Source: Pseudomonas putida (GTDB taxonomy: Bacteria; Pseudomonadota; Gammaproteobacteria; Pseudomonadales; Pseudomonadaceae). Taken from it: a stretch of DNA of 64,000 nucleotides. The position numbers were made by a program, and so were the translations under genes. The stretch covers positions 186,001 through 250,000 of the forward strand of contig NZ_MKZO01000036.1 of assembly GCF_001941965.1 (NCBI RefSeq). Direction: 5' to 3'. Shown one piece after another: positions 1 through 64,000 of the stretch. Numbering within the stretch: the stretch's first letter is position 1; each line of letters starts with the position of its first letter. The notes beneath the pieces are model-generated. The model was not told where the DNA came from. It saw nothing but the letters and a program-made list of their open reading frames with translations, and did not search any database.

Positions 1-112
1 CCGCGAGCCCGGCTGCGCCCTGCTCAAGGCCCTCGAAGACGGGCGGATCCAGCAGCAACGGATGAACAGCTACCGCTCGATCATCGCCAGCCTGCCGCAG
101 GACACTTACTGA
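1..112 (+). CDS. rsgA: RsgA ribosome-assembly GTPase, C-terminal end only
   Basis: This is the 3' end of a gene that begins before the window. The 36 visible residues ([11 protein letters not shown]..., ending [11 protein letters not shown]) match the C-terminal tail of the circularly permuted GTPase RsgA (YjeQ), which helps mature the 30S subunit. Only the tail after the zinc-binding region is present, so no catalytic motif can be seen. The call rests on this tail and on gene order: rsgA lies next to motB/motA in Pseudomonas. The stop is TGA at 110-112. Confidence 0.85.
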
Positions 113-240
113 TCCTGTAGTCCATTTCTGTAGGACCGTTCATACGGCAACGTAGGACGGTTCTTTGTTTCTAGCCATCTATTGCCGGGTTGAAGGAATT
201 CACTGATCGTCGCCGCTTTCACCAGAAAGGACGCCTCGTG

Positions 241-711
241 ATGCCTGTATTCATCAGCTACCGCCACCCAGACCGCCTCGACGCGTTCGTAATCAACGAA
301 CGACTCAAGCTCGAAGGCATCAACACCTGCCTCGAATTGTTCGACCCGCAGGCCCGGCAGACCACCGACGACATCTGCACCCTGTTCAACACCAACATCA
401 ATGCCTGCACGCACATGATCACCGTGCTTGGCCAGGGTGGCGGGGATGAGTGGTGGATACCCTTCAGCCTCGGCAGCGCGACCCAGCTCAACCGTCGCCT
501 GGCGTTCTACCAGTGCGAAGGCAGCCAGCCCGGCTATTTGGAGCGCTGGCCGACCCTGACCCGGCGCGAGCATATCGACCTGTTCGTCAGTGCCTACCAC
601 GATGAGCAGACCTTCCGCCGGGCGATCAGCAAGGATGCGGCGGAGACCAATCGTAATAATGCGGAGTTTTTCCACACGGACCTGAAGGCCCGCCTGCGCC
701 GGGGCTTCTAA
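241..711 (+). CDS. Small single-domain TIR protein
   Basis: A 156-residue protein that is essentially one TIR domain. It opens with the beta-A signature VFISYRHPDR (residues 3-12), followed by helix A and the segment CLELFDP (30-36). A later block WWIPFSLG (71-78) corresponds to WWxPFEIG in related bacterial TIR proteins. There is no signal peptide, membrane segment or second domain. I chose the ATG at 241 because AAAGGA lies about ten bases upstream and because it begins directly with the beta-A strand; an in-frame ATG at 190 would add 17 non-conserved residues. Many bacterial TIR domains cleave NAD+ with a Glu in the second block; here that position appears to be Ser76, so activity is doubtful. 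It sits between rsgA and motB with no defence partner beside it. Function unknown. Confidence 0.75.
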   Translation: MPVFISYRHPDRLDAFVINERLKLEGINTCLELFDPQARQTTDDICTLFNTNINACTHMITVLGQGGGDEWWIPFSLGSATQLNRRLAFYQCEGSQPGYLERWPTLTRREHIDLFVSAYHDEQTFRRAISKDAAETNRNNAEFFHTDLKARLRRGF

Positions 712-760
712 GGCGAACCGCACCCCCCTGTGAGACTTGAACAATGATGGTGTCTTGACG

Positions 761-847
761 GGCCAATCGCCGGCAACGCCGGCTCCCACAGGGACCGCAT
801 ACACCGCAAAAACCTGTGGGAGCCGGCGTTGCCGGCGATGAGGCCAT
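761..847. repeat. REP doublet 1 (GCCGGCAACGCCGGC variant)
   Basis: Two head-to-head copies of a short palindromic element. The first reads ATCGCCGGCAACGCCGGC then TCCCACAGGG; the second is its reverse complement ending in GGCGATGAGGCC. It lies in the gap between the TIR gene and motB. The core has C:G where most copies in this window have T:A, so stem pairing is kept. Confidence 0.9.
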
Positions 848-862
848 CAGCCACAACACCAT

Positions 863-899
863 AAAAAAGCCCGCCGGGATCGCTCCGGGCGGGCTTTTC
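863..899. terminator. Bidirectional Rho-independent terminator
   Basis: A GC-rich hairpin (GCCCGCC pairing with GGCGGGC) flanked by A-rich sequence on the left and TTTT on the right. It can stop motAB transcription on the minus strand and the TIR gene on the plus strand. The motB stop codon begins at 914 (reading left), just outside it. Confidence 0.8.
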
Positions 900-911
900 A
901 TTGCGGCTCGC

Positions 912-1937
912 TTACTGCTGCTTGCCTGGCTCGTCCATCTTCAAGGTACCGTCCTCGAAGATATTCAGCTTCTGGCGCAACTCCTGCGGCTGCATCGGTT
1001 CCGGCACCGGCTCGGCGGGCGCCGCAGCACCCGGTACCGCCGGAGTGCCATCCGGGTTGGTCGCAGGGGCCTGCTGACCGTCCGTTGGCGACTGCTCGCC
1101 CTCGATCGCCCGCTGCGCCTTCTTGGTCAGCACCACGATATCGATGCGCCGGTTCACCGGGTTCTGCGGATGCTCGCGGTCGAACAGCGACGAGGAGGCA
1201 TAACCCACCACCCGCGCCACCTGCCCGTCCGGATAACCACCGGCGACCAGCGCACGCCGCGCGGCGTTGGCGCGGTTGGCCGAGAGCTCCCAGTTGCCGA
1301 ACTCGCCGCTGCCGGAATACGGCTTGGCATCGGTATGGCCACTGACGCTGATCTTGTTCGGCACCGTCTTGATGGTGTCGGCCATGGCCAGCAGGATGTC
1401 TTCGAAATACGGCTTCAGCCGCGCACTGCCGAGGTCGAACATCGGCCGGTTCTCGGCATCGACGATCTGGATGCGCAGGCCGTCCTGGGTGATCTCGAAG
1501 AGAATCTGGTCCTTGAACTTCTGCAGCTCCGGACTCTGCTCGACCTTGTTCTGCAGTTCCTGCAGGACCAGCTCAAGGCGCTCGCGCTCGACCTGCTCGG
1601 CCAGGCTCTCGGCCTGCTCCGGGCTGACCACGCTGCTTTCCGGTGTCGGCGCCGCCTGCTGTTCCGGGTTGATGGTCTTTTCCGGTGCCAGTTCGGGCGA
1701 GCCACCGAGGTCGATGATGTACGGCGTGCCACTTTCCGAGAACCCGATCGGGTCCTTGAAATAGCCGGCGATGGCGATCTTCTGTTCCGGCGTGGCCGTG
1801 GACAGCAGCCAGAGCACGAGGAAGAACGCCATCATCGCCGTGGCGAAGTCGGCGAAGGCGATCTTCCACGCACCACCATGATGGCCACCGCCGAAGCGCT
1901 TGACGCGCTTGATGATAATCGGCTGATTATTTTCCAT
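912..1937 (-). CDS. motB: Flagellar motor stator protein MotB
   Basis: A 341-residue stator subunit that couples ion flow to flagellar rotation and anchors the stator to peptidoglycan. After a short basic N-terminus (KRVKRFGGGHHGG) comes a single membrane helix at about 27-48 containing the Asp of the motif AFADFATAMM (D30), the expected proton-accepting residue. An OmpA-like peptidoglycan-binding domain follows, with VSGHTDAKPY and NWELSANRANAARR as its hallmarks. A Pro/Ala/Gln-rich tail of about 80 residues ends the protein. The gene starts 3 nt after motA, so the two are co-transcribed. Many Pseudomonas carry a second stator (MotCD) elsewhere; gene order next to rsgA and rhdA supports the MotAB assignment. 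Confidence 0.96.
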   Translation of the reverse strand: MENNQPIIIKRVKRFGGGHHGGAWKIAFADFATAMMAFFLVLWLLSTATPEQKIAIAGYFKDPIGFSESGTPYIIDLGGSPELAPEKTINPEQQAAPTPESSVVSPEQAESLAEQVERERLELVLQELQNKVEQSPELQKFKDQILFEITQDGLRIQIVDAENRPMFDLGSARLKPYFEDILLAMADTIKTVPNKISVSGHTDAKPYSGSGEFGNWELSANRANAARRALVAGGYPDGQVARVVGYASSSLFDREHPQNPVNRRIDIVVLTKKAQRAIEGEQSPTDGQQAPATNPDGTPAVPGAAAPAEPVPEPMQPQELRQKLNIFEDGTLKMDEPGKQQ

Positions 1938-1940
1938 GGA

Positions 1941-2792
1941 TCAGCGACCGCGGACTGCTTGTTCCAGCTCGGCGAAGCTCGGACGGTGCTTCGGATAGAG
2001 CACCTTGCGTCCGAATTCCACGGCCAGCGAAGGCGGCATGCCGGAGGCCGACGCCACCAGGGAGGCCTTGATCGCTTCGTAGGTGTTCAGCTCTTCCTTG
2101 GCATCGTGGGCCAGGGAGGTCGCCAGCGGGCCGAAGAAGCCGTAGGCCGCGAGAATACCGAAGAAGGTACCCACCAGCGCCGCACCTACGTGCATGCCGA
2201 TGGCCGCCTGGTCACCCTCGCCCAGCGAGGCCATGGTCACCACGATACCCAGTACCGCTGCGACGATACCGAAACCGGGCATGCCGTCGGCGATACCGGT
2301 CACCGCGTGGGACGGGTGCTCCAGCTCTTCCTTCATGCTCAGCAGTTCCATGTCGAACAGGCCTTCCAGCTCGTGGGGAGCCATGTTGCCGGTGGACATG
2401 ATGCGCAGGTAGTCACAGACGTACGCGGTCATGCGCTCGTCCTTCAGCACCGCCGGGTACTTGGCGAAGATGGGGCTCGCCGCGGCATCCTCGATGTCGC
2501 CCTCGATCGCCATCATGCCTTCGCGGCGGCTCTTGTTGAGGATCTCGTAGACCAGGCCGAGCACTTCTATATAGAAGGCGTGGGAAAAGCGGCTGCTGAA
2601 CATGCTCAGCGACTTTTTCACCACATGCATGGTCATATAGCCAGGGTTGGCCTGCAGGAACGCACCGAACGCGGCACCGCCAATGATCAGCACCTCGAAA
2701 GGCTGGATCAGGGCCGCGATCTTGCCGTGGGAGAGCACATATCCGCCTAGCACGCTCGCGAATACGACAATGATGCCGATAATTTTAGCCAT
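1941..2792 (-). CDS. motA: Flagellar motor stator protein MotA
   Basis: A 283-residue inner-membrane protein that surrounds MotB in the flagellar stator and transmits torque to FliG. Helices are visible at the N-terminus (IIGIIVVFASVLGGYVL) and in the second half (FGIVAAVLGIVVTMASL and VGAALVGTFFGILAAY). The long cytoplasmic loop between helices 2 and 3 contains the charged KSRREGMMAIEGDIED stretch, and the conserved PGFG turn precedes helix 3. Length is typical of the family. It is the first gene of the motAB operon and is preceded by a FliA-type promoter, so it should be expressed late in the flagellar cascade. Confidence 0.97.
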   Translation of the reverse strand: MAKIIGIIVVFASVLGGYVLSHGKIAALIQPFEVLIIGGAAFGAFLQANPGYMTMHVVKKSLSMFSSRFSHAFYIEVLGLVYEILNKSRREGMMAIEGDIEDAAASPIFAKYPAVLKDERMTAYVCDYLRIMSTGNMAPHELEGLFDMELLSMKEELEHPSHAVTGIADGMPGFGIVAAVLGIVVTMASLGEGDQAAIGMHVGAALVGTFFGILAAYGFFGPLATSLAHDAKEELNTYEAIKASLVASASGMPPSLAVEFGRKVLYPKHRPSFAELEQAVRGR

Positions 2793-2857
2793 AGATAGAA
2801 AGCACTTACTGTCGGGGTCTTGGGTGAGGACGGAAGTTAGTAAATCTCTTCTTCTAC

Positions 2858-2884
2858 TTATCGGCAGTTCTGCGCCAGACTATA
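2858..2884 (-). promoter_or_regulatory. FliA (sigma-28) promoter of motAB
   Basis: Read on the minus strand the sequence is TATAGTCT, 11 nt, GCCGATAA. The -10 element matches the sigma-28 consensus exactly and the -35 element matches TAAAGTTT at 6 of 8 positions with the standard 11-nt spacing. It lies about 65 bp upstream of the motA start and points towards it. Confidence 0.85.
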
Positions 2885-2923
2885 GCCAGTCAAGGCGAAA
2901 AGCCAGCTTGGCCCACTTCCAGC

Positions 2924-4462
2924 ATGCTTAGTGAAACCATCGTGCCAACTACGAATCCGAAGACTCTAGACGCCTGGATCAAACTACTGGACGGTACCCC
3001 TCTACCAGTCCCGTGCCATAGCCACGACCGCGTGAAAGAAGCGCTCGCGGACAGCCGCCGTTCGCTGCGCGACATTGCCGAAGTGATGCAGGATAGTCCG
3101 GCTTTGGTGCTTGGGGTAATGCGCGAAGCGAATCGGCATACCCACGCCACCATCGCCGAGCCGGCAGAGAATCTCGAGGTCGCGCTCAACCGTCTCGGCC
3201 TGGCCCGCGTCGATGCCTTGATGCAGCGCCTGCCGACCGCGCCCGTCGAACAGATCCCCCTGGCCCTGCGCCAATTGCAGATGATCAGCCAGCACGCCAG
3301 CCAGCAGGCCAGCGGCCTGTTCGCCAGCCGCCTGGCGCGGCTCTGGCAGGACATCCACTGGGGCAGCCTGCTGTTTCTTTCGCCCCTCTGGCCGCTGGCC
3401 CTGACCCATCCGCAACTGCTGGAAGAATGGGAAGTGCGCGTGGTCCATCGCGGCGAGCCGGCCCCCAAGGTCGAGCGCGAGCTGTTCGGCGTGCGCCTGC
3501 TCAGCCTGTGCCAGGCCCTCGCCGAGTTCTGGCACCTGCCGACCTGGGTCACCCAGGGCTATCACCTGTTGCAGGAAGAGCGCCGCTCGCTGGCCAAGGT
3601 CATGCACATCGCCCGCCTGCACAAAAGCCCGCTGCGCCAGCAACAGAAGCTGGATGCCGACCCGGAACTGCGGCGCTGGCTGAACCATCCGGCCAACACC
3701 GTGATGCTGGCCAACGGCGTGGCCCTGGCCGCGCAGCATGCCTGGACCGGCGCCCATATCCGCCGCTGGCAACAGCTGATCAGCCTGTACCTGCAGGCAG
3801 CGCTCGAAGACGTCCAGGTGCAGAACCACCAGCAGGCGGCGGCCAGTGCGCGCAAGCATGGGCTGCAAGGCGTATTCCATCCGGCGCAGATGCTGCTCTG
3901 GCCCGCCGATGCCCGCTACATCCCGCGCGGCATGCAGCAGGCGAGCACCCCGGACACCAAGGCCCTCGGCGACTGGCGCAAATACTGCGCCGACCTGCTC
4001 ACCGAGCCGAGCCCGTTCTCCAACGCCATGCACCTGACCACCTACGCCCGCGAAGCCCTGCAGGCCTGCGGGATGAAACGGGTGCTGCTGTTGATGTGCG
4101 ACAAGACCCAAAGCTACCTGCGCGTCCACCAGTTGGCGGGCCTGCCGCAACAGGCCGCCAGCCTCACGGTACCGGTGGAACAGAGCAAATTGCTGCAACG
4201 CCTGCTTACACAATCGGCACAACTGCGCCTCACCCCGCAGAACCATGCGCAGTTCTCCGCCCTGCTTCCAGGCAGCCTGCGCGTGCTGTTCCGTGGCGAA
4301 CACCTGCTGCTGCGTTCGCTGTCGAACAACGGCAAAGTGATCATGCTGCTGATGGCCGACCAGGGCGGCGGCCCGTTCTCCGAAGTCAGCGTCCAGGCCT
4401 TTGCCAGGACGGCCCAGTGCCTGGAGCGCGCCCTCGCCACCTTCAGCAACCGCGGCGCCTGA
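2924..4462 (+). CDS. HDOD-domain signalling protein
   Basis: A 512-residue cytoplasmic protein. The first half (about 25-240) resembles an HDOD domain, the catalytically inert HD-related module used in bacterial signalling and motility control; the stretch SLRDIAEVMQDSPALVLGVM followed by REANR is typical of its opening helices. The C-terminal part (about 330-510) has an alternating strand/helix pattern that could be GAF-like, but I see no clear motif. The gene is divergent from motAB across a 131-bp gap that also holds the motA promoter, and it ends 46 bp before rhdA. No strong ribosome site precedes the ATG, so the start is less certain than the frame. A role linked to motility is inference from position only. 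Confidence 0.75.
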   Translation: MLSETIVPTTNPKTLDAWIKLLDGTPLPVPCHSHDRVKEALADSRRSLRDIAEVMQDSPALVLGVMREANRHTHATIAEPAENLEVALNRLGLARVDALMQRLPTAPVEQIPLALRQLQMISQHASQQASGLFASRLARLWQDIHWGSLLFLSPLWPLALTHPQLLEEWEVRVVHRGEPAPKVERELFGVRLLSLCQALAEFWHLPTWVTQGYHLLQEERRSLAKVMHIARLHKSPLRQQQKLDADPELRRWLNHPANTVMLANGVALAAQHAWTGAHIRRWQQLISLYLQAALEDVQVQNHQQAAASARKHGLQGVFHPAQMLLWPADARYIPRGMQQASTPDTKALGDWRKYCADLLTEPSPFSNAMHLTTYAREALQACGMKRVLLLMCDKTQSYLRVHQLAGLPQQAASLTVPVEQSKLLQRLLTQSAQLRLTPQNHAQFSALLPGSLRVLFRGEHLLLRSLSNNGKVIMLLMADQGGGPFSEVSVQAFARTAQCLERALATFSNRGA

Positions 4463-4508
4463 CCCTGCGCTACAATCGCCACCCTCTGTTCCGCTCTGGA
4501 GTTTCTGG

Positions 4509-5318
4509 ATGACTGACTTTTCCGGCTTGCCCCTGGTGATCGAACCGGCAGACCTGCAGCCGCGCCTCGCTTCGCCGGAGTTGATCCTGGTCGACCTGAC
4601 CAGCGTCAACCGCTACGGCAGCGGCCATCTTCCCGGTGCCCGTTTCGTCGATCCCAAGCGCACGCAACTGGGTCAGCCGCCAGCACCCGGCCTGGCCCCG
4701 GCCAAGACCGAACTGGAAAAACTCTTCAGTGAACTGGGCCATCGCGCCGACGCCACCTACGTGGTCTACGACGACGAAGGCGGCGGCTGGGCCGGACGCT
4801 TCATCTGGCTGCTGGATGTGATCGGCCACCAGCGCTACCACTACCTCAACGGTGGCGTGCAGGCCTGGCCGGCCAACCTGCTGAGCACCGAGGTCCCGGC
4901 CAACGCTACGGCGCCGGTCAGCCTGGTGCTGCATGACGAGCCCACCGCCACCCGCGAATACCTGCAAAGCCGTCTCGGCGCCGCCGACCTGGCGATCTGG
5001 GACGCGCGCAGCCCCGGCGAATACCGTGGCGAAAAAGTCCTCGCCGCCAAGGGCGGACACATCCCCGGCGCGGTCAACTTCGAGTGGACCGCCGGCATGG
5101 ACCTGAACGACGCCCTGCGCATCCGCAAGGACATGCCGCAGATCCTCGAACAGCTGGGCATCAGCAAGGACAAGGAAGTCGTTACCCACTGCCAGACTCA
5201 CCACCGCTCGGGCTTCACCTACCTGGTGGCCAAGCACCTGGGCTACCCACGGGTCAAGGCGTACGCCGGCTCCTGGGGCGAATGGGGCAACCATCCGGAC
5301 ACGCCCGTCGAAGTTTAA
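4509..5318 (+). CDS. rhdA: Thiosulfate sulfurtransferase (rhodanese) RhdA
   Basis: A 269-residue tandem-domain rhodanese that moves sulfane sulfur from thiosulfate to cyanide or other thiophilic acceptors through a cysteine persulfide. The N-terminal inactive rhodanese domain contains SGHLPGARFVDP; the C-terminal catalytic domain contains IWDARSPGEYRG and the active-site loop CQTHHRSG, with the Cys as nucleophile. I chose the ATG at 4509, which gives the family length. The gene is followed after 9 nt by psd, the same pairing as in other Pseudomonas, so the two are probably one transcript. Pseudomonads that make cyanide may use it for detoxification, although its physiological acceptor is not settled. 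Confidence 0.93.
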   Translation: MTDFSGLPLVIEPADLQPRLASPELILVDLTSVNRYGSGHLPGARFVDPKRTQLGQPPAPGLAPAKTELEKLFSELGHRADATYVVYDDEGGGWAGRFIWLLDVIGHQRYHYLNGGVQAWPANLLSTEVPANATAPVSLVLHDEPTATREYLQSRLGAADLAIWDARSPGEYRGEKVLAAKGGHIPGAVNFEWTAGMDLNDALRIRKDMPQILEQLGISKDKEVVTHCQTHHRSGFTYLVAKHLGYPRVKAYAGSWGEWGNHPDTPVEV

Positions 5319-5327
5319 GGAAACCCA

Positions 5328-6197
5328 ATGAAATCCCGTTTGTTCATCATCAGCCAGTACCTGCTGCCCCATCACCTGCTCTCGCGCCTGGCCGGCTGCG
5401 TGGCCGAGTGCCGCGTGCGCTGGTTCAAGAACGCCTTCACCGCCTGGTTCGCCAAGCGCTACCAGGTCGACATGTCCCAGGCCCTGGTCGAAGACCTGAC
5501 CGCCTACGAGCACTTCAACGACTTCTTCACCCGGGCCCTGAAGCCGGGCGCCCGCCCGCTGGATGAAACCCCGGGCGCGATCCTCTGCCCGGCCGACGGT
5601 GCCATCAGCCAGCTGGGTCCGATCGAGCACGGCCGCATCTTCCAGGCCAAGGGCCACAGCTACAGCGCCCAGGAACTGCTCGGCGGCGATCCGGCCAATG
5701 CCGCGCCGTTCATGGGCGGCGAGTTCGCCACCGTGTACCTGTCGCCGAAGGACTACCACCGCGTGCACATGCCGCTGGCCGGTACCCTGCGGGAGATGAT
5801 CTACGTGCCGGGCCGCCTGTTCTCGGTGAACCAGACCACCGCGGAAAACGTCCCGGAGCTGTTCGCCCGCAACGAGCGCGTGGTCTGCCTGTTCGATACC
5901 GAACGCGGGCCGATGGCCGTGGTGCTGGTGGGTGCGATGATCGTCGCCTCGATCGAGACGGTGTGGGCCGGCCTGGTCACCCCGCCGAAGCGCGAGCTGA
6001 AGACCTTCCGCTACGATGAAGCCTCCCGTGCGCCGATCCATCTGGAGAAAGGTGCCGAACTGGGTCGCTTCAAGCTGGGTTCGACCGCCATCGTGCTGTT
6101 CGGCCCCGAGCAGGTGAAGTGGGCCGAAAGCCTCGGCGCCGGCTCGCCGGTCACCATGGGCCAGGGCATGGCCCTGCCGGTCGCCCCGCACGCCTGA
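5328..6197 (+). CDS. psd: Phosphatidylserine decarboxylase proenzyme
   Basis: A 289-residue membrane-associated proenzyme that converts phosphatidylserine to phosphatidylethanolamine, the last step of that lipid pathway. The self-cleavage motif LGST near the C-terminus (in [11 protein letters not shown]) marks the Gly-Ser bond whose rupture generates the pyruvoyl group on the alpha chain. Other family blocks seen are [15 protein letters not shown] and [11 protein letters not shown]. Length is normal for the bacterial type I enzyme. It follows rhdA by 9 nt with a GGAAAC-type ribosome site just before the ATG. Confidence 0.97.
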
Positions 6198-6207
6198 TCC
6201 CTGAGGC

Positions 6208-6298
6208 AGCTGCAAGCTACAAGCTGCAAGCCATAAGAAAAAGCAGACCGATGCGCTGGCTGCTTTTCCTTACAGCTTGCGGCTTAAAGCTTACAGCT
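6208..6298. repeat. Long imperfect inverted repeat with internal hairpin
   Basis: A 24-bp arm at 6208-6231 (AGCTGCAAGCTACAAGCTGC...) is repeated in inverted orientation at 6275-6298 with about 20 of 24 positions matching. The right arm covers the last codons and stop of the lectin gene. Between the arms is a perfect 8-bp hairpin, AAAAGCAG / CTGCTTTT (6239-6267). It separates the convergent psd and lectin genes and could act as a bidirectional terminator. The arms themselves contain repeated AGCTxxAAGC units. Confidence 0.7.
6239..6267. terminator. Probable bidirectional terminator between psd and the lectin gene
   Basis: Stem AAAAGCAG pairs with CTGCTTTT. The A/T-rich outer stem supplies a T-run on either strand. 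It sits between two convergent genes. Confidence 0.55.
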
Positions 6299-6698
6299 CG
6301 ATATGACTGCGGAAGCCGATCGGGCCTTCGTTGTCATAGGTGTTGGTGCCATCGAGGCTCTTGCCTCCGTCGTTCGACTTGACGCTCAGGGCAACCACGC
6401 TCTGGTTGTCGCGCCCGCCGATGACCCATTCGCCACCCGGATGCCAAGGGGCATCGTTGCCGCCCCACTGGTTCTGGACTTCGTAGCGGTTGTGGGCGAT
6501 GCGCTTGGCCTTGAAGCCGATCGGACCTTCGCCCGAGTAGGTCATCTGGCCCTTGAAGGTCACGCCACCGTCACCGGAACGGATATCGACGGCCACCACC
6601 TTCTGGTTGTCCCGCGCACCGAGCTGCCAGGTTCCACCCGGATGCCACGGTGCACTGTTACCGCCCCATTGGTTCTGAACTGCGTACTTGTTCGCCAT
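6291..6698 (-). CDS. OAA-family high-mannose-binding lectin (two repeats)
   Basis: A 135-residue protein made of two tandem copies of about 65 residues (4-68 and 71-135). Each copy contains the block NQWGGNxAPWHPGGxW, then GxRDNQxVVA, a Gly/Asp-rich turn, and the closing EGPIGF. This is the signature of the Oscillatoria agardhii agglutinin family, whose members, including one from Pseudomonas fluorescens, form a beta-barrel that binds the branched core of high-mannose glycans. No signal peptide is visible, as is usual for this family. The start is the ATG at 6698 because AAGGAG lies 9 nt upstream; an ATG at 6707 directly abuts that site and is unlikely. It is a single gene between psd (convergent) and serB. 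Its natural ligand in the bacterium is unknown. Confidence 0.9.
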   Translation of the reverse strand: MANKYAVQNQWGGNSAPWHPGGTWQLGARDNQKVVAVDIRSGDGGVTFKGQMTYSGEGPIGFKAKRIAHNRYEVQNQWGGNDAPWHPGGEWVIGGRDNQSVVALSVKSNDGGKSLDGTNTYDNEGPIGFRSHIEL

Positions 6699-6753
6699 GA
6701 ACTTCATCTCCTTGAAGTTGCTGATGGGAGACCGGCCAGTGTCCCGACCGGCC

Positions 6754-6778
6754 GTGCGACCCTCGGTACGGGCCGCAC
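6754..6778 (-). other. Imperfect inverted repeat in the lectin leader
   Basis: GTGCGxCCC at the left is matched by GGGxCGCAC at the right. A direct repeat of ACCGGCC lies just beside it, on the lectin side. Both fall in the roughly 150-bp leader between serB and the lectin start and could form mRNA structure or an operator. Confidence 0.35.
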
Positions 6779-6824
6779 GCGAGCAAGCCTAGTCGGCGCT
6801 CAAAGAACGCCAGGGCACAAGGGA

Positions 6825-6844
6825 CGAATGGTTAGAACCATTCG
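6825..6844. other. 20-bp inverted repeat upstream of the lectin gene
   Basis: CGAATGGTT, 2 nt, AACCATTCG: perfect 9-bp arms. It lies 5 bp past the serB stop codon and about 125 bp upstream of the lectin start. There is no T-tract after it on the minus strand, so it resembles an operator at least as much as a terminator. Confidence 0.5.
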
Positions 6845-6849
6845 CTCTA

Positions 6850-8082
6850 TCACGCGCCTTCGCGGTCGCGCATGCCCAGCAGGTAGAGCACGCCATCGAG
6901 GCCGAGGGTGGAGATCGCCTGCTTGGCCGACTGGCGCACCAGCGGCTTGGCACGGAAAGCCACGCCGAGGCCGGCGATAGCCAGCATCGGCAGGTCGTTG
7001 GCGCCGTCACCGACCGCGATGGTCTGCTCCATCTGCAGGCCTTCCTTGCGCGCCAGCTCGGTGAGCAGGTCGGCCTTGCGCTGGGCGTCGACGATCGGCT
7101 CGATGGCCACGCCGGTCACCTTGCCGTCGACCACTTCCAGTTCGTTGGCGAACACGTAGTCGATGCCCAGCTTGGCTTGCAGTTGCTTGGCGAAATAGGT
7201 GAAGCCGCCGGAGAGGATGGCGGTCTTGTAGCCGAGGCGCTTGAGTTCGGCGAACAGGGTTTCCGCGCCCTCGGTCAGGCGCAGCGAGGCGCCGATATCG
7301 TCGAGCACGTTGACGTCCAGGCCCTTGAGCAGTGCCAGGCGCTCCTTGAAGCTGGCGCGGAAGTCCAACTCGCCGCGCATGGCGCGCTCGGTGATTTCCG
7401 AGACCTGCTCGCCGACGCCGGCGGCCTTGGCCAGTTCGTCGATCACTTCGGCCTCGATCAGCGTCGAGTCCATGTCGAACACCGCCAGGCGGCGGTTGCG
7501 GCGGAACAGCGAATCCTGCTGGAAGGCGATATCGACGCTCAGTTCCTGGCCGACACTGAGGAATTCGGCACGCAGGGCCTGGGGATCGGCCGGTTCGCCG
7601 CGCACGGAGAACTCGATGCAACCCTTGCCCTGCTCCACCGGGGTGTCCAGCGCCACGCGACCGGACAGGCGGTCGATATGGTCGATGTTCAGCCCGTACT
7701 TGGCGGTGATGGAGCTGACGCGCTGCAATTGCTCGGCGGTGACCTTGCGGGTCAGCAGGGTCACGATGTGGCGTGGCTTGCCCTGGTTGGACACCCAGTT
7801 GCGGTAGTCTTCTTCCGAGACCGGGGTGAAACGCACCTGCTGGTTCAGTTCGTAGCCGGTGAACAGCAGGTCCTTGAGTACCGAGGAGCCCTGCTCGGTG
7901 CCGGGAATCTCGACGAGGATGCCGAACGACAGGGTGTCGTGGATCACCGCCTGGCCAATATCGAGGATGTTCACACCGCCACGGGCCAGAACGCCGGTAA
8001 TGGCCGCGGTCAGACCCGGACGGTCCTCACCGGTGATGTTGATCAAGACGATTTCGCGCAAGACGGGCTCCAGGACGTGCAA
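6850..8082 (-). CDS. serB: Phosphoserine phosphatase SerB with two ACT domains
   Basis: A 410-residue enzyme for the last step of serine synthesis, removing phosphate from phosphoserine. Two ACT-like regulatory domains (about 10-80 and 104-180) precede a HAD-family phosphatase domain with motif I FDMDSTL (D203 and D205), the SGGFTYF loop, and the metal-binding motif GDGANDLPM. The ACT domains suggest control by serine binding. The start is ambiguous: the ATG at 8082 gives the length listed, but a TTG at 8061, preceded by CTGGAG, would begin LREIVLINI, closer to where the family usually starts. The gene is divergent from the AhpA-like gene across about 114 bp. Confidence 0.95.
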   Translation of the reverse strand: MHVLEPVLREIVLINITGEDRPGLTAAITGVLARGGVNILDIGQAVIHDTLSFGILVEIPGTEQGSSVLKDLLFTGYELNQQVRFTPVSEEDYRNWVSNQGKPRHIVTLLTRKVTAEQLQRVSSITAKYGLNIDHIDRLSGRVALDTPVEQGKGCIEFSVRGEPADPQALRAEFLSVGQELSVDIAFQQDSLFRRNRRLAVFDMDSTLIEAEVIDELAKAAGVGEQVSEITERAMRGELDFRASFKERLALLKGLDVNVLDDIGASLRLTEGAETLFAELKRLGYKTAILSGGFTYFAKQLQAKLGIDYVFANELEVVDGKVTGVAIEPIVDAQRKADLLTELARKEGLQMEQTIAVGDGANDLPMLAIAGLGVAFRAKPLVRQSAKQAISTLGLDGVLYLLGMRDREGA

Positions 8083-8196
8083 AAAATGCGCATTCTACCG
8101 CCTTTTGCGGACCATCGGGCGCAGTCGATGCTTTGCCGCCCGAAGGGCGCTCGCTATACTGCGCAGCAATTTCTCCGTCATAAAGAGCCGCGCTCA

Positions 8197-9705
8197 GTGA
8201 ACCGGCCCACGCCCGTCAAAACCGACAACTTCTTCCTGCTGATCTTCCGTGCCCTGCGTCAGCGTCGCGTGCCACTGGCACTGCGCATCGCCTGCCACAA
8301 CATTTTCCTGGTTGCCCTGGCGCTGGTGATCTACGCCTGCGTGATGGGTTTGCAGTTCAAGGAAGCCATGCACGAACAGGCCGACGCCCTCGGGCAGAGC
8401 CTGACCACCCAGACCGCGACCTCGGCCACCGAGCTGCTGGTGTCCAACGACATCCTCAGCCTCAACGTGCTGCTCGGCAACCTGGTGAAGAACCCGCTGG
8501 TGGCCCATGCCGCGATCTACAGCGTGGACAACCGGATTCTTGCCGAAGCCGGCCAGCGCCCGAAGAACAGCCTTCTTGGCGAGGCCGAGGGCCTGTACCA
8601 AACCAAGATCACTTTCCAGGACGTCACTGCCGGGCAACTGCGCATCAGCCTCGACATGAGCCAGTTCCAGCAGCCGATGACCATCAGCATGCAGAGCATG
8701 GGCATCCTGGCCGGGATCCTGCTGGCCTTGGCGCTGACCATGAGCCTGCGCCTCGGGCGCTACGTCTCCACACCGTTGCTGCAACTGCGGGTGTGGCTGC
8801 GTGACCTGGACGAATACACCCCGGCCACCGAGCGCCAGGACGAGATCGGCGACCTCGCGCGCCAGTTGCACGCACGCTTCGCCCCGCCGCCAAAGCCGGT
8901 CGAGCCCGAGCCGGAAATCGAGGACGAGTTCGAGGAAGACGCCGAGCCGTTCGAAGTGCGTGATCTGCGCGATCCGGAGTTCGACGAAGCGCCCGCGGTG
9001 GTGCGTCCGGTCAAGCGCGTGGTGGAAGCTGAAGAAGACGAAGATGACGACGCCTTCGCCGACCTGCGTGACGACGCCGTGCCGGCTGCCGCGCCGGTCG
9101 CCGCCAAGCCGGTCGCTCCACGTGAACCGACGAAAAGCGCCGTGCTGGCCGTGCAACTGGGTTCTCAGGAGCAACTGCGCCGCCTGCCCCGCGCCCGCCT
9201 GACCGAGCTTCTGGAGCGCTACCGCGACTGCCTGGACCAGGCGGCGTCGCTGTATGAAGGTGAAGTGCAGACGCTCAACGATGGCAGCACCCTGTTGCTG
9301 TTCCACAGCCAGGACAGTGGCGAGGATTACCTGACCAATGCCATCTGCTGTGGCGAACTGTTGCGGGCCCTGGGTCATGCCTTGCAGGTAGAAGTGGCCG
9401 ACAGCGGCATTACCTTGCAACTGCAGTTGGGCCTGGCGCTGGGTGAAAACCTGAATGGCCTGAGCCAGATCGACCTGCTGCTGACCGAAAAGGCCCAGGA
9501 TGCCCTGGCCCTGTCGCAGCACAGCCGTAATCTGCTGCTGGTGGAACGCAAGATCAGTGATGACGCGCTGATTCGCCAGCGTGCGCGGATCCGCCCGATT
9601 GCCAGCCCTGAGGGCGCCTGTTGTGTGGAGCGCTTGATGGAGCCTTATCCGTCGATGCTGGAACGGCAGCTGGCGCGGATGCATGAGCGGCAGGTGAAGA
9701 ACTGA
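8197..9705 (+). CDS. AhpA/SMP-like inner-membrane protein with acidic linker
   Basis: A 502-residue protein divergent from serB, the place where gamma-proteobacteria carry the AhpA/YtjB (SMP) membrane protein. One membrane helix at about 31-50, a periplasmic segment with LSLNVLLGNLVKNPLVAHAAIYSV, and a second helix at about 167-185 give the AhpA-type fold. A HAMP-like segment follows, then an acidic Pro-rich linker (231-310, many Glu/Asp), then a C-terminal globular domain (311-502) that looks like a diverged nucleotide-cyclase or GGDEF-like fold without recognisable catalytic residues. The start is GTG at 8197, beginning MNRPTPVKTD; an AAAGAG stretch about nine bases upstream is the only ribosome site seen. 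A sensory role is inferred from architecture only. Confidence 0.75.
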   Translation: MNRPTPVKTDNFFLLIFRALRQRRVPLALRIACHNIFLVALALVIYACVMGLQFKEAMHEQADALGQSLTTQTATSATELLVSNDILSLNVLLGNLVKNPLVAHAAIYSVDNRILAEAGQRPKNSLLGEAEGLYQTKITFQDVTAGQLRISLDMSQFQQPMTISMQSMGILAGILLALALTMSLRLGRYVSTPLLQLRVWLRDLDEYTPATERQDEIGDLARQLHARFAPPPKPVEPEPEIEDEFEEDAEPFEVRDLRDPEFDEAPAVVRPVKRVVEAEEDEDDDAFADLRDDAVPAAAPVAAKPVAPREPTKSAVLAVQLGSQEQLRRLPRARLTELLERYRDCLDQAASLYEGEVQTLNDGSTLLLFHSQDSGEDYLTNAICCGELLRALGHALQVEVADSGITLQLQLGLALGENLNGLSQIDLLLTEKAQDALALSQHSRNLLLVERKISDDALIRQRARIRPIASPEGACCVERLMEPYPSMLERQLARMHERQVKN

Positions 9706-9723
9706 TATTTGCGGTGCTGCTGA

Positions 9724-9826
9724 TGGCCTCATCGCTGGCAAGCCAGCTCCCACAGTGTCTGCGTCGAGCACAAATCTTGTGGCAGACCACAGAACCTGTG
9801 GGAGCTGGCTTGCCAGCGATGAGGCC
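9724..9826. repeat. REP doublet 2
   Basis: GGCCTCATCGCTGGCAAGCC followed by AGCTCCCACA, then about 45 bp later the reverse complement ending in AGCGATGAGGCC. It lies between the AhpA-like gene and the convergent lipoprotein gene. Confidence 0.93.
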
Positions 9827-9853
9827 AGAACAGACTATGCAGTTTCCAGCCCC

Positions 9854-9894
9854 CAATAAAAAAGCCCGCATCACTGCGGGCTTTTTTTATTGGG
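9854..9894. terminator. Bidirectional Rho-independent terminator
   Basis: Near-perfect symmetric hairpin: AATAAAAAAGCCCGCA, a TCAC loop, then TGCGGGCTTTTTTTATT. Strong T-runs on both strands serve the AhpA-like gene and the convergent lipoprotein gene. Confidence 0.92.
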
Positions 9895-9900
9895 TTCAGA

Positions 9901-10617
9901 TCAGAACCGGAACACTTCCATATCGGTACGAATCGGCGAAGCCATCGGGATCTTCGGCTTCTCCGGCTCCTTGCGCACCTGCACCGGTGCCGCCGGTTTT
10001 TTCGCCGGGGCCTCTTCCGCCAGCGCTGGCTGGTTGGCCAGCGGCTTGAGCGCAGTGCTCAGCTGTTCCGCCAGCTTCTGCAGCAACTGGCCCTGGGCCT
10101 GAACCTGTGCCGCCGAACTACCCGCATGGGGCTGCTCAAGGTGGACGATACGGTTATCCCGCACCTGGCCACGACGGTCCAGCAAGCGCCATTGCGCATC
10201 GAGGATCGCCGGCTGGTTAGCCCCGGAATCCAGGCGGGTGATCGACAGCAACACCTGCACATCCGGATTGAAGCCGGCATTGGCCGGCGCCAAAACCACA
10301 CGCTGGCTATCCAGGCGCCAGGCCAGCTGACGCACCAGCAACTGATCGATATCCGCCGACAGACTGCCCGCCCAGCGACCGTCCGTCGCCGCAGTCAGGC
10401 TGCCGTCGGTCTGACGCTGCAGCAAAGTCTCGCGTTGCAGGTAGTCGGCAACCGATACCGGCCCCAACACCACCGACATGCCGGCCGCCTGCTTTGGCTG
10501 GCCCGGCTCGCCACTGTCGAGCTGATACAGCGCGACCGGCTGGTGCATGCTGCACCCTGCCAGGCCGAGAACGCCGGTCAGCAGAAGAACAAATGGAAGG
10601 CGCAGAAAAGTCATCAT
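9901..10617 (-). CDS. PqiC-like (ABC-transport auxiliary) lipoprotein
   Basis: A protein of about 238 residues beginning MMTFLRLPFVLLLTGVLGLA followed by the lipobox Cys in LAGCS, so it should be exported and lipidated. The body contains MSVVLGPVSVADYLQRETLL and RWAGSLSADIDQLLVRQLA, the usual layout of PqiC/YmbA-type lipoproteins that work with MCE/Pqi lipid-transport systems. The C-terminal 50 residues are Pro/Lys/Ala-rich. No partner pqiA/pqiB-like gene lies beside it. The start was chosen to place the signal peptide at the N-terminus; ATG codons at 10617 and 10614 are both possible and an upstream extension to 10683 is not supported. Confidence 0.7.
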   Translation of the reverse strand: MMTFLRLPFVLLLTGVLGLAGCSMHQPVALYQLDSGEPGQPKQAAGMSVVLGPVSVADYLQRETLLQRQTDGSLTAATDGRWAGSLSADIDQLLVRQLAWRLDSQRVVLAPANAGFNPDVQVLLSITRLDSGANQPAILDAQWRLLDRRGQVRDNRIVHLEQPHAGSSAAQVQAQGQLLQKLAEQLSTALKPLANQPALAEEAPAKKPAAPVQVRKEPEKPKIPMASPIRTDMEVFRF

Positions 10618-10738
10618 CCCATCCAGGCGGCCACCACACGGCACCGCAGTGATACTCATGAATTCAGTCGGGCACCCGGCCACGCCGGCGCCACAGGGGG
10701 GCTATCATCCGCGAAAATACGGCCTGACTCCAGTATTT

Positions 10739-10776
10739 ACGCCCGGAACGTGTAGGAAATTACCGTTTCCGGGCGT
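10739..10776 (-). terminator. Probable parC terminator hairpin
   Basis: ACGCCCGGAACG pairs with CGTTTCCGGGCGT across a 13-nt loop, starting 9 bp past the parC stop. The T-run after it is weak, so efficiency is uncertain. Confidence 0.5.
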
Positions 10777-10785
10777 GTATTTGCC

Positions 10786-13569
<2,784 letters not shown>

Positions 13570-13573
<4 letters not shown>

Positions 13574-14556
13574 TTCTTCGCGCTCCAGCCGCCTTTCGGC
13601 GCAGCGAAGCGCCAGACAATCGGGCGATCCTCGCCATCGGCGCGGGTGCCGTTGTTGTTGTCGATGCCGATCCAGGCGCCTTCGGCGTCGATCACCAGGG
13701 CTTCGGCCAGGCCGTAGGGCTGGCTGTATTGGCGCTGTTCGGTCAGCGCTTCGCCGGCAAAGGACCAGCAACGCTCCACCTGCGCACTCTGGGCGTCACG
13801 CCGGCAAATGCGGTAGGCATTGCGCTCGAGGGTGAACAGCTTGCCCTCGAACAGCGCCAGGTCGGAGAAGTCCCGGGACACCTCGCGGGCCTTGGGGAAC
13901 TGGTCCGGCTGCATTTCCGTGCCGGCTTCGCTGAGCAGGACGCAGGCGTCGCCGCAGGTCCAGGTGCTTTGCTTGCGGTTGACCAGCAGCAGCCCGCGAC
14001 GCTCGCGCTCGGCCGCCAGCCACAGGCGGTCGCCCGCCGGACTGACGGCCAGGCCTTCGAACAAGGCATTGAAATGCAGGAGCATGCCGCTGGCCCGGGC
14101 CTGGCGAATCATCGCCGGATCGATCTTCAGCCAGTTCGGCTCGCCTTCCACGGGTACTTCCAGTACGGCGGCATGGGCTTCGCTGACGATGTACTTGTTG
14201 CCGGCCGCGTCACAGCTGATGCCTTCGAAATCCAGATCGCCGCCGCGCACCAGCGAAGCCGCCCACTGCCGCGAGCGCAGGCCCAGCGGGAAGCCGGGGT
14301 CCGGCACCGCCGGCGCCGCCAGCGGCTGGCCGAGCGCCTGCCACACGTGGCTGGCGGTATCGAGCTTGTAGATCAGATCGTCGTCGCGGTCGGAAACAGT
14401 CCACAGGGCGCCATTGCACTGCGCCAGACCCGACAGGTTGCCGCCGCGCATGCCTTCGACCGGGTGCTCCGAAAGCATGGTCAGTTCCGGCCACGGATCG
14501 GCCATGGCCGGCACCGCGACCAGGGTCAGCAGTGCCGCCAGCAAACCACGGATCAA
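13570..14556 (-). CDS. Esterase-like phytase-family periplasmic protein
   Basis: A 328-residue protein with a signal peptide (LLAALLTLVAVPAMA, then DPWPEL) and a beta-propeller-like body typical of the esterase-like activity of phytase family. Recognisable blocks are DLDFEGISCDAAGNKYIVSE, FEGLAVSPAGDRLWLAAE and AEALVIDAEGAWIGIDNNNG, which repeat the propeller-blade pattern. No substrate is known. The start codon is TTG, overlapping the parE stop as TTGA, and the stop overlaps the next ATG as ATGA, so translation is probably coupled on both sides. No better ATG lies near the signal peptide. Confidence 0.8.
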
Positions 14557-16457
14557 GCCATGACCTCGGCCAGGTTGCCGTTGCTTTCCAGCCAGGACTT
14601 GCGGTCGCCCGCGCGTTTCTTGGCCAGGAGCATGTCCATCATCTCGCGGGTTTTCTCGAAGTCATCAAGGGTCAGCTGGACCAGGCGCCGGGTATTCGGG
14701 TCCATGGTGGTTTCGCGCAGTTGCGGCGGGTTCATCTCGCCGAGCCCCTTGAATCGGGTGACCTGCGGCTTGCCGCGCTTCTTCTCGGCCACCAGGCGGT
14801 CGAGGATGCCGTCACGCTCGGCTTCGTCGAGGGCGTAGTAGATTTCCTTGCCCAGGTCGATACGGTACAGCGGCGGCATCGCCACGTAGACGTGACCGGC
14901 CTCGACCAGCGGACGGAAATGCTGGACGAACAGGGCGCACAGCAGGGTCGCGATGTGCAGGCCGTCGGAGTCGGCGTCGGCGAGGATGCAGATCTTGCCG
15001 TAGCGCAACTGGGTCAGGTCGGCAGCGCCCGGATCGACGCCGATGGCCACGGCGATGTTGTGCACTTCCTGGCTGGCGAGGACTTCGCCGCCGTCCACTT
15101 CCCAGGTGTTGAGGATCTTGCCGCGCAGCGGCAGGATCGCCTGGAATTCCTTGTCCCGCGCCTGCTTGGCGGAACCGCCTGCGGAATCACCCTCGACCAG
15201 GAACAGTTCGGCGCGCATCGGATCCTGGCCCGCGCAGTCGGCCAGCTTGCCGGGCAGCGCCGGGCCCTGGGTGACGCGCTTGCGCTCGACCTTCTTGCTC
15301 GCCTTGAGGCGGCGACCGGCGTTGCTGATGGCCAGCTCGGCCAGTTGCATGCCCAGTTCAGGGTGCGCGTTGAGCCACAGGCTGAAGGCGTCCTTCACCA
15401 CGCCGGAGACGAAGGCCGCGGCCTCGCGGGACGACAGGCGTTCCTTGGTCTGCCCGGAGAACTGCGGCTCCTGCATCTTCATCGAGAGGACGAAGGTGAT
15501 GCGCTCCCAGACGTCTTCCGGCGCCAGCTTGACGCCACGGGGCAGCAGGTTGCGGAATTCGCAGAACTCGCGCATCGCATCCAGCAGGCCCTGGCGCAGG
15601 CCGTTGACGTGGGTACCGCCCTGGGCGGTGGGAATCAGGTTGACGTAGCTTTCCTGGACACTGTCGCCACCTTCCGGCAGCCATAGCAGGGCCCAGTCCA
15701 CGGCTTCCTTGTTGCCGGCCAGGCTGCCGCAGAATGGCTCGTCCGGCAGGCGCAGGTACTCGCTGACCGAGTCGACCAGGTAGGAACGCAGGCCGTCCTC
15801 GTAATGCCACTCGACCTTCTCGCCGGTGCTCTTGTCCTCGAAGGTCACCGACAGGCCCGGGCACAGCACGGCCTTGGCCTTGAGCACGTGCTTGAGGCGG
15901 CTGACGGAGAATTTCGGCGAGTCGAAGTACTTCGGATCCGGGGCGAAATACACGCTGGTACCGGTATTGCGCTTGCCGACGCTGCCGATGACTTCCAGCT
16001 CGCTGGCCTTGAAGCCGTCGGCGAAGGTCATCTGGTACTCGTTGCCATCGCGCTTGACCCGCACCCGCACCTGGGTCGACAGGGCGTTGACCACCGAGAT
16101 GCCGACGCCGTGCAGACCACCGGAGAACTGGTAGTTCTTGTTGGAGAACTTGCCGCCGGCGTGCAGCTTGGTGAGGATCAGCTCGACCCCCGACACACCC
16201 TCTTCCGGGTGGATGTCCACCGGCATGCCGCGACCGTCGTCGCTGACCTCCAGGGAGTGGTCGGCGTGGAGGATCACCTGCACCGAACGGGCGTGGCCGG
16301 CCAGGGCTTCGTCGACACTGTTGTCGATGACTTCCTGGGCCAGGTGGTTGGGGCGGCTGGTGTCGGTGTACATGCCCGGACGCTTGCGTACCGGGTCAAG
16401 GCCCGAGAGGACTTCGATGGCGTCTGCGTTATAGGCGCTAGCGCTGGGATTGGCCAT
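14553..16457 (-). CDS. parE: DNA topoisomerase IV subunit B
   Basis: A 634-residue ATPase subunit of topoisomerase IV. The GHKL ATP-binding region near the N-terminus includes DEALAGHARSVQVILHADHS, the GRGMPVD loop and the FSGGLHGVGISVVNALS lid. The TOPRIM domain carries EGDSAGGSAKQARDKEFQA and LADADSDGLHIATLL, which bind the catalytic metal. The C-terminus has the KGLGEMNPPQLRETTMDP block shared with GyrB. Length is typical. The upstream gene yqiA ends 36 bp away, matching the conserved yqiA-parE order of E. coli. Confidence 0.98.
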   Translation of the reverse strand: MANPSASAYNADAIEVLSGLDPVRKRPGMYTDTSRPNHLAQEVIDNSVDEALAGHARSVQVILHADHSLEVSDDGRGMPVDIHPEEGVSGVELILTKLHAGGKFSNKNYQFSGGLHGVGISVVNALSTQVRVRVKRDGNEYQMTFADGFKASELEVIGSVGKRNTGTSVYFAPDPKYFDSPKFSVSRLKHVLKAKAVLCPGLSVTFEDKSTGEKVEWHYEDGLRSYLVDSVSEYLRLPDEPFCGSLAGNKEAVDWALLWLPEGGDSVQESYVNLIPTAQGGTHVNGLRQGLLDAMREFCEFRNLLPRGVKLAPEDVWERITFVLSMKMQEPQFSGQTKERLSSREAAAFVSGVVKDAFSLWLNAHPELGMQLAELAISNAGRRLKASKKVERKRVTQGPALPGKLADCAGQDPMRAELFLVEGDSAGGSAKQARDKEFQAILPLRGKILNTWEVDGGEVLASQEVHNIAVAIGVDPGAADLTQLRYGKICILADADSDGLHIATLLCALFVQHFRPLVEAGHVYVAMPPLYRIDLGKEIYYALDEAERDGILDRLVAEKKRGKPQVTRFKGLGEMNPPQLRETTMDPNTRRLVQLTLDDFEKTREMMDMLLAKKRAGDRKSWLESNGNLAEVMA

Positions 16458-16493
16458 GGGTTCTCGTCGTCATTCGTGGGTGAAAATAGGCAA

Positions 16494-17102
16494 TCAAAAT
16501 ACAGAAAAATCCAGGTCCTGATACGTCTTCGCATCAATACCCGCGTAACTCAGCAAGGCTGGCAGGTGCAGGGCAAAGCGCTGGAAGCTGTGGTCGCCAC
16601 CGGCTTCGATGCGCAGGGCACAGGCCCGGTAGAAGCGCTCGGCGCGGCGGTAATCCAGGGTTTCGTCGCCGGTCTGCAACCACACCTGGTAACGCTCGGC
16701 GTCCACGGGCGGCGGGACTTCCAGCCCGGCCAGGGCCTCGACATGATCGGGGGTCAGTTCCCAGGTTTCGCCGGTGTAGTGGTTGGTCTGGGTGCCCAGG
16801 TAGCCGTCGAACAACTGGTGCGGATTGACCGCCGGGTTGATCAGCAACGCTTTCAGCCCGTGGCGCTCGGCCAGATGAGTCGCATAGTAGCCGCCAAGGG
16901 AACTACCGACCAGCAATGGCCGGCCCAGTTCGGCGATACCCGCCTCCAGTTGTGCGATGGCCTGGCGCGGATGGTGATGCAGGGCCGGCACGCGCAGTTG
17001 CCCGGCCAGGCCGATGCGCTCCATCACTGCCAGCAACTGGCTGGCCTTCATCGAGCTCGGCGCGCTGTTCAAACCATGGATGTAAAGGATCGAGCCCGAC
17101 AT
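16494..17102 (-). CDS. yqiA: YqiA-family alpha/beta-hydrolase esterase
   Basis: A 202-residue cytoplasmic alpha/beta hydrolase. The opening strand ILYIHGLNSAPSSMKA is the oxyanion-side HGxxS motif, and the nucleophile elbow is GSSLGGYYATHLA. A late His in GGDHSFQRF completes a likely catalytic triad. E. coli YqiA has esterase activity on short acyl substrates; its cellular target is unknown. I started at the ATG at 17102, where the conserved first strand begins. It lies between cpdA and parE, as in E. coli. Confidence 0.88.
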   Translation of the reverse strand: MSGSILYIHGLNSAPSSMKASQLLAVMERIGLAGQLRVPALHHHPRQAIAQLEAGIAELGRPLLVGSSLGGYYATHLAERHGLKALLINPAVNPHQLFDGYLGTQTNHYTGETWELTPDHVEALAGLEVPPPVDAERYQVWLQTGDETLDYRRAERFYRACALRIEAGGDHSFQRFALHLPALLSYAGIDAKTYQDLDFSVF

Positions 17103-17207
17103 TCCGCCCCCCGGAGTTCCTGGAGCGCCCGCCAGTGGCGGGCACAAAGACGCGCAGTTTAGCCTGATAAGCGGGAAATGATTCAGCTTTAGAGATTGCG
17201 CGATGCT

Positions 17208-18020
17208 TCAGTAGCCATTGCCGTAGTCAACGCTGAAGGCAAAATCGCTCAGGCGCGAGACACCGGTCTCCAGCCGTCCATCATCATGCAGCGCCAGCCA
17301 GCGGTAACCGGGCGGGCGCTGCTCGTCAACCTTGAAGTCCGTGCTGCGCGGTTCGAACTGGATGCAGGTGGACGGCGACGCCAGCAGGCGCCGACCATCC
17401 AGGTGCTGGTCCCATTCCTGATGGATATGTCCCCAGAGCAAGGCCCGCGCCTGTGGATAAGGCTTGATCGTCTCGAACAGCGCTTCAGGATTGCGCAGGC
17501 CGATGGGCGCCATCCACGCACAGTCGATGGAAATCGGCTGATGGTGGAAGCACACCAGGCAATGACGGCCGCCGGCGCTGCTCAGGGCCTGGTCGAGCAC
17601 GTGCAGCTGGTTTGCTTCGAGGCGCCCCGGCACGCTGCCGGGAATCGACGAGTCGAGCATGATCACCCGCCAGTTGCCGATATCGGTGACCTGCTGCAGC
17701 AGGTCGGTGCCTGCCGCGACGCGTTCCATCGGCAGCGGCTCGTCGTGGTTGCCGGCCAGCCAGCGGGTTGGCGCGCCGAGCACGGCGGTCATATCACGGA
17801 AATGTCGGTAGGACGCTTCGGTACCGTCCTGGGACAGATCGCCGGTGGCCAGGATCAGGTCGATATGCGGTTGCTCGGCCAGCACCAGGTCGATGACCCG
17901 CTGCAGGCTGTCACGGGTATTCATGCCCAGCAGCGAACCCTCGCCATCGGCGAACAGATGACTGTCAGAAAGCTGCACCAGACGAACCGGGGCACTGGAT
18001 GCGGGGTTGGCGTGCGGCAA
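17208..18020 (-). CDS. cpdA: 3',5'-cyclic AMP phosphodiesterase
   Basis: A 270-residue class III phosphodiesterase that degrades cAMP and so sets the activity of CRP-family regulators (Vfr in Pseudomonas). The metallophosphatase motifs appear in order: LSDSHLF, GDLSQDGT, GNHDEPL, FHHQPI and GHIHQEWD. Length fits CpdA. It lies between the DUF1249 gene (85-bp gap) and yqiA (105-bp gap), the gene order seen in E. coli and other Pseudomonas. The gaps are the largest within this run, so an internal promoter is possible; I see no convincing one. Confidence 0.95.
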   Translation of the reverse strand: MPHANPASSAPVRLVQLSDSHLFADGEGSLLGMNTRDSLQRVIDLVLAEQPHIDLILATGDLSQDGTEASYRHFRDMTAVLGAPTRWLAGNHDEPLPMERVAAGTDLLQQVTDIGNWRVIMLDSSIPGSVPGRLEANQLHVLDQALSSAGGRHCLVCFHHQPISIDCAWMAPIGLRNPEALFETIKPYPQARALLWGHIHQEWDQHLDGRRLLASPSTCIQFEPRSTDFKVDEQRPPGYRWLALHDDGRLETGVSRLSDFAFSVDYGNGY

Positions 18021-18105
18021 GGGGCCGTCTCCTTGAGGAAATCCTGCACGATTATGGTGGGGAAGAATCGGCGGATCAAACCGGCACCACGACCGCCGTC
18101 ACATT

Positions 18106-18558
18106 TCAGCGAACCGCTTCGAGTTCGTGACCGCAGGCCAGGCAATGGCTCAGCCATTCGCCCAGGAACAGATTGAGCTGGGCTTTCTCGTCCGGCTGGT
18201 GCATCGCGGCGTTGGGATAGGGGTAGATGCTACGGAAACGCCGGGCATGTTCGGCGCTGACCACTTCGGCCATGCGCGCATCGTGATAGACCTGCACTTC
18301 CAGTTGCGGCACCGGCAGCCAGGGCAGGCTGTGCTCCTGGCGCACCCGCAAGGTGGTGGTGTAGGGGCAGGCCAGCACCACTTCCAGGGTCAGTACGCCG
18401 AGCATCTGGTCGCCCTGGGTCATGCCGATGCGCCGCGAATCGAGGGAGGTGCGCATATCCGGGAGCAAGCGCATCAGGCGTGCATAGTTCGCCTCGCAGG
18501 CAGCCTGCAAGCCAACCAGATCGACCCGATAGCGTTCGCGCACAAGATTCACGACCAC
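18106..18558 (-). CDS. DUF1249 (YqiB) protein
   Basis: A 150-residue protein of the DUF1249/YqiB family. It has the usual N-terminal segment YRVDLVGLQAACEANYARLM and the conserved middle PYTTTLRVRQ and VQVYHDARMAEVV. No catalytic motif or membrane segment is seen and the function of the family is not established. Its start overlaps the end of nudF by about 10 bp, and cpdA follows, reproducing the conserved nudF-yqiB-cpdA order. Confidence 0.88.
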   Translation of the reverse strand: MVVNLVRERYRVDLVGLQAACEANYARLMRLLPDMRTSLDSRRIGMTQGDQMLGVLTLEVVLACPYTTTLRVRQEHSLPWLPVPQLEVQVYHDARMAEVVSAEHARRFRSIYPYPNAAMHQPDEKAQLNLFLGEWLSHCLACGHELEAVR

Positions 18559-19166
18559 ATCCCCCTGACTTCATCGCGGTTCAGGGCCAGCCACTGCAAG
18601 GCGATGATGGTCGCCGCATTGGCAATCTGCCCGTCGCGCACGGCTTGCAGGGCATCGTCGAAACCCCAGACCCGCACGCGGATATCTTCACCCTCTTCTT
18701 CCAGGCCATGCAGCCCGCCAGCCCCCTCGCTGCTGCAACGACCGAGGTACAGATGGACCAACTCGTCGCTGCCACCGGGAGACGGGAAATACCGGGTCAT
18801 CGGCCACAGCGAGGAGAAACTCAGCCCAGCTTCCTCCTGCGCCTCGCGGTGCGCAACTTCTTCCGGTCGTTCGTCCTTGTCGATCAGACCGGCGACCAGC
18901 TCCACCAGCCAGGGGTTGCCGGTCTTGTCCATGGCGCCGACGCGAAACTGCTCGATCAGCACCACTTCGTCGCGCTGCGGGTCGTAGGGCAGGACGCACA
19001 CCGCGTCGTGACGCACGAACAGCTCGCGCTTGATCTCGCGGCTCATGCCGCCGGCGAACAGCTCATGACGCACGCGGATCCGGTCGAGCCGATAGAAACC
19101 CTGGAAACAGGTTTCGCGGTCGACGAGCTCGACGGCTGTTGGAACGGAATTCAGCTTGTCTGTCAT
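18549..19166 (-). CDS. nudF: ADP-ribose pyrophosphatase (Nudix)
   Basis: A 205-residue Nudix hydrolase that splits ADP-ribose to AMP and ribose 5-phosphate. The full Nudix box is present: GLIDKDERPEEVAHREAQEE followed by AGL, with the expected Gly, the first Glu and the REAQEE metal-binding core. The upstream FRVGAMDKTGNPWLVELVAG and downstream FPSPGGSDE segments are typical of the NudF group. It is the promoter-proximal gene of the run that continues to parC. The 186-bp gap before it is shared with the divergent DUF3298 lipoprotein gene. Confidence 0.93.
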   Translation of the reverse strand: MTDKLNSVPTAVELVDRETCFQGFYRLDRIRVRHELFAGGMSREIKRELFVRHDAVCVLPYDPQRDEVVLIEQFRVGAMDKTGNPWLVELVAGLIDKDERPEEVAHREAQEEAGLSFSSLWPMTRYFPSPGGSDELVHLYLGRCSSEGAGGLHGLEEEGEDIRVRVWGFDDALQAVRDGQIANAATIIALQWLALNRDEVRGMWS

Positions 19167-19352
19167 GGAAGTCCTCGCTACCTCACTTGCAACTTCGCGC
19201 CATCCTACCCCGCGTACCCTCGGCTTTCACCCTCTTTCAAGTCAACCCAAGGACTGCGAGGATAGGCACCGCCCGTCTAATCAAGATTAGCGGCGAACCG
19301 ACTGCCATGCTGGCGGTCCAAGGCCGATTACCGTCGTTCCAGAAGGATCATC

Positions 19353-20093
19353 ATGACGCTTGTCAAACTGACCACCGTGGCTCTACTGGCCCTAGTCCTG
19401 GGGGCGTGCCAGAGCGTTTTCCAGCCGAATATGCGCAAGCCGCTGGAGGTCAAGCGCGAGGCCTGGGAACACATCAAGCCCGGTTGCAGCGCCAGCGATT
19501 GCCCGCTGGTGAACATCGACACCCTGCACTTCCCGGCCCAGCCGCAACTGGATGCGCTGATCGAGCGGCGCCTGCTGCAGTTCACCGCCGACGGCGGACC
19601 GCTGCCGACCTCGCTCAAGGCCTATGAAGAGAGCTTCCTGCGTTCGGCGCAGAGCCGTAACAGCAGCTACCTGCAAGCCAAGGTACGCGAGCAGCATGAC
19701 GGACTGGTGATCATCGAGCTGTCCAGCTACCTGGACACCGGCGGCGCGCATGGCAACCCTGGCCGCGCCTTCATCAACTGGTCGCGCCAGCAGGATAAGG
19801 TCCTGACCCTGCAGGACATGCTGGTCCCGGGCCAGGAAGAGACGTTCTGGAAAACCGCGGAAGAAGCCCACCGTGGCTGGTTGATCGCGACGAAGATGGA
19901 CCAGGACCCGGAATTCGTGAAGAACTGGCCGTTCCAGAAAACCCCGAACATCGCCCTGACCTACGGCGCGGTGGTGCTCAAGTACGACGTGTACGCCATT
20001 GCGCCCTACGCCATGGGCCATGTCGAACTGAAGATCCCCTACCCGCGCCTGAACGGCGTGATCAAGCCGGAACTGTTTCCCGGCCGCGGCTGA
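19353..20093 (+). CDS. DUF3298/RsiV-like lipoprotein
   Basis: A 246-residue protein with a lipoprotein signal (MTLVKLTTVALLALVLGAC, lipobox LGAC) and an RsiV/DUF3298-type body. The segments VIIELSSYLDTGGAHGNPGR and DVYAIAPYAMGHVELKIPY are the typical conserved parts; the family shares a fold with the lysozyme-binding anti-sigma factor RsiV, but this protein has no membrane-spanning anti-sigma domain. AGAAGGA lies just upstream of the ATG. The last 32 bp overlap the 3' end of the convergent cytX gene. Ligand unknown. Confidence 0.8.
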   Translation: MTLVKLTTVALLALVLGACQSVFQPNMRKPLEVKREAWEHIKPGCSASDCPLVNIDTLHFPAQPQLDALIERRLLQFTADGGPLPTSLKAYEESFLRSAQSRNSSYLQAKVREQHDGLVIIELSSYLDTGGAHGNPGRAFINWSRQQDKVLTLQDMLVPGQEETFWKTAEEAHRGWLIATKMDQDPEFVKNWPFQKTPNIALTYGAVVLKYDVYAIAPYAMGHVELKIPYPRLNGVIKPELFPGRG

Positions 20094-21345
20094 AGCTGAA
20101 CAGGCCGTGGAGCAATCCTGCCAGCAGCAACGCCGGCAGGGTGGCGCCGATGTCCGGCGCGTAGTTGGCCAGCAGGTGGTAGGTGGCCACGCCACCGGCC
20201 CAGGCCAGCAAGGCGCCAAAGTGCAGTGAACCGACCTGCGCCGGCAGGCGGCGACGGCGCAGCAGGAAGTGATCCACCAGCACCACGCCGAACAGCGGCG
20301 CGAACACCGAGCCGATCAGCAGCAGGAAGTTCTGATACTGCGCCAGCGGCGCGAAGCAGGCGATCAGGGTGCAGACCACGCCAATCGCCAGGGCCAGGTG
20401 TTCCACCTTCAAGCGCAGCAGCAGGCCGCTGGACACCGCCGCCGAATGGATATCGGCGAAGGCGTTTTCCGATTCGTCGAGCAGGATCAGCAACAGCGGA
20501 ATCCCCAGGCCCGCCCCCGCCAGCGCCAGCAACAACGCATTGACCTCGCCACTCGGCGCGAATGCCAGGGTGTAGGCCACGCCCAGGCTCATCAGCCAGA
20601 AGTTGCCGATGAAGAAGCCCAGCGCCGTGCCGCCGAAGACCCGGCTGGCGCGCTTGCCGAAGCGCGAATAGTCGGCGATCAGTGGCAGCCACGACAGTGG
20701 CATGGCAATGGCGATATCGAAGCCCACCGCCAGGGACATCGTGCCATCGCCCGCTTTTGCCCACAGCGCAGCCAGGTCGGCCTTGGCGAAGAGGTTCCAG
20801 GTCAGCCACAGGCAGGCGCCGAGCAACAGCCAGATCCCCCATTTGCGCAGGATGCGGCGGACGAAGGTCAGCGGGCCGCTGACGGCCAGCAGGGTCGCGA
20901 GGCCGCCGAAGAACAGGGTCCACAGCAGCGGGCTGTTCCAGGCGCTGTTCTCGCCGAAGGACTGCGCGCCGAGCAGGCTGGCGGCGTCGCGCATGACGAT
21001 GATTTCGAAGGAGCCCCAGCCGATCAGTTGCAGCAGGTTGAGCACCGCCGGCAACGAAGCGCCGTGCCTGCCCAGGCTCAGGCGCAGGGCGGCCATGGCC
21101 GAGAGACCAGTGTCACTGCCAATCACGCCCACGGCGGCCAGCAACAGGACGCCCACCAGGGTACCCAGGGCAATCGCCAGGATCGACCCGGCCAGCCCCA
21201 GGCCCGGCGCCAGCAGCGCGCCGGTCTGCAGGACCATCAGGCCAATGCCGAGGGAGAACCACAGGGAGAACAGGTCGCGGGCACCGAAGATGCGCTGGTG
21301 GCCGGGGACGGGGGAATCGGGGGAGTAGTTGCTGGGTAGGGACAC
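20062..21345 (-). CDS. cytX: CytX, putative hydroxymethylpyrimidine permease
   Basis: A 427-residue NCS1-family permease with about 12 hydrophobic segments. The CytX group is encoded beside thiamin genes and is thought to import the pyrimidine moiety (HMP) or a breakdown product for thiamin synthesis. Here it lies directly downstream of thiC on the same strand, about 145 bp away with a REP doublet and a hairpin in between. The N-terminal block RIFGARDLFSLWFSLGIGLM is characteristic of the subfamily. Transport specificity is inference from family and context. Confidence 0.85.
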   Translation of the reverse strand: MSLPSNYSPDSPVPGHQRIFGARDLFSLWFSLGIGLMVLQTGALLAPGLGLAGSILAIALGTLVGVLLLAAVGVIGSDTGLSAMAALRLSLGRHGASLPAVLNLLQLIGWGSFEIIVMRDAASLLGAQSFGENSAWNSPLLWTLFFGGLATLLAVSGPLTFVRRILRKWGIWLLLGACLWLTWNLFAKADLAALWAKAGDGTMSLAVGFDIAIAMPLSWLPLIADYSRFGKRASRVFGGTALGFFIGNFWLMSLGVAYTLAFAPSGEVNALLLALAGAGLGIPLLLILLDESENAFADIHSAAVSSGLLLRLKVEHLALAIGVVCTLIACFAPLAQYQNFLLLIGSVFAPLFGVVLVDHFLLRRRRLPAQVGSLHFGALLAWAGGVATYHLLANYAPDIGATLPALLLAGLLHGLFSFSRGRETVPA

Positions 21346-21383
21346 GACGGTGGTCTCGGCAGGAGTTTTTTATTGGTTTCGAG

Positions 21384-21467
21384 GGCCTCATCGCTGGCAA
21401 GCCAGCTCCCACAGGGACCGCATGCACCGCGGCCCCTGTGGGAGCTGGCTTGCCAGCGATTGGGGCC
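21384..21467. repeat. REP doublet 3
   Basis: Head-to-head pair: GGCCTCATCGCTGGCAAGCC and, 30 bp on, its reverse complement ending in TTGCCAGCGATTGGGGCC. It occupies the thiC-cytX gap. Confidence 0.93.
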
Positions 21468-21481
21468 GCCTAGGCGGCCCC
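21462..21481 (-). terminator. Perfect 20-bp palindrome after thiC
   Basis: GGGGCCGCCTAGGCGGCCCC is a perfect palindrome 8 bp past the thiC stop codon. It can fold into a very stable stem but has no T-run, so it may be an attenuating hairpin or mRNA 3'-end protector rather than a full terminator. Confidence 0.5.
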
Positions 21482-21489
21482 GGTTTACC

Positions 21490-23630
<2,141 letters not shown>

Positions 23631-23639
23631 AACGTGCGC

Positions 23640-23669
23640 AGTCTAGACTGGAGTCAGCCCAAACGCCAA
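23640..23669 (-). promoter_or_regulatory. Possible sigma-70 promoter for thiC
   Basis: TTGGCG and TAGACT, 18 nt apart on the minus strand, each match the consensus at 4 of 6 positions. Transcription would start just before the riboswitch aptamer. The position is good, the match is only moderate. Confidence 0.4.
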
Positions 23670-23778
23670 CCCTCCTGGCGCAAGCGTGACAAATGGCGCA
23701 AATGTCAGATTGTTGCAAAGTGCCTGCGCAACTACACTCGCAAGTTCAGAATTACCTACTTCGTTCAAGGACCGCCCT

Positions 23779-25212
23779 ATGCTGCGCAAACTTTCACTGG
23801 CGCTTGCCGTGTCTTGTGCTTCCAACGGATTGGCCTGGGCAGCAGACTTGCCGCTGTCGAGCAAAACCGACCTGGTCAGCGTTTACAACGAGGCGGTGAA
23901 CAACAACGCCGACCTCGCCGCCGCCCGCGCCGACTACGGTGCCCGCCGTGAAGTGGTGCCCCAGGCCCGCGCCGGCCTGCTGCCGAACCTGTCCGCCGGC
24001 GCCGAGATGATGAACACGCGGACCAGTGTCGACCAGCCTTCGGTCACCGCCAGCCGCAGTGGCAATACCTGGAGCGCGACCCTGGCCCAGCCGATCTTCC
24101 GCGCCGACCGCTGGTTCCAGTTGCAGGCGGCCGAAGCGGTCAACGAGCAGGCGGCCCTTGAACTGTCGGCCACCGAACAGAACCTGATCCTGCAAAGTGC
24201 CGAGAACTACTTCGCGGTGCTGCGCGCCCAGGACAACCTGGCCTCGACCAAAGCCGAGGAAGCGGCGTTCAAGCGCCAGCTCGACCAGTCCAACGAGCGC
24301 TTCGACGTCGGCCTGTCGGATAAGACCGACGTGCTCCAGTCCCAGGCCAGCTACGACACCGCCCGGGCCAACCGGATCATCGCCGAGCGCCGCGTGGCCG
24401 ATGCCTTCGAAGCTTTGGTGACCCTGACCAACCGCGACTACAACTCGATCCAGGGCATCGTCCACACCCTGCCGGTGCAGGTGCCAACCCCCAACGATGC
24501 CAAGGCCTGGGTCGACACGGCGACCCAGCAGAACCTCAACCTGCAGGCGACCAACCACGCCGTGCAGGCCGCCGAGGAAACCCTGCGCCAGCGCAAGGCC
24601 GGGCATGCACCGACCGTGGATGCGGTGGCGCGTTACCAGAAGGGTGACAACGACAGCCTCGGCTTCAGCAACCCGAACTACACCGGGCAGCGCTATGGTG
24701 GCGACGTGGAGCAGACCAGTATCGGCCTGCAGTTGAACATCCCGATCTACAGCGGTGGCCTGACCAGCTCGCAGGTGCGCGAGGCCTACCAGCGCCTGAG
24801 CCAGAGCGAGCAGCAGCGTGAAAGCCTGCGTCGCCAGGTGGTGGAGAACACCCGCAACCTGCACCGTGCGGTGAACACCGATGTGGAGCAGGTGCAGGCG
24901 CGCAAGCAGTCGATCATTTCCAACCAGAGTGCGCTGGAAGCCACGGAAATAGGCTATCAGGTGGGGACCCGGAACATCGTCGATGTGCTCGATGCACAGC
25001 GCCAGCTGTACACCTCGGTGCGTGACTACAACAACACCCGGTATGACTACATCCTCGACAACCTGCGCCTGAAGCAGGCGGCGGGGACCTTGAGCCCGCA
25101 GGACCTGCAGGATCTGGGGCGGTACCTGAAGGCGGACTACAACCCGGACAAGGACTTCCTGCCACCGGACCTGGCGGCGGCGGCCAAGGCCAATTTCGAA
25201 GGTCGACCGTAG
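23779..25212 (+). CDS. TolC-family outer-membrane efflux protein
   Basis: A 477-residue outer-membrane factor of the TolC family, the exit duct of type I secretion and multidrug efflux systems. A signal peptide (MLRKLSLALAVSCASNGLAWA) precedes the mature start ADLPL. Two homologous halves follow, each with a strand and long coiled helices; conserved pieces are SVYNEAVNNNADLAAARADY, LPNLSAGAEM, NYFAVLRAQDNLA and VGTRNIVDVLDAQRQLY. The ATG at 23779 is the one that begins the signal peptide. In E. coli tolC is next to nudF; here a lipoprotein, cytX and thiC lie between them. No cognate pump gene is adjacent. Confidence 0.93.
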   Translation: MLRKLSLALAVSCASNGLAWAADLPLSSKTDLVSVYNEAVNNNADLAAARADYGARREVVPQARAGLLPNLSAGAEMMNTRTSVDQPSVTASRSGNTWSATLAQPIFRADRWFQLQAAEAVNEQAALELSATEQNLILQSAENYFAVLRAQDNLASTKAEEAAFKRQLDQSNERFDVGLSDKTDVLQSQASYDTARANRIIAERRVADAFEALVTLTNRDYNSIQGIVHTLPVQVPTPNDAKAWVDTATQQNLNLQATNHAVQAAEETLRQRKAGHAPTVDAVARYQKGDNDSLGFSNPNYTGQRYGGDVEQTSIGLQLNIPIYSGGLTSSQVREAYQRLSQSEQQRESLRRQVVENTRNLHRAVNTDVEQVQARKQSIISNQSALEATEIGYQVGTRNIVDVLDAQRQLYTSVRDYNNTRYDYILDNLRLKQAAGTLSPQDLQDLGRYLKADYNPDKDFLPPDLAAAAKANFEGRP

Positions 25213-25213
25213 G

Positions 25214-25291
25214 GGCCTCATCGCTGGCAAGCCAGCTCCCACAGTGTCCGCGTCGCTGCCGAACCCTGTGGGAGCTGGCTTGCCAGCGATA
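25214..25291. repeat. REP doublet 4
   Basis: Head-to-head pair with the GCTGGCAAGCCAGC core, between the convergent TolC-family and waaA genes. The two copies are separated by about 25 bp. Confidence 0.93.
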
Positions 25292-25306
25292 GCGGCATAA
25301 CAGTCT

Positions 25307-26578
25307 CTACCGAATCAAAGCCCCGACACCATCGAGCAAACGCTGCAATGCCCCCTGATTGGCCCGCATCACCGCCACCCCCGCCTCGCCCATCTTCCGC
25401 GCATCCTGCGGCAACTCGATCAATCTCCTCACCTCAGTCGCCAGCCCCTCGGCATCATCGACCTGCGCCAACGCCCCGGCCTCACGCAACATCGCGCTGA
25501 TTTCCAGGAAGTTGAACACATGAGGCCCCATGATCACCGGTAATGCCAGCGCCGCCGGCTCCAGCGGGTTATGCCCGCCGGTCGCGACCAGACTGCCGCC
25601 GACAAAGGCGATATCGGCCAGGGCATAGAGGAACAGCAACTCGCCCATGGTATCGCCAAGCAGCACCCGGGTCTGAGCGTCCACCGCCGTGCCAGCCGAC
25701 CGGCGCACGGTGGCGAACTGCTCGGCACACAGCTGATGCACCGCGTCGAAGCGCTCCGGATGGCGCGGCACCAGGATGAGCAGGGCATCGGCATGAACCG
25801 CCAGCAACTGCTTGTGCGCCGCCAGGATCAGCGCATCCTCGCCATCATGGGTACTGGCGGCAATCCACACCGGCCGCTGCGTCGCGCCCCACTGTCCACG
25901 CAGCTCACGAGCACGGGGCAGCAGTTGCTCGTCGATCTTCAGGTCGAACTTGATCGAACCGGTCACCTGCACCGTCGCCGGCCGCGCGCCCAACTGGCGG
26001 AAGCGCTCGGCCTCGGTTTCGGTCTGCACCGCGAACAGGCTCATCTCTTCCAGCATCGGCCGGGTCAGACCGGCGAAGCGCGCATAGCCACGGGCCGAGC
26101 GCTCGGACAACCGGGCATTGGCCAGGGCCACCGGAATCCCGCGCTTGGCGCACTGGTGGATATGGTTCGGCCACAGCTCGGTTTCCATGATGATCCCCAA
26201 CTGCGGCCGGGCCTTGTCGAGGAAACGCGCCGCCGCCCAGGGCAGGTCATAGGGCAGGTAGCAATGCTGGATGCGCGGCTCGTTGGCGAACATCGCGCGG
26301 ATCCGCTCCGAGCCGGTGGGGGTCATGCAGGTCACGGTGATCGGCAGCTGTGGATAACGCTCCAGCAGCGCACGGATCATCGGCGCGGCGGCGATGCTTT
26401 CGCCCACCGACACGGCATGGACCCAGATACCACCGGGTTTCAGCGGCGGCAGGCCGAAGGCGAAGCGTTCGCCGATGCGCTCGCGATAGGCTGGCGCCTT
26501 GCGCCCACGCAGGAACAGGCGCAGCGCAACCAGCGGCAGGCCCAGTTGAAACAGCAGGGTATAGAGAGTTCTGTTCAT
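25307..26578 (-). CDS. waaA: Kdo transferase WaaA
   Basis: A 423-residue inner-membrane-anchored glycosyltransferase that adds Kdo residues to lipid IVA, the first step of LPS inner-core assembly. The short N-terminal hydrophobic anchor (LYTLLFQLGLPLVALRLFL) is followed by HAVSVGESIAAAPMIRALL, the conserved METELWPN block with the catalytic Glu region, and the nucleotide-binding half with GSIKFDLKID and GGHNPLEPAAL. Length and motifs match KdtA/WaaA. It is a lone minus-strand gene bounded on both sides by REP doublets. Confidence 0.97.
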   Translation of the reverse strand: MNRTLYTLLFQLGLPLVALRLFLRGRKAPAYRERIGERFAFGLPPLKPGGIWVHAVSVGESIAAAPMIRALLERYPQLPITVTCMTPTGSERIRAMFANEPRIQHCYLPYDLPWAAARFLDKARPQLGIIMETELWPNHIHQCAKRGIPVALANARLSERSARGYARFAGLTRPMLEEMSLFAVQTETEAERFRQLGARPATVQVTGSIKFDLKIDEQLLPRARELRGQWGATQRPVWIAASTHDGEDALILAAHKQLLAVHADALLILVPRHPERFDAVHQLCAEQFATVRRSAGTAVDAQTRVLLGDTMGELLFLYALADIAFVGGSLVATGGHNPLEPAALALPVIMGPHVFNFLEISAMLREAGALAQVDDAEGLATEVRRLIELPQDARKMGEAGVAVMRANQGALQRLLDGVGALIR

Positions 26579-26631
26579 GGCGCGGGAGTTTACAAGGAAG
26601 CAATCGGCAATGCTTCCATGTTGCCCTTGAG

Positions 26632-26717
26632 GGCCCTATCGCCGGCAACGCCGGCTCCCACAAGTCCAGCGGTGCTCACCCAACCAGTGGGAGCCGGCGT
26701 TGCCGGCGATGAGGCCG
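26632..26717. repeat. REP doublet 5 (GCCGGCAACGCCGGC variant)
   Basis: Second doublet of the C:G variant: ATCGCCGGCAACGCCGGC with its inverted partner ending GGCGATGAGGCC. It lies between waaA and the LysR gene. Confidence 0.92.
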
Positions 26718-26723
26718 CAAGGA

Positions 26724-27617
26724 TCAACCCATCTCCCGCAGATGCACCGCAAACCTTTCAGCCAGCCACTGCGCCGCCGGCCCCAAAGGCTCATCCCGAC
26801 GCCAGGCCAGTTCCACCACCAGCGCCGGCGGCCGCCATTCGCAATCCAGCTCGACCATCTGCTGTTGATAAGCCGGGTACTGCACCACATGCCGCGGCAA
26901 CCAGGCCCAGCCCAGCCCGCGCTGCAGCAGCTCGGCCATCACATAGAAGCTGTCCGCCCGCCACACCAGCGGGCTGGCCGGCTCCCCTCCGGCATAGCCA
27001 CTGTCCCGCGGATTGACCAACAGTTGCCGGTGCCGCGCCAGATGCTCGCAACTGACCCGCCCGACCTCCGCCAACGGATGCCCCACCGGACACACCGTGA
27101 CCATCTCGATACTGCCCAGCACCCGCCGCTCCAGGGCATCGGGCACCTGCTCATGGTGAAACATCAAGCCCAGGTCCGCCCGCCGCTCCACCAGTTGCCG
27201 CGCCACATCGCCCTGGGCGCTGCTGGCCATCTGCACTTCGAGCAGCGGAAACTGCCGCGACAGCTCGTCCAGGCTCTCGACCACCGGCTGATACGGCATC
27301 GCTTCATCATGGGTCAGACGCAAGCGCGGCTCCTGCCCGCGCATCAAGGCCGACGCCCGCCCTTCAAGGCGCTCGCACTGGCGCAGCAACTCCCGGGCAT
27401 CCTCCAGCAACGCCGCCCCCGCCTCGGTCAACTGCGGCTGGCGCCCGCTGCTGCGCTCGAACAGGGTCAGGCCGAGATCAGCCTCCAGCATCGCGATGGC
27501 ATTGCTCACCGCCGACTGCGCCCGCCCCGCGACCCTTGCCACGGCAGAGAACGAACGCCGCTCGGCCACTTCGACGAACAGGCGCACCTGCTCCAGATTC
27601 CATTGCGGTTGAATCAT
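26724..27617 (-). CDS. LysR-family transcriptional regulator
   Basis: A 297-residue LysR-type regulator. The N-terminal winged helix-turn-helix (about 1-65) reads LEQVRLFVEVAERRSFSAVA, then AQSAVSNAIAMLEADLGLTL and FERSSGR. The C-terminal inducer-binding region (about 90-290) has the usual two-lobed pattern. It is divergent from an SMR transporter gene with 88 bp between the start codons, so that transporter or the genes behind it are the likeliest targets. The effector cannot be read from sequence. Confidence 0.92.
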   Translation of the reverse strand: MIQPQWNLEQVRLFVEVAERRSFSAVARVAGRAQSAVSNAIAMLEADLGLTLFERSSGRQPQLTEAGAALLEDARELLRQCERLEGRASALMRGQEPRLRLTHDEAMPYQPVVESLDELSRQFPLLEVQMASSAQGDVARQLVERRADLGLMFHHEQVPDALERRVLGSIEMVTVCPVGHPLAEVGRVSCEHLARHRQLLVNPRDSGYAGGEPASPLVWRADSFYVMAELLQRGLGWAWLPRHVVQYPAYQQQMVELDCEWRPPALVVELAWRRDEPLGPAAQWLAERFAVHLREMG

Positions 27618-27705
27618 CCAGCCTATCTCCCCAGCAGATAGGAAATGACTTTACCGCATCTGGCCAAGCCCTAGAATGCGCGAGCCACCAGAGGAGCGCC
27701 CGACC

Positions 27706-28038
27706 ATGAATGCCTACACCTATCTCGCCATCGCCATCTGCGCCGAAGTCATCGCCACCGCGTCGATGAAGGCGGTGAAGGGCCTGAGCACGCCGCTGCC
27801 GCTGCTGCTGATGGTCTGTGGCTACGGCGTAGCGTTCTGGATGCTGACCCTGGTGGTGCGCAGCATTCCGGTGGGCATCGCCTATGCCATCTGGTCGGGC
27901 CTGGGCATCGTCCTGATCAGCATCGCCGCCCTGGTGATCTACGGGCAGAAACTCGACCTGCCGGCCATGCTCGGCATGGCCCTGATCGTCAGCGGCGTTA
28001 TCGTGATCCAGCTGTTCTCGAAAACCGCCGGGCATTGA
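27706..28038 (+). CDS. SMR-family multidrug/quaternary-ammonium transporter
   Basis: A 110-residue protein with four membrane helices, the size and layout of EmrE/SugE-type small multidrug resistance transporters. The essential Glu14 of helix 1 is present (IAICAEVIATASMK), as is the helix-3 motif AYAIWSGLGIVLIS and the helix-4 end LIVSGVIVIQLFSKT. Members exchange protons for cationic drugs or guanidinium-type compounds. The ATG at 27706 places Glu at position 14, confirming the start. It heads a plus-strand group with the FAD oxidoreductase 62 bp downstream. Confidence 0.93.
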   Translation: MNAYTYLAIAICAEVIATASMKAVKGLSTPLPLLLMVCGYGVAFWMLTLVVRSIPVGIAYAIWSGLGIVLISIAALVIYGQKLDLPAMLGMALIVSGVIVIQLFSKTAGH

Positions 28039-28100
28039 TGCCGGAAAAGCTGTCAACGGGCTTATACTTCCCCGCCTGTCCAGCTTGTTGAGGTAACTGC

Positions 28101-29276
28101 ATGTCATCGGTCATTTCCACCGACGTCCTGATCGTCGGCGCGGGGGTTGCGGGTCTCTGGCTCAACGCCCGGCTGCGGCGCCTGGGCTACTCGACGGTGC
28201 TGGTGGAACGCAGCAGCGTCGGTGGCGGGCAGACCCTCAAGTCCCAGGGCATCATCCACGGCGGCGCCAAATACGCGCTGCATGGCGCCCTGACCGGCGC
28301 CTCGGAAGCCATCGCCGACATGCCGCGACGCTGGCGCGAAGCCCTGGCCGGCAACGGCGAGCTGGACCTGTCCGGCGTGCGCCTGTTGTCCGAGGCCCAC
28401 TATCTCTGGTCCCCCGGCACCCTCGCCGGCAATCTCACCAGCTTCTTCGCCAGCAAGGCGGTGCGCGGCCGGGTCGACCAGGTCAAGGGCGACCAGTTGC
28501 CGCCCGCCCTGCAGGACCGCGGCTTCAAGGGCAAGGTCTATCGCCTGGCCGAGCTGGTGGTGGATGTGCCGAGCCTGCTGCAGCGCCTGGCCGAGCTGGC
28601 CGGCGACAGCCTGCTCGCTGGCGAGCGCATCGAGCCGTTGCGCAACGGTGACGAATTGGTAGGCCTGCGCGTCGACGACCGCGAGATCCGTGCCCAGCGC
28701 ATCGTGCTCAGTGCCGGCGCCGGCACCGCCGACCTGCTCGCCGACCTCGGCCTGAGCCAGCCGGCCATGCAGCGCCGCCCCCTGCACATGGTGATCGCCA
28801 AGGGCCCGAGCCTGAAGCCGCTGTACGCCCATTGCCTGGGCGGCGGACCCAAGCCGCGCATCACCGTGACCACCCACCCGGCCGCCGATGGCCAGTGGGT
28901 CTGGTACCTCGGCGGTGATATCGCCGAAGCCGACGGCGTGGCCCGCGAACCCGAGGCGCAGATCGCCGCGGCGAAGAAGGAAGTCGCCGGCCTGCTGCCG
29001 TGGGTCGACCTGAGCCAGGTGCGCTGGGCCACCCTGCGGGTCGATCGGGCCGAGCCGGCGCAGTCCGGCCTGGTGCGCCCGGACAACGCCTTCCTCGCCG
29101 ACCAGCACAACCTGCTGGTGGGCTGGCCAACCAAGCTGGCCCTGGCCCCTGACTTCGCCGACCGCGTGCTGCACGCCCTCGACCGCGACGGCATCAAGCC
29201 CGCCAATCTGCCGGCTCTGCCCGACCTGCCGAAGCCAGCGCTGGCCCAACCGGAATGGGATCGCCTGCTGCCATGA
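28101..29276 (+). CDS. FAD-dependent oxidoreductase (DAO family)
   Basis: A 391-residue flavoprotein. The N-terminal dinucleotide-binding motif LIVGAGVAGLWL (about 9-20) is followed by the acidic end of strand 2 (VLVERSS) and a Gly-rich GGGQTLKSQGIIHGG loop typical of D-amino-acid-oxidase or glycerol-3-phosphate-dehydrogenase-like enzymes. No substrate can be assigned. Its stop overlaps the start of the aldo/keto reductase gene (ATGA), so the two are translated together. The pairing and the following gene are conserved in this region of other Pseudomonas. Confidence 0.85.
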   Translation: MSSVISTDVLIVGAGVAGLWLNARLRRLGYSTVLVERSSVGGGQTLKSQGIIHGGAKYALHGALTGASEAIADMPRRWREALAGNGELDLSGVRLLSEAHYLWSPGTLAGNLTSFFASKAVRGRVDQVKGDQLPPALQDRGFKGKVYRLAELVVDVPSLLQRLAELAGDSLLAGERIEPLRNGDELVGLRVDDREIRAQRIVLSAGAGTADLLADLGLSQPAMQRRPLHMVIAKGPSLKPLYAHCLGGGPKPRITVTTHPAADGQWVWYLGGDIAEADGVAREPEAQIAAAKKEVAGLLPWVDLSQVRWATLRVDRAEPAQSGLVRPDNAFLADQHNLLVGWPTKLALAPDFADRVLHALDRDGIKPANLPALPDLPKPALAQPEWDRLLP

Positions 29277-30085
29277 CCCTGCCAACCCTGCACGATCTGC
29301 ACCGCCCGCTGGGCAGCACCGGACTGTCGGTTTCACCGCTGGGCCTGGGCACCGTCAAGCTCGGCCGCGACCAGGGCGTGAAATACCCCAACGGCTTCAC
29401 CATCCCCGACGACGACACCGCCCGCCTGCTGCTGGCCCAGGCCCGTGACCTCGGCATCAACCTGATCGACACCGCCCCGGCCTACGGTCGCAGCGAGGAA
29501 CGCCTCGGCCCGCTGCTGCGCGGCCAGCGTGATCAGTGGGTGATCGTCAGCAAGGTCGGCGAAGAGTTCGAGGACGGCCAGTCCCGCTTCGACTTCAGCG
29601 CAGCCCATACCCGCGCCTCGGTGGAACGTAGCCTGCAACGCCTTGAAACAGACTGCATCGACCTGGTCCTGGTCCACTCCAACGGCGACGACCTGCGCAT
29701 CCTCGAGCAGGAAGAGGTCTACCAGACCCTTGCCCTGCTCAAGCAGGAGGGCAAGATCCGCGGCTTCGGCTTCTCCGGTAAAACCGTCGAAGGCGGGCTG
29801 AAAGCCCTGGAACAGGGCGATTGCGCGATGGTCACCTACAATCTCAACGAGCAGGCCGAGCGCCCGGTGCTCGACTATGCCGCGGCCCATGGCAAGGCGA
29901 TCCTGGTGAAGAAAGCCCTGGCCAGCGGGCATGTGTGCCTGAGCCCGGGGGTCGATCCGGTCAAGGCCAGCTTCGAGTTGCTGTTTGCCCATCCCGGCGT
30001 CGGCAGTGCTATTGTCGGGACCATCAATCCCCTGCACCTGGCCCACAACGTGGCGATCGTCGCCCAGGTGCTGCGCCAGCACTGA
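29273..30085 (+). CDS. Aldo/keto reductase
   Basis: A 270-residue AKR-superfamily TIM-barrel protein. Recognisable parts are the first strand region LGSTGLSVSPLGLGTVKLG, the catalytic block INLIDTAPAYGRSEERLG with Asp and Tyr, IDLVLVHSNGDD carrying the active-site His, and the cofactor-binding C-terminal part ASFELLFAHPGVGSAIVGT. Substrate unknown. The ATG overlaps the preceding stop codon, indicating translational coupling with the flavoprotein. Confidence 0.9.
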   Translation: MTLPTLHDLHRPLGSTGLSVSPLGLGTVKLGRDQGVKYPNGFTIPDDDTARLLLAQARDLGINLIDTAPAYGRSEERLGPLLRGQRDQWVIVSKVGEEFEDGQSRFDFSAAHTRASVERSLQRLETDCIDLVLVHSNGDDLRILEQEEVYQTLALLKQEGKIRGFGFSGKTVEGGLKALEQGDCAMVTYNLNEQAERPVLDYAAAHGKAILVKKALASGHVCLSPGVDPVKASFELLFAHPGVGSAIVGTINPLHLAHNVAIVAQVLRQH

Positions 30086-30125
30086 GCCGCCGCCGCGGCC
30101 GACCCCAACGCAAGAAGGAGCCGAC

Positions 30126-31085
30126 ATGCCGCGAACGCTGATCCGCAAGAACCCGAGCAACTTCAAGACCCTGCCCCTGCACGTCGAAGCCGGCGTGGAG
30201 GGCTTGAGCTACCAGAGCATCGGCCGGCCGCTGAACTTCGCCCAGACCCTGCAGCGGCGCAAGTCTATCCAGTTGCCGGATCACGAGCGCTTCGCTGTCG
30301 AACTGGCCAACCTCGGGGTCTCGGTGCGCCTGACCCTGTGCTGGCAGCACCGCGACTACTGGGTACTGGTGCGCCAGCGCCGCCAGGACCGGGGCGATGT
30401 GGTGCTCAAGCTGATCTCCGGTTACGTCCCGGCCCAGGAGCTCAACCTGCCGCTGCACACGGCAGTGCAGGAAGTAGCGGAGGAATGCCTGCTGGAAACC
30501 CCGGAAGGCTGGCTCGGCGGACGTTTCAACGATACCTGGCTGCCGGCGCCCTATGCCGCCGCCCTGCACTATCGCGAGTCGCTGTCGTTCAACCTCACGC
30601 CGCATACCGGCGCGGCGCGGCCGGTGCGTTGCGGCAGCCAGCAACTGATCGAGCGCCCGCGGGCCTATGTGCATCTGCCGACGGCGTCGCTGCAACTGAT
30701 CTACGACCTGCGCCTGCAGGTGCCGAAGGAAGCCAAGTCGCTGAGCCTGTTCCATGTCGACGAGCGCCTCGAAGGCGACCAGCTCGTCGCCCGGCTGGAT
30801 CGCGCGCGCCCTGACCTGTACCTGATGCCGCTGGAAGATGGGAAACCGTTGCCGGAGCTGTACACCCTGAGGAAGGATGCGCTGGTACCGGCAAGCACCC
30901 GCGGCCTGTATCTGGCGGAGAGCTTCGCGCAGCAGGAAGGCTGGGTGGTGAAGGACGAGCGGATTCGCTGGAAGGACTGGTTGCGTCAGCAGGGCCTGAC
31001 GCCGAGCAAGCCCAGTGGCTTGCAGCGGATTACCGGGAAGGCGAAGGCGTTGTTGCAGATGGCGCGGGGCGGCTTGGGCAAATAG
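30126..31085 (+). CDS. Conserved protein with a degenerate Nudix-like segment
   Basis: A 319-residue soluble protein without signal peptide or membrane helix. Residues 65-150 look like a Nudix fold: a strand WVLVRQRRQDRG, then GYVPAQE and QEVAEECLLE. Compared with the Nudix box it keeps the leading Gly (99), the first Glu (105) and Glu116, Glu119 and Glu120, but has two extra residues in the middle, Gln in place of the box Arg, and Leu in place of the last Gly. The C-terminal 170 residues match nothing I recognise. The gene follows the aldo/keto reductase by 40 bp and has AAGGAG before its ATG. Function unknown; a pyrophosphatase or an inactive Nudix-type binding protein are both possible. 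Confidence 0.6.
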   Translation: MPRTLIRKNPSNFKTLPLHVEAGVEGLSYQSIGRPLNFAQTLQRRKSIQLPDHERFAVELANLGVSVRLTLCWQHRDYWVLVRQRRQDRGDVVLKLISGYVPAQELNLPLHTAVQEVAEECLLETPEGWLGGRFNDTWLPAPYAAALHYRESLSFNLTPHTGAARPVRCGSQQLIERPRAYVHLPTASLQLIYDLRLQVPKEAKSLSLFHVDERLEGDQLVARLDRARPDLYLMPLEDGKPLPELYTLRKDALVPASTRGLYLAESFAQQEGWVVKDERIRWKDWLRQQGLTPSKPSGLQRITGKAKALLQMARGGLGK

Positions 31086-31098
31086 ACGACACGGACCC

Positions 31099-31186
31099 TG
31101 TGGGAGCTGGCTTGCCAGCGATAGGGCCATCATGAACAAAGATGTTGTCTGATCTGGCCTCATCGCTGGCAAGCCAGCTCCCACAG
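31099..31186. repeat. REP doublet 6 (reverse geometry)
   Basis: Here TGTGGGAGCTGGCTTGCCAG comes first and GGCCTCATCGCTGGCAAGCC second, so the CCCACA ends face outward, opposite to most pairs in the window. It lies between two convergent genes. Confidence 0.93.
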
Positions 31187-31201
31187 GGGACCGCGTGAAC
31201 C

Positions 31202-31226
31202 AAAAGGGCCTGCAATGCAGGCCCTT
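31202..31226 (-). terminator. hldE terminator
   Basis: AAGGGCCTGC pairs with GCAGGCCCTT, followed on the minus strand by TTTTGG. It lies about 8 bp past the hldE stop. Confidence 0.8.
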
Positions 31227-31233
31227 CTGGATT

Positions 31234-32655
31234 TCAGTTCTTGCGGATCTTCTCGACGATCGCCGTGGTCGAGCTGTTTTCCACCAGCCCCAGCACCTTC
31301 ACAGTACCGCCATAGGCCTTGACGATATCCGCGCCGACCACCTGGTCGATGCCGTAGTCGCCGCCCTTGACCAACACATCCGGCTTGACCTGGCTCAGCA
31401 GGTTTTCCGGGGTGCCTTCGGCGAAGCTGATCACCCAGTCCACCGCGCCCAGGCCGGCCAGCACCGCCATGCGCCGGTCGACACTGTTGATCGGACGCCC
31501 AGGCCCTTTCAGGCGGCTCACCGAAGCATCGTCGTTGACCGCGACGATCAAGCGGTCGCCCTGGGCCCGCGCCTGCTCCAGGTAGGTCACGTGACCGGCA
31601 TGGAGAATGTCGAAGCAGCCATTGGTGAAGACGATCTTTTCCTTGTGCGCACGGGCATCGTCGATGGCCAGCAGCAGTTGTTCGAGCCCCAGTACACCGC
31701 GCTCAGAGCCTTCCTCGCGCTGGATCGCCCGGCGCAGTTCCGGCGCGCTGATCGCCGCAGTACCCAGCTTGCCAACCACGATGCCCGCGGCCAGGTTGGC
31801 CAGGCCCACTGCGTTGGGCAGGTCTTCGCCTGCCGCGATGGCGGCAGCCAGGGTGGAGATCACCGTGTCGCCGGCACCGGTGACATCGAAGACTTCACGG
31901 GCCCGGGCCGGCAGGTGCAGGGCCGGGTGATCCGGGCGCAGCAGGGTCATGCCGTGCTCGCCACGGGTCACCAGCAAGGCGCCCAGTTCCAGCTCGCGCA
32001 TCAGCTCGCCGCCCTTGGCCACCAGCTCGGCCTCGTCGGCACAACGGCCAACGATGGTTTCGAATTCGCTGAGGTTCGGGGTGATCAGGCTGGCGCCACG
32101 GTAGATGGAGAAATCCTTGCCCTTGGGGTCGGCCAGCACCGGGATACCGCGCTCGCGAGCCGCCTGGATCAGGCTCTGGTGGTTCTTCAGCGCGCCCTTG
32201 CCGTAGTCGGACAGGACCAGCACCTTGACCCCCTCGAGCAAGGCATCGACTTCGGCACCGAGGGACAGCGGATCGGTGGCGAAGGGCTCTTCGAAGTCGA
32301 TACGCAGCAGTTGCTGGTGACGGCTCATGACCCGCAGCTTGACGATGGTCGGCTGGTGGGCGATGCGCTGGAACACCGAACGCACGCCGGCCGCCTGCAG
32401 GCTGTTGGCCAGGCTGTCGGCCGCTTCGTCCTGGCCGGTCACACCGACCAGTGCAGCCGGGGCACCCAGCGCGGCGATGTTCAAGGCAACGTTGGCCGCG
32501 CCGCCGGGACGATCCTCGATCTGCTCGACCTTGACCACCGGCACCGGGGCTTCAGGCGAGATCCTCGAAGTACCGCCATGCCAGTAGCGGTCGAGCATGA
32601 CATCGCCGACCACCAATACCGGGGCTTGATCGAAACGCGGCATGGACAACTTCAT
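31234..32655 (-). CDS. hldE: Bifunctional heptose kinase / adenylyltransferase HldE
   Basis: A 473-residue bifunctional enzyme that phosphorylates D-glycero-beta-D-manno-heptose 7-phosphate and later adenylylates the 1-phosphate, making the ADP-heptose precursor of the LPS inner core. The N-terminal PfkB-type kinase (about 1-320) has VVGDVMLDRYWHG near its start and the catalytic DVTGAGDTVISTLAAA. The C-terminal cytidylyltransferase-like domain has FTNGCFDILHAGHVTYLEQA with the HxGH motif. I started at the ATG at 32655; upstream in-frame codons add non-conserved residues. It lies downstream of msbA on the same strand. Confidence 0.97.
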   Translation of the reverse strand: MKLSMPRFDQAPVLVVGDVMLDRYWHGGTSRISPEAPVPVVKVEQIEDRPGGAANVALNIAALGAPAALVGVTGQDEAADSLANSLQAAGVRSVFQRIAHQPTIVKLRVMSRHQQLLRIDFEEPFATDPLSLGAEVDALLEGVKVLVLSDYGKGALKNHQSLIQAARERGIPVLADPKGKDFSIYRGASLITPNLSEFETIVGRCADEAELVAKGGELMRELELGALLVTRGEHGMTLLRPDHPALHLPARAREVFDVTGAGDTVISTLAAAIAAGEDLPNAVGLANLAAGIVVGKLGTAAISAPELRRAIQREEGSERGVLGLEQLLLAIDDARAHKEKIVFTNGCFDILHAGHVTYLEQARAQGDRLIVAVNDDASVSRLKGPGRPINSVDRRMAVLAGLGAVDWVISFAEGTPENLLSQVKPDVLVKGGDYGIDQVVGADIVKAYGGTVKVLGLVENSSTTAIVEKIRKN

Positions 32656-32754
32656 GGATAACCCATCAGACAGAATGAACAGGGGCGGGATATTAGCACA
32701 GGGTTGGCGACAGCTCGCCTGTGCCCGTTGTCGGGGAATTCGGAACGCAAAGCA

Positions 32755-32779
32755 GCGCCGGGCCATTGCGGCCCGGCGC
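32755..32779 (-). terminator. Hairpin after msbA
   Basis: GCGCCGGGCC, loop ATTGC, GGCCCGGCGC: a perfect 10-bp stem 7 bp past the msbA stop. The T-run is poor, so it may only partly separate msbA from hldE. Confidence 0.6.
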
Positions 32780-32786
32780 AGTTGTT

Positions 32787-34592
<1,806 letters not shown>

Positions 34593-34746
34593 GTCAGGGA
34601 AGTAACTGGAAATTGGGAGGCCGACTTTAACACAGCTTCATGACAGGGTAATTCGCCCGGTGTCCGGCGACCGGCCCAGGTTTCACAGCGCAACGCAGAC
34701 AGCTGGGTTAGTATTGCCGCTTCTGAAATCATCACCAGCCTAGCCT

Positions 34747-36591
34747 ATGCATCCGAGCCGCATTCACCAAGGCGCCAATCGCCTGTTCGACTTAATCTGT
34801 TTATGGATCCTGCCGATTGGATACTTCCTGCTGCTGAGTGCGCTTTTCTACCTGCCGGACCGCAGTTTCCACCACAAGCTTTTCTATGCCCTGTTCAGCA
34901 TACCGACCCTGCTCGCGCTGCTGCTGCGCCCGCGCGAAGTTGCGGCGCTGGCTCGTGAGCCGATCGTCGTCCTGTTCGTGTTGTTCGCGCTCTACGCGGT
35001 GGCAAGCCTGGCCTGGAGCCCTACGACCGACAGCACCAGCAGTCTGATCAAGCGTCCTCTGCATACGCTGATGCTGTTCGCCGGTACATGCCTTCTGCTG
35101 CGCCACCGCCCTGAGCTCCTCAAGGGGATTTTCCTCGCCGCGGCCCTGGTCGTGCTGGTGGCCAGCCTCAGGGATCTCTACTACTTTGCCCTGACCTACG
35201 TCGACGGGTTACGCCTGGAAGGTTCGGGAGCGATGGACAACCCATTGCTCAGTTCTCACCTGTTCGGTTTCTTCTGTACCTACTGGCTGGTCATGTGCAT
35301 CACTGACAGGCGCCCTCGCTTCCTGGTCCTGAGCCTGGTCGGGCTGACGGTGATGTTCGCCGCCGTAATCGCCACTGGTTCGCGAACCCCGTTGGTAGCA
35401 CTGACCCTGGCGCTAGGCTGGATCGTCATGCTGCGCGCCAACCGACGCACGCTGCCGCTGCTCCTGGCGATTCCGCTGATTGCTCTCGCCCTGGTGGCTT
35501 TCGCCCCGGAAATGATCGTCGGCCGCGGCGATTCGTACCGCTTCGAAATCTGGCGTTTCAGCTGGAACCTGATCCTCGACCACCTGTTATTCGGGCACGG
35601 GTACGACGCGCCGATGGTGGTCGACCTGAATATCGGCTGGCTATTGAGCGAGCCGCATAACTTTGCCCTTGGCGTGCTGTACAACGTTGGCGTGGTCGGC
35701 TTTGTTCCATGGATCGGCATGATCGCCTATGCCCTTTACAGTGGCTGGCGGCACCGCGAGAGCAAATACTTCGTCCTTGTTTCGACCTTGCTGGCCTTCG
35801 GTATCGGTGCCGGCCTTACCGAGGGTGGCGGCATCCTCTCCCGCCCGAAGGAGCACTGGTTCCTGATATGGATTCCACTGGCGCTGATGGCCGCCCTGAA
35901 CATAGCCCGACGTGAGGGCCGGTTGCTGGCCTTGGAACCCCGGGCTATTTCAGTGACGCATGCCAGGCAGATGGCTGAACAGGGCGAGGTCATCGAAGAA
36001 GACGGGCTGGGTCCCAAGGTCCTGCGCTTGCAGGACGGCAGCTTCCTCAAGCTTTTCCGCCGCCGCCGCTGGTACACCTCGGAAAGCCTGAATCCCTATT
36101 CCCAGCGCTTCGCCAGAAACAGCCAACAACTGTCGGCCATGGGCTTCACCACCCCGCAGGTACTTGATCTGTATCGTTATGCCGATGGCGGCAAGGGTGT
36201 TCGCTACCAGCCACTCCCTGGCCAGACCCTACGCCATGCCCTGGAGCGCTGCGCTACCCGGGCGGAAAGGGAGAAACTGGTCTATCGTCTTGGCCGCTTC
36301 ATTGCACAGTTGCACCAGAATGGCGTGTATTTCCGCTCGCTGCACCTGGGCAATGTCCTGCTGCTCGAGGACAACGATTTCGGCCTGATCGACCTGGCCG
36401 ACATGCGTATCCAGCCTTCGCCACTGTCCCCGGGATTACGCCAGCGCAACCTGCGACACATGCAGCGCTACGCCCAGGACCGGGAATGGCTGTTCGAAGA
36501 AAGCGTCGAGGCGCTGCTTTGCGGCTACGCCGAAATTGCACCGGCCTTCACGCAACGGATGCGCGAGCATCTTCAGCCCTCCCAAAAATAA
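34747..36591 (+). CDS. waaL: O-antigen ligase fused to a kinase-like domain
   Basis: A 614-residue two-part protein. Residues 1-385 form a polytopic membrane domain with about ten to twelve helices and the large periplasmic loop (GDSYRFEIWRFSWNLILDHL, then LFGHGYDAP and SEPHNFALGVLYNVG) of O-antigen ligases, which join O-polysaccharide to lipid A-core. Residues about 405-614 are a cytoplasmic kinase-like domain of the LPS-kinase/aminoglycoside-phosphotransferase type. Its catalytic-loop region reads FRSLHLGN (529-536) and its metal-loop region LIDLADM. The usual catalytic Asp of HRD is replaced by Ser531. The gene is divergent from msbA and followed after 11 bp by an acyltransferase gene. The ligase part is confident; activity of the kinase part is not. 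Confidence 0.85.
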   Translation: MHPSRIHQGANRLFDLICLWILPIGYFLLLSALFYLPDRSFHHKLFYALFSIPTLLALLLRPREVAALAREPIVVLFVLFALYAVASLAWSPTTDSTSSLIKRPLHTLMLFAGTCLLLRHRPELLKGIFLAAALVVLVASLRDLYYFALTYVDGLRLEGSGAMDNPLLSSHLFGFFCTYWLVMCITDRRPRFLVLSLVGLTVMFAAVIATGSRTPLVALTLALGWIVMLRANRRTLPLLLAIPLIALALVAFAPEMIVGRGDSYRFEIWRFSWNLILDHLLFGHGYDAPMVVDLNIGWLLSEPHNFALGVLYNVGVVGFVPWIGMIAYALYSGWRHRESKYFVLVSTLLAFGIGAGLTEGGGILSRPKEHWFLIWIPLALMAALNIARREGRLLALEPRAISVTHARQMAEQGEVIEEDGLGPKVLRLQDGSFLKLFRRRRWYTSESLNPYSQRFARNSQQLSAMGFTTPQVLDLYRYADGGKGVRYQPLPGQTLRHALERCATRAEREKLVYRLGRFIAQLHQNGVYFRSLHLGNVLLLEDNDFGLIDLADMRIQPSPLSPGLRQRNLRHMQRYAQDREWLFEESVEALLCGYAEIAPAFTQRMREHLQPSQK

Positions 36592-36602
36592 AAGTACGAC
36601 CT

Positions 36603-37796
36603 ATGCTCACTGCTCCTCTGCTGTCACTCGCGGCCTACACCCTGGCCTTGATGGTGGCGGCACTCCTGGTCAGGATCCCGGGCATCGCCCGCAACCTGCC
36701 GCTCAACGCTGAGCGCGCCACGGCCATCGACGGCCTGCGTGGCTATCTCGCTTTCGCGGTGTTCATCCACCATGCCGCCATTGCCTGGCAGTTCCACCAG
36801 ACTGGCCAGATCGCTATGCCGACCGATCGTTTCTTCGCCCAGATTGGCCAGGTCGGTGTCGCGCTGTTCTTCATGATCACCGGCTTCCTGTTCTGGGACC
36901 GCCTGCTCAAGCAGGGCCGCAATCATGACTGGCGAGCCTTTGCGATTTCCCGGGTGTTCCGCCTCTATCCTTTATACGTGCCATTGCTCGCGGCCCTGGT
37001 CGTCACCGCGCTCTACCTGCAAGGATGGACACTGCAGGAAAGCCCGCAGCAGTTGCTCAAGCATGTGGCCCTGTGGCTGATATTCGACCGCCCCGACATC
37101 AACCAGGTCGCCGGGACCGGGACACTGATTTCCAACGTCACCTGGACCCTGACCTACGAGGTGTACTTCTACCTGGCACTACCGTTGCTAGGAATGATCT
37201 TCATCTACCGCGGCGCGCACGCCAAAACCATTGCCTGCCTGGTAGGCCTTTATCTGCTCGCGCAGGTGGTCGGCTGGGAGCACTCGCTGAAGAAAAAGTA
37301 CCTGCTGAGCTTCCTCGGCGGTATCGCGGCGGCGTACTGGATCCGCAAACCGGCGCTGGTCGATTGGGGGCGTAGCCGGCTGGCGGCGATAGTTGCGCTG
37401 ATCCTGCTACTGGCAGTGCTGACTCTGTTGCGCAAAACCTTCGCCGTCTTCCCCCTGCTGTTGCTGAGCGGTTTTTTCTTCGTGGTGGTGTCGGGCAACG
37501 ATCTGTTCGGCGCGCTACGTCTGCGCAGCGTTCGCTGGATGGGGGAAATCAGCTACAGCACCTATCTTCTGCACGGTTTCCTGCTGTGGTGGGTGGCTTA
37601 CCATTGGTACCCGCAGGCCGGCTTCGCCATGGATGACCCCCTGCCGTTCCTGACGATGATCGCGGTCTGCTGCGCCCTGCTGGTGCTGATCAGCAGCCTG
37701 ACCTTCCTGATATTCGAAAAGCCGGGTATCGCCAAGGGCAAACAGTGGGTGCAGCATTGGCGCCTCAAACGCGCAGCGCTGGGGGAGAAAGCCTGA
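36603..37796 (+). CDS. Acyltransferase-3 family membrane protein
   Basis: A 397-residue integral-membrane acyltransferase of family 3, a group that acetylates surface polysaccharides such as O-antigen and peptidoglycan. After a first helix comes the conserved ATAIDGLRGYLAFAVFIHHA with the catalytic-type His, then helices throughout, the ISRVFRLYPLYV block with the conserved Arg, and MGEISYSTYLLHGFLLW near the C-terminus. The ATG at 36603 starts 11 bp after the ligase stop; the two are probably co-transcribed. The target sugar is likely in LPS, by context only. The stop lies 1 bp from the stop of the convergent gene, leaving no room for a terminator between them. Confidence 0.88.
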   Translation: MLTAPLLSLAAYTLALMVAALLVRIPGIARNLPLNAERATAIDGLRGYLAFAVFIHHAAIAWQFHQTGQIAMPTDRFFAQIGQVGVALFFMITGFLFWDRLLKQGRNHDWRAFAISRVFRLYPLYVPLLAALVVTALYLQGWTLQESPQQLLKHVALWLIFDRPDINQVAGTGTLISNVTWTLTYEVYFYLALPLLGMIFIYRGAHAKTIACLVGLYLLAQVVGWEHSLKKKYLLSFLGGIAAAYWIRKPALVDWGRSRLAAIVALILLLAVLTLLRKTFAVFPLLLLSGFFFVVVSGNDLFGALRLRSVRWMGEISYSTYLLHGFLLWWVAYHWYPQAGFAMDDPLPFLTMIAVCCALLVLISSLTFLIFEKPGIAKGKQWVQHWRLKRAALGEKA

Positions 37797-37797
37797 T

Positions 37798-38412
37798 TCA
37801 GCGGTTTCGGGCGTAATCGAGAAACGCCCGGATATCGTCGTTGCAGAGTTTCGCCAGGATCTGGCGAATCTCCGCTTCAGGCCACTCCCACCAGGCCGCC
37901 CGCAACAGTTCGGCACGAATGTCTTCCGGGAAGCGCCAGTTGATCACCTTCGCCGGGTTGCCACCGACGATCGCGTAAGGCGGTACGTCCCGGGTTACCA
38001 GGGCGCCAGCGGCAACGATGGCGCCATGACCGACCGTCACGCCCGAGAGGATGCTGCTGTTGGAACACAGCCAGACATCGTTGCCGATGATCACATCGCC
38101 ACGGGTGCCGTTGTAGTCCTTGATATGCGCCGCTTCGTCGAACATCGCCGGAAAGGGATAGGTGGTGACCCAGTCGGCACGGTGATGCCCGCCCAGAAAG
38201 ATCTGCACGCCCTCGGCGATCGAGCAGTACGCCCCGATCTTCAGCGTCGAACCTTCCTGCCAGTCATGCACCTCGGGCAGGCCGTAGCTGCCGACACCGA
38301 ACTCATACTGTGGATAACGCGCCTTGAAACGCGCGCGGCCGCGTTCGCTGCGAGGCAGCTTGCGGATCTCGCGCTTGGCGCGTTTTTCCAGGAACCGTGT
38401 AATCCAGCCCAT
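37798..38412 (-). CDS. CatB-related O-acetyltransferase (left-handed beta-helix)
   Basis: A 204-residue hexapeptide-repeat acetyltransferase of the xenobiotic-acetyltransferase group. Imperfect hexad turns are visible ([16 protein letters not shown], then [20 protein letters not shown] and [18 protein letters not shown]), and the closing [12 protein letters not shown] loop is typical. The His in [14 protein letters not shown] is the likely catalytic residue. It is the last gene of the outer-core operon, 6 bp after a GT2 gene, so an LPS or sugar-nucleotide acetylation role is likely rather than antibiotic resistance. Confidence 0.87.
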
Positions 38413-38418
38413 CAGTCT

Positions 38419-39303
38419 TCAGCCCCGCTCCAGTGGCGAGAACAACAGCCGCCCCAGGCCGCGCCAAGTCTTGCGGGTGAACGCCCTGAGCGGAATCTGC
38501 GCCAGCAGCTCCCGGGCCAGCTTGCGATCACGGTTCGCCACCTTCAGGAACATCGAGTTCAAGGCCTTGAACTTGACCTCCTCGTACGCCGGATGATCGC
38601 TGAAATGCGCGTAGATGCGCAGGATGCTTTCGATCATGAAACGGTGATTCTTGTACGAGTTGGTCGCGTGCTTGCGGTAGCGCGCCATGACCACCGGCAG
38701 GCCGTCGATGACATAGCCGGCATGGGTGATCTTCAGCTCGATGTAGAGGTCTTCGAGGCGGATATCCGGGTTGAAACCACCGACCTTCTCCAGCGCTTCA
38801 CGGCGGAACAGCAGGGTCGGTGCCGGCGGATAGGGCTTGCGCTCCAGGAACATGTCCTCGAAGTCGGAGCGCCTGAACGGGACATCACGGCGCTGGCGCT
38901 TCTCGGGGAAGAGCTCACCCTTGGAATCGATCAGCTCGATATTGCCCGCACAGATACCCACCTCGGGCTTGTCGGCCATATGCGCGACCTGAATGGCGAT
39001 GCGGTCCGGCATCATGATGTCGTCCGAACCGAAGGTGGCGATCAGCTCACCGTGGGAACGGGCGATACCGTCGTTCAGCGTACGGGTCAGCCCCTGGTTT
39101 TTCTGGACCTTGAAGTCGAACCCATGGATCGCCTGCAGACGCTGGATCCGCTCGACACTATCGTCGGTGGAACCATCGTCGATCACCAGCAGCTCGACAT
39201 TCGGGTAGGTCTGATCGAGCACACTCTGGATGCTCTGCTCGATGTAGGGCCCGTGGTTGTAGGAAGCGATGATGACGCTTACCAGGGGTTGCTTGTCGCT
39301 CAT
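38419..39303 (-). CDS. Glycosyltransferase family 2
   Basis: A 294-residue GT-A-fold enzyme. The nucleotide-sugar binding region starts VSVIIASYNHGPYIEQSIQS and continues with ELLVIDDGSTDDS; the metal-binding acidic motif is FGSDDIM. No membrane helix is present, so it works on the cytoplasmic face of the inner membrane. Its ATG overlaps the stop of the upstream GT4 gene (ATGA). By position it adds a residue to the LPS outer core; donor and linkage are unknown. Confidence 0.9.
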   Translation of the reverse strand: MSDKQPLVSVIIASYNHGPYIEQSIQSVLDQTYPNVELLVIDDGSTDDSVERIQRLQAIHGFDFKVQKNQGLTRTLNDGIARSHGELIATFGSDDIMMPDRIAIQVAHMADKPEVGICAGNIELIDSKGELFPEKRQRRDVPFRRSDFEDMFLERKPYPPAPTLLFRREALEKVGGFNPDIRLEDLYIELKITHAGYVIDGLPVVMARYRKHATNSYKNHRFMIESILRIYAHFSDHPAYEEVKFKALNSMFLKVANRDRKLARELLAQIPLRAFTRKTWRGLGRLLFSPLERG

Positions 39304-40454
39304 GCCGGTTCCTCGTTCGCCTTGGCCAGGCCGGACTCGATCAGGTCCAGGTACTGCTGGCGGAATACGTCGATATCGTGGTTGTTCTGCAGGTACTGGT
39401 AAGTTTGCTCGCCCTTGGCCCGCAGGCTCTGTTCGTCGAGAGCCAGGTAGCTGTCCAGCGCGGTGGTGAGCTGGGCGACATTGCCCGGCTCGACCGCCAG
39501 CCCGCCCGCACCCTGGATCAACGGCAGCATCGCCGGCACGCTGGAGGCGATCACCGGCAGGCGCCCACTCATGCCTTCGAGCAGGGCCAGACCGAGCCCC
39601 TCGGCCATCGACGGCATGGCCCAGATATCGAACGCACGCACGTATTGCAGCGCGTTTTCCTTGAAGCCCAGCAGATGGGCGCGACCGTTCAGACCCAACT
39701 GGTCGATTTCGGCCTGAAGGTTCTGTTGTTCGCGACCGGCGCCGATGATCGCCAGTTGCGCCTGTGGGTATTTGTCCTTGAGCGCTGCGAAAGCCTTCAG
39801 CAGATGGGTATGCCCCTTGACCGGCACCAGACGCCCGAGCGCCCCGACCAGGCGCGCATCCGCCGCCAGCCCGAGCAACTCGCGGGCCTTCTCGCGGGAA
39901 TGCTGCAGCGACTCGGCCTGGGGAATATCGATGGCGTTGGTGATGGCGTGGGTGTTCTGCTCAGTGAAGCCGCACTTGCAGTCAACCAGGTACTGCTTGA
40001 CCGCCGGCGATACCCCGACGAACTGCCAATGCCTGTCCACCAGGCGCTGGGTCTGGCGGCGCCGGTAGAGACGGTCGTACTCGCCGAAGCCATGGGAAAT
40101 GCCGATGCACAGCGGGATCTTCAGCCAGCGGTTGAGCTGCAGCATCATGTTGACCGGCTTGAAGCGGTTGCAGATCACCACGTCGAAGCCTTCCTTGCGG
40201 CAGAAGCGGTACATCTTCCACAACGCCATCAGGCGCATGCCCTTGAGGGCCTTGTCGCTGAACTCGAAATACACCGAATGATCGGAACGGCTTGCCGGCT
40301 CGCCAGGCCCTGGCTTGCCCTTGAGGAAGGCCATGGTGGTCTCGAAGCGGTCGGTCGGCAGCGCCTTGACGATCTGCTCGGCGAGATCGGCAAAGTCATG
40401 GCGCTTGATGTTGTAGTCCGGCTGCAGTTGCAACACCTTGAAACGTCGTTTCAT
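39300..40454 (-). CDS. Glycosyltransferase family 4
   Basis: A 384-residue GT-B enzyme. The N-terminal acceptor half begins KVLQLQPDYNIKRHDFADLA; the C-terminal donor half has GALGRLVPVKGHTHLL, LAIIGAGREQQNLQ and the EX7E-like block MPSMAEGLGLALLEGMS. The start at 40454 gives a normal N-terminus and overlaps the preceding stop by 4 bp. It resembles core-oligosaccharide transferases; the sugar it adds cannot be read from sequence. Confidence 0.9.
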   Translation of the reverse strand: MKRRFKVLQLQPDYNIKRHDFADLAEQIVKALPTDRFETTMAFLKGKPGPGEPASRSDHSVYFEFSDKALKGMRLMALWKMYRFCRKEGFDVVICNRFKPVNMMLQLNRWLKIPLCIGISHGFGEYDRLYRRRQTQRLVDRHWQFVGVSPAVKQYLVDCKCGFTEQNTHAITNAIDIPQAESLQHSREKARELLGLAADARLVGALGRLVPVKGHTHLLKAFAALKDKYPQAQLAIIGAGREQQNLQAEIDQLGLNGRAHLLGFKENALQYVRAFDIWAMPSMAEGLGLALLEGMSGRLPVIASSVPAMLPLIQGAGGLAVEPGNVAQLTTALDSYLALDEQSLRAKGEQTYQYLQNNHDIDVFRQQYLDLIESGLAKANEEPA

Positions 40455-41335
40455 AGGGCTCCCTGGTGAAAACCGTGCTGGTCGATCATCCAGCTCGACG
40501 ACGACGCCAGACGGCGCACCTCGGCCGGATCTGGCGTGGGCATTTGCGACCACTCGTTGCGTTTCCAGCAGACGAAATGGAAATACGGGAAGCTGCGCTG
40601 GCCATCACGGTCATTGCTCAGGCGCCCGTCCTGCCAGTACCAGTGCAGGGGGAAATCGCAGCTGCCGTCGTGCCATTTGATCACCCCGCCGGGCGTGCTG
40701 AACGCCTCGGTGAACTCGCTGCGGCGGCGCAGCGGATTGAACTTGCCGACCAGTTCGAACAGCGGTTTCGGAAAGTTCTTGCGCCACAGGAACAGGCGGC
40801 TGAACGCCCCTTCATCGATGGCATGGTGCTCGTGGTCGGTGAAGCGTTCACGCCAGTTCTTGATCCGCTTGAACAGGCCGCGCTGGTCGGCGGTATTGCG
40901 CATCACGCACAGATGCCCGGCCACCCGACGCTCGTGAGTGGAAAACAGGTCATTGCGCGCCAGGCGCTCGGCGGTGAAATAGGCCCGCAGGTCACCGTAG
41001 ACCAGGTCGATATCGCCGAAAGCCCAGAAATCGTAGCCCTGCAGACGGTCTTCGTGGATATAGCCGAGCGCCGGCTTGATATCGCACAGCTTGTAGGCAT
41101 GCACCGGGGAAAAGTCGATCCCGAGGCGCGCCGACACCAATTGGCAATATTCCTGGTAGCTGATCGGCTCGACGGTGACGTTGGCCGGGAGGTTGTCCGG
41201 CACGCCGCAATCGCTGAACAGCAGCCAGTCGATGTCCGGGTTGCGCCGGCAGCTTTCCAGGTAGAACGGCATCCAGAACGGCCATTGTCCGAAATAAGGG
41301 ATGACGAACAGGATCCGGGGTTTGGATTTGATCAC
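40451..41335 (-). CDS. DUF6625-like glycosyltransferase-associated protein
   Basis: A protein of about 294 residues that starts ILFVIPYFGQWPFWMPFYLE after a few basic residues and carries an FGDIDLVYGDLRAYF segment resembling the DxD metal site of GT-A enzymes. This matches DUF6625-type proteins found in polysaccharide loci. There is no good ATG: the choices are GTG at 41335, with AGAGAG about 7 nt upstream, or GTG at 41410, which would overlap dnpA by 22 bp. I prefer 41335 because the conserved sequence begins there. The stop overlaps the next start by 4 bp. Probably an outer-core sugar transferase. Confidence 0.7.
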   Translation of the reverse strand: MIKSKPRILFVIPYFGQWPFWMPFYLESCRRNPDIDWLLFSDCGVPDNLPANVTVEPISYQEYCQLVSARLGIDFSPVHAYKLCDIKPALGYIHEDRLQGYDFWAFGDIDLVYGDLRAYFTAERLARNDLFSTHERRVAGHLCVMRNTADQRGLFKRIKNWRERFTDHEHHAIDEGAFSRLFLWRKNFPKPLFELVGKFNPLRRRSEFTEAFSTPGGVIKWHDGSCDFPLHWYWQDGRLSNDRDGQRSFPYFHFVCWKRNEWSQMPTPDPAEVRRLASSSSWMIDQHGFHQGAL

Positions 41336-41388
41336 TCGAAGCTCTCTTGGTTGATCCGGGGTACCGATACTGTACGTCCCCGTTTTCT

Positions 41389-42825
41389 TTATTTTCGTTT
41401 CACGACCCACAAGAGTTCATGACGCCGCACAGCCTTGCGGAAGAACTCGTTTTCCCCGAACACAGAGCCCCGCCGCCCGGCCAGCAGGCGTTGCAGTAGC
41501 CGGCGCAGCCGACGCTTGAAGGGCGGGCGGGGCTGCAGGTCATGCATCATGCCCAGGGCCATGGCCTTGTCGCATTGACGCCCGGCATCCAGCGTCAGGC
41601 TCCAGGGCAGCCAGGTGTCGTCGCCCTCGGTCACCGGCGGCAGGGCCACGCCGGTTCCGGTATCGCCCATGGGCCAGCGGTCGTTGTCGTGCAGGTGATT
41701 GGCGTAGCCAAGCAGGGTTTGCGGTTGCCAGTCCAGCCCTTGCAAGGCCTGGACCACCGCCTGCTGGGCGCAGAGATGGTCAGGGTGCGGATCGAGCACC
41801 GGGTGCGGTAGCACGATGACTTCCGGCCGGGCGGTCTCGATCAGGGCGCGCAGGTCGGCCAGCAGGTTGTTCCAGCTGGGCACGCCGTCGTCGCCCGGCA
41901 ACGCCAGGCTGTTGAGCTGGCGGAACGGCCGGGTGTCGGCGGTATCGGCTTCACGGGAGCCAACGGGGTCGGCGGGCGACGCCTGCATCACCGGCAGTTG
42001 CAGACAGAAGTAACCCAACTGCACGCACTGCGCTTCGGGTACTCCGGCCCAGCGCGGCACGGCGATGCTGTCCCAGGCCCGCAGACGGCCCTTGAGGCGC
42101 GCCGCTTCGGCCCTGCCCAGGCCCATGTCCTGGTAATGCTCGGCCTCGATCTCGCCGGCGGTCAGGGTGACGATCCAGGTCTGCGCGGCCTGGCTGTACA
42201 GCCCGTAGGCCGCCAGTTCGGCATCGTCGGCATGGGGCGCGATGACCATGACCCGCTGCTGGCGGTAGTCCGGATGCCGGATGACCCACAACTTCGGCTG
42301 GCCAAGCAGCCGGCAGAAGCGCCCACGCACGGCCAGCCGGCCTTCACCGAGGGCACCACCGAAGCCACCGAGATTGAGATAGCGCAGGCCGTTGACGCCG
42401 CGCTCGAAGGCCTGCCGGTCCTCGACCCCGTCGCCCGCAAGGTCAATCCCGGGATCGAGGAAGCGACCCAGCCAGTTGCTTTTGAGTTGCACCTGGAGAA
42501 TCAGGGTCTCGCTGCCATCGAGGGCCAGGGGCTGTTCAAGCTGCAAACGACCCTCGCGCAGCTGCACGGGATGCGCGCTGTCGTCCGCGAAACGGTAGCG
42601 ATAATCCTGCGCCGGCGAATAGAACAGGTGATCGGCAAACCACGCCTCATGGGCGACCCAGCCCAGCAGCGCCAGCACCAGCGGCAGCCACCAGGCCACC
42701 AGCACTCCCACGGCGACCAGCACCAGCAGCCCAAGCAAAAGCGCCACGCGCTTGTTGCGGCGATGGCGCTTGAGCAGTTGCTGCTTGCGGTTCAAACCTG
42801 GAACACCGGCACGGGGTTGCACCAT
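41389..42825 (-). CDS. dnpA: PIG-L family de-N-acetylase DnpA
   Basis: A protein of about 478 residues. A membrane anchor near the N-terminus (VALLLGLLVLVAVGVLVAWW and a second hydrophobic stretch) is followed by the PIG-L deacetylase domain with its zinc motif IAPHADDAELAAYG and the second motif LDPHPDHLCAQQ. In P. aeruginosa the gene at this place in the core cluster (PA5002) is dnpA, reported to affect fluoroquinolone tolerance. The natural substrate is probably an N-acetylated sugar of the LPS core. The ATG at 42825 has AAGGA just upstream and overlaps mig-14 by 34 bp; a TTG at 42795 is an alternative start. Confidence 0.85.
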   Translation of the reverse strand: MVQPRAGVPGLNRKQQLLKRHRRNKRVALLLGLLVLVAVGVLVAWWLPLVLALLGWVAHEAWFADHLFYSPAQDYRYRFADDSAHPVQLREGRLQLEQPLALDGSETLILQVQLKSNWLGRFLDPGIDLAGDGVEDRQAFERGVNGLRYLNLGGFGGALGEGRLAVRGRFCRLLGQPKLWVIRHPDYRQQRVMVIAPHADDAELAAYGLYSQAAQTWIVTLTAGEIEAEHYQDMGLGRAEAARLKGRLRAWDSIAVPRWAGVPEAQCVQLGYFCLQLPVMQASPADPVGSREADTADTRPFRQLNSLALPGDDGVPSWNNLLADLRALIETARPEVIVLPHPVLDPHPDHLCAQQAVVQALQGLDWQPQTLLGYANHLHDNDRWPMGDTGTGVALPPVTEGDDTWLPWSLTLDAGRQCDKAMALGMMHDLQPRPPFKRRLRRLLQRLLAGRRGSVFGENEFFRKAVRRHELLWVVKRK

Positions 42826-43688
42826 CGATCCTTGTACTCGCGATCGGAGCGGCCGAAGGAGAAGCGCAGGGCCTTGTTGCGGGCACGGGCGTCTTCCCAG
42901 GCGCTCTGGGTATTGAGGAAACTCAGCACGCTGCCGGGGCTGAACTCGCGGGTCTGCGGGTCGACGCCACCATTGACGTACTCGACGCTGATCCACTCCG
43001 GCGCTTCGACCCGGTACACCAGCTGGATAGCGATCGGCGCGTCGTTGAGGAACACCACCGAACCGATCAGCAGCGAGCGCAAGCGCTCGATCACCTCGGC
43101 CATGCGCTCGGCGCCGGTCGCCGGGAAGTTCCAGCGGCGCAGGAACAGGTCGCAGTACATCGCGGCGATAGTCGCGCTGTCGAAGTCCTGGATCGGCTTG
43201 ACCACCCCGCCCGCCTCTTCCAGCAGGCGCAGTTCGCGGCGCTGGTTGTAGCGGAATTTCTTCGACAGGTCTTCCGGCGTGCGGGCCATGGCCAGGGACT
43301 CGCTCTGCGCCTTGAGCAGGCTGAAACGCCCCTGGTTCAGCTCGGACAGGTAGCGTGCGCTGTGGCGCAGCGGCGCCTGGGCCTCGGCAGCAGCCGGCAG
43401 GATGATCTCGGCGTTGCCGAGGTCGAACAGGCCTTTCTTGCCATGACGCTTGAGCACGTCCTTCGACAGCGCCAGGTAACGACCCCAGGTCGGGATCGCC
43501 GCCTTGATCTCGCCGCCCTGCTCCCAGGCCAGGTAGCGCACCGGGATATCGGCCATTTCGGCGAGCTGCGCGACCACCAGCGGATGACTGGCCACGCTGC
43601 CGCCGAAGCGGTGCCAGGCCTGTGCATAAGTCTCGGCGTCAACGACGCGCCAGCCACGCTCGCGCCAGCCTTGCAATCGATTGAGCAT
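42792..43688 (-). CDS. mig-14: Mig-14 family GNAT-like protein
   Basis: A 298-residue soluble protein of the Mig-14 family, linked in Salmonella and Pseudomonas to resistance to cationic antimicrobial peptides. The fold is of the GNAT/FemAB kind; visible blocks are KFRYNQRRELRLLEEAGG and ISVEYVNGGVDPQTREFSPG, followed by FSFGRSDREYKDRW near the C-terminus. The start ATG overlaps the wapH stop by one base (TGATG). Because it is in the outer-core operon, an aminoacyl or acyl transfer to LPS is a fair guess, but the biochemical reaction is not known. Confidence 0.85.
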   Translation of the reverse strand: MLNRLQGWRERGWRVVDAETYAQAWHRFGGSVASHPLVVAQLAEMADIPVRYLAWEQGGEIKAAIPTWGRYLALSKDVLKRHGKKGLFDLGNAEIILPAAAEAQAPLRHSARYLSELNQGRFSLLKAQSESLAMARTPEDLSKKFRYNQRRELRLLEEAGGVVKPIQDFDSATIAAMYCDLFLRRWNFPATGAERMAEVIERLRSLLIGSVVFLNDAPIAIQLVYRVEAPEWISVEYVNGGVDPQTREFSPGSVLSFLNTQSAWEDARARNKALRFSFGRSDREYKDRWCNPVPVFQV

Positions 43689-44818
43689 CAGGCCTCCGCA
43701 GTCAGGGCGACGACGTGGGGCAAACGCCAGAACTCCTGGCGTACCGCTGCGTCGGAGAAGCGCGCGTGCAGGCGCTCCAGCATGCGTTCGCGACACTCCT
43801 GAAGCTGCGCCTCGTCCATTGCCGCCAGTACCTGCAGGGACCGGGCCAGCGCAGCCGCATCACCGAGCGGGAACAGCACGCCAACGCCTTCGACCACTTC
43901 GCTGGCACCGCCACAGGCCGTGGCCGCCAGCGGAACACCAGCGACCATCGCCTCCAGCAGGACCATGCCGAACGGCTCATGATCCGAGCTCAGGGCGAAG
44001 GTATCGAAGGCAGCGAAGTAACGCCTGGCGTCGGCGACCTGGCCAAGAAAGTCCACTTGCCCGGCAATCTCCAGTTCGACGGCGAGGGCCTTGAGCTGGG
44101 CTTCCAGCCGACCCTTGCCGAGGATCGCCAGGCGCGCGCCGGCCGGCAGGTTCGGCAACGCCTGGGCAAAACCGCGCAGCAGGGTGGCCTGGTCCTTGTC
44201 CGGATGCAGGCGACCGACGTTGCCGACGATCCACGCCTGCGGGTCCAGCTTGAGGCTCTCGCGGGCCTCGGCAGCAGGCACCAGGCGCTGTTGCAGCGCC
44301 TCGATATCGACCCGGTTGTACAACGTCTGGATGCGTTCGGCCGGCCATTTCTTCAGGCAGCGGCGCATATCGTCACGCACCGCGTCGGACACACCGAGCA
44401 GGCTCAGGCGCTTGCTGAAGAGATTGGCGAACAGCTGGCGGCTGCCACGCTTGTAGTCGTCGAAGGCATGGTGCACGCCGATCACCGGCAGGCGCGTGGC
44501 CAGCAGGGTGATGTAGATGGGCTTGAAGCGATGGGCGATGCAGAAACTGAAATCCCGCGCTGCGGCAATCTTGCGCAGCGCCCGGATCGCACCCAGCTTC
44601 AGGCCACGAATGGCGCTGGAGCTGAACTCGAGAAACAGCACTTCGTCACTGGCGCAGCCTTGCGCGACCTGCGGGTCGGCCTTGCCGGTGAGGAAGACCG
44701 TGGTGACCTTGTAGCCGGTCCCGGCGAACAGGCTGGCGTACTGACGGGCGCAATCGAGGAAAGGCCCGTCATAGCCATGGCAGAACTGCAGGACGCGCTT
44801 GTCAGTCGAGCGTGTCAT
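43688..44818 (-). CDS. wapH: LPS core glycosyltransferase WapH
   Basis: A 376-residue GT4 enzyme. The donor-binding half contains VGNVGRLHPDKDQATLLRGF, ILGKGRLEAQLK and the EX7E motif SSDHEPFGMVLLEAM. In P. aeruginosa the gene between mig-14 and the carbamoyltransferase gene is wapH, which adds an outer-core sugar; the same order is present here. The start overlaps the end of wapO by 17 bp, indicating coupled expression. Confidence 0.87.
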   Translation of the reverse strand: MTRSTDKRVLQFCHGYDGPFLDCARQYASLFAGTGYKVTTVFLTGKADPQVAQGCASDEVLFLEFSSSAIRGLKLGAIRALRKIAAARDFSFCIAHRFKPIYITLLATRLPVIGVHHAFDDYKRGSRQLFANLFSKRLSLLGVSDAVRDDMRRCLKKWPAERIQTLYNRVDIEALQQRLVPAAEARESLKLDPQAWIVGNVGRLHPDKDQATLLRGFAQALPNLPAGARLAILGKGRLEAQLKALAVELEIAGQVDFLGQVADARRYFAAFDTFALSSDHEPFGMVLLEAMVAGVPLAATACGGASEVVEGVGVLFPLGDAAALARSLQVLAAMDEAQLQECRERMLERLHARFSDAAVRQEFWRLPHVVALTAEA

Positions 44819-46559
44819 AGGCTTTCGCGTCGTCCTTCACTACCAGGATGTCTTCCATGATCAGGTATTGAAGATCGGAGCCGAAGAACATGTTCAGCGC
44901 GTCGGTCGGCGAGCAGATCATCGGTTCGCCACGGCGGTTCAGCGAGGTGTTCAGCGACACGCCGTTGCCGGTCAGGTTTTCCAGGGCCTTCATCATGTCG
45001 TAGTAGCGCGGGTTGTACTCGCGCTTGAGGACCTGGGCACGGGACGTACCGTCCTCATGGACCACTTCCGGCACGCGAGTCTTCCACTCCTCCGCCACTT
45101 CGAAGGTGAAGGTCATGAACGGCGCCGGGTGATCGACCTTGATCATCTGCGGGCCGACGGTGTCCAGCATGGACGGGCAGAAAGGCCTCCAGCGCTCGCG
45201 GAACTTGATCTGCTCATTGATCCGGTTGGCCACGCCCGGCACGCTCGGGCAGCCGATGATGGAACGGCCGCCGAGGGCACGCGGGCCGAACTCCATGCGG
45301 CCCTGGAACCAGGCCACCGGGTTGCCGTCCACCATGATCTGGGCGATGCGCTCAGGCATGTCGTCGATCTTGCGCCATTTCGGTGCGCTCGGGTGACGGG
45401 CGCAGGCGGCGATCACGTCCTCGTTGGAGTACGCAGGGCCGAGGTAGACGTGTTCCATCTTCTCGACCGGCACGCCACGGGCGTGGGACACATAGGCCGC
45501 AGCACCGACCGCAGTACCGGCGTCGCCGGACGCTGGCTGGACGAACAGTTCGGTCACGTCCGGACGGGCGATGATCTTCTGGTTCAGCTTGACGTTCAGC
45601 GCGCAGCCGCCGGCGAAGGCCAGCTTGCCGGTTTCCTTGAGGATGTCGCCCAGGTAGTGGTCGATCATCTGCAGGGCCAGCTTCTCGAACAGCGCCTGCA
45701 TGCTGGCGGCGTAGTGGATGTACGGCTCGTCGGCGATATCGCCTTCGCGCTTCGGCCCCAGCCACTCGATCAGCTTCGGCGAGAAGTAGAAGCCCTTGCC
45801 CTTCTCTTTATAGCGGCGCAGGCCGATGACGTTGGCGTACTCGGTGTTGATCACCAGTTCGCCGTTTTCGAAACTGGCCAGGCGCGAGAAATCGTACTTG
45901 CTGGCATCGCCGTACGGCGCCATGCCCATGACCTTGAATTCGCCGTCGAGCATCTCGAAGCCGAGGAACTCGGTGATCGCACCGTACAGGCCGCCCAGGG
46001 AGTCCGGATCGAAGAATTCCTTGATCTTGTGGATCTTGCCGTTCTCGCCATAGCCGAAGAAGGTGGTGGCGTACTCGCCCTTGCCGTCGATCCCGAGGAT
46101 CGCGGTCTTCTCCTTGAAGCCGGAGCAGTGGTAGGCGCTGGAGGCGTGGGCCAGGTGGTGCTCGACCGGCTCGATCTTGATCTTCTTCGGATCGAAGCCC
46201 AGTTGCTCCAGGCACCAGACGATCTTCTTGCGATAGCGCTTGTAGCGGCGGTTGCCCATCAGGATCGCGTCGAGGGCGCGATCCGGGGCGTACCAGTAGC
46301 GCTTGGCGTAGTGCCAGCGGGCTTCGCCGAACAGGCTGATAGGGGCGAACGGAATCGCGACTACATCGACGTCGGACGGCTTGATACCGGCTTGTTCCAG
46401 GCAGAACTTCGCCGATTCGTAGGGCATGCGGTTCTTTGCATGTTTATCGCGCACGAAGCGCTCTTCTTCGGCGGCGGCGATCAGCTTGCCGTCGATATAC
46501 AGGGCCGCGGAAGGATCATGGCTAAGGGCGCCGGACAGGCCAAGAATCGTCAATGCCAA
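44802..46559 (-). CDS. wapO: LPS-core carbamoyltransferase WapO
   Basis: A 585-residue carbamoyltransferase of the NodU/CmcH family. The N-terminal Kae1-like ASKHA domain includes GALSHDPSAALYIDG, EEERFVRDKHAKNRMP, the metal-site His pair EHHLAHASSAY and the GIDGKGEYAT loop; the C-terminal YrdC-related domain has FQGRMEFGPRALGGRSI and LNTSLNRRGEPM. In P. aeruginosa the equivalent gene carbamoylates an inner-core heptose. It is the first gene of the minus-strand outer-core operon, with 223 bp (including a REP doublet) between it and rlmJ. Confidence 0.9.
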   Translation of the reverse strand: MALTILGLSGALSHDPSAALYIDGKLIAAAEEERFVRDKHAKNRMPYESAKFCLEQAGIKPSDVDVVAIPFAPISLFGEARWHYAKRYWYAPDRALDAILMGNRRYKRYRKKIVWCLEQLGFDPKKIKIEPVEHHLAHASSAYHCSGFKEKTAILGIDGKGEYATTFFGYGENGKIHKIKEFFDPDSLGGLYGAITEFLGFEMLDGEFKVMGMAPYGDASKYDFSRLASFENGELVINTEYANVIGLRRYKEKGKGFYFSPKLIEWLGPKREGDIADEPYIHYAASMQALFEKLALQMIDHYLGDILKETGKLAFAGGCALNVKLNQKIIARPDVTELFVQPASGDAGTAVGAAAYVSHARGVPVEKMEHVYLGPAYSNEDVIAACARHPSAPKWRKIDDMPERIAQIMVDGNPVAWFQGRMEFGPRALGGRSIIGCPSVPGVANRINEQIKFRERWRPFCPSMLDTVGPQMIKVDHPAPFMTFTFEVAEEWKTRVPEVVHEDGTSRAQVLKREYNPRYYDMMKALENLTGNGVSLNTSLNRRGEPMICSPTDALNMFFGSDLQYLIMEDILVVKDDAKAYDTLD

Positions 46560-46673
46560 GGGTCTAGCCTCTTCATTCGGTAAAAATGCGCCCCGGCCTC
46601 GTGGGCGGGCGGCGGCGAAAGGGCGGGATTATAACGCAAAGCGGGTGGGCAATAGGAGGTGGCTGACCTCAAG

Positions 46674-46757
46674 GGCCTCATCGCTGGCAAGCCAGCTCCC
46701 ACAGGGACCGCATGCACCGCAAAACCCTGTGGGAGCTGGCTTGCCAGCGATGGGGCC
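46674..46757. repeat. REP doublet 7
   Basis: Head-to-head pair with the GCTGGCAAGCCAGC core, in the gap between rlmJ and wapO. The copies are about 25 bp apart. Confidence 0.93.
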
Positions 46758-46782
46758 CTCAAGAACAACACAACAGCCAGGA

Positions 46783-47619
46783 TTACTCAGCGATCAACCA
46801 ATCCATCCGCCAGCTACCGCCCGTCTGCCCCAGGCATTCAGCCAGCCACGGCAGGAACTCGCGCAACTCGTCCTCCAGCCCCCAAGGCGGGTTGGCGATC
46901 GCCAGGCCCGAGCCATTCAGGCTCTGCGGCGTGTCCTGCGGGTGCACATACAGTTCGACCCGCAGCAATTTCGGCGCGCCGGTACTGGTCAGGTCCTGGT
47001 AGAAGCGCACCAACTGCTTCTGCTCCTTGATCGGATACCAGATCGCCGCGACGGTCTGGCGCATGCGACCGATCGCCTCCTTCATCGAGTTGGAGCAGCG
47101 CTTGAGCTCGTCCGGCTGCTCGAACGGCGGGTCGATCAGCATCACCGCGCGCTTTTCCTGCACCGGCAGCAGCGCACGAGGCACATGCCAGCCCTCGCCC
47201 AGGTGCACGGCGACCCGCGGGTCCTTCTTCATGTTGTCCTTGAGCAGGCGCCCGTCTTCCGGGTGCTTCTCGTTGAGCAGCACGCGGTCCTGCTGGCGCG
47301 CCATGCGCCGCGCCAGCTCGGGCGAGCCGGGGTAGTAGCGCAGTTCGCCATCGGCATTCAGGCGCTTGACGATCCGCAGGTAGTCCGCAGTGATATCCGG
47401 CAGGTCCTCACGCCCCCAGAGCCGGCCGATGCCTTCGATCCACTCGCCGGTACGGGTCGCCTGGTCGCCCTGCAGGTCATACAGACCGAGGCCGGCGTGG
47501 GTGTCGATATAGGCGAACGGCTGCTCCTTGCGCGACATCAGGGCGATGAGGCGGGTCAGCACGATGTGCTTGAAGACGTCGGCGTGGTTGCCGGCGTGGA
47601 AGGCGTGACGATAGTTCAT
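46783..47619 (-). CDS. rlmJ: 23S rRNA (adenine-2030-N6)-methyltransferase RlmJ
   Basis: A 278-residue SAM-dependent methyltransferase that modifies A2030 of 23S rRNA. The N-terminal NYRHAFHAGNHADVFKHIVL is the hallmark of RlmJ; IDTHAGLGLYDLQ is the SAM-binding loop and IDPPFEQPDELKR contains the catalytic DPPF motif of N6-adenine methyltransferases. Length matches the family. It is a single gene, separated from putP by 124 bp. Confidence 0.96.
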   Translation of the reverse strand: MNYRHAFHAGNHADVFKHIVLTRLIALMSRKEQPFAYIDTHAGLGLYDLQGDQATRTGEWIEGIGRLWGREDLPDITADYLRIVKRLNADGELRYYPGSPELARRMARQQDRVLLNEKHPEDGRLLKDNMKKDPRVAVHLGEGWHVPRALLPVQEKRAVMLIDPPFEQPDELKRCSNSMKEAIGRMRQTVAAIWYPIKEQKQLVRFYQDLTSTGAPKLLRVELYVHPQDTPQSLNGSGLAIANPPWGLEDELREFLPWLAECLGQTGGSWRMDWLIAE

Positions 47620-47669
47620 GGCAACTCCTGAGGGGCCGGGAAGTTTACCTTGTCACGCCGCAGTCGTCA

Positions 47670-47679
47670 GGTTGCACCC
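47670..47679. promoter_or_regulatory. Isolated GGTTGCACCC motif downstream of putP
   Basis: The 10-mer GGTTGCACCC also occurs twice in the putP-putA control region (49276-49285 and 49507-49516). Here it lies between the rlmJ start and the putP terminator. It may be an extra PutA-binding site or chance. Confidence 0.35.
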
Positions 47680-47681
47680 GC

Positions 47682-47729
47682 TGAAACGACAGCGGCCCGC
47701 CTCTCTCGAAGAGGCGGGCCGCCGTTTCA
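47682..47729 (-). terminator. Strong hairpin after putP
   Basis: A perfect 13-bp stem (GCGGCCCGCCTCT with AGAGGCGGGCCGC, loop CTCGA) is extended by TGAAACG/CGTTTCA across a small bulge. It lies just past the putP stop and should end the putP transcript. Confidence 0.8.
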
Positions 47730-47743
47730 ACCGGGGTCAGCGA

Positions 47744-49228
47744 TCACTTGTTGGCGTGATAGTCGGCATCGGCCTTTTCAAAGCGCGCAATCATGCTGGA
47801 CGACGCGCGGCCCATCCGGCTCACCAGCACGATGGCGATGGTGGCGAAGATGAAGCCCGGGATGATCTCGTACAGGCTGCTGCCCGAGTAGTTCTTCCAC
47901 AGGATCACGGTCAGGGCGCCGACCACGATGCCAGCCAGCGCACCATTGCGGGTCATGCCTTTCCACAGTACCGACAGCAGCACCACCGGACCGAAGGCGG
48001 CACCGAAGCCAGCCCAGGCGTAGGCAACCAGGCCCAGTACGCGGTTATCCGGGTTGGCCGCCAGGGCGATGGAAACCAGCGCAACCGCCAGGACCATCAG
48101 GCGACCGACCCAGACCAGCTCCAGCTGCGAGGCATTCTTGCGCAGGAAAGTCTTGTAGAAGTCTTCGGTCAGGGCGCTGGAGCAGACCAGCAGCTGGCAG
48201 CTCAGGGTGCTCATCACCGCCGCCAGGATGGCCGACAGCAGGACACCGGCGATCCATGGGTTGAACAGGATCTTCGCCAGCTCGATGAACACACGCTCAT
48301 GGTTCTCGGTGACCGGACCGGCCACTTCCGGATGCGCCGAGAAGTAGGCGATACCGAAGAAGCCCACGGCACAGGTACCGGCCAGGCACAGGATCATCCA
48401 GGTCATGGAGATGCGACGGGCATTGGCGATGGATTTCACCGAATCAGCCGCCATGAAACGCGCCAGGATGTGCGGCTGGCCGAAGTAGCCCAGGCCCCAG
48501 CCCATCAGCGAGATGATGCCGATGAAGCTGGCATTGCGGAACATGTCGAAGTTCGCCGGGTTCTGCGCTTCGATGGCGAGGAAGGTGGTGTCCACGCCGC
48601 CGGTCGCCAGCAGCACGAAGATCGGCGTCAGCAGCAGGGCGAAGATCATCAGGCCGGCCTGCACGGTATCGGTCCAGCTCACCGCGAGGAAACCGCCGAC
48701 GAAGGTGTAGGCGATGGTCGCAGCGGCACCGGCCCACAGGGCGGTCTCGTAGGACATGCCGAAGGTGCTTTCGAACAGACGAGCACCGGCGACGATGCCG
48801 GACGCGCAATAGATGGTGAAGAACACCAGGATGACCACGGCGGAGATGATCCGCAGCAGGCCGCTTTGATCCTCGAAACGGCTGGCGAAGTAGTCCGGCA
48901 GGGTCAGCGCATCACCGTTGTGTTCGGTCTGCACGCGCAGGCGGCCGGCAACGAACAGCCAGTTCAGGTAGGCGCCGACGGTCAGGCCGATGGCGATCCA
49001 GGCCTCCGACAGGCCCGACATATAGATGGCGCCCGGCAGGCCCATCAACAGCCAGCCGCTCATGTCCGAGGCACCGGCGGAGAGCGCGGTCACCACGCTG
49101 CCGAGGCTGCGGCCGCCGAGAATGTAGTCGGAGAGGTTCTTGGTGGAGCGATAGGCCATGAAGCCGATCAGCACCATTGCCGCGATATAGATCACAAAAG
49201 TGATCGTGATGGGATTGCTTGCAGTCAT
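47744..49228 (-). CDS. putP: Sodium/proline symporter PutP
   Basis: A 494-residue inner-membrane transporter of the solute:sodium symporter family with about 13 helices. The first helices contain YRSTKNLSDYILGGRSLGSV and the sodium-site region ALSAGASDMSGWLLMGLPGA, both diagnostic of PutP. It brings in proline for catabolism by PutA, which is encoded divergently across a 355-bp control region with several GTTGCA motifs. Expression is probably repressed by PutA when proline is absent. Confidence 0.97.
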   Translation of the reverse strand: MTASNPITITFVIYIAAMVLIGFMAYRSTKNLSDYILGGRSLGSVVTALSAGASDMSGWLLMGLPGAIYMSGLSEAWIAIGLTVGAYLNWLFVAGRLRVQTEHNGDALTLPDYFASRFEDQSGLLRIISAVVILVFFTIYCASGIVAGARLFESTFGMSYETALWAGAAATIAYTFVGGFLAVSWTDTVQAGLMIFALLLTPIFVLLATGGVDTTFLAIEAQNPANFDMFRNASFIGIISLMGWGLGYFGQPHILARFMAADSVKSIANARRISMTWMILCLAGTCAVGFFGIAYFSAHPEVAGPVTENHERVFIELAKILFNPWIAGVLLSAILAAVMSTLSCQLLVCSSALTEDFYKTFLRKNASQLELVWVGRLMVLAVALVSIALAANPDNRVLGLVAYAWAGFGAAFGPVVLLSVLWKGMTRNGALAGIVVGALTVILWKNYSGSSLYEIIPGFIFATIAIVLVSRMGRASSSMIARFEKADADYHANK

Positions 49229-49275
49229 GTGTTGCGCCCTGGCGTTTGTTTTTATGTAGCAACAACCCTCGACGG

Positions 49276-49513
49276 GGTTGCACCCAGGCCGCGAACCCTA
49301 TGCCACAACCCGAATACGGTGCAACCTTTTTTACAAAGGCAGTTGCACCTTGTATGAAAAATCCGACAACAGCGTGTTTTTGCTCCTTTTTGGAGCAAGA
49401 AAAGCCCTTTTTATAAGCGAATGCACGCTTTAAAGCCGTTTCTGTCGTGGGGTTTTCCGCCATCGGACGAGTTGCACCGCCACCCGGAAAAAATTGGGTT
49501 GCACTAGGTTGCA
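49276..49513. promoter_or_regulatory. putP-putA control region with six GTTGCA motifs
   Basis: Six copies of the PutA-operator hexamer GTTGCA occur in the 355-bp gap: plus-strand copies at 49277, 49342, 49471, 49498 and 49508, and one on the minus strand at 49320-49325. Most are followed by CC, giving GTTGCACC. PutA of E. coli is known to bind GTTGCA through its ribbon-helix-helix domain, which is also present in this PutA. Two pairs are closely spaced (49277 with 49320/49342, and 49498 with 49508), as expected for cooperative binding. Confidence 0.8.
49379..49399. other. Inverted repeat in the putP-putA gap
   Basis: TTGCTCC, TTTTT, GGAGCAA: 7-bp arms around a T5 loop, midway between the two PutA-motif clusters. 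It could be an operator for another regulator or a transcript hairpin. Confidence 0.4.
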
Positions 49514-49583
49514 CCCGGAAACGCGCACCGCTAATCTTGGCGCCAGCTTAGCCACGGCCCAGTGGCAATAACGAGGATAAGAA

Positions 49584-52500
49584 ATGGCGACGACCACCCT
49601 TGGGGTCAAACTTGATGACCCTACCCGTGAGCGACTGAAGGCCGCTGCGCAGTCCATCGACCGCACGCCGCACTGGCTCATCAAGCAAGCGATCTTCAAT
49701 TACCTGGAGAAGCTGGAGGGTGGCGCCACCCTGACCGAACTCAACGGTCAGGCCGGACACAATGGCGACGACGCGGGCGACGTGCAGCCCGACCACAGCC
49801 ACCAGTGCTTCCTCGAATTCGCCGAAAGCATTCTCCCGCAGTCCGTGCTGCGCGCCGCCATCACCGCCGCCTACCGCCGCCCCGAGCAGGAAGTGGTGCC
49901 GATGCTGCTGGAGCAGGCACGCCTGCCGGCCGCCCAGGCCGAGGCCACCAACAAGCTGGCTGCCGGCATCGCGGAAAAACTGCGTAACCAGAAGAGCGCC
50001 AGCGGCCGTGCCGGCATCGTCCAGGGCCTGCTGCAGGAGTTCTCCCTGTCGTCCCAGGAAGGCGTGGCCCTGATGTGCCTGGCCGAAGCCCTGCTGCGCA
50101 TCCCCGACAAGGGCACCCGCGACGCCCTGATCCGCGACAAGATCAGCACCGGCAACTGGCAGCCGCACCTGGGCAACAGCCCGTCGCTGTTCGTCAACGC
50201 CGCCACCTGGGGCCTGCTGCTCACCGGCAAGCTGGTCAGCACCCACAACGAATCCGGCCTGACCTCGTCCCTCAGCCGCATCATCGGCAAGAGTGGCGAG
50301 CCGATGATCCGCAAGGGCGTCGACATGGCCATGCGCCTGATGGGCGAGCAGTTCGTCACCGGCGAAACCATCGCCGAGGCCCTGGCCAATGCGAGCAGGT
50401 TCGAATCGAAAGGCTTCCGCTATTCCTACGACATGCTCGGCGAAGCCGCACTGACCGAGCACGACGCGCAGAAATACCTGGCGTCCTACGAGCAGGCCAT
50501 CCACTCCATCGGCAAGGCGTCCCACGGCCGCGGCATCTATGAAGGTCCGGGCATCTCGATCAAGCTCTCGGCCCTGCATCCGCGCTACAGCCGCGCCCAG
50601 TACGAGCGGGTGATGGACGAGCTGTACCCGCGCCTGCTGTCCCTGACCCTGCTGGCCAAGCAATACGACATCGGCCTGAACATCGACGCCGAGGAAGCCG
50701 ACCGCCTGGAGCTGTCGCTGGACCTGCTCGAGCGCCTGTGCTTCGAACCGCAACTGACCGGCTGGAACGGTATCGGCTTCGTCATCCAGGCCTACCAGAA
50801 ACGCTGCCCGCACGTGATCGACTACGTCATCGACCTGGCCCGCCGCAGCCGCCACCGCCTGATGATCCGCCTGGTGAAGGGCGCCTACTGGGACAGCGAA
50901 ATCAAGCGCGCGCAGATCGAGGGCCTGGAAGGCTATCCGGTCTACACCCGCAAGGTGTACACCGACGTGTCCTACATCGCCTGCGCACGCAAGCTGCTGT
51001 CGGTGCCGGAAGTCATCTACCCACAGTTCGCCACCCACAACGCCCACACCCTGTCGGCCATCTACCATATCGCCGGTCAGAACTATTACCCGGGCCAGTA
51101 CGAATTCCAGTGCCTGCACGGGATGGGCGAGCCGCTGTACGAGCAGGTCGTGGGCAAGGTCGCCGATGGCAAGCTGAACCGTCCGTGCCGCGTATACGCC
51201 CCGGTCGGTACCCATGAAACGCTGCTGGCCTACCTGGTCCGCCGCCTTCTGGAAAACGGCGCCAACACCTCCTTCGTCAACCGTATCGCCGACCACTCGA
51301 TCTCGATCCAGGAACTGGTGGCCGATCCGGTCGCGACCATCGAACGCATGGCCACCCAGGAGGGCAGCGTCGGCCTGCCGCACCCGCGCATCCCGATGCC
51401 GCGTGACCTGTACGGCAGCGAGCGGGCCAACTCGGCCGGCATCGACATGGCCAACGAACATCGCCTGGCGTCGCTGTCCTGCGCCCTTCTCGCCACGGCC
51501 CACACACCGTGGAAAGCCGAGCCGCTGCTGGGTTGCGCCGCCAGCCAGGAAGCGGCCGCGCCGGTCCTCAACCCGGCGGATCACCGTGATGTGGTCGGCC
51601 ACGTCCAGGAAGCCACGGTCGGCGATGTCGACAACGCCATCCAGTGCGCGCTGAACGCCGCACCGATCTGGCAGGCCACCCCGCCGGCCGAGCGCGCCGC
51701 GATCCTCGAACGCGCCGCCGACCTGATGGAAGCCGAGATCCAGCCGCTGATGGGCCTGCTGGTCCGCGAAGCCGGCAAGACCTACGCCAACGCCATTGCC
51801 GAAGTCCGCGAGGCCGTCGACTTCCTGCGCTACTACGCGGTGCAGGCACGCAACGACTTCAGCAACGACGCCCACCGCCCGCTGGGCCCGGTGGTGTGCA
51901 TCAGCCCGTGGAACTTCCCGCTGGCGATCTTCAGCGGCCAGGTCGCTGCCGCCCTCGCCGCCGGCAACCCGGTGCTGGCCAAGCCGGCCGAACAGACCCC
52001 GCTGGTCGCCGCCCAGGCCGTGCGCCTGCTGCTCGACGCCGGGATTCCGGAAGGCGTGGTGCAACTGCTGCCGGGCCGCGGTGAAACCGTCGGCGCGCGC
52101 CTGGTCGGTGACGATCGCGTCAAGGGCGTGATGTTCACCGGTTCCACCGAAGTCGCCCGCCTGCTGCAACGCAATATCGCCGGTCGCCTGGACAGCCAGG
52201 GCCGGCCGATCCCGCTGATCGCCGAAACCGGCGGCCAGAACGCCATGATCGTCGACTCCTCGGCGCTGACCGAGCAGGTAGTGATCGACGTGGTCTCCTC
52301 GGCCTTCGACAGTGCCGGCCAGCGTTGCTCGGCCCTGCGCGTCCTGTGCCTGCAGGAAGATTCCGCCGACCGCGTGATCGAAATGCTCAAGGGCGCCATG
52401 GCCGAAAGCCGCCTGGGCAACCCGGAGCGCCTGTCGGTGGATATCGGCCCGGTGATCGACGCCGAAGCCAAGGCCGGCATCGAGAAGCACATCCAGGGCA

Positions 52501-53537
52501 TGCGCGAGAAAGGCCGCCCGGTCTATCAAGTGGCGATTGCCGACAGCGTCGAATGCAAGCGCGGCACCTTCGTCATGCCGACCCTGATCGAACTGGAAAA
52601 CCTCGACGAACTGAAGCGCGAAGTGTTTGGCCCGGTACTGCACGTACTGCGCTACAACCGCAAGGACCTGGACCAGCTGATCGAGCAGATCAATGCCACC
52701 GGCTACGGCCTGACCCTCGGCGTGCACACCCGCATCGACGAGACCATCGCCAAGGTCATCGACAACGCCCATGCCGGTAACGTCTACGTCAACCGCAACA
52801 TCGTCGGTGCCGTGGTCGGCGTGCAGCCGTTCGGTGGCGAAGGCCTGTCCGGTACCGGTCCGAAGGCCGGTGGCCCGCTGTACCTGTACCGCCTGCTGTC
52901 GACCCGTCCGGCGGATGCCATCGAGCAATCGTTCCAGCGTGGCGATGCCGGCAACAACCCGGACAGCCGCCTGCGCGAAGTTCTGCTGAAGCCGTTCGAA
53001 GCCTTCAAGGCCTGGGCCGGCAGTGCGCAGCAGAACGACCTGGTGCAGACCTGCGAGCAGTTCGCCCGTCAGTCCCAGAGCGGCATCACCCGCCTGCTGG
53101 CCGGCCCGACCGGCGAGCGCAACAGCTACAGCATCCTGCCGCGCGAGCATGTGCTGTGCCTGGCCGACAACGAAGCCGACCTGCTGACCCAACTGGCGGC
53201 GGTGCTAGCGGTGGGCAGCTCGGCGGTGGTGCTGGAAGGCGAGCCAGGCAAATCGGTGCGCTCGCGCCTGCCGAAGGACGTACAGGCGCGGATCAAGCTG
53301 GTCAGCGACTGGAACAAGGACGACGTGCAGTTCGACGCCGTCCTGCACCACGGCGACTCCGACCAGTTGCGCGGCATCTGCGAGCTGATCGCCAAGCGTC
53401 CGGGCGCGATCGTTGGGGTTCATGGCCTGTCGTCGGGTGAGACGGCGGTGGCGCTGGAGCGGTTGGTGATCGAGCGAGCGTTGAGCGTAAACACCGCTGC
53501 GGCGGGGGGGAATGCGAGTCTGATGACTATCGGCTGA
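49584..53537 (+). CDS. putA: Trifunctional PutA: repressor, proline dehydrogenase, P5C dehydrogenase
   Basis: A 1317-residue three-function protein that oxidises proline to glutamate and represses put genes. An N-terminal ribbon-helix-helix DNA-binding domain (1-46, TLGVKLDDPTRERLKAAAQS, then RTPHWLIKQAIFNYLEKLE) is followed by the FAD-dependent proline dehydrogenase barrel (about 260-560; GPGISIKLSALHPRY, LNIDAEEADRLELSLDLL, MIRLVKGAYWDSEIK). The aldehyde dehydrogenase domain (about 640-1120) has ETGGQNAMIVDSSAL and the catalytic Cys915 in GQRCSALRVLC. A C-terminal ALDH-like domain completes the long form. GAGGA precedes the ATG. It is divergent from putP and its terminator follows. Confidence 0.98.
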   Translation: MATTTLGVKLDDPTRERLKAAAQSIDRTPHWLIKQAIFNYLEKLEGGATLTELNGQAGHNGDDAGDVQPDHSHQCFLEFAESILPQSVLRAAITAAYRRPEQEVVPMLLEQARLPAAQAEATNKLAAGIAEKLRNQKSASGRAGIVQGLLQEFSLSSQEGVALMCLAEALLRIPDKGTRDALIRDKISTGNWQPHLGNSPSLFVNAATWGLLLTGKLVSTHNESGLTSSLSRIIGKSGEPMIRKGVDMAMRLMGEQFVTGETIAEALANASRFESKGFRYSYDMLGEAALTEHDAQKYLASYEQAIHSIGKASHGRGIYEGPGISIKLSALHPRYSRAQYERVMDELYPRLLSLTLLAKQYDIGLNIDAEEADRLELSLDLLERLCFEPQLTGWNGIGFVIQAYQKRCPHVIDYVIDLARRSRHRLMIRLVKGAYWDSEIKRAQIEGLEGYPVYTRKVYTDVSYIACARKLLSVPEVIYPQFATHNAHTLSAIYHIAGQNYYPGQYEFQCLHGMGEPLYEQVVGKVADGKLNRPCRVYAPVGTHETLLAYLVRRLLENGANTSFVNRIADHSISIQELVADPVATIERMATQEGSVGLPHPRIPMPRDLYGSERANSAGIDMANEHRLASLSCALLATAHTPWKAEPLLGCAASQEAAAPVLNPADHRDVVGHVQEATVGDVDNAIQCALNAAPIWQATPPAERAAILERAADLMEAEIQPLMGLLVREAGKTYANAIAEVREAVDFLRYYAVQARNDFSNDAHRPLGPVVCISPWNFPLAIFSGQVAAALAAGNPVLAKPAEQTPLVAAQAVRLLLDAGIPEGVVQLLPGRGETVGARLVGDDRVKGVMFTGSTEVARLLQRNIAGRLDSQGRPIPLIAETGGQNAMIVDSSALTEQVVIDVVSSAFDSAGQRCSALRVLCLQEDSADRVIEMLKGAMAESRLGNPERLSVDIGPVIDAEAKAGIEKHIQGMREKGRPVYQVAIADSVECKRGTFVMPTLIELENLDELKREVFGPVLHVLRYNRKDLDQLIEQINATGYGLTLGVHTRIDETIAKVIDNAHAGNVYVNRNIVGAVVGVQPFGGEGLSGTGPKAGGPLYLYRLLSTRPADAIEQSFQRGDAGNNPDSRLREVLLKPFEAFKAWAGSAQQNDLVQTCEQFARQSQSGITRLLAGPTGERNSYSILPREHVLCLADNEADLLTQLAAVLAVGSSAVVLEGEPGKSVRSRLPKDVQARIKLVSDWNKDDVQFDAVLHHGDSDQLRGICELIAKRPGAIVGVHGLSSGETAVALERLVIERALSVNTAAAGGNASLMTIG

Positions 53538-53558
53538 TAGTCGGAAGGGAAAAGAGGC

Positions 53559-53615
53559 GGGGCGGGTTTTGTGGACTCTTGAAGGGGGTTCGCGAAACCC
53601 GCCCCGTTTTGTTTT
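53559..53615 (+). terminator. putA terminator
   Basis: GGGGCGGGTTT pairs with AAACCCGCCCC across about 25 nt and is followed by GTTTTGTTTT. It lies 20 bp past the putA stop. On the minus strand it is close behind the stop of the next gene and may serve both. Confidence 0.8.
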
Positions 53616-53624
53616 GCGAAAGAC

Positions 53625-54239
53625 TCAGGACAGTCCCCACAGGAAAGAAACGGACATGGACACGGTCATGACAGCAACGTACAGCGTCCACATCAGCACA
53701 CCGACTGCGATCCAGATCCAGTTGGCCCAGGTGATCTGTGAGTTGGCTTGCCCTTGCAGATCGCCTTCATGCGTATTGATCGCCCGCTGAACACGACAGA
53801 ACAGCCAGGTGGTTATCGCGAAGTACAGAAAAGTCTCGAACAGCAGGCGGCCCCAGTGAGAGAGCTTCGGCGGCGTCAGTTCAGATGGCTCCGGGCTCAA
53901 CCAGGGTGAAACCAAACTTGCGACGATCACCAGCCACATGACCAAGGTCAGCATCAGCGGGGACCAGTCAAACCGGCGCCCCGTCGCATTGAGGCCGCGC
54001 TCGACCCGACTTAGCAACGGATACATGAAGAGCACCGGAATGATGCTGCGCAACAGCGGAACCAATGCCTCTCCAGTCGCTTGCCGGTACGCGGACCAGT
54101 TTCGATAAAACCAGTAGAAGGCGTACAGATTGCTGGTTACCAGCAACAACGCTATCAACTTGTTGATCGAAACAACATAAAACATTGGGGTTGCCGATTG
54201 CGGTGCCTCACTTGCAGCCGGAATTGGATTGGTGGTCAT
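53625..54239 (-). CDS. Four-helix membrane protein, paralogue A
   Basis: A 204-residue protein of unknown function. About four hydrophobic segments are visible, near 25-50, 80-110, 130-155 and 170-195. Conserved with its neighbour are FYVVSINKLIALLLVTSNLY, YWFYRNWSAYRQATG, the YPLLSRV segment, and VQRAIN followed by GD. There is no signal peptide beyond the first helix and no catalytic motif. It is one of two tandem paralogues on the minus strand, downstream of the other by about 110 bp. The gene begins at a plain ATG at 54239. Confidence 0.7.
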   Translation of the reverse strand: MTTNPIPAASEAPQSATPMFYVVSINKLIALLLVTSNLYAFYWFYRNWSAYRQATGEALVPLLRSIIPVLFMYPLLSRVERGLNATGRRFDWSPLMLTLVMWLVIVASLVSPWLSPEPSELTPPKLSHWGRLLFETFLYFAITTWLFCRVQRAINTHEGDLQGQANSQITWANWIWIAVGVLMWTLYVAVMTVSMSVSFLWGLS

Positions 54240-54348
54240 GAAAGAGATACCGGGTAGTTGGGAAGGGCGCTAATCAGATACCCATTTACTAGAAGGCGCT
54301 GTAGGCCATTTCTGATTGGACGGAAAGAAAAGTCGAAAAAACCCAAAC

Positions 54349-54930
54349 TCAATCACCAGGAACTGTGGTGACTTCTTCCCCGGGCAAACCAGCCCCGTGA
54401 CCGCCTAACCCTCCCAACACCAGCCAGCCTGAGGTAACGATCAATATCCACAGCCAGTTGACCACCGTCAGCCGCGCATTCCCCGTCCCCTCCGGATCGC
54501 CCTCGCAGAAGTTGATAGCCCGCTGCACCCGACGCTGAAACCGATGAAACAGCAGCACAGCTACCAACACGGTAGGCGCGAGCTCGGGTAATGGCAGCAT
54601 CACCATCCACAAGTGATGCGCGGATAACCCCATCAACAGCAGCCCGAACGCCAGCCACCAGGGCGACCAACGATAGCTGAGCCCCGCCCTGCGAATCCGC
54701 CCGTCGACCCGACACAGCAGTGAATAGAGGAACAGTTCCGGCAGCAGGATTCGCGGCAGCAACATGATCCTGGCGCCGCTGGCATTCCGGTAGAGCTCCC
54801 AGTTGCGCAATGACCAGTACAGCCAGTACAGCCCGGACGTGAAAAGCGTCATGACGATCAACTTCGGCACCGCTACCACGAAGAATGCAGGTTGTACCGG
54901 ATGCGAGGGGGAAACAGTGCTTATGGACAT
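54349..54930 (-). CDS. Four-helix membrane protein, paralogue B
   Basis: A protein of about 193 residues that shares the same plan as the gene downstream: FFVVAVPKLIVMTLFTSGLY, YWSLRNWELYRNASG, FLYSLLCRV and VQRAINFCEGDPEG correspond in order to the matching blocks there. Four hydrophobic segments are visible. The start is uncertain: I use the ATG at 54930, which gives the same N-terminal length as the paralogue, but a TTG at 54981 and an ATG at 54975 are in frame, and none has a strong ribosome site. Function unknown. The upstream gap (about 265 bp) is shared with the divergent acyl-CoA dehydrogenase gene. Confidence 0.65.
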   Translation of the reverse strand: MSISTVSPSHPVQPAFFVVAVPKLIVMTLFTSGLYWLYWSLRNWELYRNASGARIMLLPRILLPELFLYSLLCRVDGRIRRAGLSYRWSPWWLAFGLLLMGLSAHHLWMVMLPLPELAPTVLVAVLLFHRFQRRVQRAINFCEGDPEGTGNARLTVVNWLWILIVTSGWLVLGGLGGHGAGLPGEEVTTVPGD

Positions 54931-55195
54931 GAACGGAACCGTCGTGCTGGAGACGGTCCATGAAACCTGATCCATTGACAACGAGGCTGCCGGCTCGCTC
55001 CCGGTGCGAAGCGGGAAATCTCCGACATATGCCCAGAGGCGGACTACAGAGCGGAACGCGCTTCAGACCGATCCCAAGATCGGCCAATTCTCCGTAGTCC
55101 CCCCTTCTACCCCACCATCACCCAAACCTATTTCCCTGTGCAGCCCCCTCCCCGCCCTCCTAGACTCGCCCCACACCGACTCAAGGACCGCCGCC

Positions 55196-56998
55196 ATGAC
55201 CGAGACCCTGCTCAGCGCCCGCAACCTGGCGTTCGAACTCTATGAAGTGCTGGATGCCGAAGCCCTGACCCGCCGCGAGCGTTTCGCCGAGCACAGCCGC
55301 GAGACCTTCGACGCCGCGCTGACCACGGCCCGGACCATCGCCGAGAAGTACTTCGCCCCGCATAACCGCAAGGGCGACGAGAACGAGCCACGCTACGAGA
55401 ACGGCGAGGCGCTGCTGATTCCGGAAGTGAAGCCCGCAGTGGACGCCTTCCTCGAAGCCGGCTTCCTCAACGCCAACCGCGACTTCGAAGCCGGTGGCAT
55501 GCAACTGCCAACCCTGCTGTCCCAGGCCTGTTTCGCCCATTTCCAGGCCGCCAACGCCGGGACCACGGCCTACCCTTTCCTGACCATGGGCGCCGCCAAC
55601 CTGATCGAGAGTTTCGGCAGCGAGGAGCAGAAACGCCTGTTCCTCCAGCCGATGATCGACGGCCGCTTCTTCGGCACCATGGCCCTGACCGAACCCCATG
55701 CCGGCTCGTCACTGGCGGATATCCGTACCCGTGCCGAGCCTGCCGCCGATGGCAGCTACCGCCTGCGCGGGAACAAGATCTTCATTTCCGGCGGCGACCA
55801 TCCGCTGTCGGAAAACATCGTGCATATGGTCCTGGCCAAGCTGCCGGACGCGCCGCCCGGGGTGAAGGGCATTTCCCTGTTTATCGTGCCCAAGTTCCTG
55901 GTCAATGCCGATGGCAGCCTCGGCCCGCGCAACGATGTGACCCTGGCCGGGCTGTTCCACAAGATGGGCTGGCGCGGTACCACGTCCACCGCCCTGAACT
56001 TCGGCGATAACGGCAACTGTGTCGGCTATCTGGTGGGCAAGCCGCACCAGGGCCTGGCCTGCATGTTCCAGATGATGAACGAGGCACGCATCGGCGTCGG
56101 CATGGGCGCGGTGATGCTGGGCTACGCCGGCTACCTGTATTCCCTCGACTATGCGCGCCAGCGCCCGCAAGGTCGCCCGCTGGACAACAAGGACCCGTCC
56201 ACCCCGGCAGTGCCGATCATCGCCCACGCCGATGTGAAGCGCATGCTCCTAGCCCAGAAGGCCTACGTCGAAGGCGCCTTCGACCTCGGCCTGTACGCCG
56301 CCCGGCTGTTCGACGACACCCAGACCGCCGAAACGCCCGAGGCCCGCCAGCAGGCCCACGAACTGCTCGACCTGCTGACCCCGATCGTCAAGTCCTGGCC
56401 CTCGGAGTTCTGTCTCAAGGCCAACGAGTTGGCGATCCAGATCCTCGGCGGCCACGGCTACACCCGCGAGTACCCGGTAGAGCAGTACTACCGCGACAAC
56501 CGCCTGAACCCGATCCACGAAGGCACCCACGGCATCCAGTCCCTCGACCTGCTCGGACGCAAGCTGGCACAGAACGGCGGCGCCGGGCTGAAGCAACTGG
56601 TGCGCCTGATCGCCGGCACCTGCGAGCGCGCCCTCCAGCACCCGCAACTGGACGCCCTGCGCCAGCCGCTGGAGCAACTGCTGAACCGCCTGCAAGGCGT
56701 GACCCTGGGCCTGCTCGGCGACATGGCGACCGGCAAGGTCAACGCCGCCCTGGCCAACTCGGCGCTGTACATGAAGGCCTTCGGGCATTGCGTGATCGGC
56801 TGGCGCTGGCTGGAGCAGGCGATCCGCGCCGAGGAGGGCCTGGCCACGGCCAGCGAGGCGGACCGCGACTTCTATAAAGGCAAGTTGCAGGCGGCGCGAT
56901 TCTTCCTCACCTGGGAAGTACCGCCCTGCCATAATGAGCTCACCTTGCTCGAAGCACGTGACGACACCTGCCCGGGCATGCAGGAAGGGTGGTTCTGA
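55196..56998 (+). CDS. Acyl-CoA dehydrogenase, long form with C-terminal extension
   Basis: A 600-residue FAD enzyme that makes the first double bond in acyl-CoA oxidation. The central domain carries GTMALTEPHAGSSLADIRT, HKMGWRGTTSTALNFGD and the MMNEARIGVGMGAVMLGYAG helix; the catalytic Glu442 is in LNPIHEGTHGIQ. About 120 extra residues at the end match the acetyl-CoA-dehydrogenase C-terminal-like domain of long-chain members. The ATG at 55196 was chosen because the conserved N-terminal domain begins there. Chain-length preference is unknown. It is 32 bp upstream of a TldD-type gene. Confidence 0.93.
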   Translation: MTETLLSARNLAFELYEVLDAEALTRRERFAEHSRETFDAALTTARTIAEKYFAPHNRKGDENEPRYENGEALLIPEVKPAVDAFLEAGFLNANRDFEAGGMQLPTLLSQACFAHFQAANAGTTAYPFLTMGAANLIESFGSEEQKRLFLQPMIDGRFFGTMALTEPHAGSSLADIRTRAEPAADGSYRLRGNKIFISGGDHPLSENIVHMVLAKLPDAPPGVKGISLFIVPKFLVNADGSLGPRNDVTLAGLFHKMGWRGTTSTALNFGDNGNCVGYLVGKPHQGLACMFQMMNEARIGVGMGAVMLGYAGYLYSLDYARQRPQGRPLDNKDPSTPAVPIIAHADVKRMLLAQKAYVEGAFDLGLYAARLFDDTQTAETPEARQQAHELLDLLTPIVKSWPSEFCLKANELAIQILGGHGYTREYPVEQYYRDNRLNPIHEGTHGIQSLDLLGRKLAQNGGAGLKQLVRLIAGTCERALQHPQLDALRQPLEQLLNRLQGVTLGLLGDMATGKVNAALANSALYMKAFGHCVIGWRWLEQAIRAEEGLATASEADRDFYKGKLQAARFFLTWEVPPCHNELTLLEARDDTCPGMQEGWF

Positions 56999-57030
56999 CG
57001 GGGAGCCACCTCCAATCAGGAGCTCCGCGC

Positions 57031-58473
57031 ATGTTCGATTCCACCACGCTGTTGCGTCAGCGCTTCGCCGCGCTGCGCAGCGGCGGCGAGTTTTTCTCCC
57101 TGCGCCATGTGCGCCAGTCCCGGCAGCAGCTTTCAGTACGCAAGAACGTCGCCGAACCGCCCAGCCTGAGCCGTGACGAAGGCGCCATGCTCACGGTGCG
57201 GGTCAGCGGGGTCGAGGCCTATGCGGCCACCGCCGACCTCTCGCAGCACGGCCTGCAACAGGCGCTCGACCGCGCCGAAGCGCTGGCCCGGCAGATCGCC
57301 GCGCAGTCCCTGCTGGACCTGCGCGACCAGCCCGTGGCCACGGCCCGCGCCGATTACCTGTCGCCCGGGATGGACAGCGCCTTCCCGTCCCTCGCCGACT
57401 GTCTCGATCTGCTCAACCAGGAGTCGGCCTCGGTGCCGGCGGACGAACGCCTGGTGAACTGGCAGGTCAGCCTCGGCCTGAGCACGGTAGAACAGATCTA
57501 CCTCAACAGCGCCGGCGCCGAACTGCGCCGCGCCCAGCGCCTGGTCTTCCCCGGCTTCGGCGTGACCGCCTTCGACGGCAGCGATAGCCAGACCCGCACC
57601 CTTGGCCGGGACAATTTCGGCCAGCAAGGCGGCTTCGAGGTGATCCAGCGCTGCGGCCTGCTGGGCGCCGGCAAGCGCATCGCCGACGAGGCCCTGCAAC
57701 TGCTGCTGGCGCCCAACACGCCCAGCGGCGTGCGCGACCTGCTGCTGATGCCGGACCAGATGATGCTGCAGATCCACGAGTCCATCGGCCACCCTCTGGA
57801 GCTGGACCGCATCCTTGGCGATGAACGCAATTACGCCGGCACCAGCTTCGTCAAGGCCAGCGACTTCGGCCATCTGCAATACGGCTCCCACCTGCTCAAC
57901 GTGACCTTCGACCCGGAGATCCGCGAAGAGCTGGCCAGCTACGGGCATGACGACGATGGCACCCCGGCGGCCCGGCAGTTCCTGATCCGCGACGGCGTAC
58001 TGGTGCGGCCACTGGGCGGGGCGCTGTCGCAGTTCCGCTCGGGGCTCGACGGAGTTGCCAACAGCCGTGCCTGCAACTGGAACCGCGCGCCCATCGACCG
58101 CATGGCCAACCTCAATATCGAGCCCGGGGACAAGTCCCTGGAGCAACTGATCGGCGGCATCGAGAACGGCATCCTGATGCGCACCAACCGCTCCTGGTCC
58201 ATCGACGATGCGCGCAACAAGTTCCAGTTCGGCTGCGAATGGGGCCAGTTGATCGAGAACGGCGAGCTCAAGGGCGTGGTGAAGAACCCCAACTACCGCG
58301 GCATTTCCTCGAACTTCTGGCGCAACCTCAGCGCGGTCGGCGATGCCGATACCTTCCAGGTGCTCGGCACGCCCAACTGCGGCAAGGGCGAGCCGAACCA
58401 GGTGGTCCGGGTCGGCCATGCCTCGCCGGCCTGTGTGTTCAGCCAGATCGACGTATTCGGAGGAGACGCCTGA
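57031..58473 (+). CDS. TldD-type metallopeptidase-related protein
   Basis: A 480-residue protein of the TldD/PmbA superfamily. The zinc motif of the TldD subunit is intact, HESIGH (H249, E250, H254), within MMLQIHESIGHPLELDRILG. The C-terminal region with FQVLGTPNCGKGEPNQVVRV is also typical. TldD proteins pair with PmbA/TldE to form a metalloprotease that trims unfolded peptides or processes antimicrobial peptides. The next gene supplies a PmbA-like partner, starting one base into this stop codon (TGATG). The pair is not the housekeeping tldD-pmbA locus by context, which lies next to an acyl-CoA dehydrogenase gene. Confidence 0.85.
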   Translation: MFDSTTLLRQRFAALRSGGEFFSLRHVRQSRQQLSVRKNVAEPPSLSRDEGAMLTVRVSGVEAYAATADLSQHGLQQALDRAEALARQIAAQSLLDLRDQPVATARADYLSPGMDSAFPSLADCLDLLNQESASVPADERLVNWQVSLGLSTVEQIYLNSAGAELRRAQRLVFPGFGVTAFDGSDSQTRTLGRDNFGQQGGFEVIQRCGLLGAGKRIADEALQLLLAPNTPSGVRDLLLMPDQMMLQIHESIGHPLELDRILGDERNYAGTSFVKASDFGHLQYGSHLLNVTFDPEIREELASYGHDDDGTPAARQFLIRDGVLVRPLGGALSQFRSGLDGVANSRACNWNRAPIDRMANLNIEPGDKSLEQLIGGIENGILMRTNRSWSIDDARNKFQFGCEWGQLIENGELKGVVKNPNYRGISSNFWRNLSAVGDADTFQVLGTPNCGKGEPNQVVRVGHASPACVFSQIDVFGGDA

Positions 58474-59804
58474 TGGCTGATCATTTCCTGCACAGTTTCG
58501 AAAACCTGGTCGAATGGCTGCGCGCCCATGTCCAGGCCCCCGAGCATTTCACCCTGAGCTATGCCGGCGAGCATTCGCAGTTCATTCGCTTCAACCACGC
58601 CAAGGTGCGCCAGGCGGGTGATGTCCAGCAATCGTCGGTAGACCTCAAACTGATTGCCGACGGACGCCAGGCCGACCTGCACCTGACCCTGAGCGGCGAC
58701 CCCGAGATCGATCGCCAGCACCTGGCCGAGGCCCTGGAGCAATTGCGCCAGACGCTGCCGCTGATCCCGCCGGACCCTTATCTGCAACTCAACGAACAGG
58801 CCTGGGACAGCCAGCACCAGCAGCAGGCGCCACTGCCGGACAGCGCCGAGGTGCTGGCACGGATCGAAGCCGGCGCGGGGGATCTGGACCTGGTCGGCAT
58901 CTACGCGGCCGGGCCGATCTGCCGGGGCTTCGCCAGTTCCCACGGGGCGTTTGGCTGGCACCAGGCCAATAGCTTCAACTTCGACTGGAGCCTGTTCCAC
59001 GCCAACGGGCAGGCGGTGAAGGCCAACTATGCCGGCCAGGACTGGGACCCGCAGGAACTCGACCGGCGCCTGGCCCGCACCCGCGAGCAACTGGACTACC
59101 TCGGCCGCCCGCTGAAGACCCTGGCGCCCGGGCAATACCGCGCCTACTTCGCCCCGGCGGCGCTGGAGGATATCGTCGGGCTGATTGGCTGGGGTGGTTT
59201 TTCCGCACAGGCGATCGCCACCCGGAACAGTCCGTTGCAGCGGCTGTATGCCGGCGAAGCCGGGCTCAGCCCGCTGTTGAGCATCGCCGAGCAGGTCAGC
59301 GGCTCGATCAGCCCGGCGTTTTCCGGTGAAGGCTATCCGCGCAGCGACCTGCGCCTGATCGATCAGGGGCATGCGCAGGATCAACTGACCAGTGCCCGCA
59401 GCGCCGTCGAATTCCAGCGCCCGGCCAATGGTGCCGAGGCCTGGGAGTATCCCAACGCGCTGAGCATGGCGGCGGGCGACCTGGCCCAGGCGGATGTGCT
59501 GCGGCAGTTGGGCACCGGGTTGTATATCAACAACCTCTGGTACCTGAACTACTCGGACCAGCCGGCGGCGCGCATGACCGGCCTGACCCGCTTCGCCTGT
59601 TTCTGGGTGGAGAATGGCGAGATCCAGGCACCGGTGAGCACCATGCGTTTCGATGACAGCGTCTACAGTCTCCTGGGCACGCAACTGGAAGCGCTGACAC
59701 GGGAACGGGAGATGCTGTTGTCGGCCAGCACCTACGGGCAGCGGCAGACCGGATCGAGTCATTTGCCGGGGGCGCTGGTCAAACGGCTTACCCTGACGCT
59801 CTGA
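58473..59804 (+). CDS. PmbA/TldE-like partner protein
   Basis: A 443-residue protein of the TldD/PmbA superfamily without the HExxxH zinc motif, as expected of a non-catalytic TldE/PmbA-type partner. Conserved parts are GEHSQFIRFNHAKVRQAG near the N-terminus, RTREQLDYLGRP with PLKTLAPGQYRAYFAPAAL in the middle and TGLYINNLWYLNYSD followed by TGLTRFACFWVENGEI near the end. Its ATG overlaps the stop of the TldD-type gene by one base, so the two subunits are made together. Substrate unknown. Confidence 0.83.
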   Translation: MADHFLHSFENLVEWLRAHVQAPEHFTLSYAGEHSQFIRFNHAKVRQAGDVQQSSVDLKLIADGRQADLHLTLSGDPEIDRQHLAEALEQLRQTLPLIPPDPYLQLNEQAWDSQHQQQAPLPDSAEVLARIEAGAGDLDLVGIYAAGPICRGFASSHGAFGWHQANSFNFDWSLFHANGQAVKANYAGQDWDPQELDRRLARTREQLDYLGRPLKTLAPGQYRAYFAPAALEDIVGLIGWGGFSAQAIATRNSPLQRLYAGEAGLSPLLSIAEQVSGSISPAFSGEGYPRSDLRLIDQGHAQDQLTSARSAVEFQRPANGAEAWEYPNALSMAAGDLAQADVLRQLGTGLYINNLWYLNYSDQPAARMTGLTRFACFWVENGEIQAPVSTMRFDDSVYSLLGTQLEALTREREMLLSASTYGQRQTGSSHLPGALVKRLTLTL

Positions 59805-59820
59805 AAAGCACCACCGTCCC

Positions 59821-59908
59821 TGTGGGAGCTGGCTTGCCAGCGATAGGGCCGGCCATGGCAACGATGTTGTCCGGACTGGCCTCATCGCTGGCAAGCCAGC
59901 TCCCACAG
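59821..59908. repeat. REP doublet 8 (reverse geometry)
   Basis: TGTGGGAGCTGGCTTGCCAG first, GGCCTCATCGCTGGCAAGCC second, with CCCACA ends outward as in doublet 6. It lies in the gap between the PmbA-like gene and the MFS gene, ending about 25 bp before the MFS start. Confidence 0.93.
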
Positions 59909-59932
59909 GGACCGCGCATGCAAGGACATTCC

Positions 59933-61360
59933 ATGCCAGACCGTATCGCCCTCGACCCCACCACCGCCCGCTGGATCCCGTGGGTCGTGGCCATCGCCTT
60001 CTTCATGCAGTCCCTCGACGGCACCATCCTCAATACCGCGCTGCCGGCCATGGCCCGGGACCTGGCGGAAGACCCGCTGCGCATGCAGTCGGTGATCATC
60101 GCCTACATGCTCACCGTGGCCCTGCTGATCCCCGCTTCAGGCTGGATCGCCGACCGCTTCGGCACCAAGCGCATCTTCTTCGGCGCGATCCTGCTGTTCA
60201 GCCTCGGCTCGCTGCTCTGCGCCGCCGCCAACAGCCTGGGCATGCTGGTCGCGGCGCGGGTCATCCAGGGCCTCGGCGGTGCACTGATGCTGCCGGTGGG
60301 CCGCCTGGTAGTGCTGCGCGCCTACCCGCGCTCGGAGCTGGTGCGGATCATGAGTTTCATCACCATCCCCGGTCTGCTCGGCCCGCTGATCGGCCCGACC
60401 ATGGGTGGCTGGTTGGTGGAAATCCTCAGCTGGCACTGGATCTTCCTGCTCAACCTGCCGGTGGGCGTGCTCGGTTGCTATGCGGTGTGGAAGTACATTC
60501 CCGACCTGCGCGGCTCGTCGCGCACGCGCTTCGACGGCATCGGCTTCGTGCTGTTCGGCGCAGCCATGGTGCTGATCACCATCGCCATGGAAGGCCTGGG
60601 CGAGCTGCACCTGCCGCACCTGCGGGTGATGCTCCTGCTGTTCGCCGGCATGGCCTGCCTGGCGGCCTACTGGCTGCGGGCCGGAAGCATCGAGGACCCG
60701 CTGTTCTCGCCGAAGCTGTTCCGCGTGCGGACCTTCTCCGTCGGCATCCTCGGCAACCTGTTCGCCCGCCTCGGCAGCGGCGCCCTGCCCTTCCTGGTAC
60801 CGCTGCTGTTGCAGGTGGCGCTGGGGTATTCGCCGGCCGAAGCCGGGATGAGCATGATTCCGCTGGCAGCGGCGGCGATGCTCGCCAAGTCCATCGCCCG
60901 GCCACTGATCGAACGCTTCGGCTACCGCACCATCCTCACCAGTAACACCCTGCTGCTGGGGGTCATGCTCGCCAGTCTCGGCCTGGTGGACGAGAACACC
61001 CCGCACGCCGTACTCCTGGTGCAACTGGGGCTGCTCGGGGCGATCAACTCGATGCAGTTCACCGCGATGAACACCGTGACCCTGATCGACCTCGACGACG
61101 CCAGCGCCAGCAGCGGCAACAGCCTGCTCTCGGTGGTCGCGCAGCTGTCCCTGAGCCTGGGCGTGGCCTGTGCAGGCGCGCTGCTCGGCGGTTTCACCGC
61201 AGCGGGCAGCGCCGAGGGCGTTGAAACCACCCTCGGCGCCTTCCAGCTGACCTTCGTCACCATCGGCCTGATGGCGATGCTGGCGGCGGCGATCTTCATG
61301 CAACTGGGCAAGAATGACGGGCGACGTGCCCCTCGTCAGGAAGCCCCCATGGAGCCTTAG
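59933..61360 (+). CDS. MFS exporter, DHA2 family (MdtD-like)
   Basis: A 475-residue major-facilitator transporter of the 14-helix DHA2 drug:proton antiporter family. Motifs seen are the helix-1 LDGTILNTALPAMA, motif A GWIADRFGTKRIFFGAILLF, and motif C-like GLLGPLIGPTMGGWLVE. The closest named relative I recognise is MdtD. I started at the ATG at 59933, which has AAGGAC 6 nt upstream; the frame is open further back but there it reads through a REP element. No adaptor or outer-membrane gene is adjacent, so it probably works as a single-component exporter. Substrate unknown. Confidence 0.87.
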   Translation: MPDRIALDPTTARWIPWVVAIAFFMQSLDGTILNTALPAMARDLAEDPLRMQSVIIAYMLTVALLIPASGWIADRFGTKRIFFGAILLFSLGSLLCAAANSLGMLVAARVIQGLGGALMLPVGRLVVLRAYPRSELVRIMSFITIPGLLGPLIGPTMGGWLVEILSWHWIFLLNLPVGVLGCYAVWKYIPDLRGSSRTRFDGIGFVLFGAAMVLITIAMEGLGELHLPHLRVMLLLFAGMACLAAYWLRAGSIEDPLFSPKLFRVRTFSVGILGNLFARLGSGALPFLVPLLLQVALGYSPAEAGMSMIPLAAAAMLAKSIARPLIERFGYRTILTSNTLLLGVMLASLGLVDENTPHAVLLVQLGLLGAINSMQFTAMNTVTLIDLDDASASSGNSLLSVVAQLSLSLGVACAGALLGGFTAAGSAEGVETTLGAFQLTFVTIGLMAMLAAAIFMQLGKNDGRRAPRQEAPMEP

Positions 61361-61417
61361 GGCGAATGGCCATGAGGCTGGTACACTGCGCGACATTTTG
61401 TTTTGCAGGCCCGCCTC

Positions 61418-62803
61418 GTGACCACCAACGCCACCGCTTTCGCCACCTTGCCGCTGTCCGCCGCCATGCTGGCCAACCTGGATGCCCTCGGCTACACCGA
61501 GATGACCCCGATCCAGGCCCAGAGCCTGCCGGTCATCCTCAAGGGCCAGGACCTGATCGCCCAGGCCAAGACCGGCAGCGGCAAGACCGCCGCGTTCGGC
61601 ATCGGCCTGCTCAACCCGATCAACCCGCGCTACTTCGGTTGCCAGGCCCTGGTCCTGTGCCCGACCCGCGAGCTGGCCGACCAGGTCGCCAAGGAACTGC
61701 GTCGCCTGGCCCGGGCCGAGGACAACATCAAGATCCTCACCCTGTGCGGCGGCGTATCCCTCGGCCCGCAGATCGCCTCGCTGGAGCACGGCGCGCACAT
61801 CATCGTCGGTACGCCGGGCCGGGTGCAGCAGCACCTGAGCAAGGGCACCCTGGTGCTGGACGGGCTCAACACCCTGGTCCTCGATGAAGCCGACCGCATG
61901 CTCGACATGGGCTTCTTCGACGCCATCACCGAGATCGTCGGGCAGACCCCGAAGCGCCGCCAGTCCCTGCTGTTCTCCGCCACCTACCCGTCCGGGATCA
62001 AGCAGCTCGCCTCGTCGATCCTGCGCGACCCGCAGCAGGTCAAGGTCGAGGCGTTGCATGACGACAGCCAGATCGAGCAGCATTTCTACGAGATCGACGC
62101 CGAAGACCGCATGAGCGCGGTGACCCGCGTGCTCGGGCATTTCCGCCCGCAGTCCTGCGTGGCGTTCTGCTTCACCAAGCAGCAGTGCCAGGAGCTGGTG
62201 GATCACCTCAAGGCCAAGGGCATCGCCGCCGAGGCGCTGCATGGCGACCTGGAGCAGCGTGACCGCGACCAGGTCCTGACCGTGTTCGCCAACCGCAGCC
62301 TGTCCGTGCTGGTCGCCACCGACGTGGCCGCCCGCGGCCTGGATATCGATGCCCTGGACATGGTGATCAACGTCGAGCTGGCCCGGGATGCGGAGATTCA
62401 CGTGCACCGTGTCGGCCGTACCGGCCGGGCGGGCGAGAAGGGCCTGGCGGTGAGCCTGGTGGCCCCGGCCGAAGGCCATCGCGCCAAGGCCATCGAAGAC
62501 CTGCAGAAGAAACCGCTGCGCTGGGAGCAACTGGACAGTCTCAAGAGCAAGGCCGGCGAACCGCTGGTGCCGGTGATGTCGACCCTGTGCATCGCTGCCG
62601 GGCGCAAGGACAAGCTGCGCCCGGGCGATATCCTCGGTGCGCTGACCGGCGATGCCGGGATCGACGGCAAGAAAGTCGGCAAGATCGCCATCTTCGACTT
62701 CCAGGCCTTCGTCGCGGTGGAGCGGGCCCTGGCCAAGCAGGCCATGCAGCGGCTCAACAGCGGCAAGATCAAGGGGCGCTCGCTCAAGGTCCGGATCATC
62801 TGA
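61418..62803 (+). CDS. dbpA: ATP-dependent RNA helicase DbpA
   Basis: A 461-residue DEAD-box helicase that acts on hairpin 92 of 23S rRNA during 50S assembly. Motifs in order: Q-motif region MTPIQAQSLPVILKGQDL, Walker A AKTGSGKTA, PTRELADQ, DEAD in LVLDEADRMLDMG, SAT in LFSATYPSG, and HRVGRTGRAG. The C-terminal DbpA RNA-binding domain (about 385-461) has KLRPGDILGALTGDAGIDGK and IGKIAIFDF-type sequence. The start is GTG at 61418; a TTG at 61403 is possible. Length fits DbpA rather than other DEAD-box proteins. Confidence 0.94.
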   Translation: MTTNATAFATLPLSAAMLANLDALGYTEMTPIQAQSLPVILKGQDLIAQAKTGSGKTAAFGIGLLNPINPRYFGCQALVLCPTRELADQVAKELRRLARAEDNIKILTLCGGVSLGPQIASLEHGAHIIVGTPGRVQQHLSKGTLVLDGLNTLVLDEADRMLDMGFFDAITEIVGQTPKRRQSLLFSATYPSGIKQLASSILRDPQQVKVEALHDDSQIEQHFYEIDAEDRMSAVTRVLGHFRPQSCVAFCFTKQQCQELVDHLKAKGIAAEALHGDLEQRDRDQVLTVFANRSLSVLVATDVAARGLDIDALDMVINVELARDAEIHVHRVGRTGRAGEKGLAVSLVAPAEGHRAKAIEDLQKKPLRWEQLDSLKSKAGEPLVPVMSTLCIAAGRKDKLRPGDILGALTGDAGIDGKKVGKIAIFDFQAFVAVERALAKQAMQRLNSGKIKGRSLKVRII

Positions 62804-62812
62804 TTTCTTGAG

Positions 62813-62879
62813 GGCCTCATCGCTGGCAAGCCAGCTCCCACAGGGACCGTGTGGGAGCTGGCTTGCCAGCGATGAGGCC
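62813..62879. repeat. REP doublet 9 (compact)
   Basis: Head-to-head pair with only about 5 bp between the TCCCACA and TGTGGGA ends, the tightest in the window. It starts about 10 bp after the dbpA stop and could form one long hairpin in the transcript. Confidence 0.93.
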
Positions 62880-62902
62880 CTCACAGTCACTAGAGAAAAA
62901 CC

Positions 62903-64000
62903 ATGCACTCCACCGATGTGATCATCATCGGCGCCGGCGCCGCCGGCCTGATGTGCGCCCTGACCGCCGCCTGTCGCGGCCGCCGGGTCGTGCTGCTGGA
63001 CCACGCCAACAAACCGGGCAAGAAGATCCTCATGTCCGGCGGCGGGCGCTGCAATTTCACCAATATGTACACCGAGCCGGCCAACTTCCTCTCGCAGAAC
63101 CCGCATTTCTGCAAGTCGGCCCTGGCCCGCTACACCCAGTGGGACTTCATCGAGATGGTCGCCAAGCACGGCGTGCCCTATCACGAAAAGAAGCTCGGCC
63201 AGCTGTTCTGCGATAACAAGTCCAGCGACATCCTGCAGATGCTCCTCGACGAGTGCGCCAGCGCCGGCGCCGACTTGCGCATGGACACCCGCATCGAGCA
63301 GATCGAAAAGACGACCTACGGCTACCAGCTTGCCACCAGCGCCGGCCCGTTCCAGTGCCAGTCCCTGGTGATCGCCACCGGCGGCCTGTCGATCCCGACC
63401 CTCGGCGCCACCGGCTTCGGCTACCAAGTCGCCCGCCAGTTCGGCCACAGCCTGCTGCCGACCCGCGCCGGCCTGGTGCCCTTCACCATCACCGACCAGC
63501 TCAAGGCCCTGTGCACCGAGCTGTCCGGCACCTCGGTGGACTGCATCGCCAGCTGCAACGGCACCAGCTTCCGCGAGAACCTGCTGTTCACCCACCGCGG
63601 CCTGAGCGGCCCGGCGATCCTGCAGATTTCCTCGTTCTGGGAAGCCGGTGACAGCGTGGAAATCAACCTGCTGCCGGACCACGACGCCCTGGCCTGGCTG
63701 CAACAGCAACAGGCCGAACGCCCCAACAGCGAGCTGAAGACCCTGCTCGGCGAGATCTTCACCAAGAAGATGGCCAACCTGCTGGCCGAGACCTGGTTCG
63801 TCTCCAAGCCGATGAAGCAGTACACCCCGGCCGAGCTGGCCCAAGTCGCCGACAAGCTGGGCGCCTGGCAACTGGTGCCAGCCGGTACCGAGGGCTATCG
63901 CACCGCCGAAGTGACCCTCGGCGGCGTCGACACCCGCGAGGTGTCCTCGAAGACCATGGAGTCACTGAAAAGCCCCGGCCTGTACTTTATCGGCGAGGTA
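62903..64000 (+). CDS. BaiN/HI0933-family FAD flavoprotein, 5' part
   Basis: The first 366 residues of a gene that continues past the window. The N-terminal FAD motif VIIIGAGAAGLMCALTAACR is followed by the family-specific GKKILMSGGGRCNFTN loop, and a later block VIATGGLSIPTLGATGFGY with FTHRGLSGPAILQIS, all typical of HI0933/BaiN-type oxidoreductases. Members include a bile-acid oxidoreductase-like group, but the reaction in Pseudomonas is unknown. The ATG at 62903 follows REP doublet 9. The window ends in frame in YFIGEV, part of the C-terminal FAD-binding segment. Confidence 0.88.
   Translation, partial: MHSTDVIIIGAGAAGLMCALTAACRGRRVVLLDHANKPGKKILMSGGGRCNFTNMYTEPANFLSQNPHFCKSALARYTQWDFIEMVAKHGVPYHEKKLGQLFCDNKSSDILQMLLDECASAGADLRMDTRIEQIEKTTYGYQLATSAGPFQCQSLVIATGGLSIPTLGATGFGYQVARQFGHSLLPTRAGLVPFTITDQLKALCTELSGTSVDCIASCNGTSFRENLLFTHRGLSGPAILQISSFWEAGDSVEINLLPDHDALAWLQQQQAERPNSELKTLLGEIFTKKMANLLAETWFVSKPMKQYTPAELAQVADKLGAWQLVPAGTEGYRTAEVTLGGVDTREVSSKTMESLKSPGLYFIGEV

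Follow-up and report, generated by a model that had tools for sequence, protein, structure and literature searches.

Gene content of the psd-serB junction

In the 64,000-nucleotide stretch of Pseudomonas putida DNA analysed here (the window), a gene coding for a lectin of the OAA family lies between psd, with which it is convergent, and serB, and is preceded by a putative promoter and a structured leader (Table 1). The location of the gene at this junction had already been proposed by the first-pass annotation, and the identity of both neighbours was verified by the profiles TIGR00163 and TIGR00338. In the ORF list of the window the intact reading frame spans nt 6291–6707 on the minus strand. 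Translation likely starts from the ATG at nt 6698 and not from the upstream ATG at nt 6707, since the Shine-Dalgarno sequence AAGGAG directly abuts the latter, and two out of three relatives of the taiwanensis clade do not have the upstream ATG.

Table 1. Features predicted in and around the lectin gene (positions are those of the window; a dot means no strand assigned)
Feature	Position (nt)	Strand	Basis
psd, phosphatidylserine decarboxylase (flank)	5328..6197	+	TIGR00163
Palindromic repeat, dispersed in the genome, covering the lectin stop where the lectin and psd genes converge	6198..6302	.	Genome self-match
Lectin gene (OAA family; product of 135 aa with two repeats)	6291..6698	-	Pfam/NCBIfam profile matches
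Hairpin 3 (AACUUCA-AGGAGA-UGAAGUU), almost without variation, its loop holding the Shine-Dalgarno sequence	6700..6719	-	Alignment
Shine-Dalgarno sequence AAGGAG, which doubles as an RsmA/RsmE-type ANGGAN motif	6708..6713	-	Motif as given in PMC7652899
Hairpin 2, overlapping hairpin 1 by one base if the outermost pair of the latter forms	6730..6753	-	Folding, alignment
Hairpin 1, predicted mRNA 5' end, compensatory changes between clades	6753..6779	-	Covariation
Putative -10 element of the sigma-S type, CTAGGCT, its end 6 nt upstream of hairpin 1	6786..6792	-	CTANNCT conservation
serB, phosphoserine phosphatase (flank)	6850..8082	-	TIGR00338

The repeat covering the lectin stop codon is of the CAAGCTGTAAG type and gave 68 matches in its own genome when both orientations were counted, corresponding to about 41 places, itself included, once merged by eye. 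It is probably the terminator of the convergent lectin and psd genes. The inverted repeat noticed at first pass is real, but it does not mark the arrival of the lectin, because it is a dispersed element and because the three closest relatives (L068–L070) have, by reading, other terminators at the lectin stop. Just past the serB stop, at about nt 6827–6846, a 20-base palindrome, CGAATGGTTAGAACCATTCG, was also observed, which is almost unchanged in L068–L070.

The lectin protein

The Pfam profile PF17882 matched the protein in two stretches (E 2.4e-44; 149.9 bits against a cut-off of 20), and the profile NF050073, "lectin OAA family protein", matched it with 215 bits against a cut-off of 150. 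The two 65-residue repeats described in the first-pass annotation are present, but "near-identical" was too strong a term for them, as 38 of 58 positions (66%) are identical. The solved relatives are MBHA, BOA, SfL-1, PTL, PFA and OAA, and identity is 77–78% with PTL and PFA, which come from Pseudomonas. Of five AlphaFold models, two were poor (33–35); the best, with a mean pLDDT of 85.8, has ten strands and agrees with the ten-stranded barrel of the PTL/OAA fold, and Foldseek searches with this model ranked PTL (7dc0) and PFA (4fbo) in the first two positions, with TMq of 0.87–0.88.

The glycan-contact residues listed for PTL in PMC8166773 map to W11, G12, G13, R29, E57, G58, P59, W78, G79, G80, R96, E124, G125 and P126 of the window lectin. 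All 14 are kept, and all fall in columns that are invariant across 34 distinct Pseudomonas-type lectins; both glycan sites are intact, as judged by sequence. The original reading of a lone gene for an OAA-type lectin is upheld.

PTL of P. taiwanensis (PDB 7dc0/7dc4) is 80% identical to the window lectin over residues 3–131 and has the same fold and contacts, the difference being in the C-terminal residues. PFL/PFA of P. fluorescens Pf0-1 (PDB 4fbo) shows 78% identity in the fold match. OAA, MBHA and BOA share the repeat, the fold and the contacts, but identity falls to 53–64% in the fold matches, and the chains of MBHA and BOA are twice as long. The contig of the PTL paper, NZ_KE384450.1, corresponds to L152 in our set; in L039, its counterpart, the lectin again has psd on one side and serB on the other. 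The window protein adds an unremarkable member to a family already known and is, judged by its position, an ortholog of PTL.

No signal peptide was seen by eye in the window lectin. Among 42 relatives outside the genus, a lectin from an Azospirillaceae MAG (L206) is the sole clear case, again by eye, of an apparent signal peptide. Long N-terminal extensions ahead of the repeat occur in some of these 42 proteins and may be start-codon artefacts.

Distribution and history of the locus

Of 398 genomes from the genus, 40 carry the lectin, the window's genome counted, always in single copy; in an even sample of the class, 3 of 369 genomes have the family, its own genome again counted. In all the 39 other lectin-bearing loci, every one of which was opened, psd adjoins the lectin convergently and in the same orientation, and serB lies beyond the lectin, on the lectin's strand, in all 38 whose contig extends that far. 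The lectin and serB are directly adjacent in six relatives, as in the window, and separated by about 2 kb in 32. A gene of approximately 590 aa, possibly PilZ-like and on the strand opposite to the lectin, was read in four of these loci; of the 39 relatives (L032–L070), 33 have it between the lectin and serB, all except the six with adjacent serB. Fluorescens-type loci differ from the window by this extra gene.

The adjacency of psd and serB elsewhere in Pseudomonas, which the first-pass annotation had indicated as a comparison to be made, proved to be variable. In the 20 lectin-negative loci opened (the best 20 psd scores among 30 lectin-negative genomes searched, of 358), psd and serB are adjacent in ten; nine others have them collinear with some 2 kb in between, and in the remaining one (L103) serB is inverted relative to psd. 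The 590-aa gene is present in the nine loci (within L101–L120) with the 2 kb gap, between serB and psd; as a partner of the lectin it was rejected, being found also without the lectin and absent from the window's clade. No lectin relics were detected at the 20 lectin-less junctions, either by blastn (E 0.01, with 9 of the 40 lectin units as queries) or by tblastn (E 1, with the window lectin).

On a tree of psd and SerB from 59 of 60 loci (L064, lacking serB, was left out), 8 changes suffice to place the lectin label, where shuffled labels take 17.1 (0 of 500 shuffles as low), and the starred branches force at least 5 of such changes. Distances between lectins correlate with those between the flanking psd and serB (Mantel r 0.91 over 39 loci, a value reached by 0 of 2000 permutations). 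Homologous recombination could, in turn, carry the flanks on which the tree is built along with the lectin. In a family tree of 81 members, a sample built from the best 80 of 99 relatives found with two peptide patterns, 39 Pseudomonas-type rows lie on one side of a single branch, with an SH-aLRT support of 79 from few columns. Two of these rows bear other names, namely Pantoea sp. Ap-967 (L150), probably a mislabel, and a Paucimonas MAG (L145). A mobile carrier was searched for by tblastn of the lectin against 72,556 plasmid and 50,697 phage records and was rejected, as no match was found.

A single old gain at the psd-serB slot, followed by several losses or by exchanges through flank recombination, fits these data better, since presence is patchy (40/398) yet the slot is fixed and the distances co-vary with those of the flanks. 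The recent insertion into a conserved junction of the window's lineage suggested at first pass, which patchiness and the empty junction in 20 of 20 lectin-negative loci would favour, is very improbable given the identical slot and orientation across all clades seen (39/39), the co-divergence with the flanks, the single Pseudomonas-type group (supported only at 79), a leader common to the relatives and the lack of plasmid or phage matches. Universal presence in the genus, named beforehand as the observation that would count against recent gain, was not what we found, as 358 of 398 genomes are without the lectin.

A conserved leader RNA upstream of the lectin gene

The lectin leader is 81 nt long and contains three hairpins, conserved across the 40 leaders compared, which bears out the structured leader recognised in the first-pass annotation. 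The stretch directly before the ATG, AACTTCAAGGAGATGA(A/G)GTT, is almost constant across clades (with the exception of L037, L040 and L051), whereas the sequence upstream of it varies between them. It folds into a 7-pair hairpin exposing the Shine-Dalgarno sequence in the loop, with the two further hairpins above. The GGA of this loop can be drawn either in AGGAGA (6 nt, with ANGGAN out of register) or in AAGGAGAU (8 nt, closed by a C-G pair). Regulation as an RNA thermometer was set aside by reasoning, as the Shine-Dalgarno sequence is in the loop and not in the stem.

Leaving out L043, where hairpin 1 is partly missing, the 40 leaders reduce to 26 distinct sequences, of which L037, L039 and L040 were misregistered by MAFFT, and covariation was evaluated on the other 23. 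In this alignment 99.4% of 529 cells are paired, and sliding the partners cuts pairing to 30–38%. Changes on both sides of a pair were counted in 17 cells, against 5.0 after shuffling (0 of 500 as high), and involve 5 pairs, against 2.6 (16 of 500 as high); 18 further pair types were observed against 15.7 (16 of 500 as high). Hairpin 1 was also aligned separately across three clades, including taiwanensis, using 12 of 13 distinct stretches (L067, out of register, was left out) with start positions set by hand, by search and by homology. Here 95.4% of the cells pair, and both-side changes affect 6 of 9 pairs against 4.0 shuffled (40 of 500 as high) and 15 cells against 6.8 (0 of 500 as high), with no excess of further pair types over the shuffles (321 of 500). 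Hairpin 3 hardly varies and so yields no covariation evidence in either direction.

A covariance model built from the 23 leaders, several of which come from the genomes searched, found 12 sites in 119 genomes under stricter filters, each immediately upstream of a lectin gene, and no extra site at non-lectin genes. Leaders unused in its building were recovered (L145, E 5e-12; L146, E 1e-10), as was that of L043 (E 2e-13). Leaders of the taiwanensis clade were found weakly (E 7e-4 to 0.01), among them that of PTL (E 6.8e-4), in which the sequence of hairpin 1 is different and hairpin 2 is remodelled. In the 42 loci outside the genus, the model gave nothing at E 1 with default filters, and no Shine-Dalgarno hairpin of more than 5 pairs was present in the 37 with a readable start. 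A cloning primer for PFL printed in PMC3447791 reads, by eye, as the region from hairpin 2 to hairpin 3.

The Rfam search of nt 5900–8300 returned no match above the gathering score; three sub-threshold, microRNA-like matches all fall within nt 6203–6303, that is, in the dispersed repeat. Among open-licence PMC papers we found no account of the regulation of a Pseudomonas OAA-type lectin. As far as Rfam and this literature show, the lectin leader is undescribed, and it would be a new regulatory RNA family.

Putative control of lectin expression

In 39 of 40 leaders the motif CTANNCT keeps one distance to hairpin 1, ending 6 nt ahead of its first base. That base was placed by hand and by homology, and such a constant distance is expected if the mRNA begins with the hairpin. 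RpoS-type promoters have a CTA-type -10 element in which positions -13 and -8 are both C. The sigma-S-like class attributed to the lectin promoter rests on this short consensus, and we consider it probable that transcription starts from such a promoter at hairpin 1. The exception, L043 (nt 5036–5132), is a natural variant in which the 5' arm and the loop of hairpin 1 are apparently deleted, while the -10 element and hairpins 2 and 3 are kept. Hairpin 1 would then guard the 5' end of a long-lived lectin mRNA, a function that we regard as conceivable, if somewhat doubtful.

An ANGGAN motif overlapping the Shine-Dalgarno sequence is present in 40 of 40 leaders. Motifs in this position are the type of site through which RsmA and RsmE repress translation, according to passages of PMC7726476, PMC7652899 and PMC7366521. 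The genome carrying the window codes for RsmZ (139.6 bits) and for three genes of the CsrA family. RsmA/RsmE might bind the ANGGAN of hairpin 3 and would block translation until titrated by GacA-driven RsmX/Y/Z. The hcnA leader of P. protegens, a target of RsmE, similarly has a Shine-Dalgarno sequence with ANGGAN in a hairpin loop (PMC7652899, PMC7366521); the lectin leader differs in having a longer or displaced loop, a longer stem and only one A-N-GGA site. Indeed, each of the 40 leaders has a single A-N-GGA site (plain GGA occurs elsewhere in most of them, in no conserved place), and two or more, as is common but not universal in CsrA targets, were found in none. Many CsrA targets are described as carrying two or more sites (PMC7652899), and a triplet is spoken of in PMC4066749; CsrA binding is reportedly weakened by additional nucleotides in the loop and by stems of very high stability (PMC7652899). 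Because of the single site, the non-canonical register of the loop and the background of similar hairpins at other window ORFs (below), we keep Rsm control as a tentative proposal, somewhat short of probable.

It is also quite possible, though again we would not call it probable, that the hairpins merely provide a strong and stable ribosome-binding site for constitutive high expression, with no Rsm control. The display of the Shine-Dalgarno sequence in a loop and the single A-N-GGA site are consistent with this explanation, as are stems of 7 pairs, longer than those of most CsrA SELEX ligands (PMC7652899), and the occurrence of an equally long GGA-loop hairpin before the ATG of 1 of 91 other window ORFs of at least 200 aa (many of them spurious, and most with 0–3 pairs). 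On the contrary, the 20 nt of hairpin 3 are kept almost letter for letter while the remaining leader differs by clade, and among the 8 sites of the pattern TTCANGGANNTGAA in the genome only that of the lectin exceeds 5 pairs, which argues against a generic ribosome-binding site.

Natural role of the lectin

The overall explanation that we favour, with a probability of roughly 0.5, is that of a long-resident cytosolic high-mannose lectin having its own expression unit of the stationary-phase type. Comparison shows the family, the fold, the intact glycan contacts, the fixed locus, the co-divergence with the flanks, the patchiness and a three-hairpin leader restricted, in the genomes searched, to the lectin. 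The protein would build up in the cytosol until lysis or ingestion of the cell sets it free; with one site at each end of the barrel, it would then cross-link the high-mannose N-glycans of eukaryotes such as amoebae, nematodes and fungi, or of host surfaces. We infer a eukaryotic target, be it partner or predator, because PFL prefers high-mannose glycans with exposed alpha1-3 mannose, as described from array binding in PMC3447791, and because no signal peptide is visible; our confidence in this role of a lectin released by lysis or ingestion is nearly, but not quite, even. As for the family as a whole, the PFL authors write that its physiological roles are still to be clarified (PMC3447791).

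The main rival is a lectin of the biofilm matrix or of the producer's own surface that, after lysis, would cross-link the mannose- or D-rhamnose-rich polysaccharides of the producer, with no need of a eukaryotic target. A metaproteome of the marine plastisphere is reported to contain a Pseudomonas "OAA-family lectin", apparently at a higher level at day 3 than at day 7 (PMC11962581), and LecA is described as helping to maintain the P. aeruginosa biofilm (PMC3053476), both of which would suit a matrix function. The preference of PFL for exposed alpha1-3 mannose on high-mannose glycans and the lack of any polysaccharide gene recognised by eye beside the lectin in the window ORF list point away from it, and we hold a matrix role to be unlikely. 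A bacteriocin-like antibacterial lectin, although suggested by the PFL authors, is distinctly improbable, as LlpA-type bacteriocins consist of monocot mannose-binding lectin domains, a different family (PMC3447791), and the lectin is flanked by two housekeeping genes, psd and serB, and not by an immunity gene.

Returning to the cytosolic lectin with a eukaryotic target, a known system may provide a counterpart for its control. LecA (PA-IL) of P. aeruginosa is a galactose-binding lectin that is unrelated in sequence to the OAA family and not a member of it. As described in PMC3053476 and PMC4066749, LecA requires RpoS and is repressed by RsmA; the window lectin would be run in a like manner, as a counterpart in logic. 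More speculatively, the three-hairpin, lectin-specific leader may place the OAA lectins of Pseudomonas under both RpoS and Gac/Rsm, the lectin being a cytosolic store directed against eukaryotes and filled in stationary phase, a proposal that we advance with considerable reserve.

PFL and PTL have been studied as antiviral or anticancer proteins, and the conserved leader, together with the likely promoter, indicates when the cell wants the lectin. Should control by RpoS and Gac/Rsm of such an anti-eukaryote store be true, it would explain the purpose of PFL and PTL, and the leader makes the question of the natural role of an otherwise ordinary lectin directly open to genetic test.
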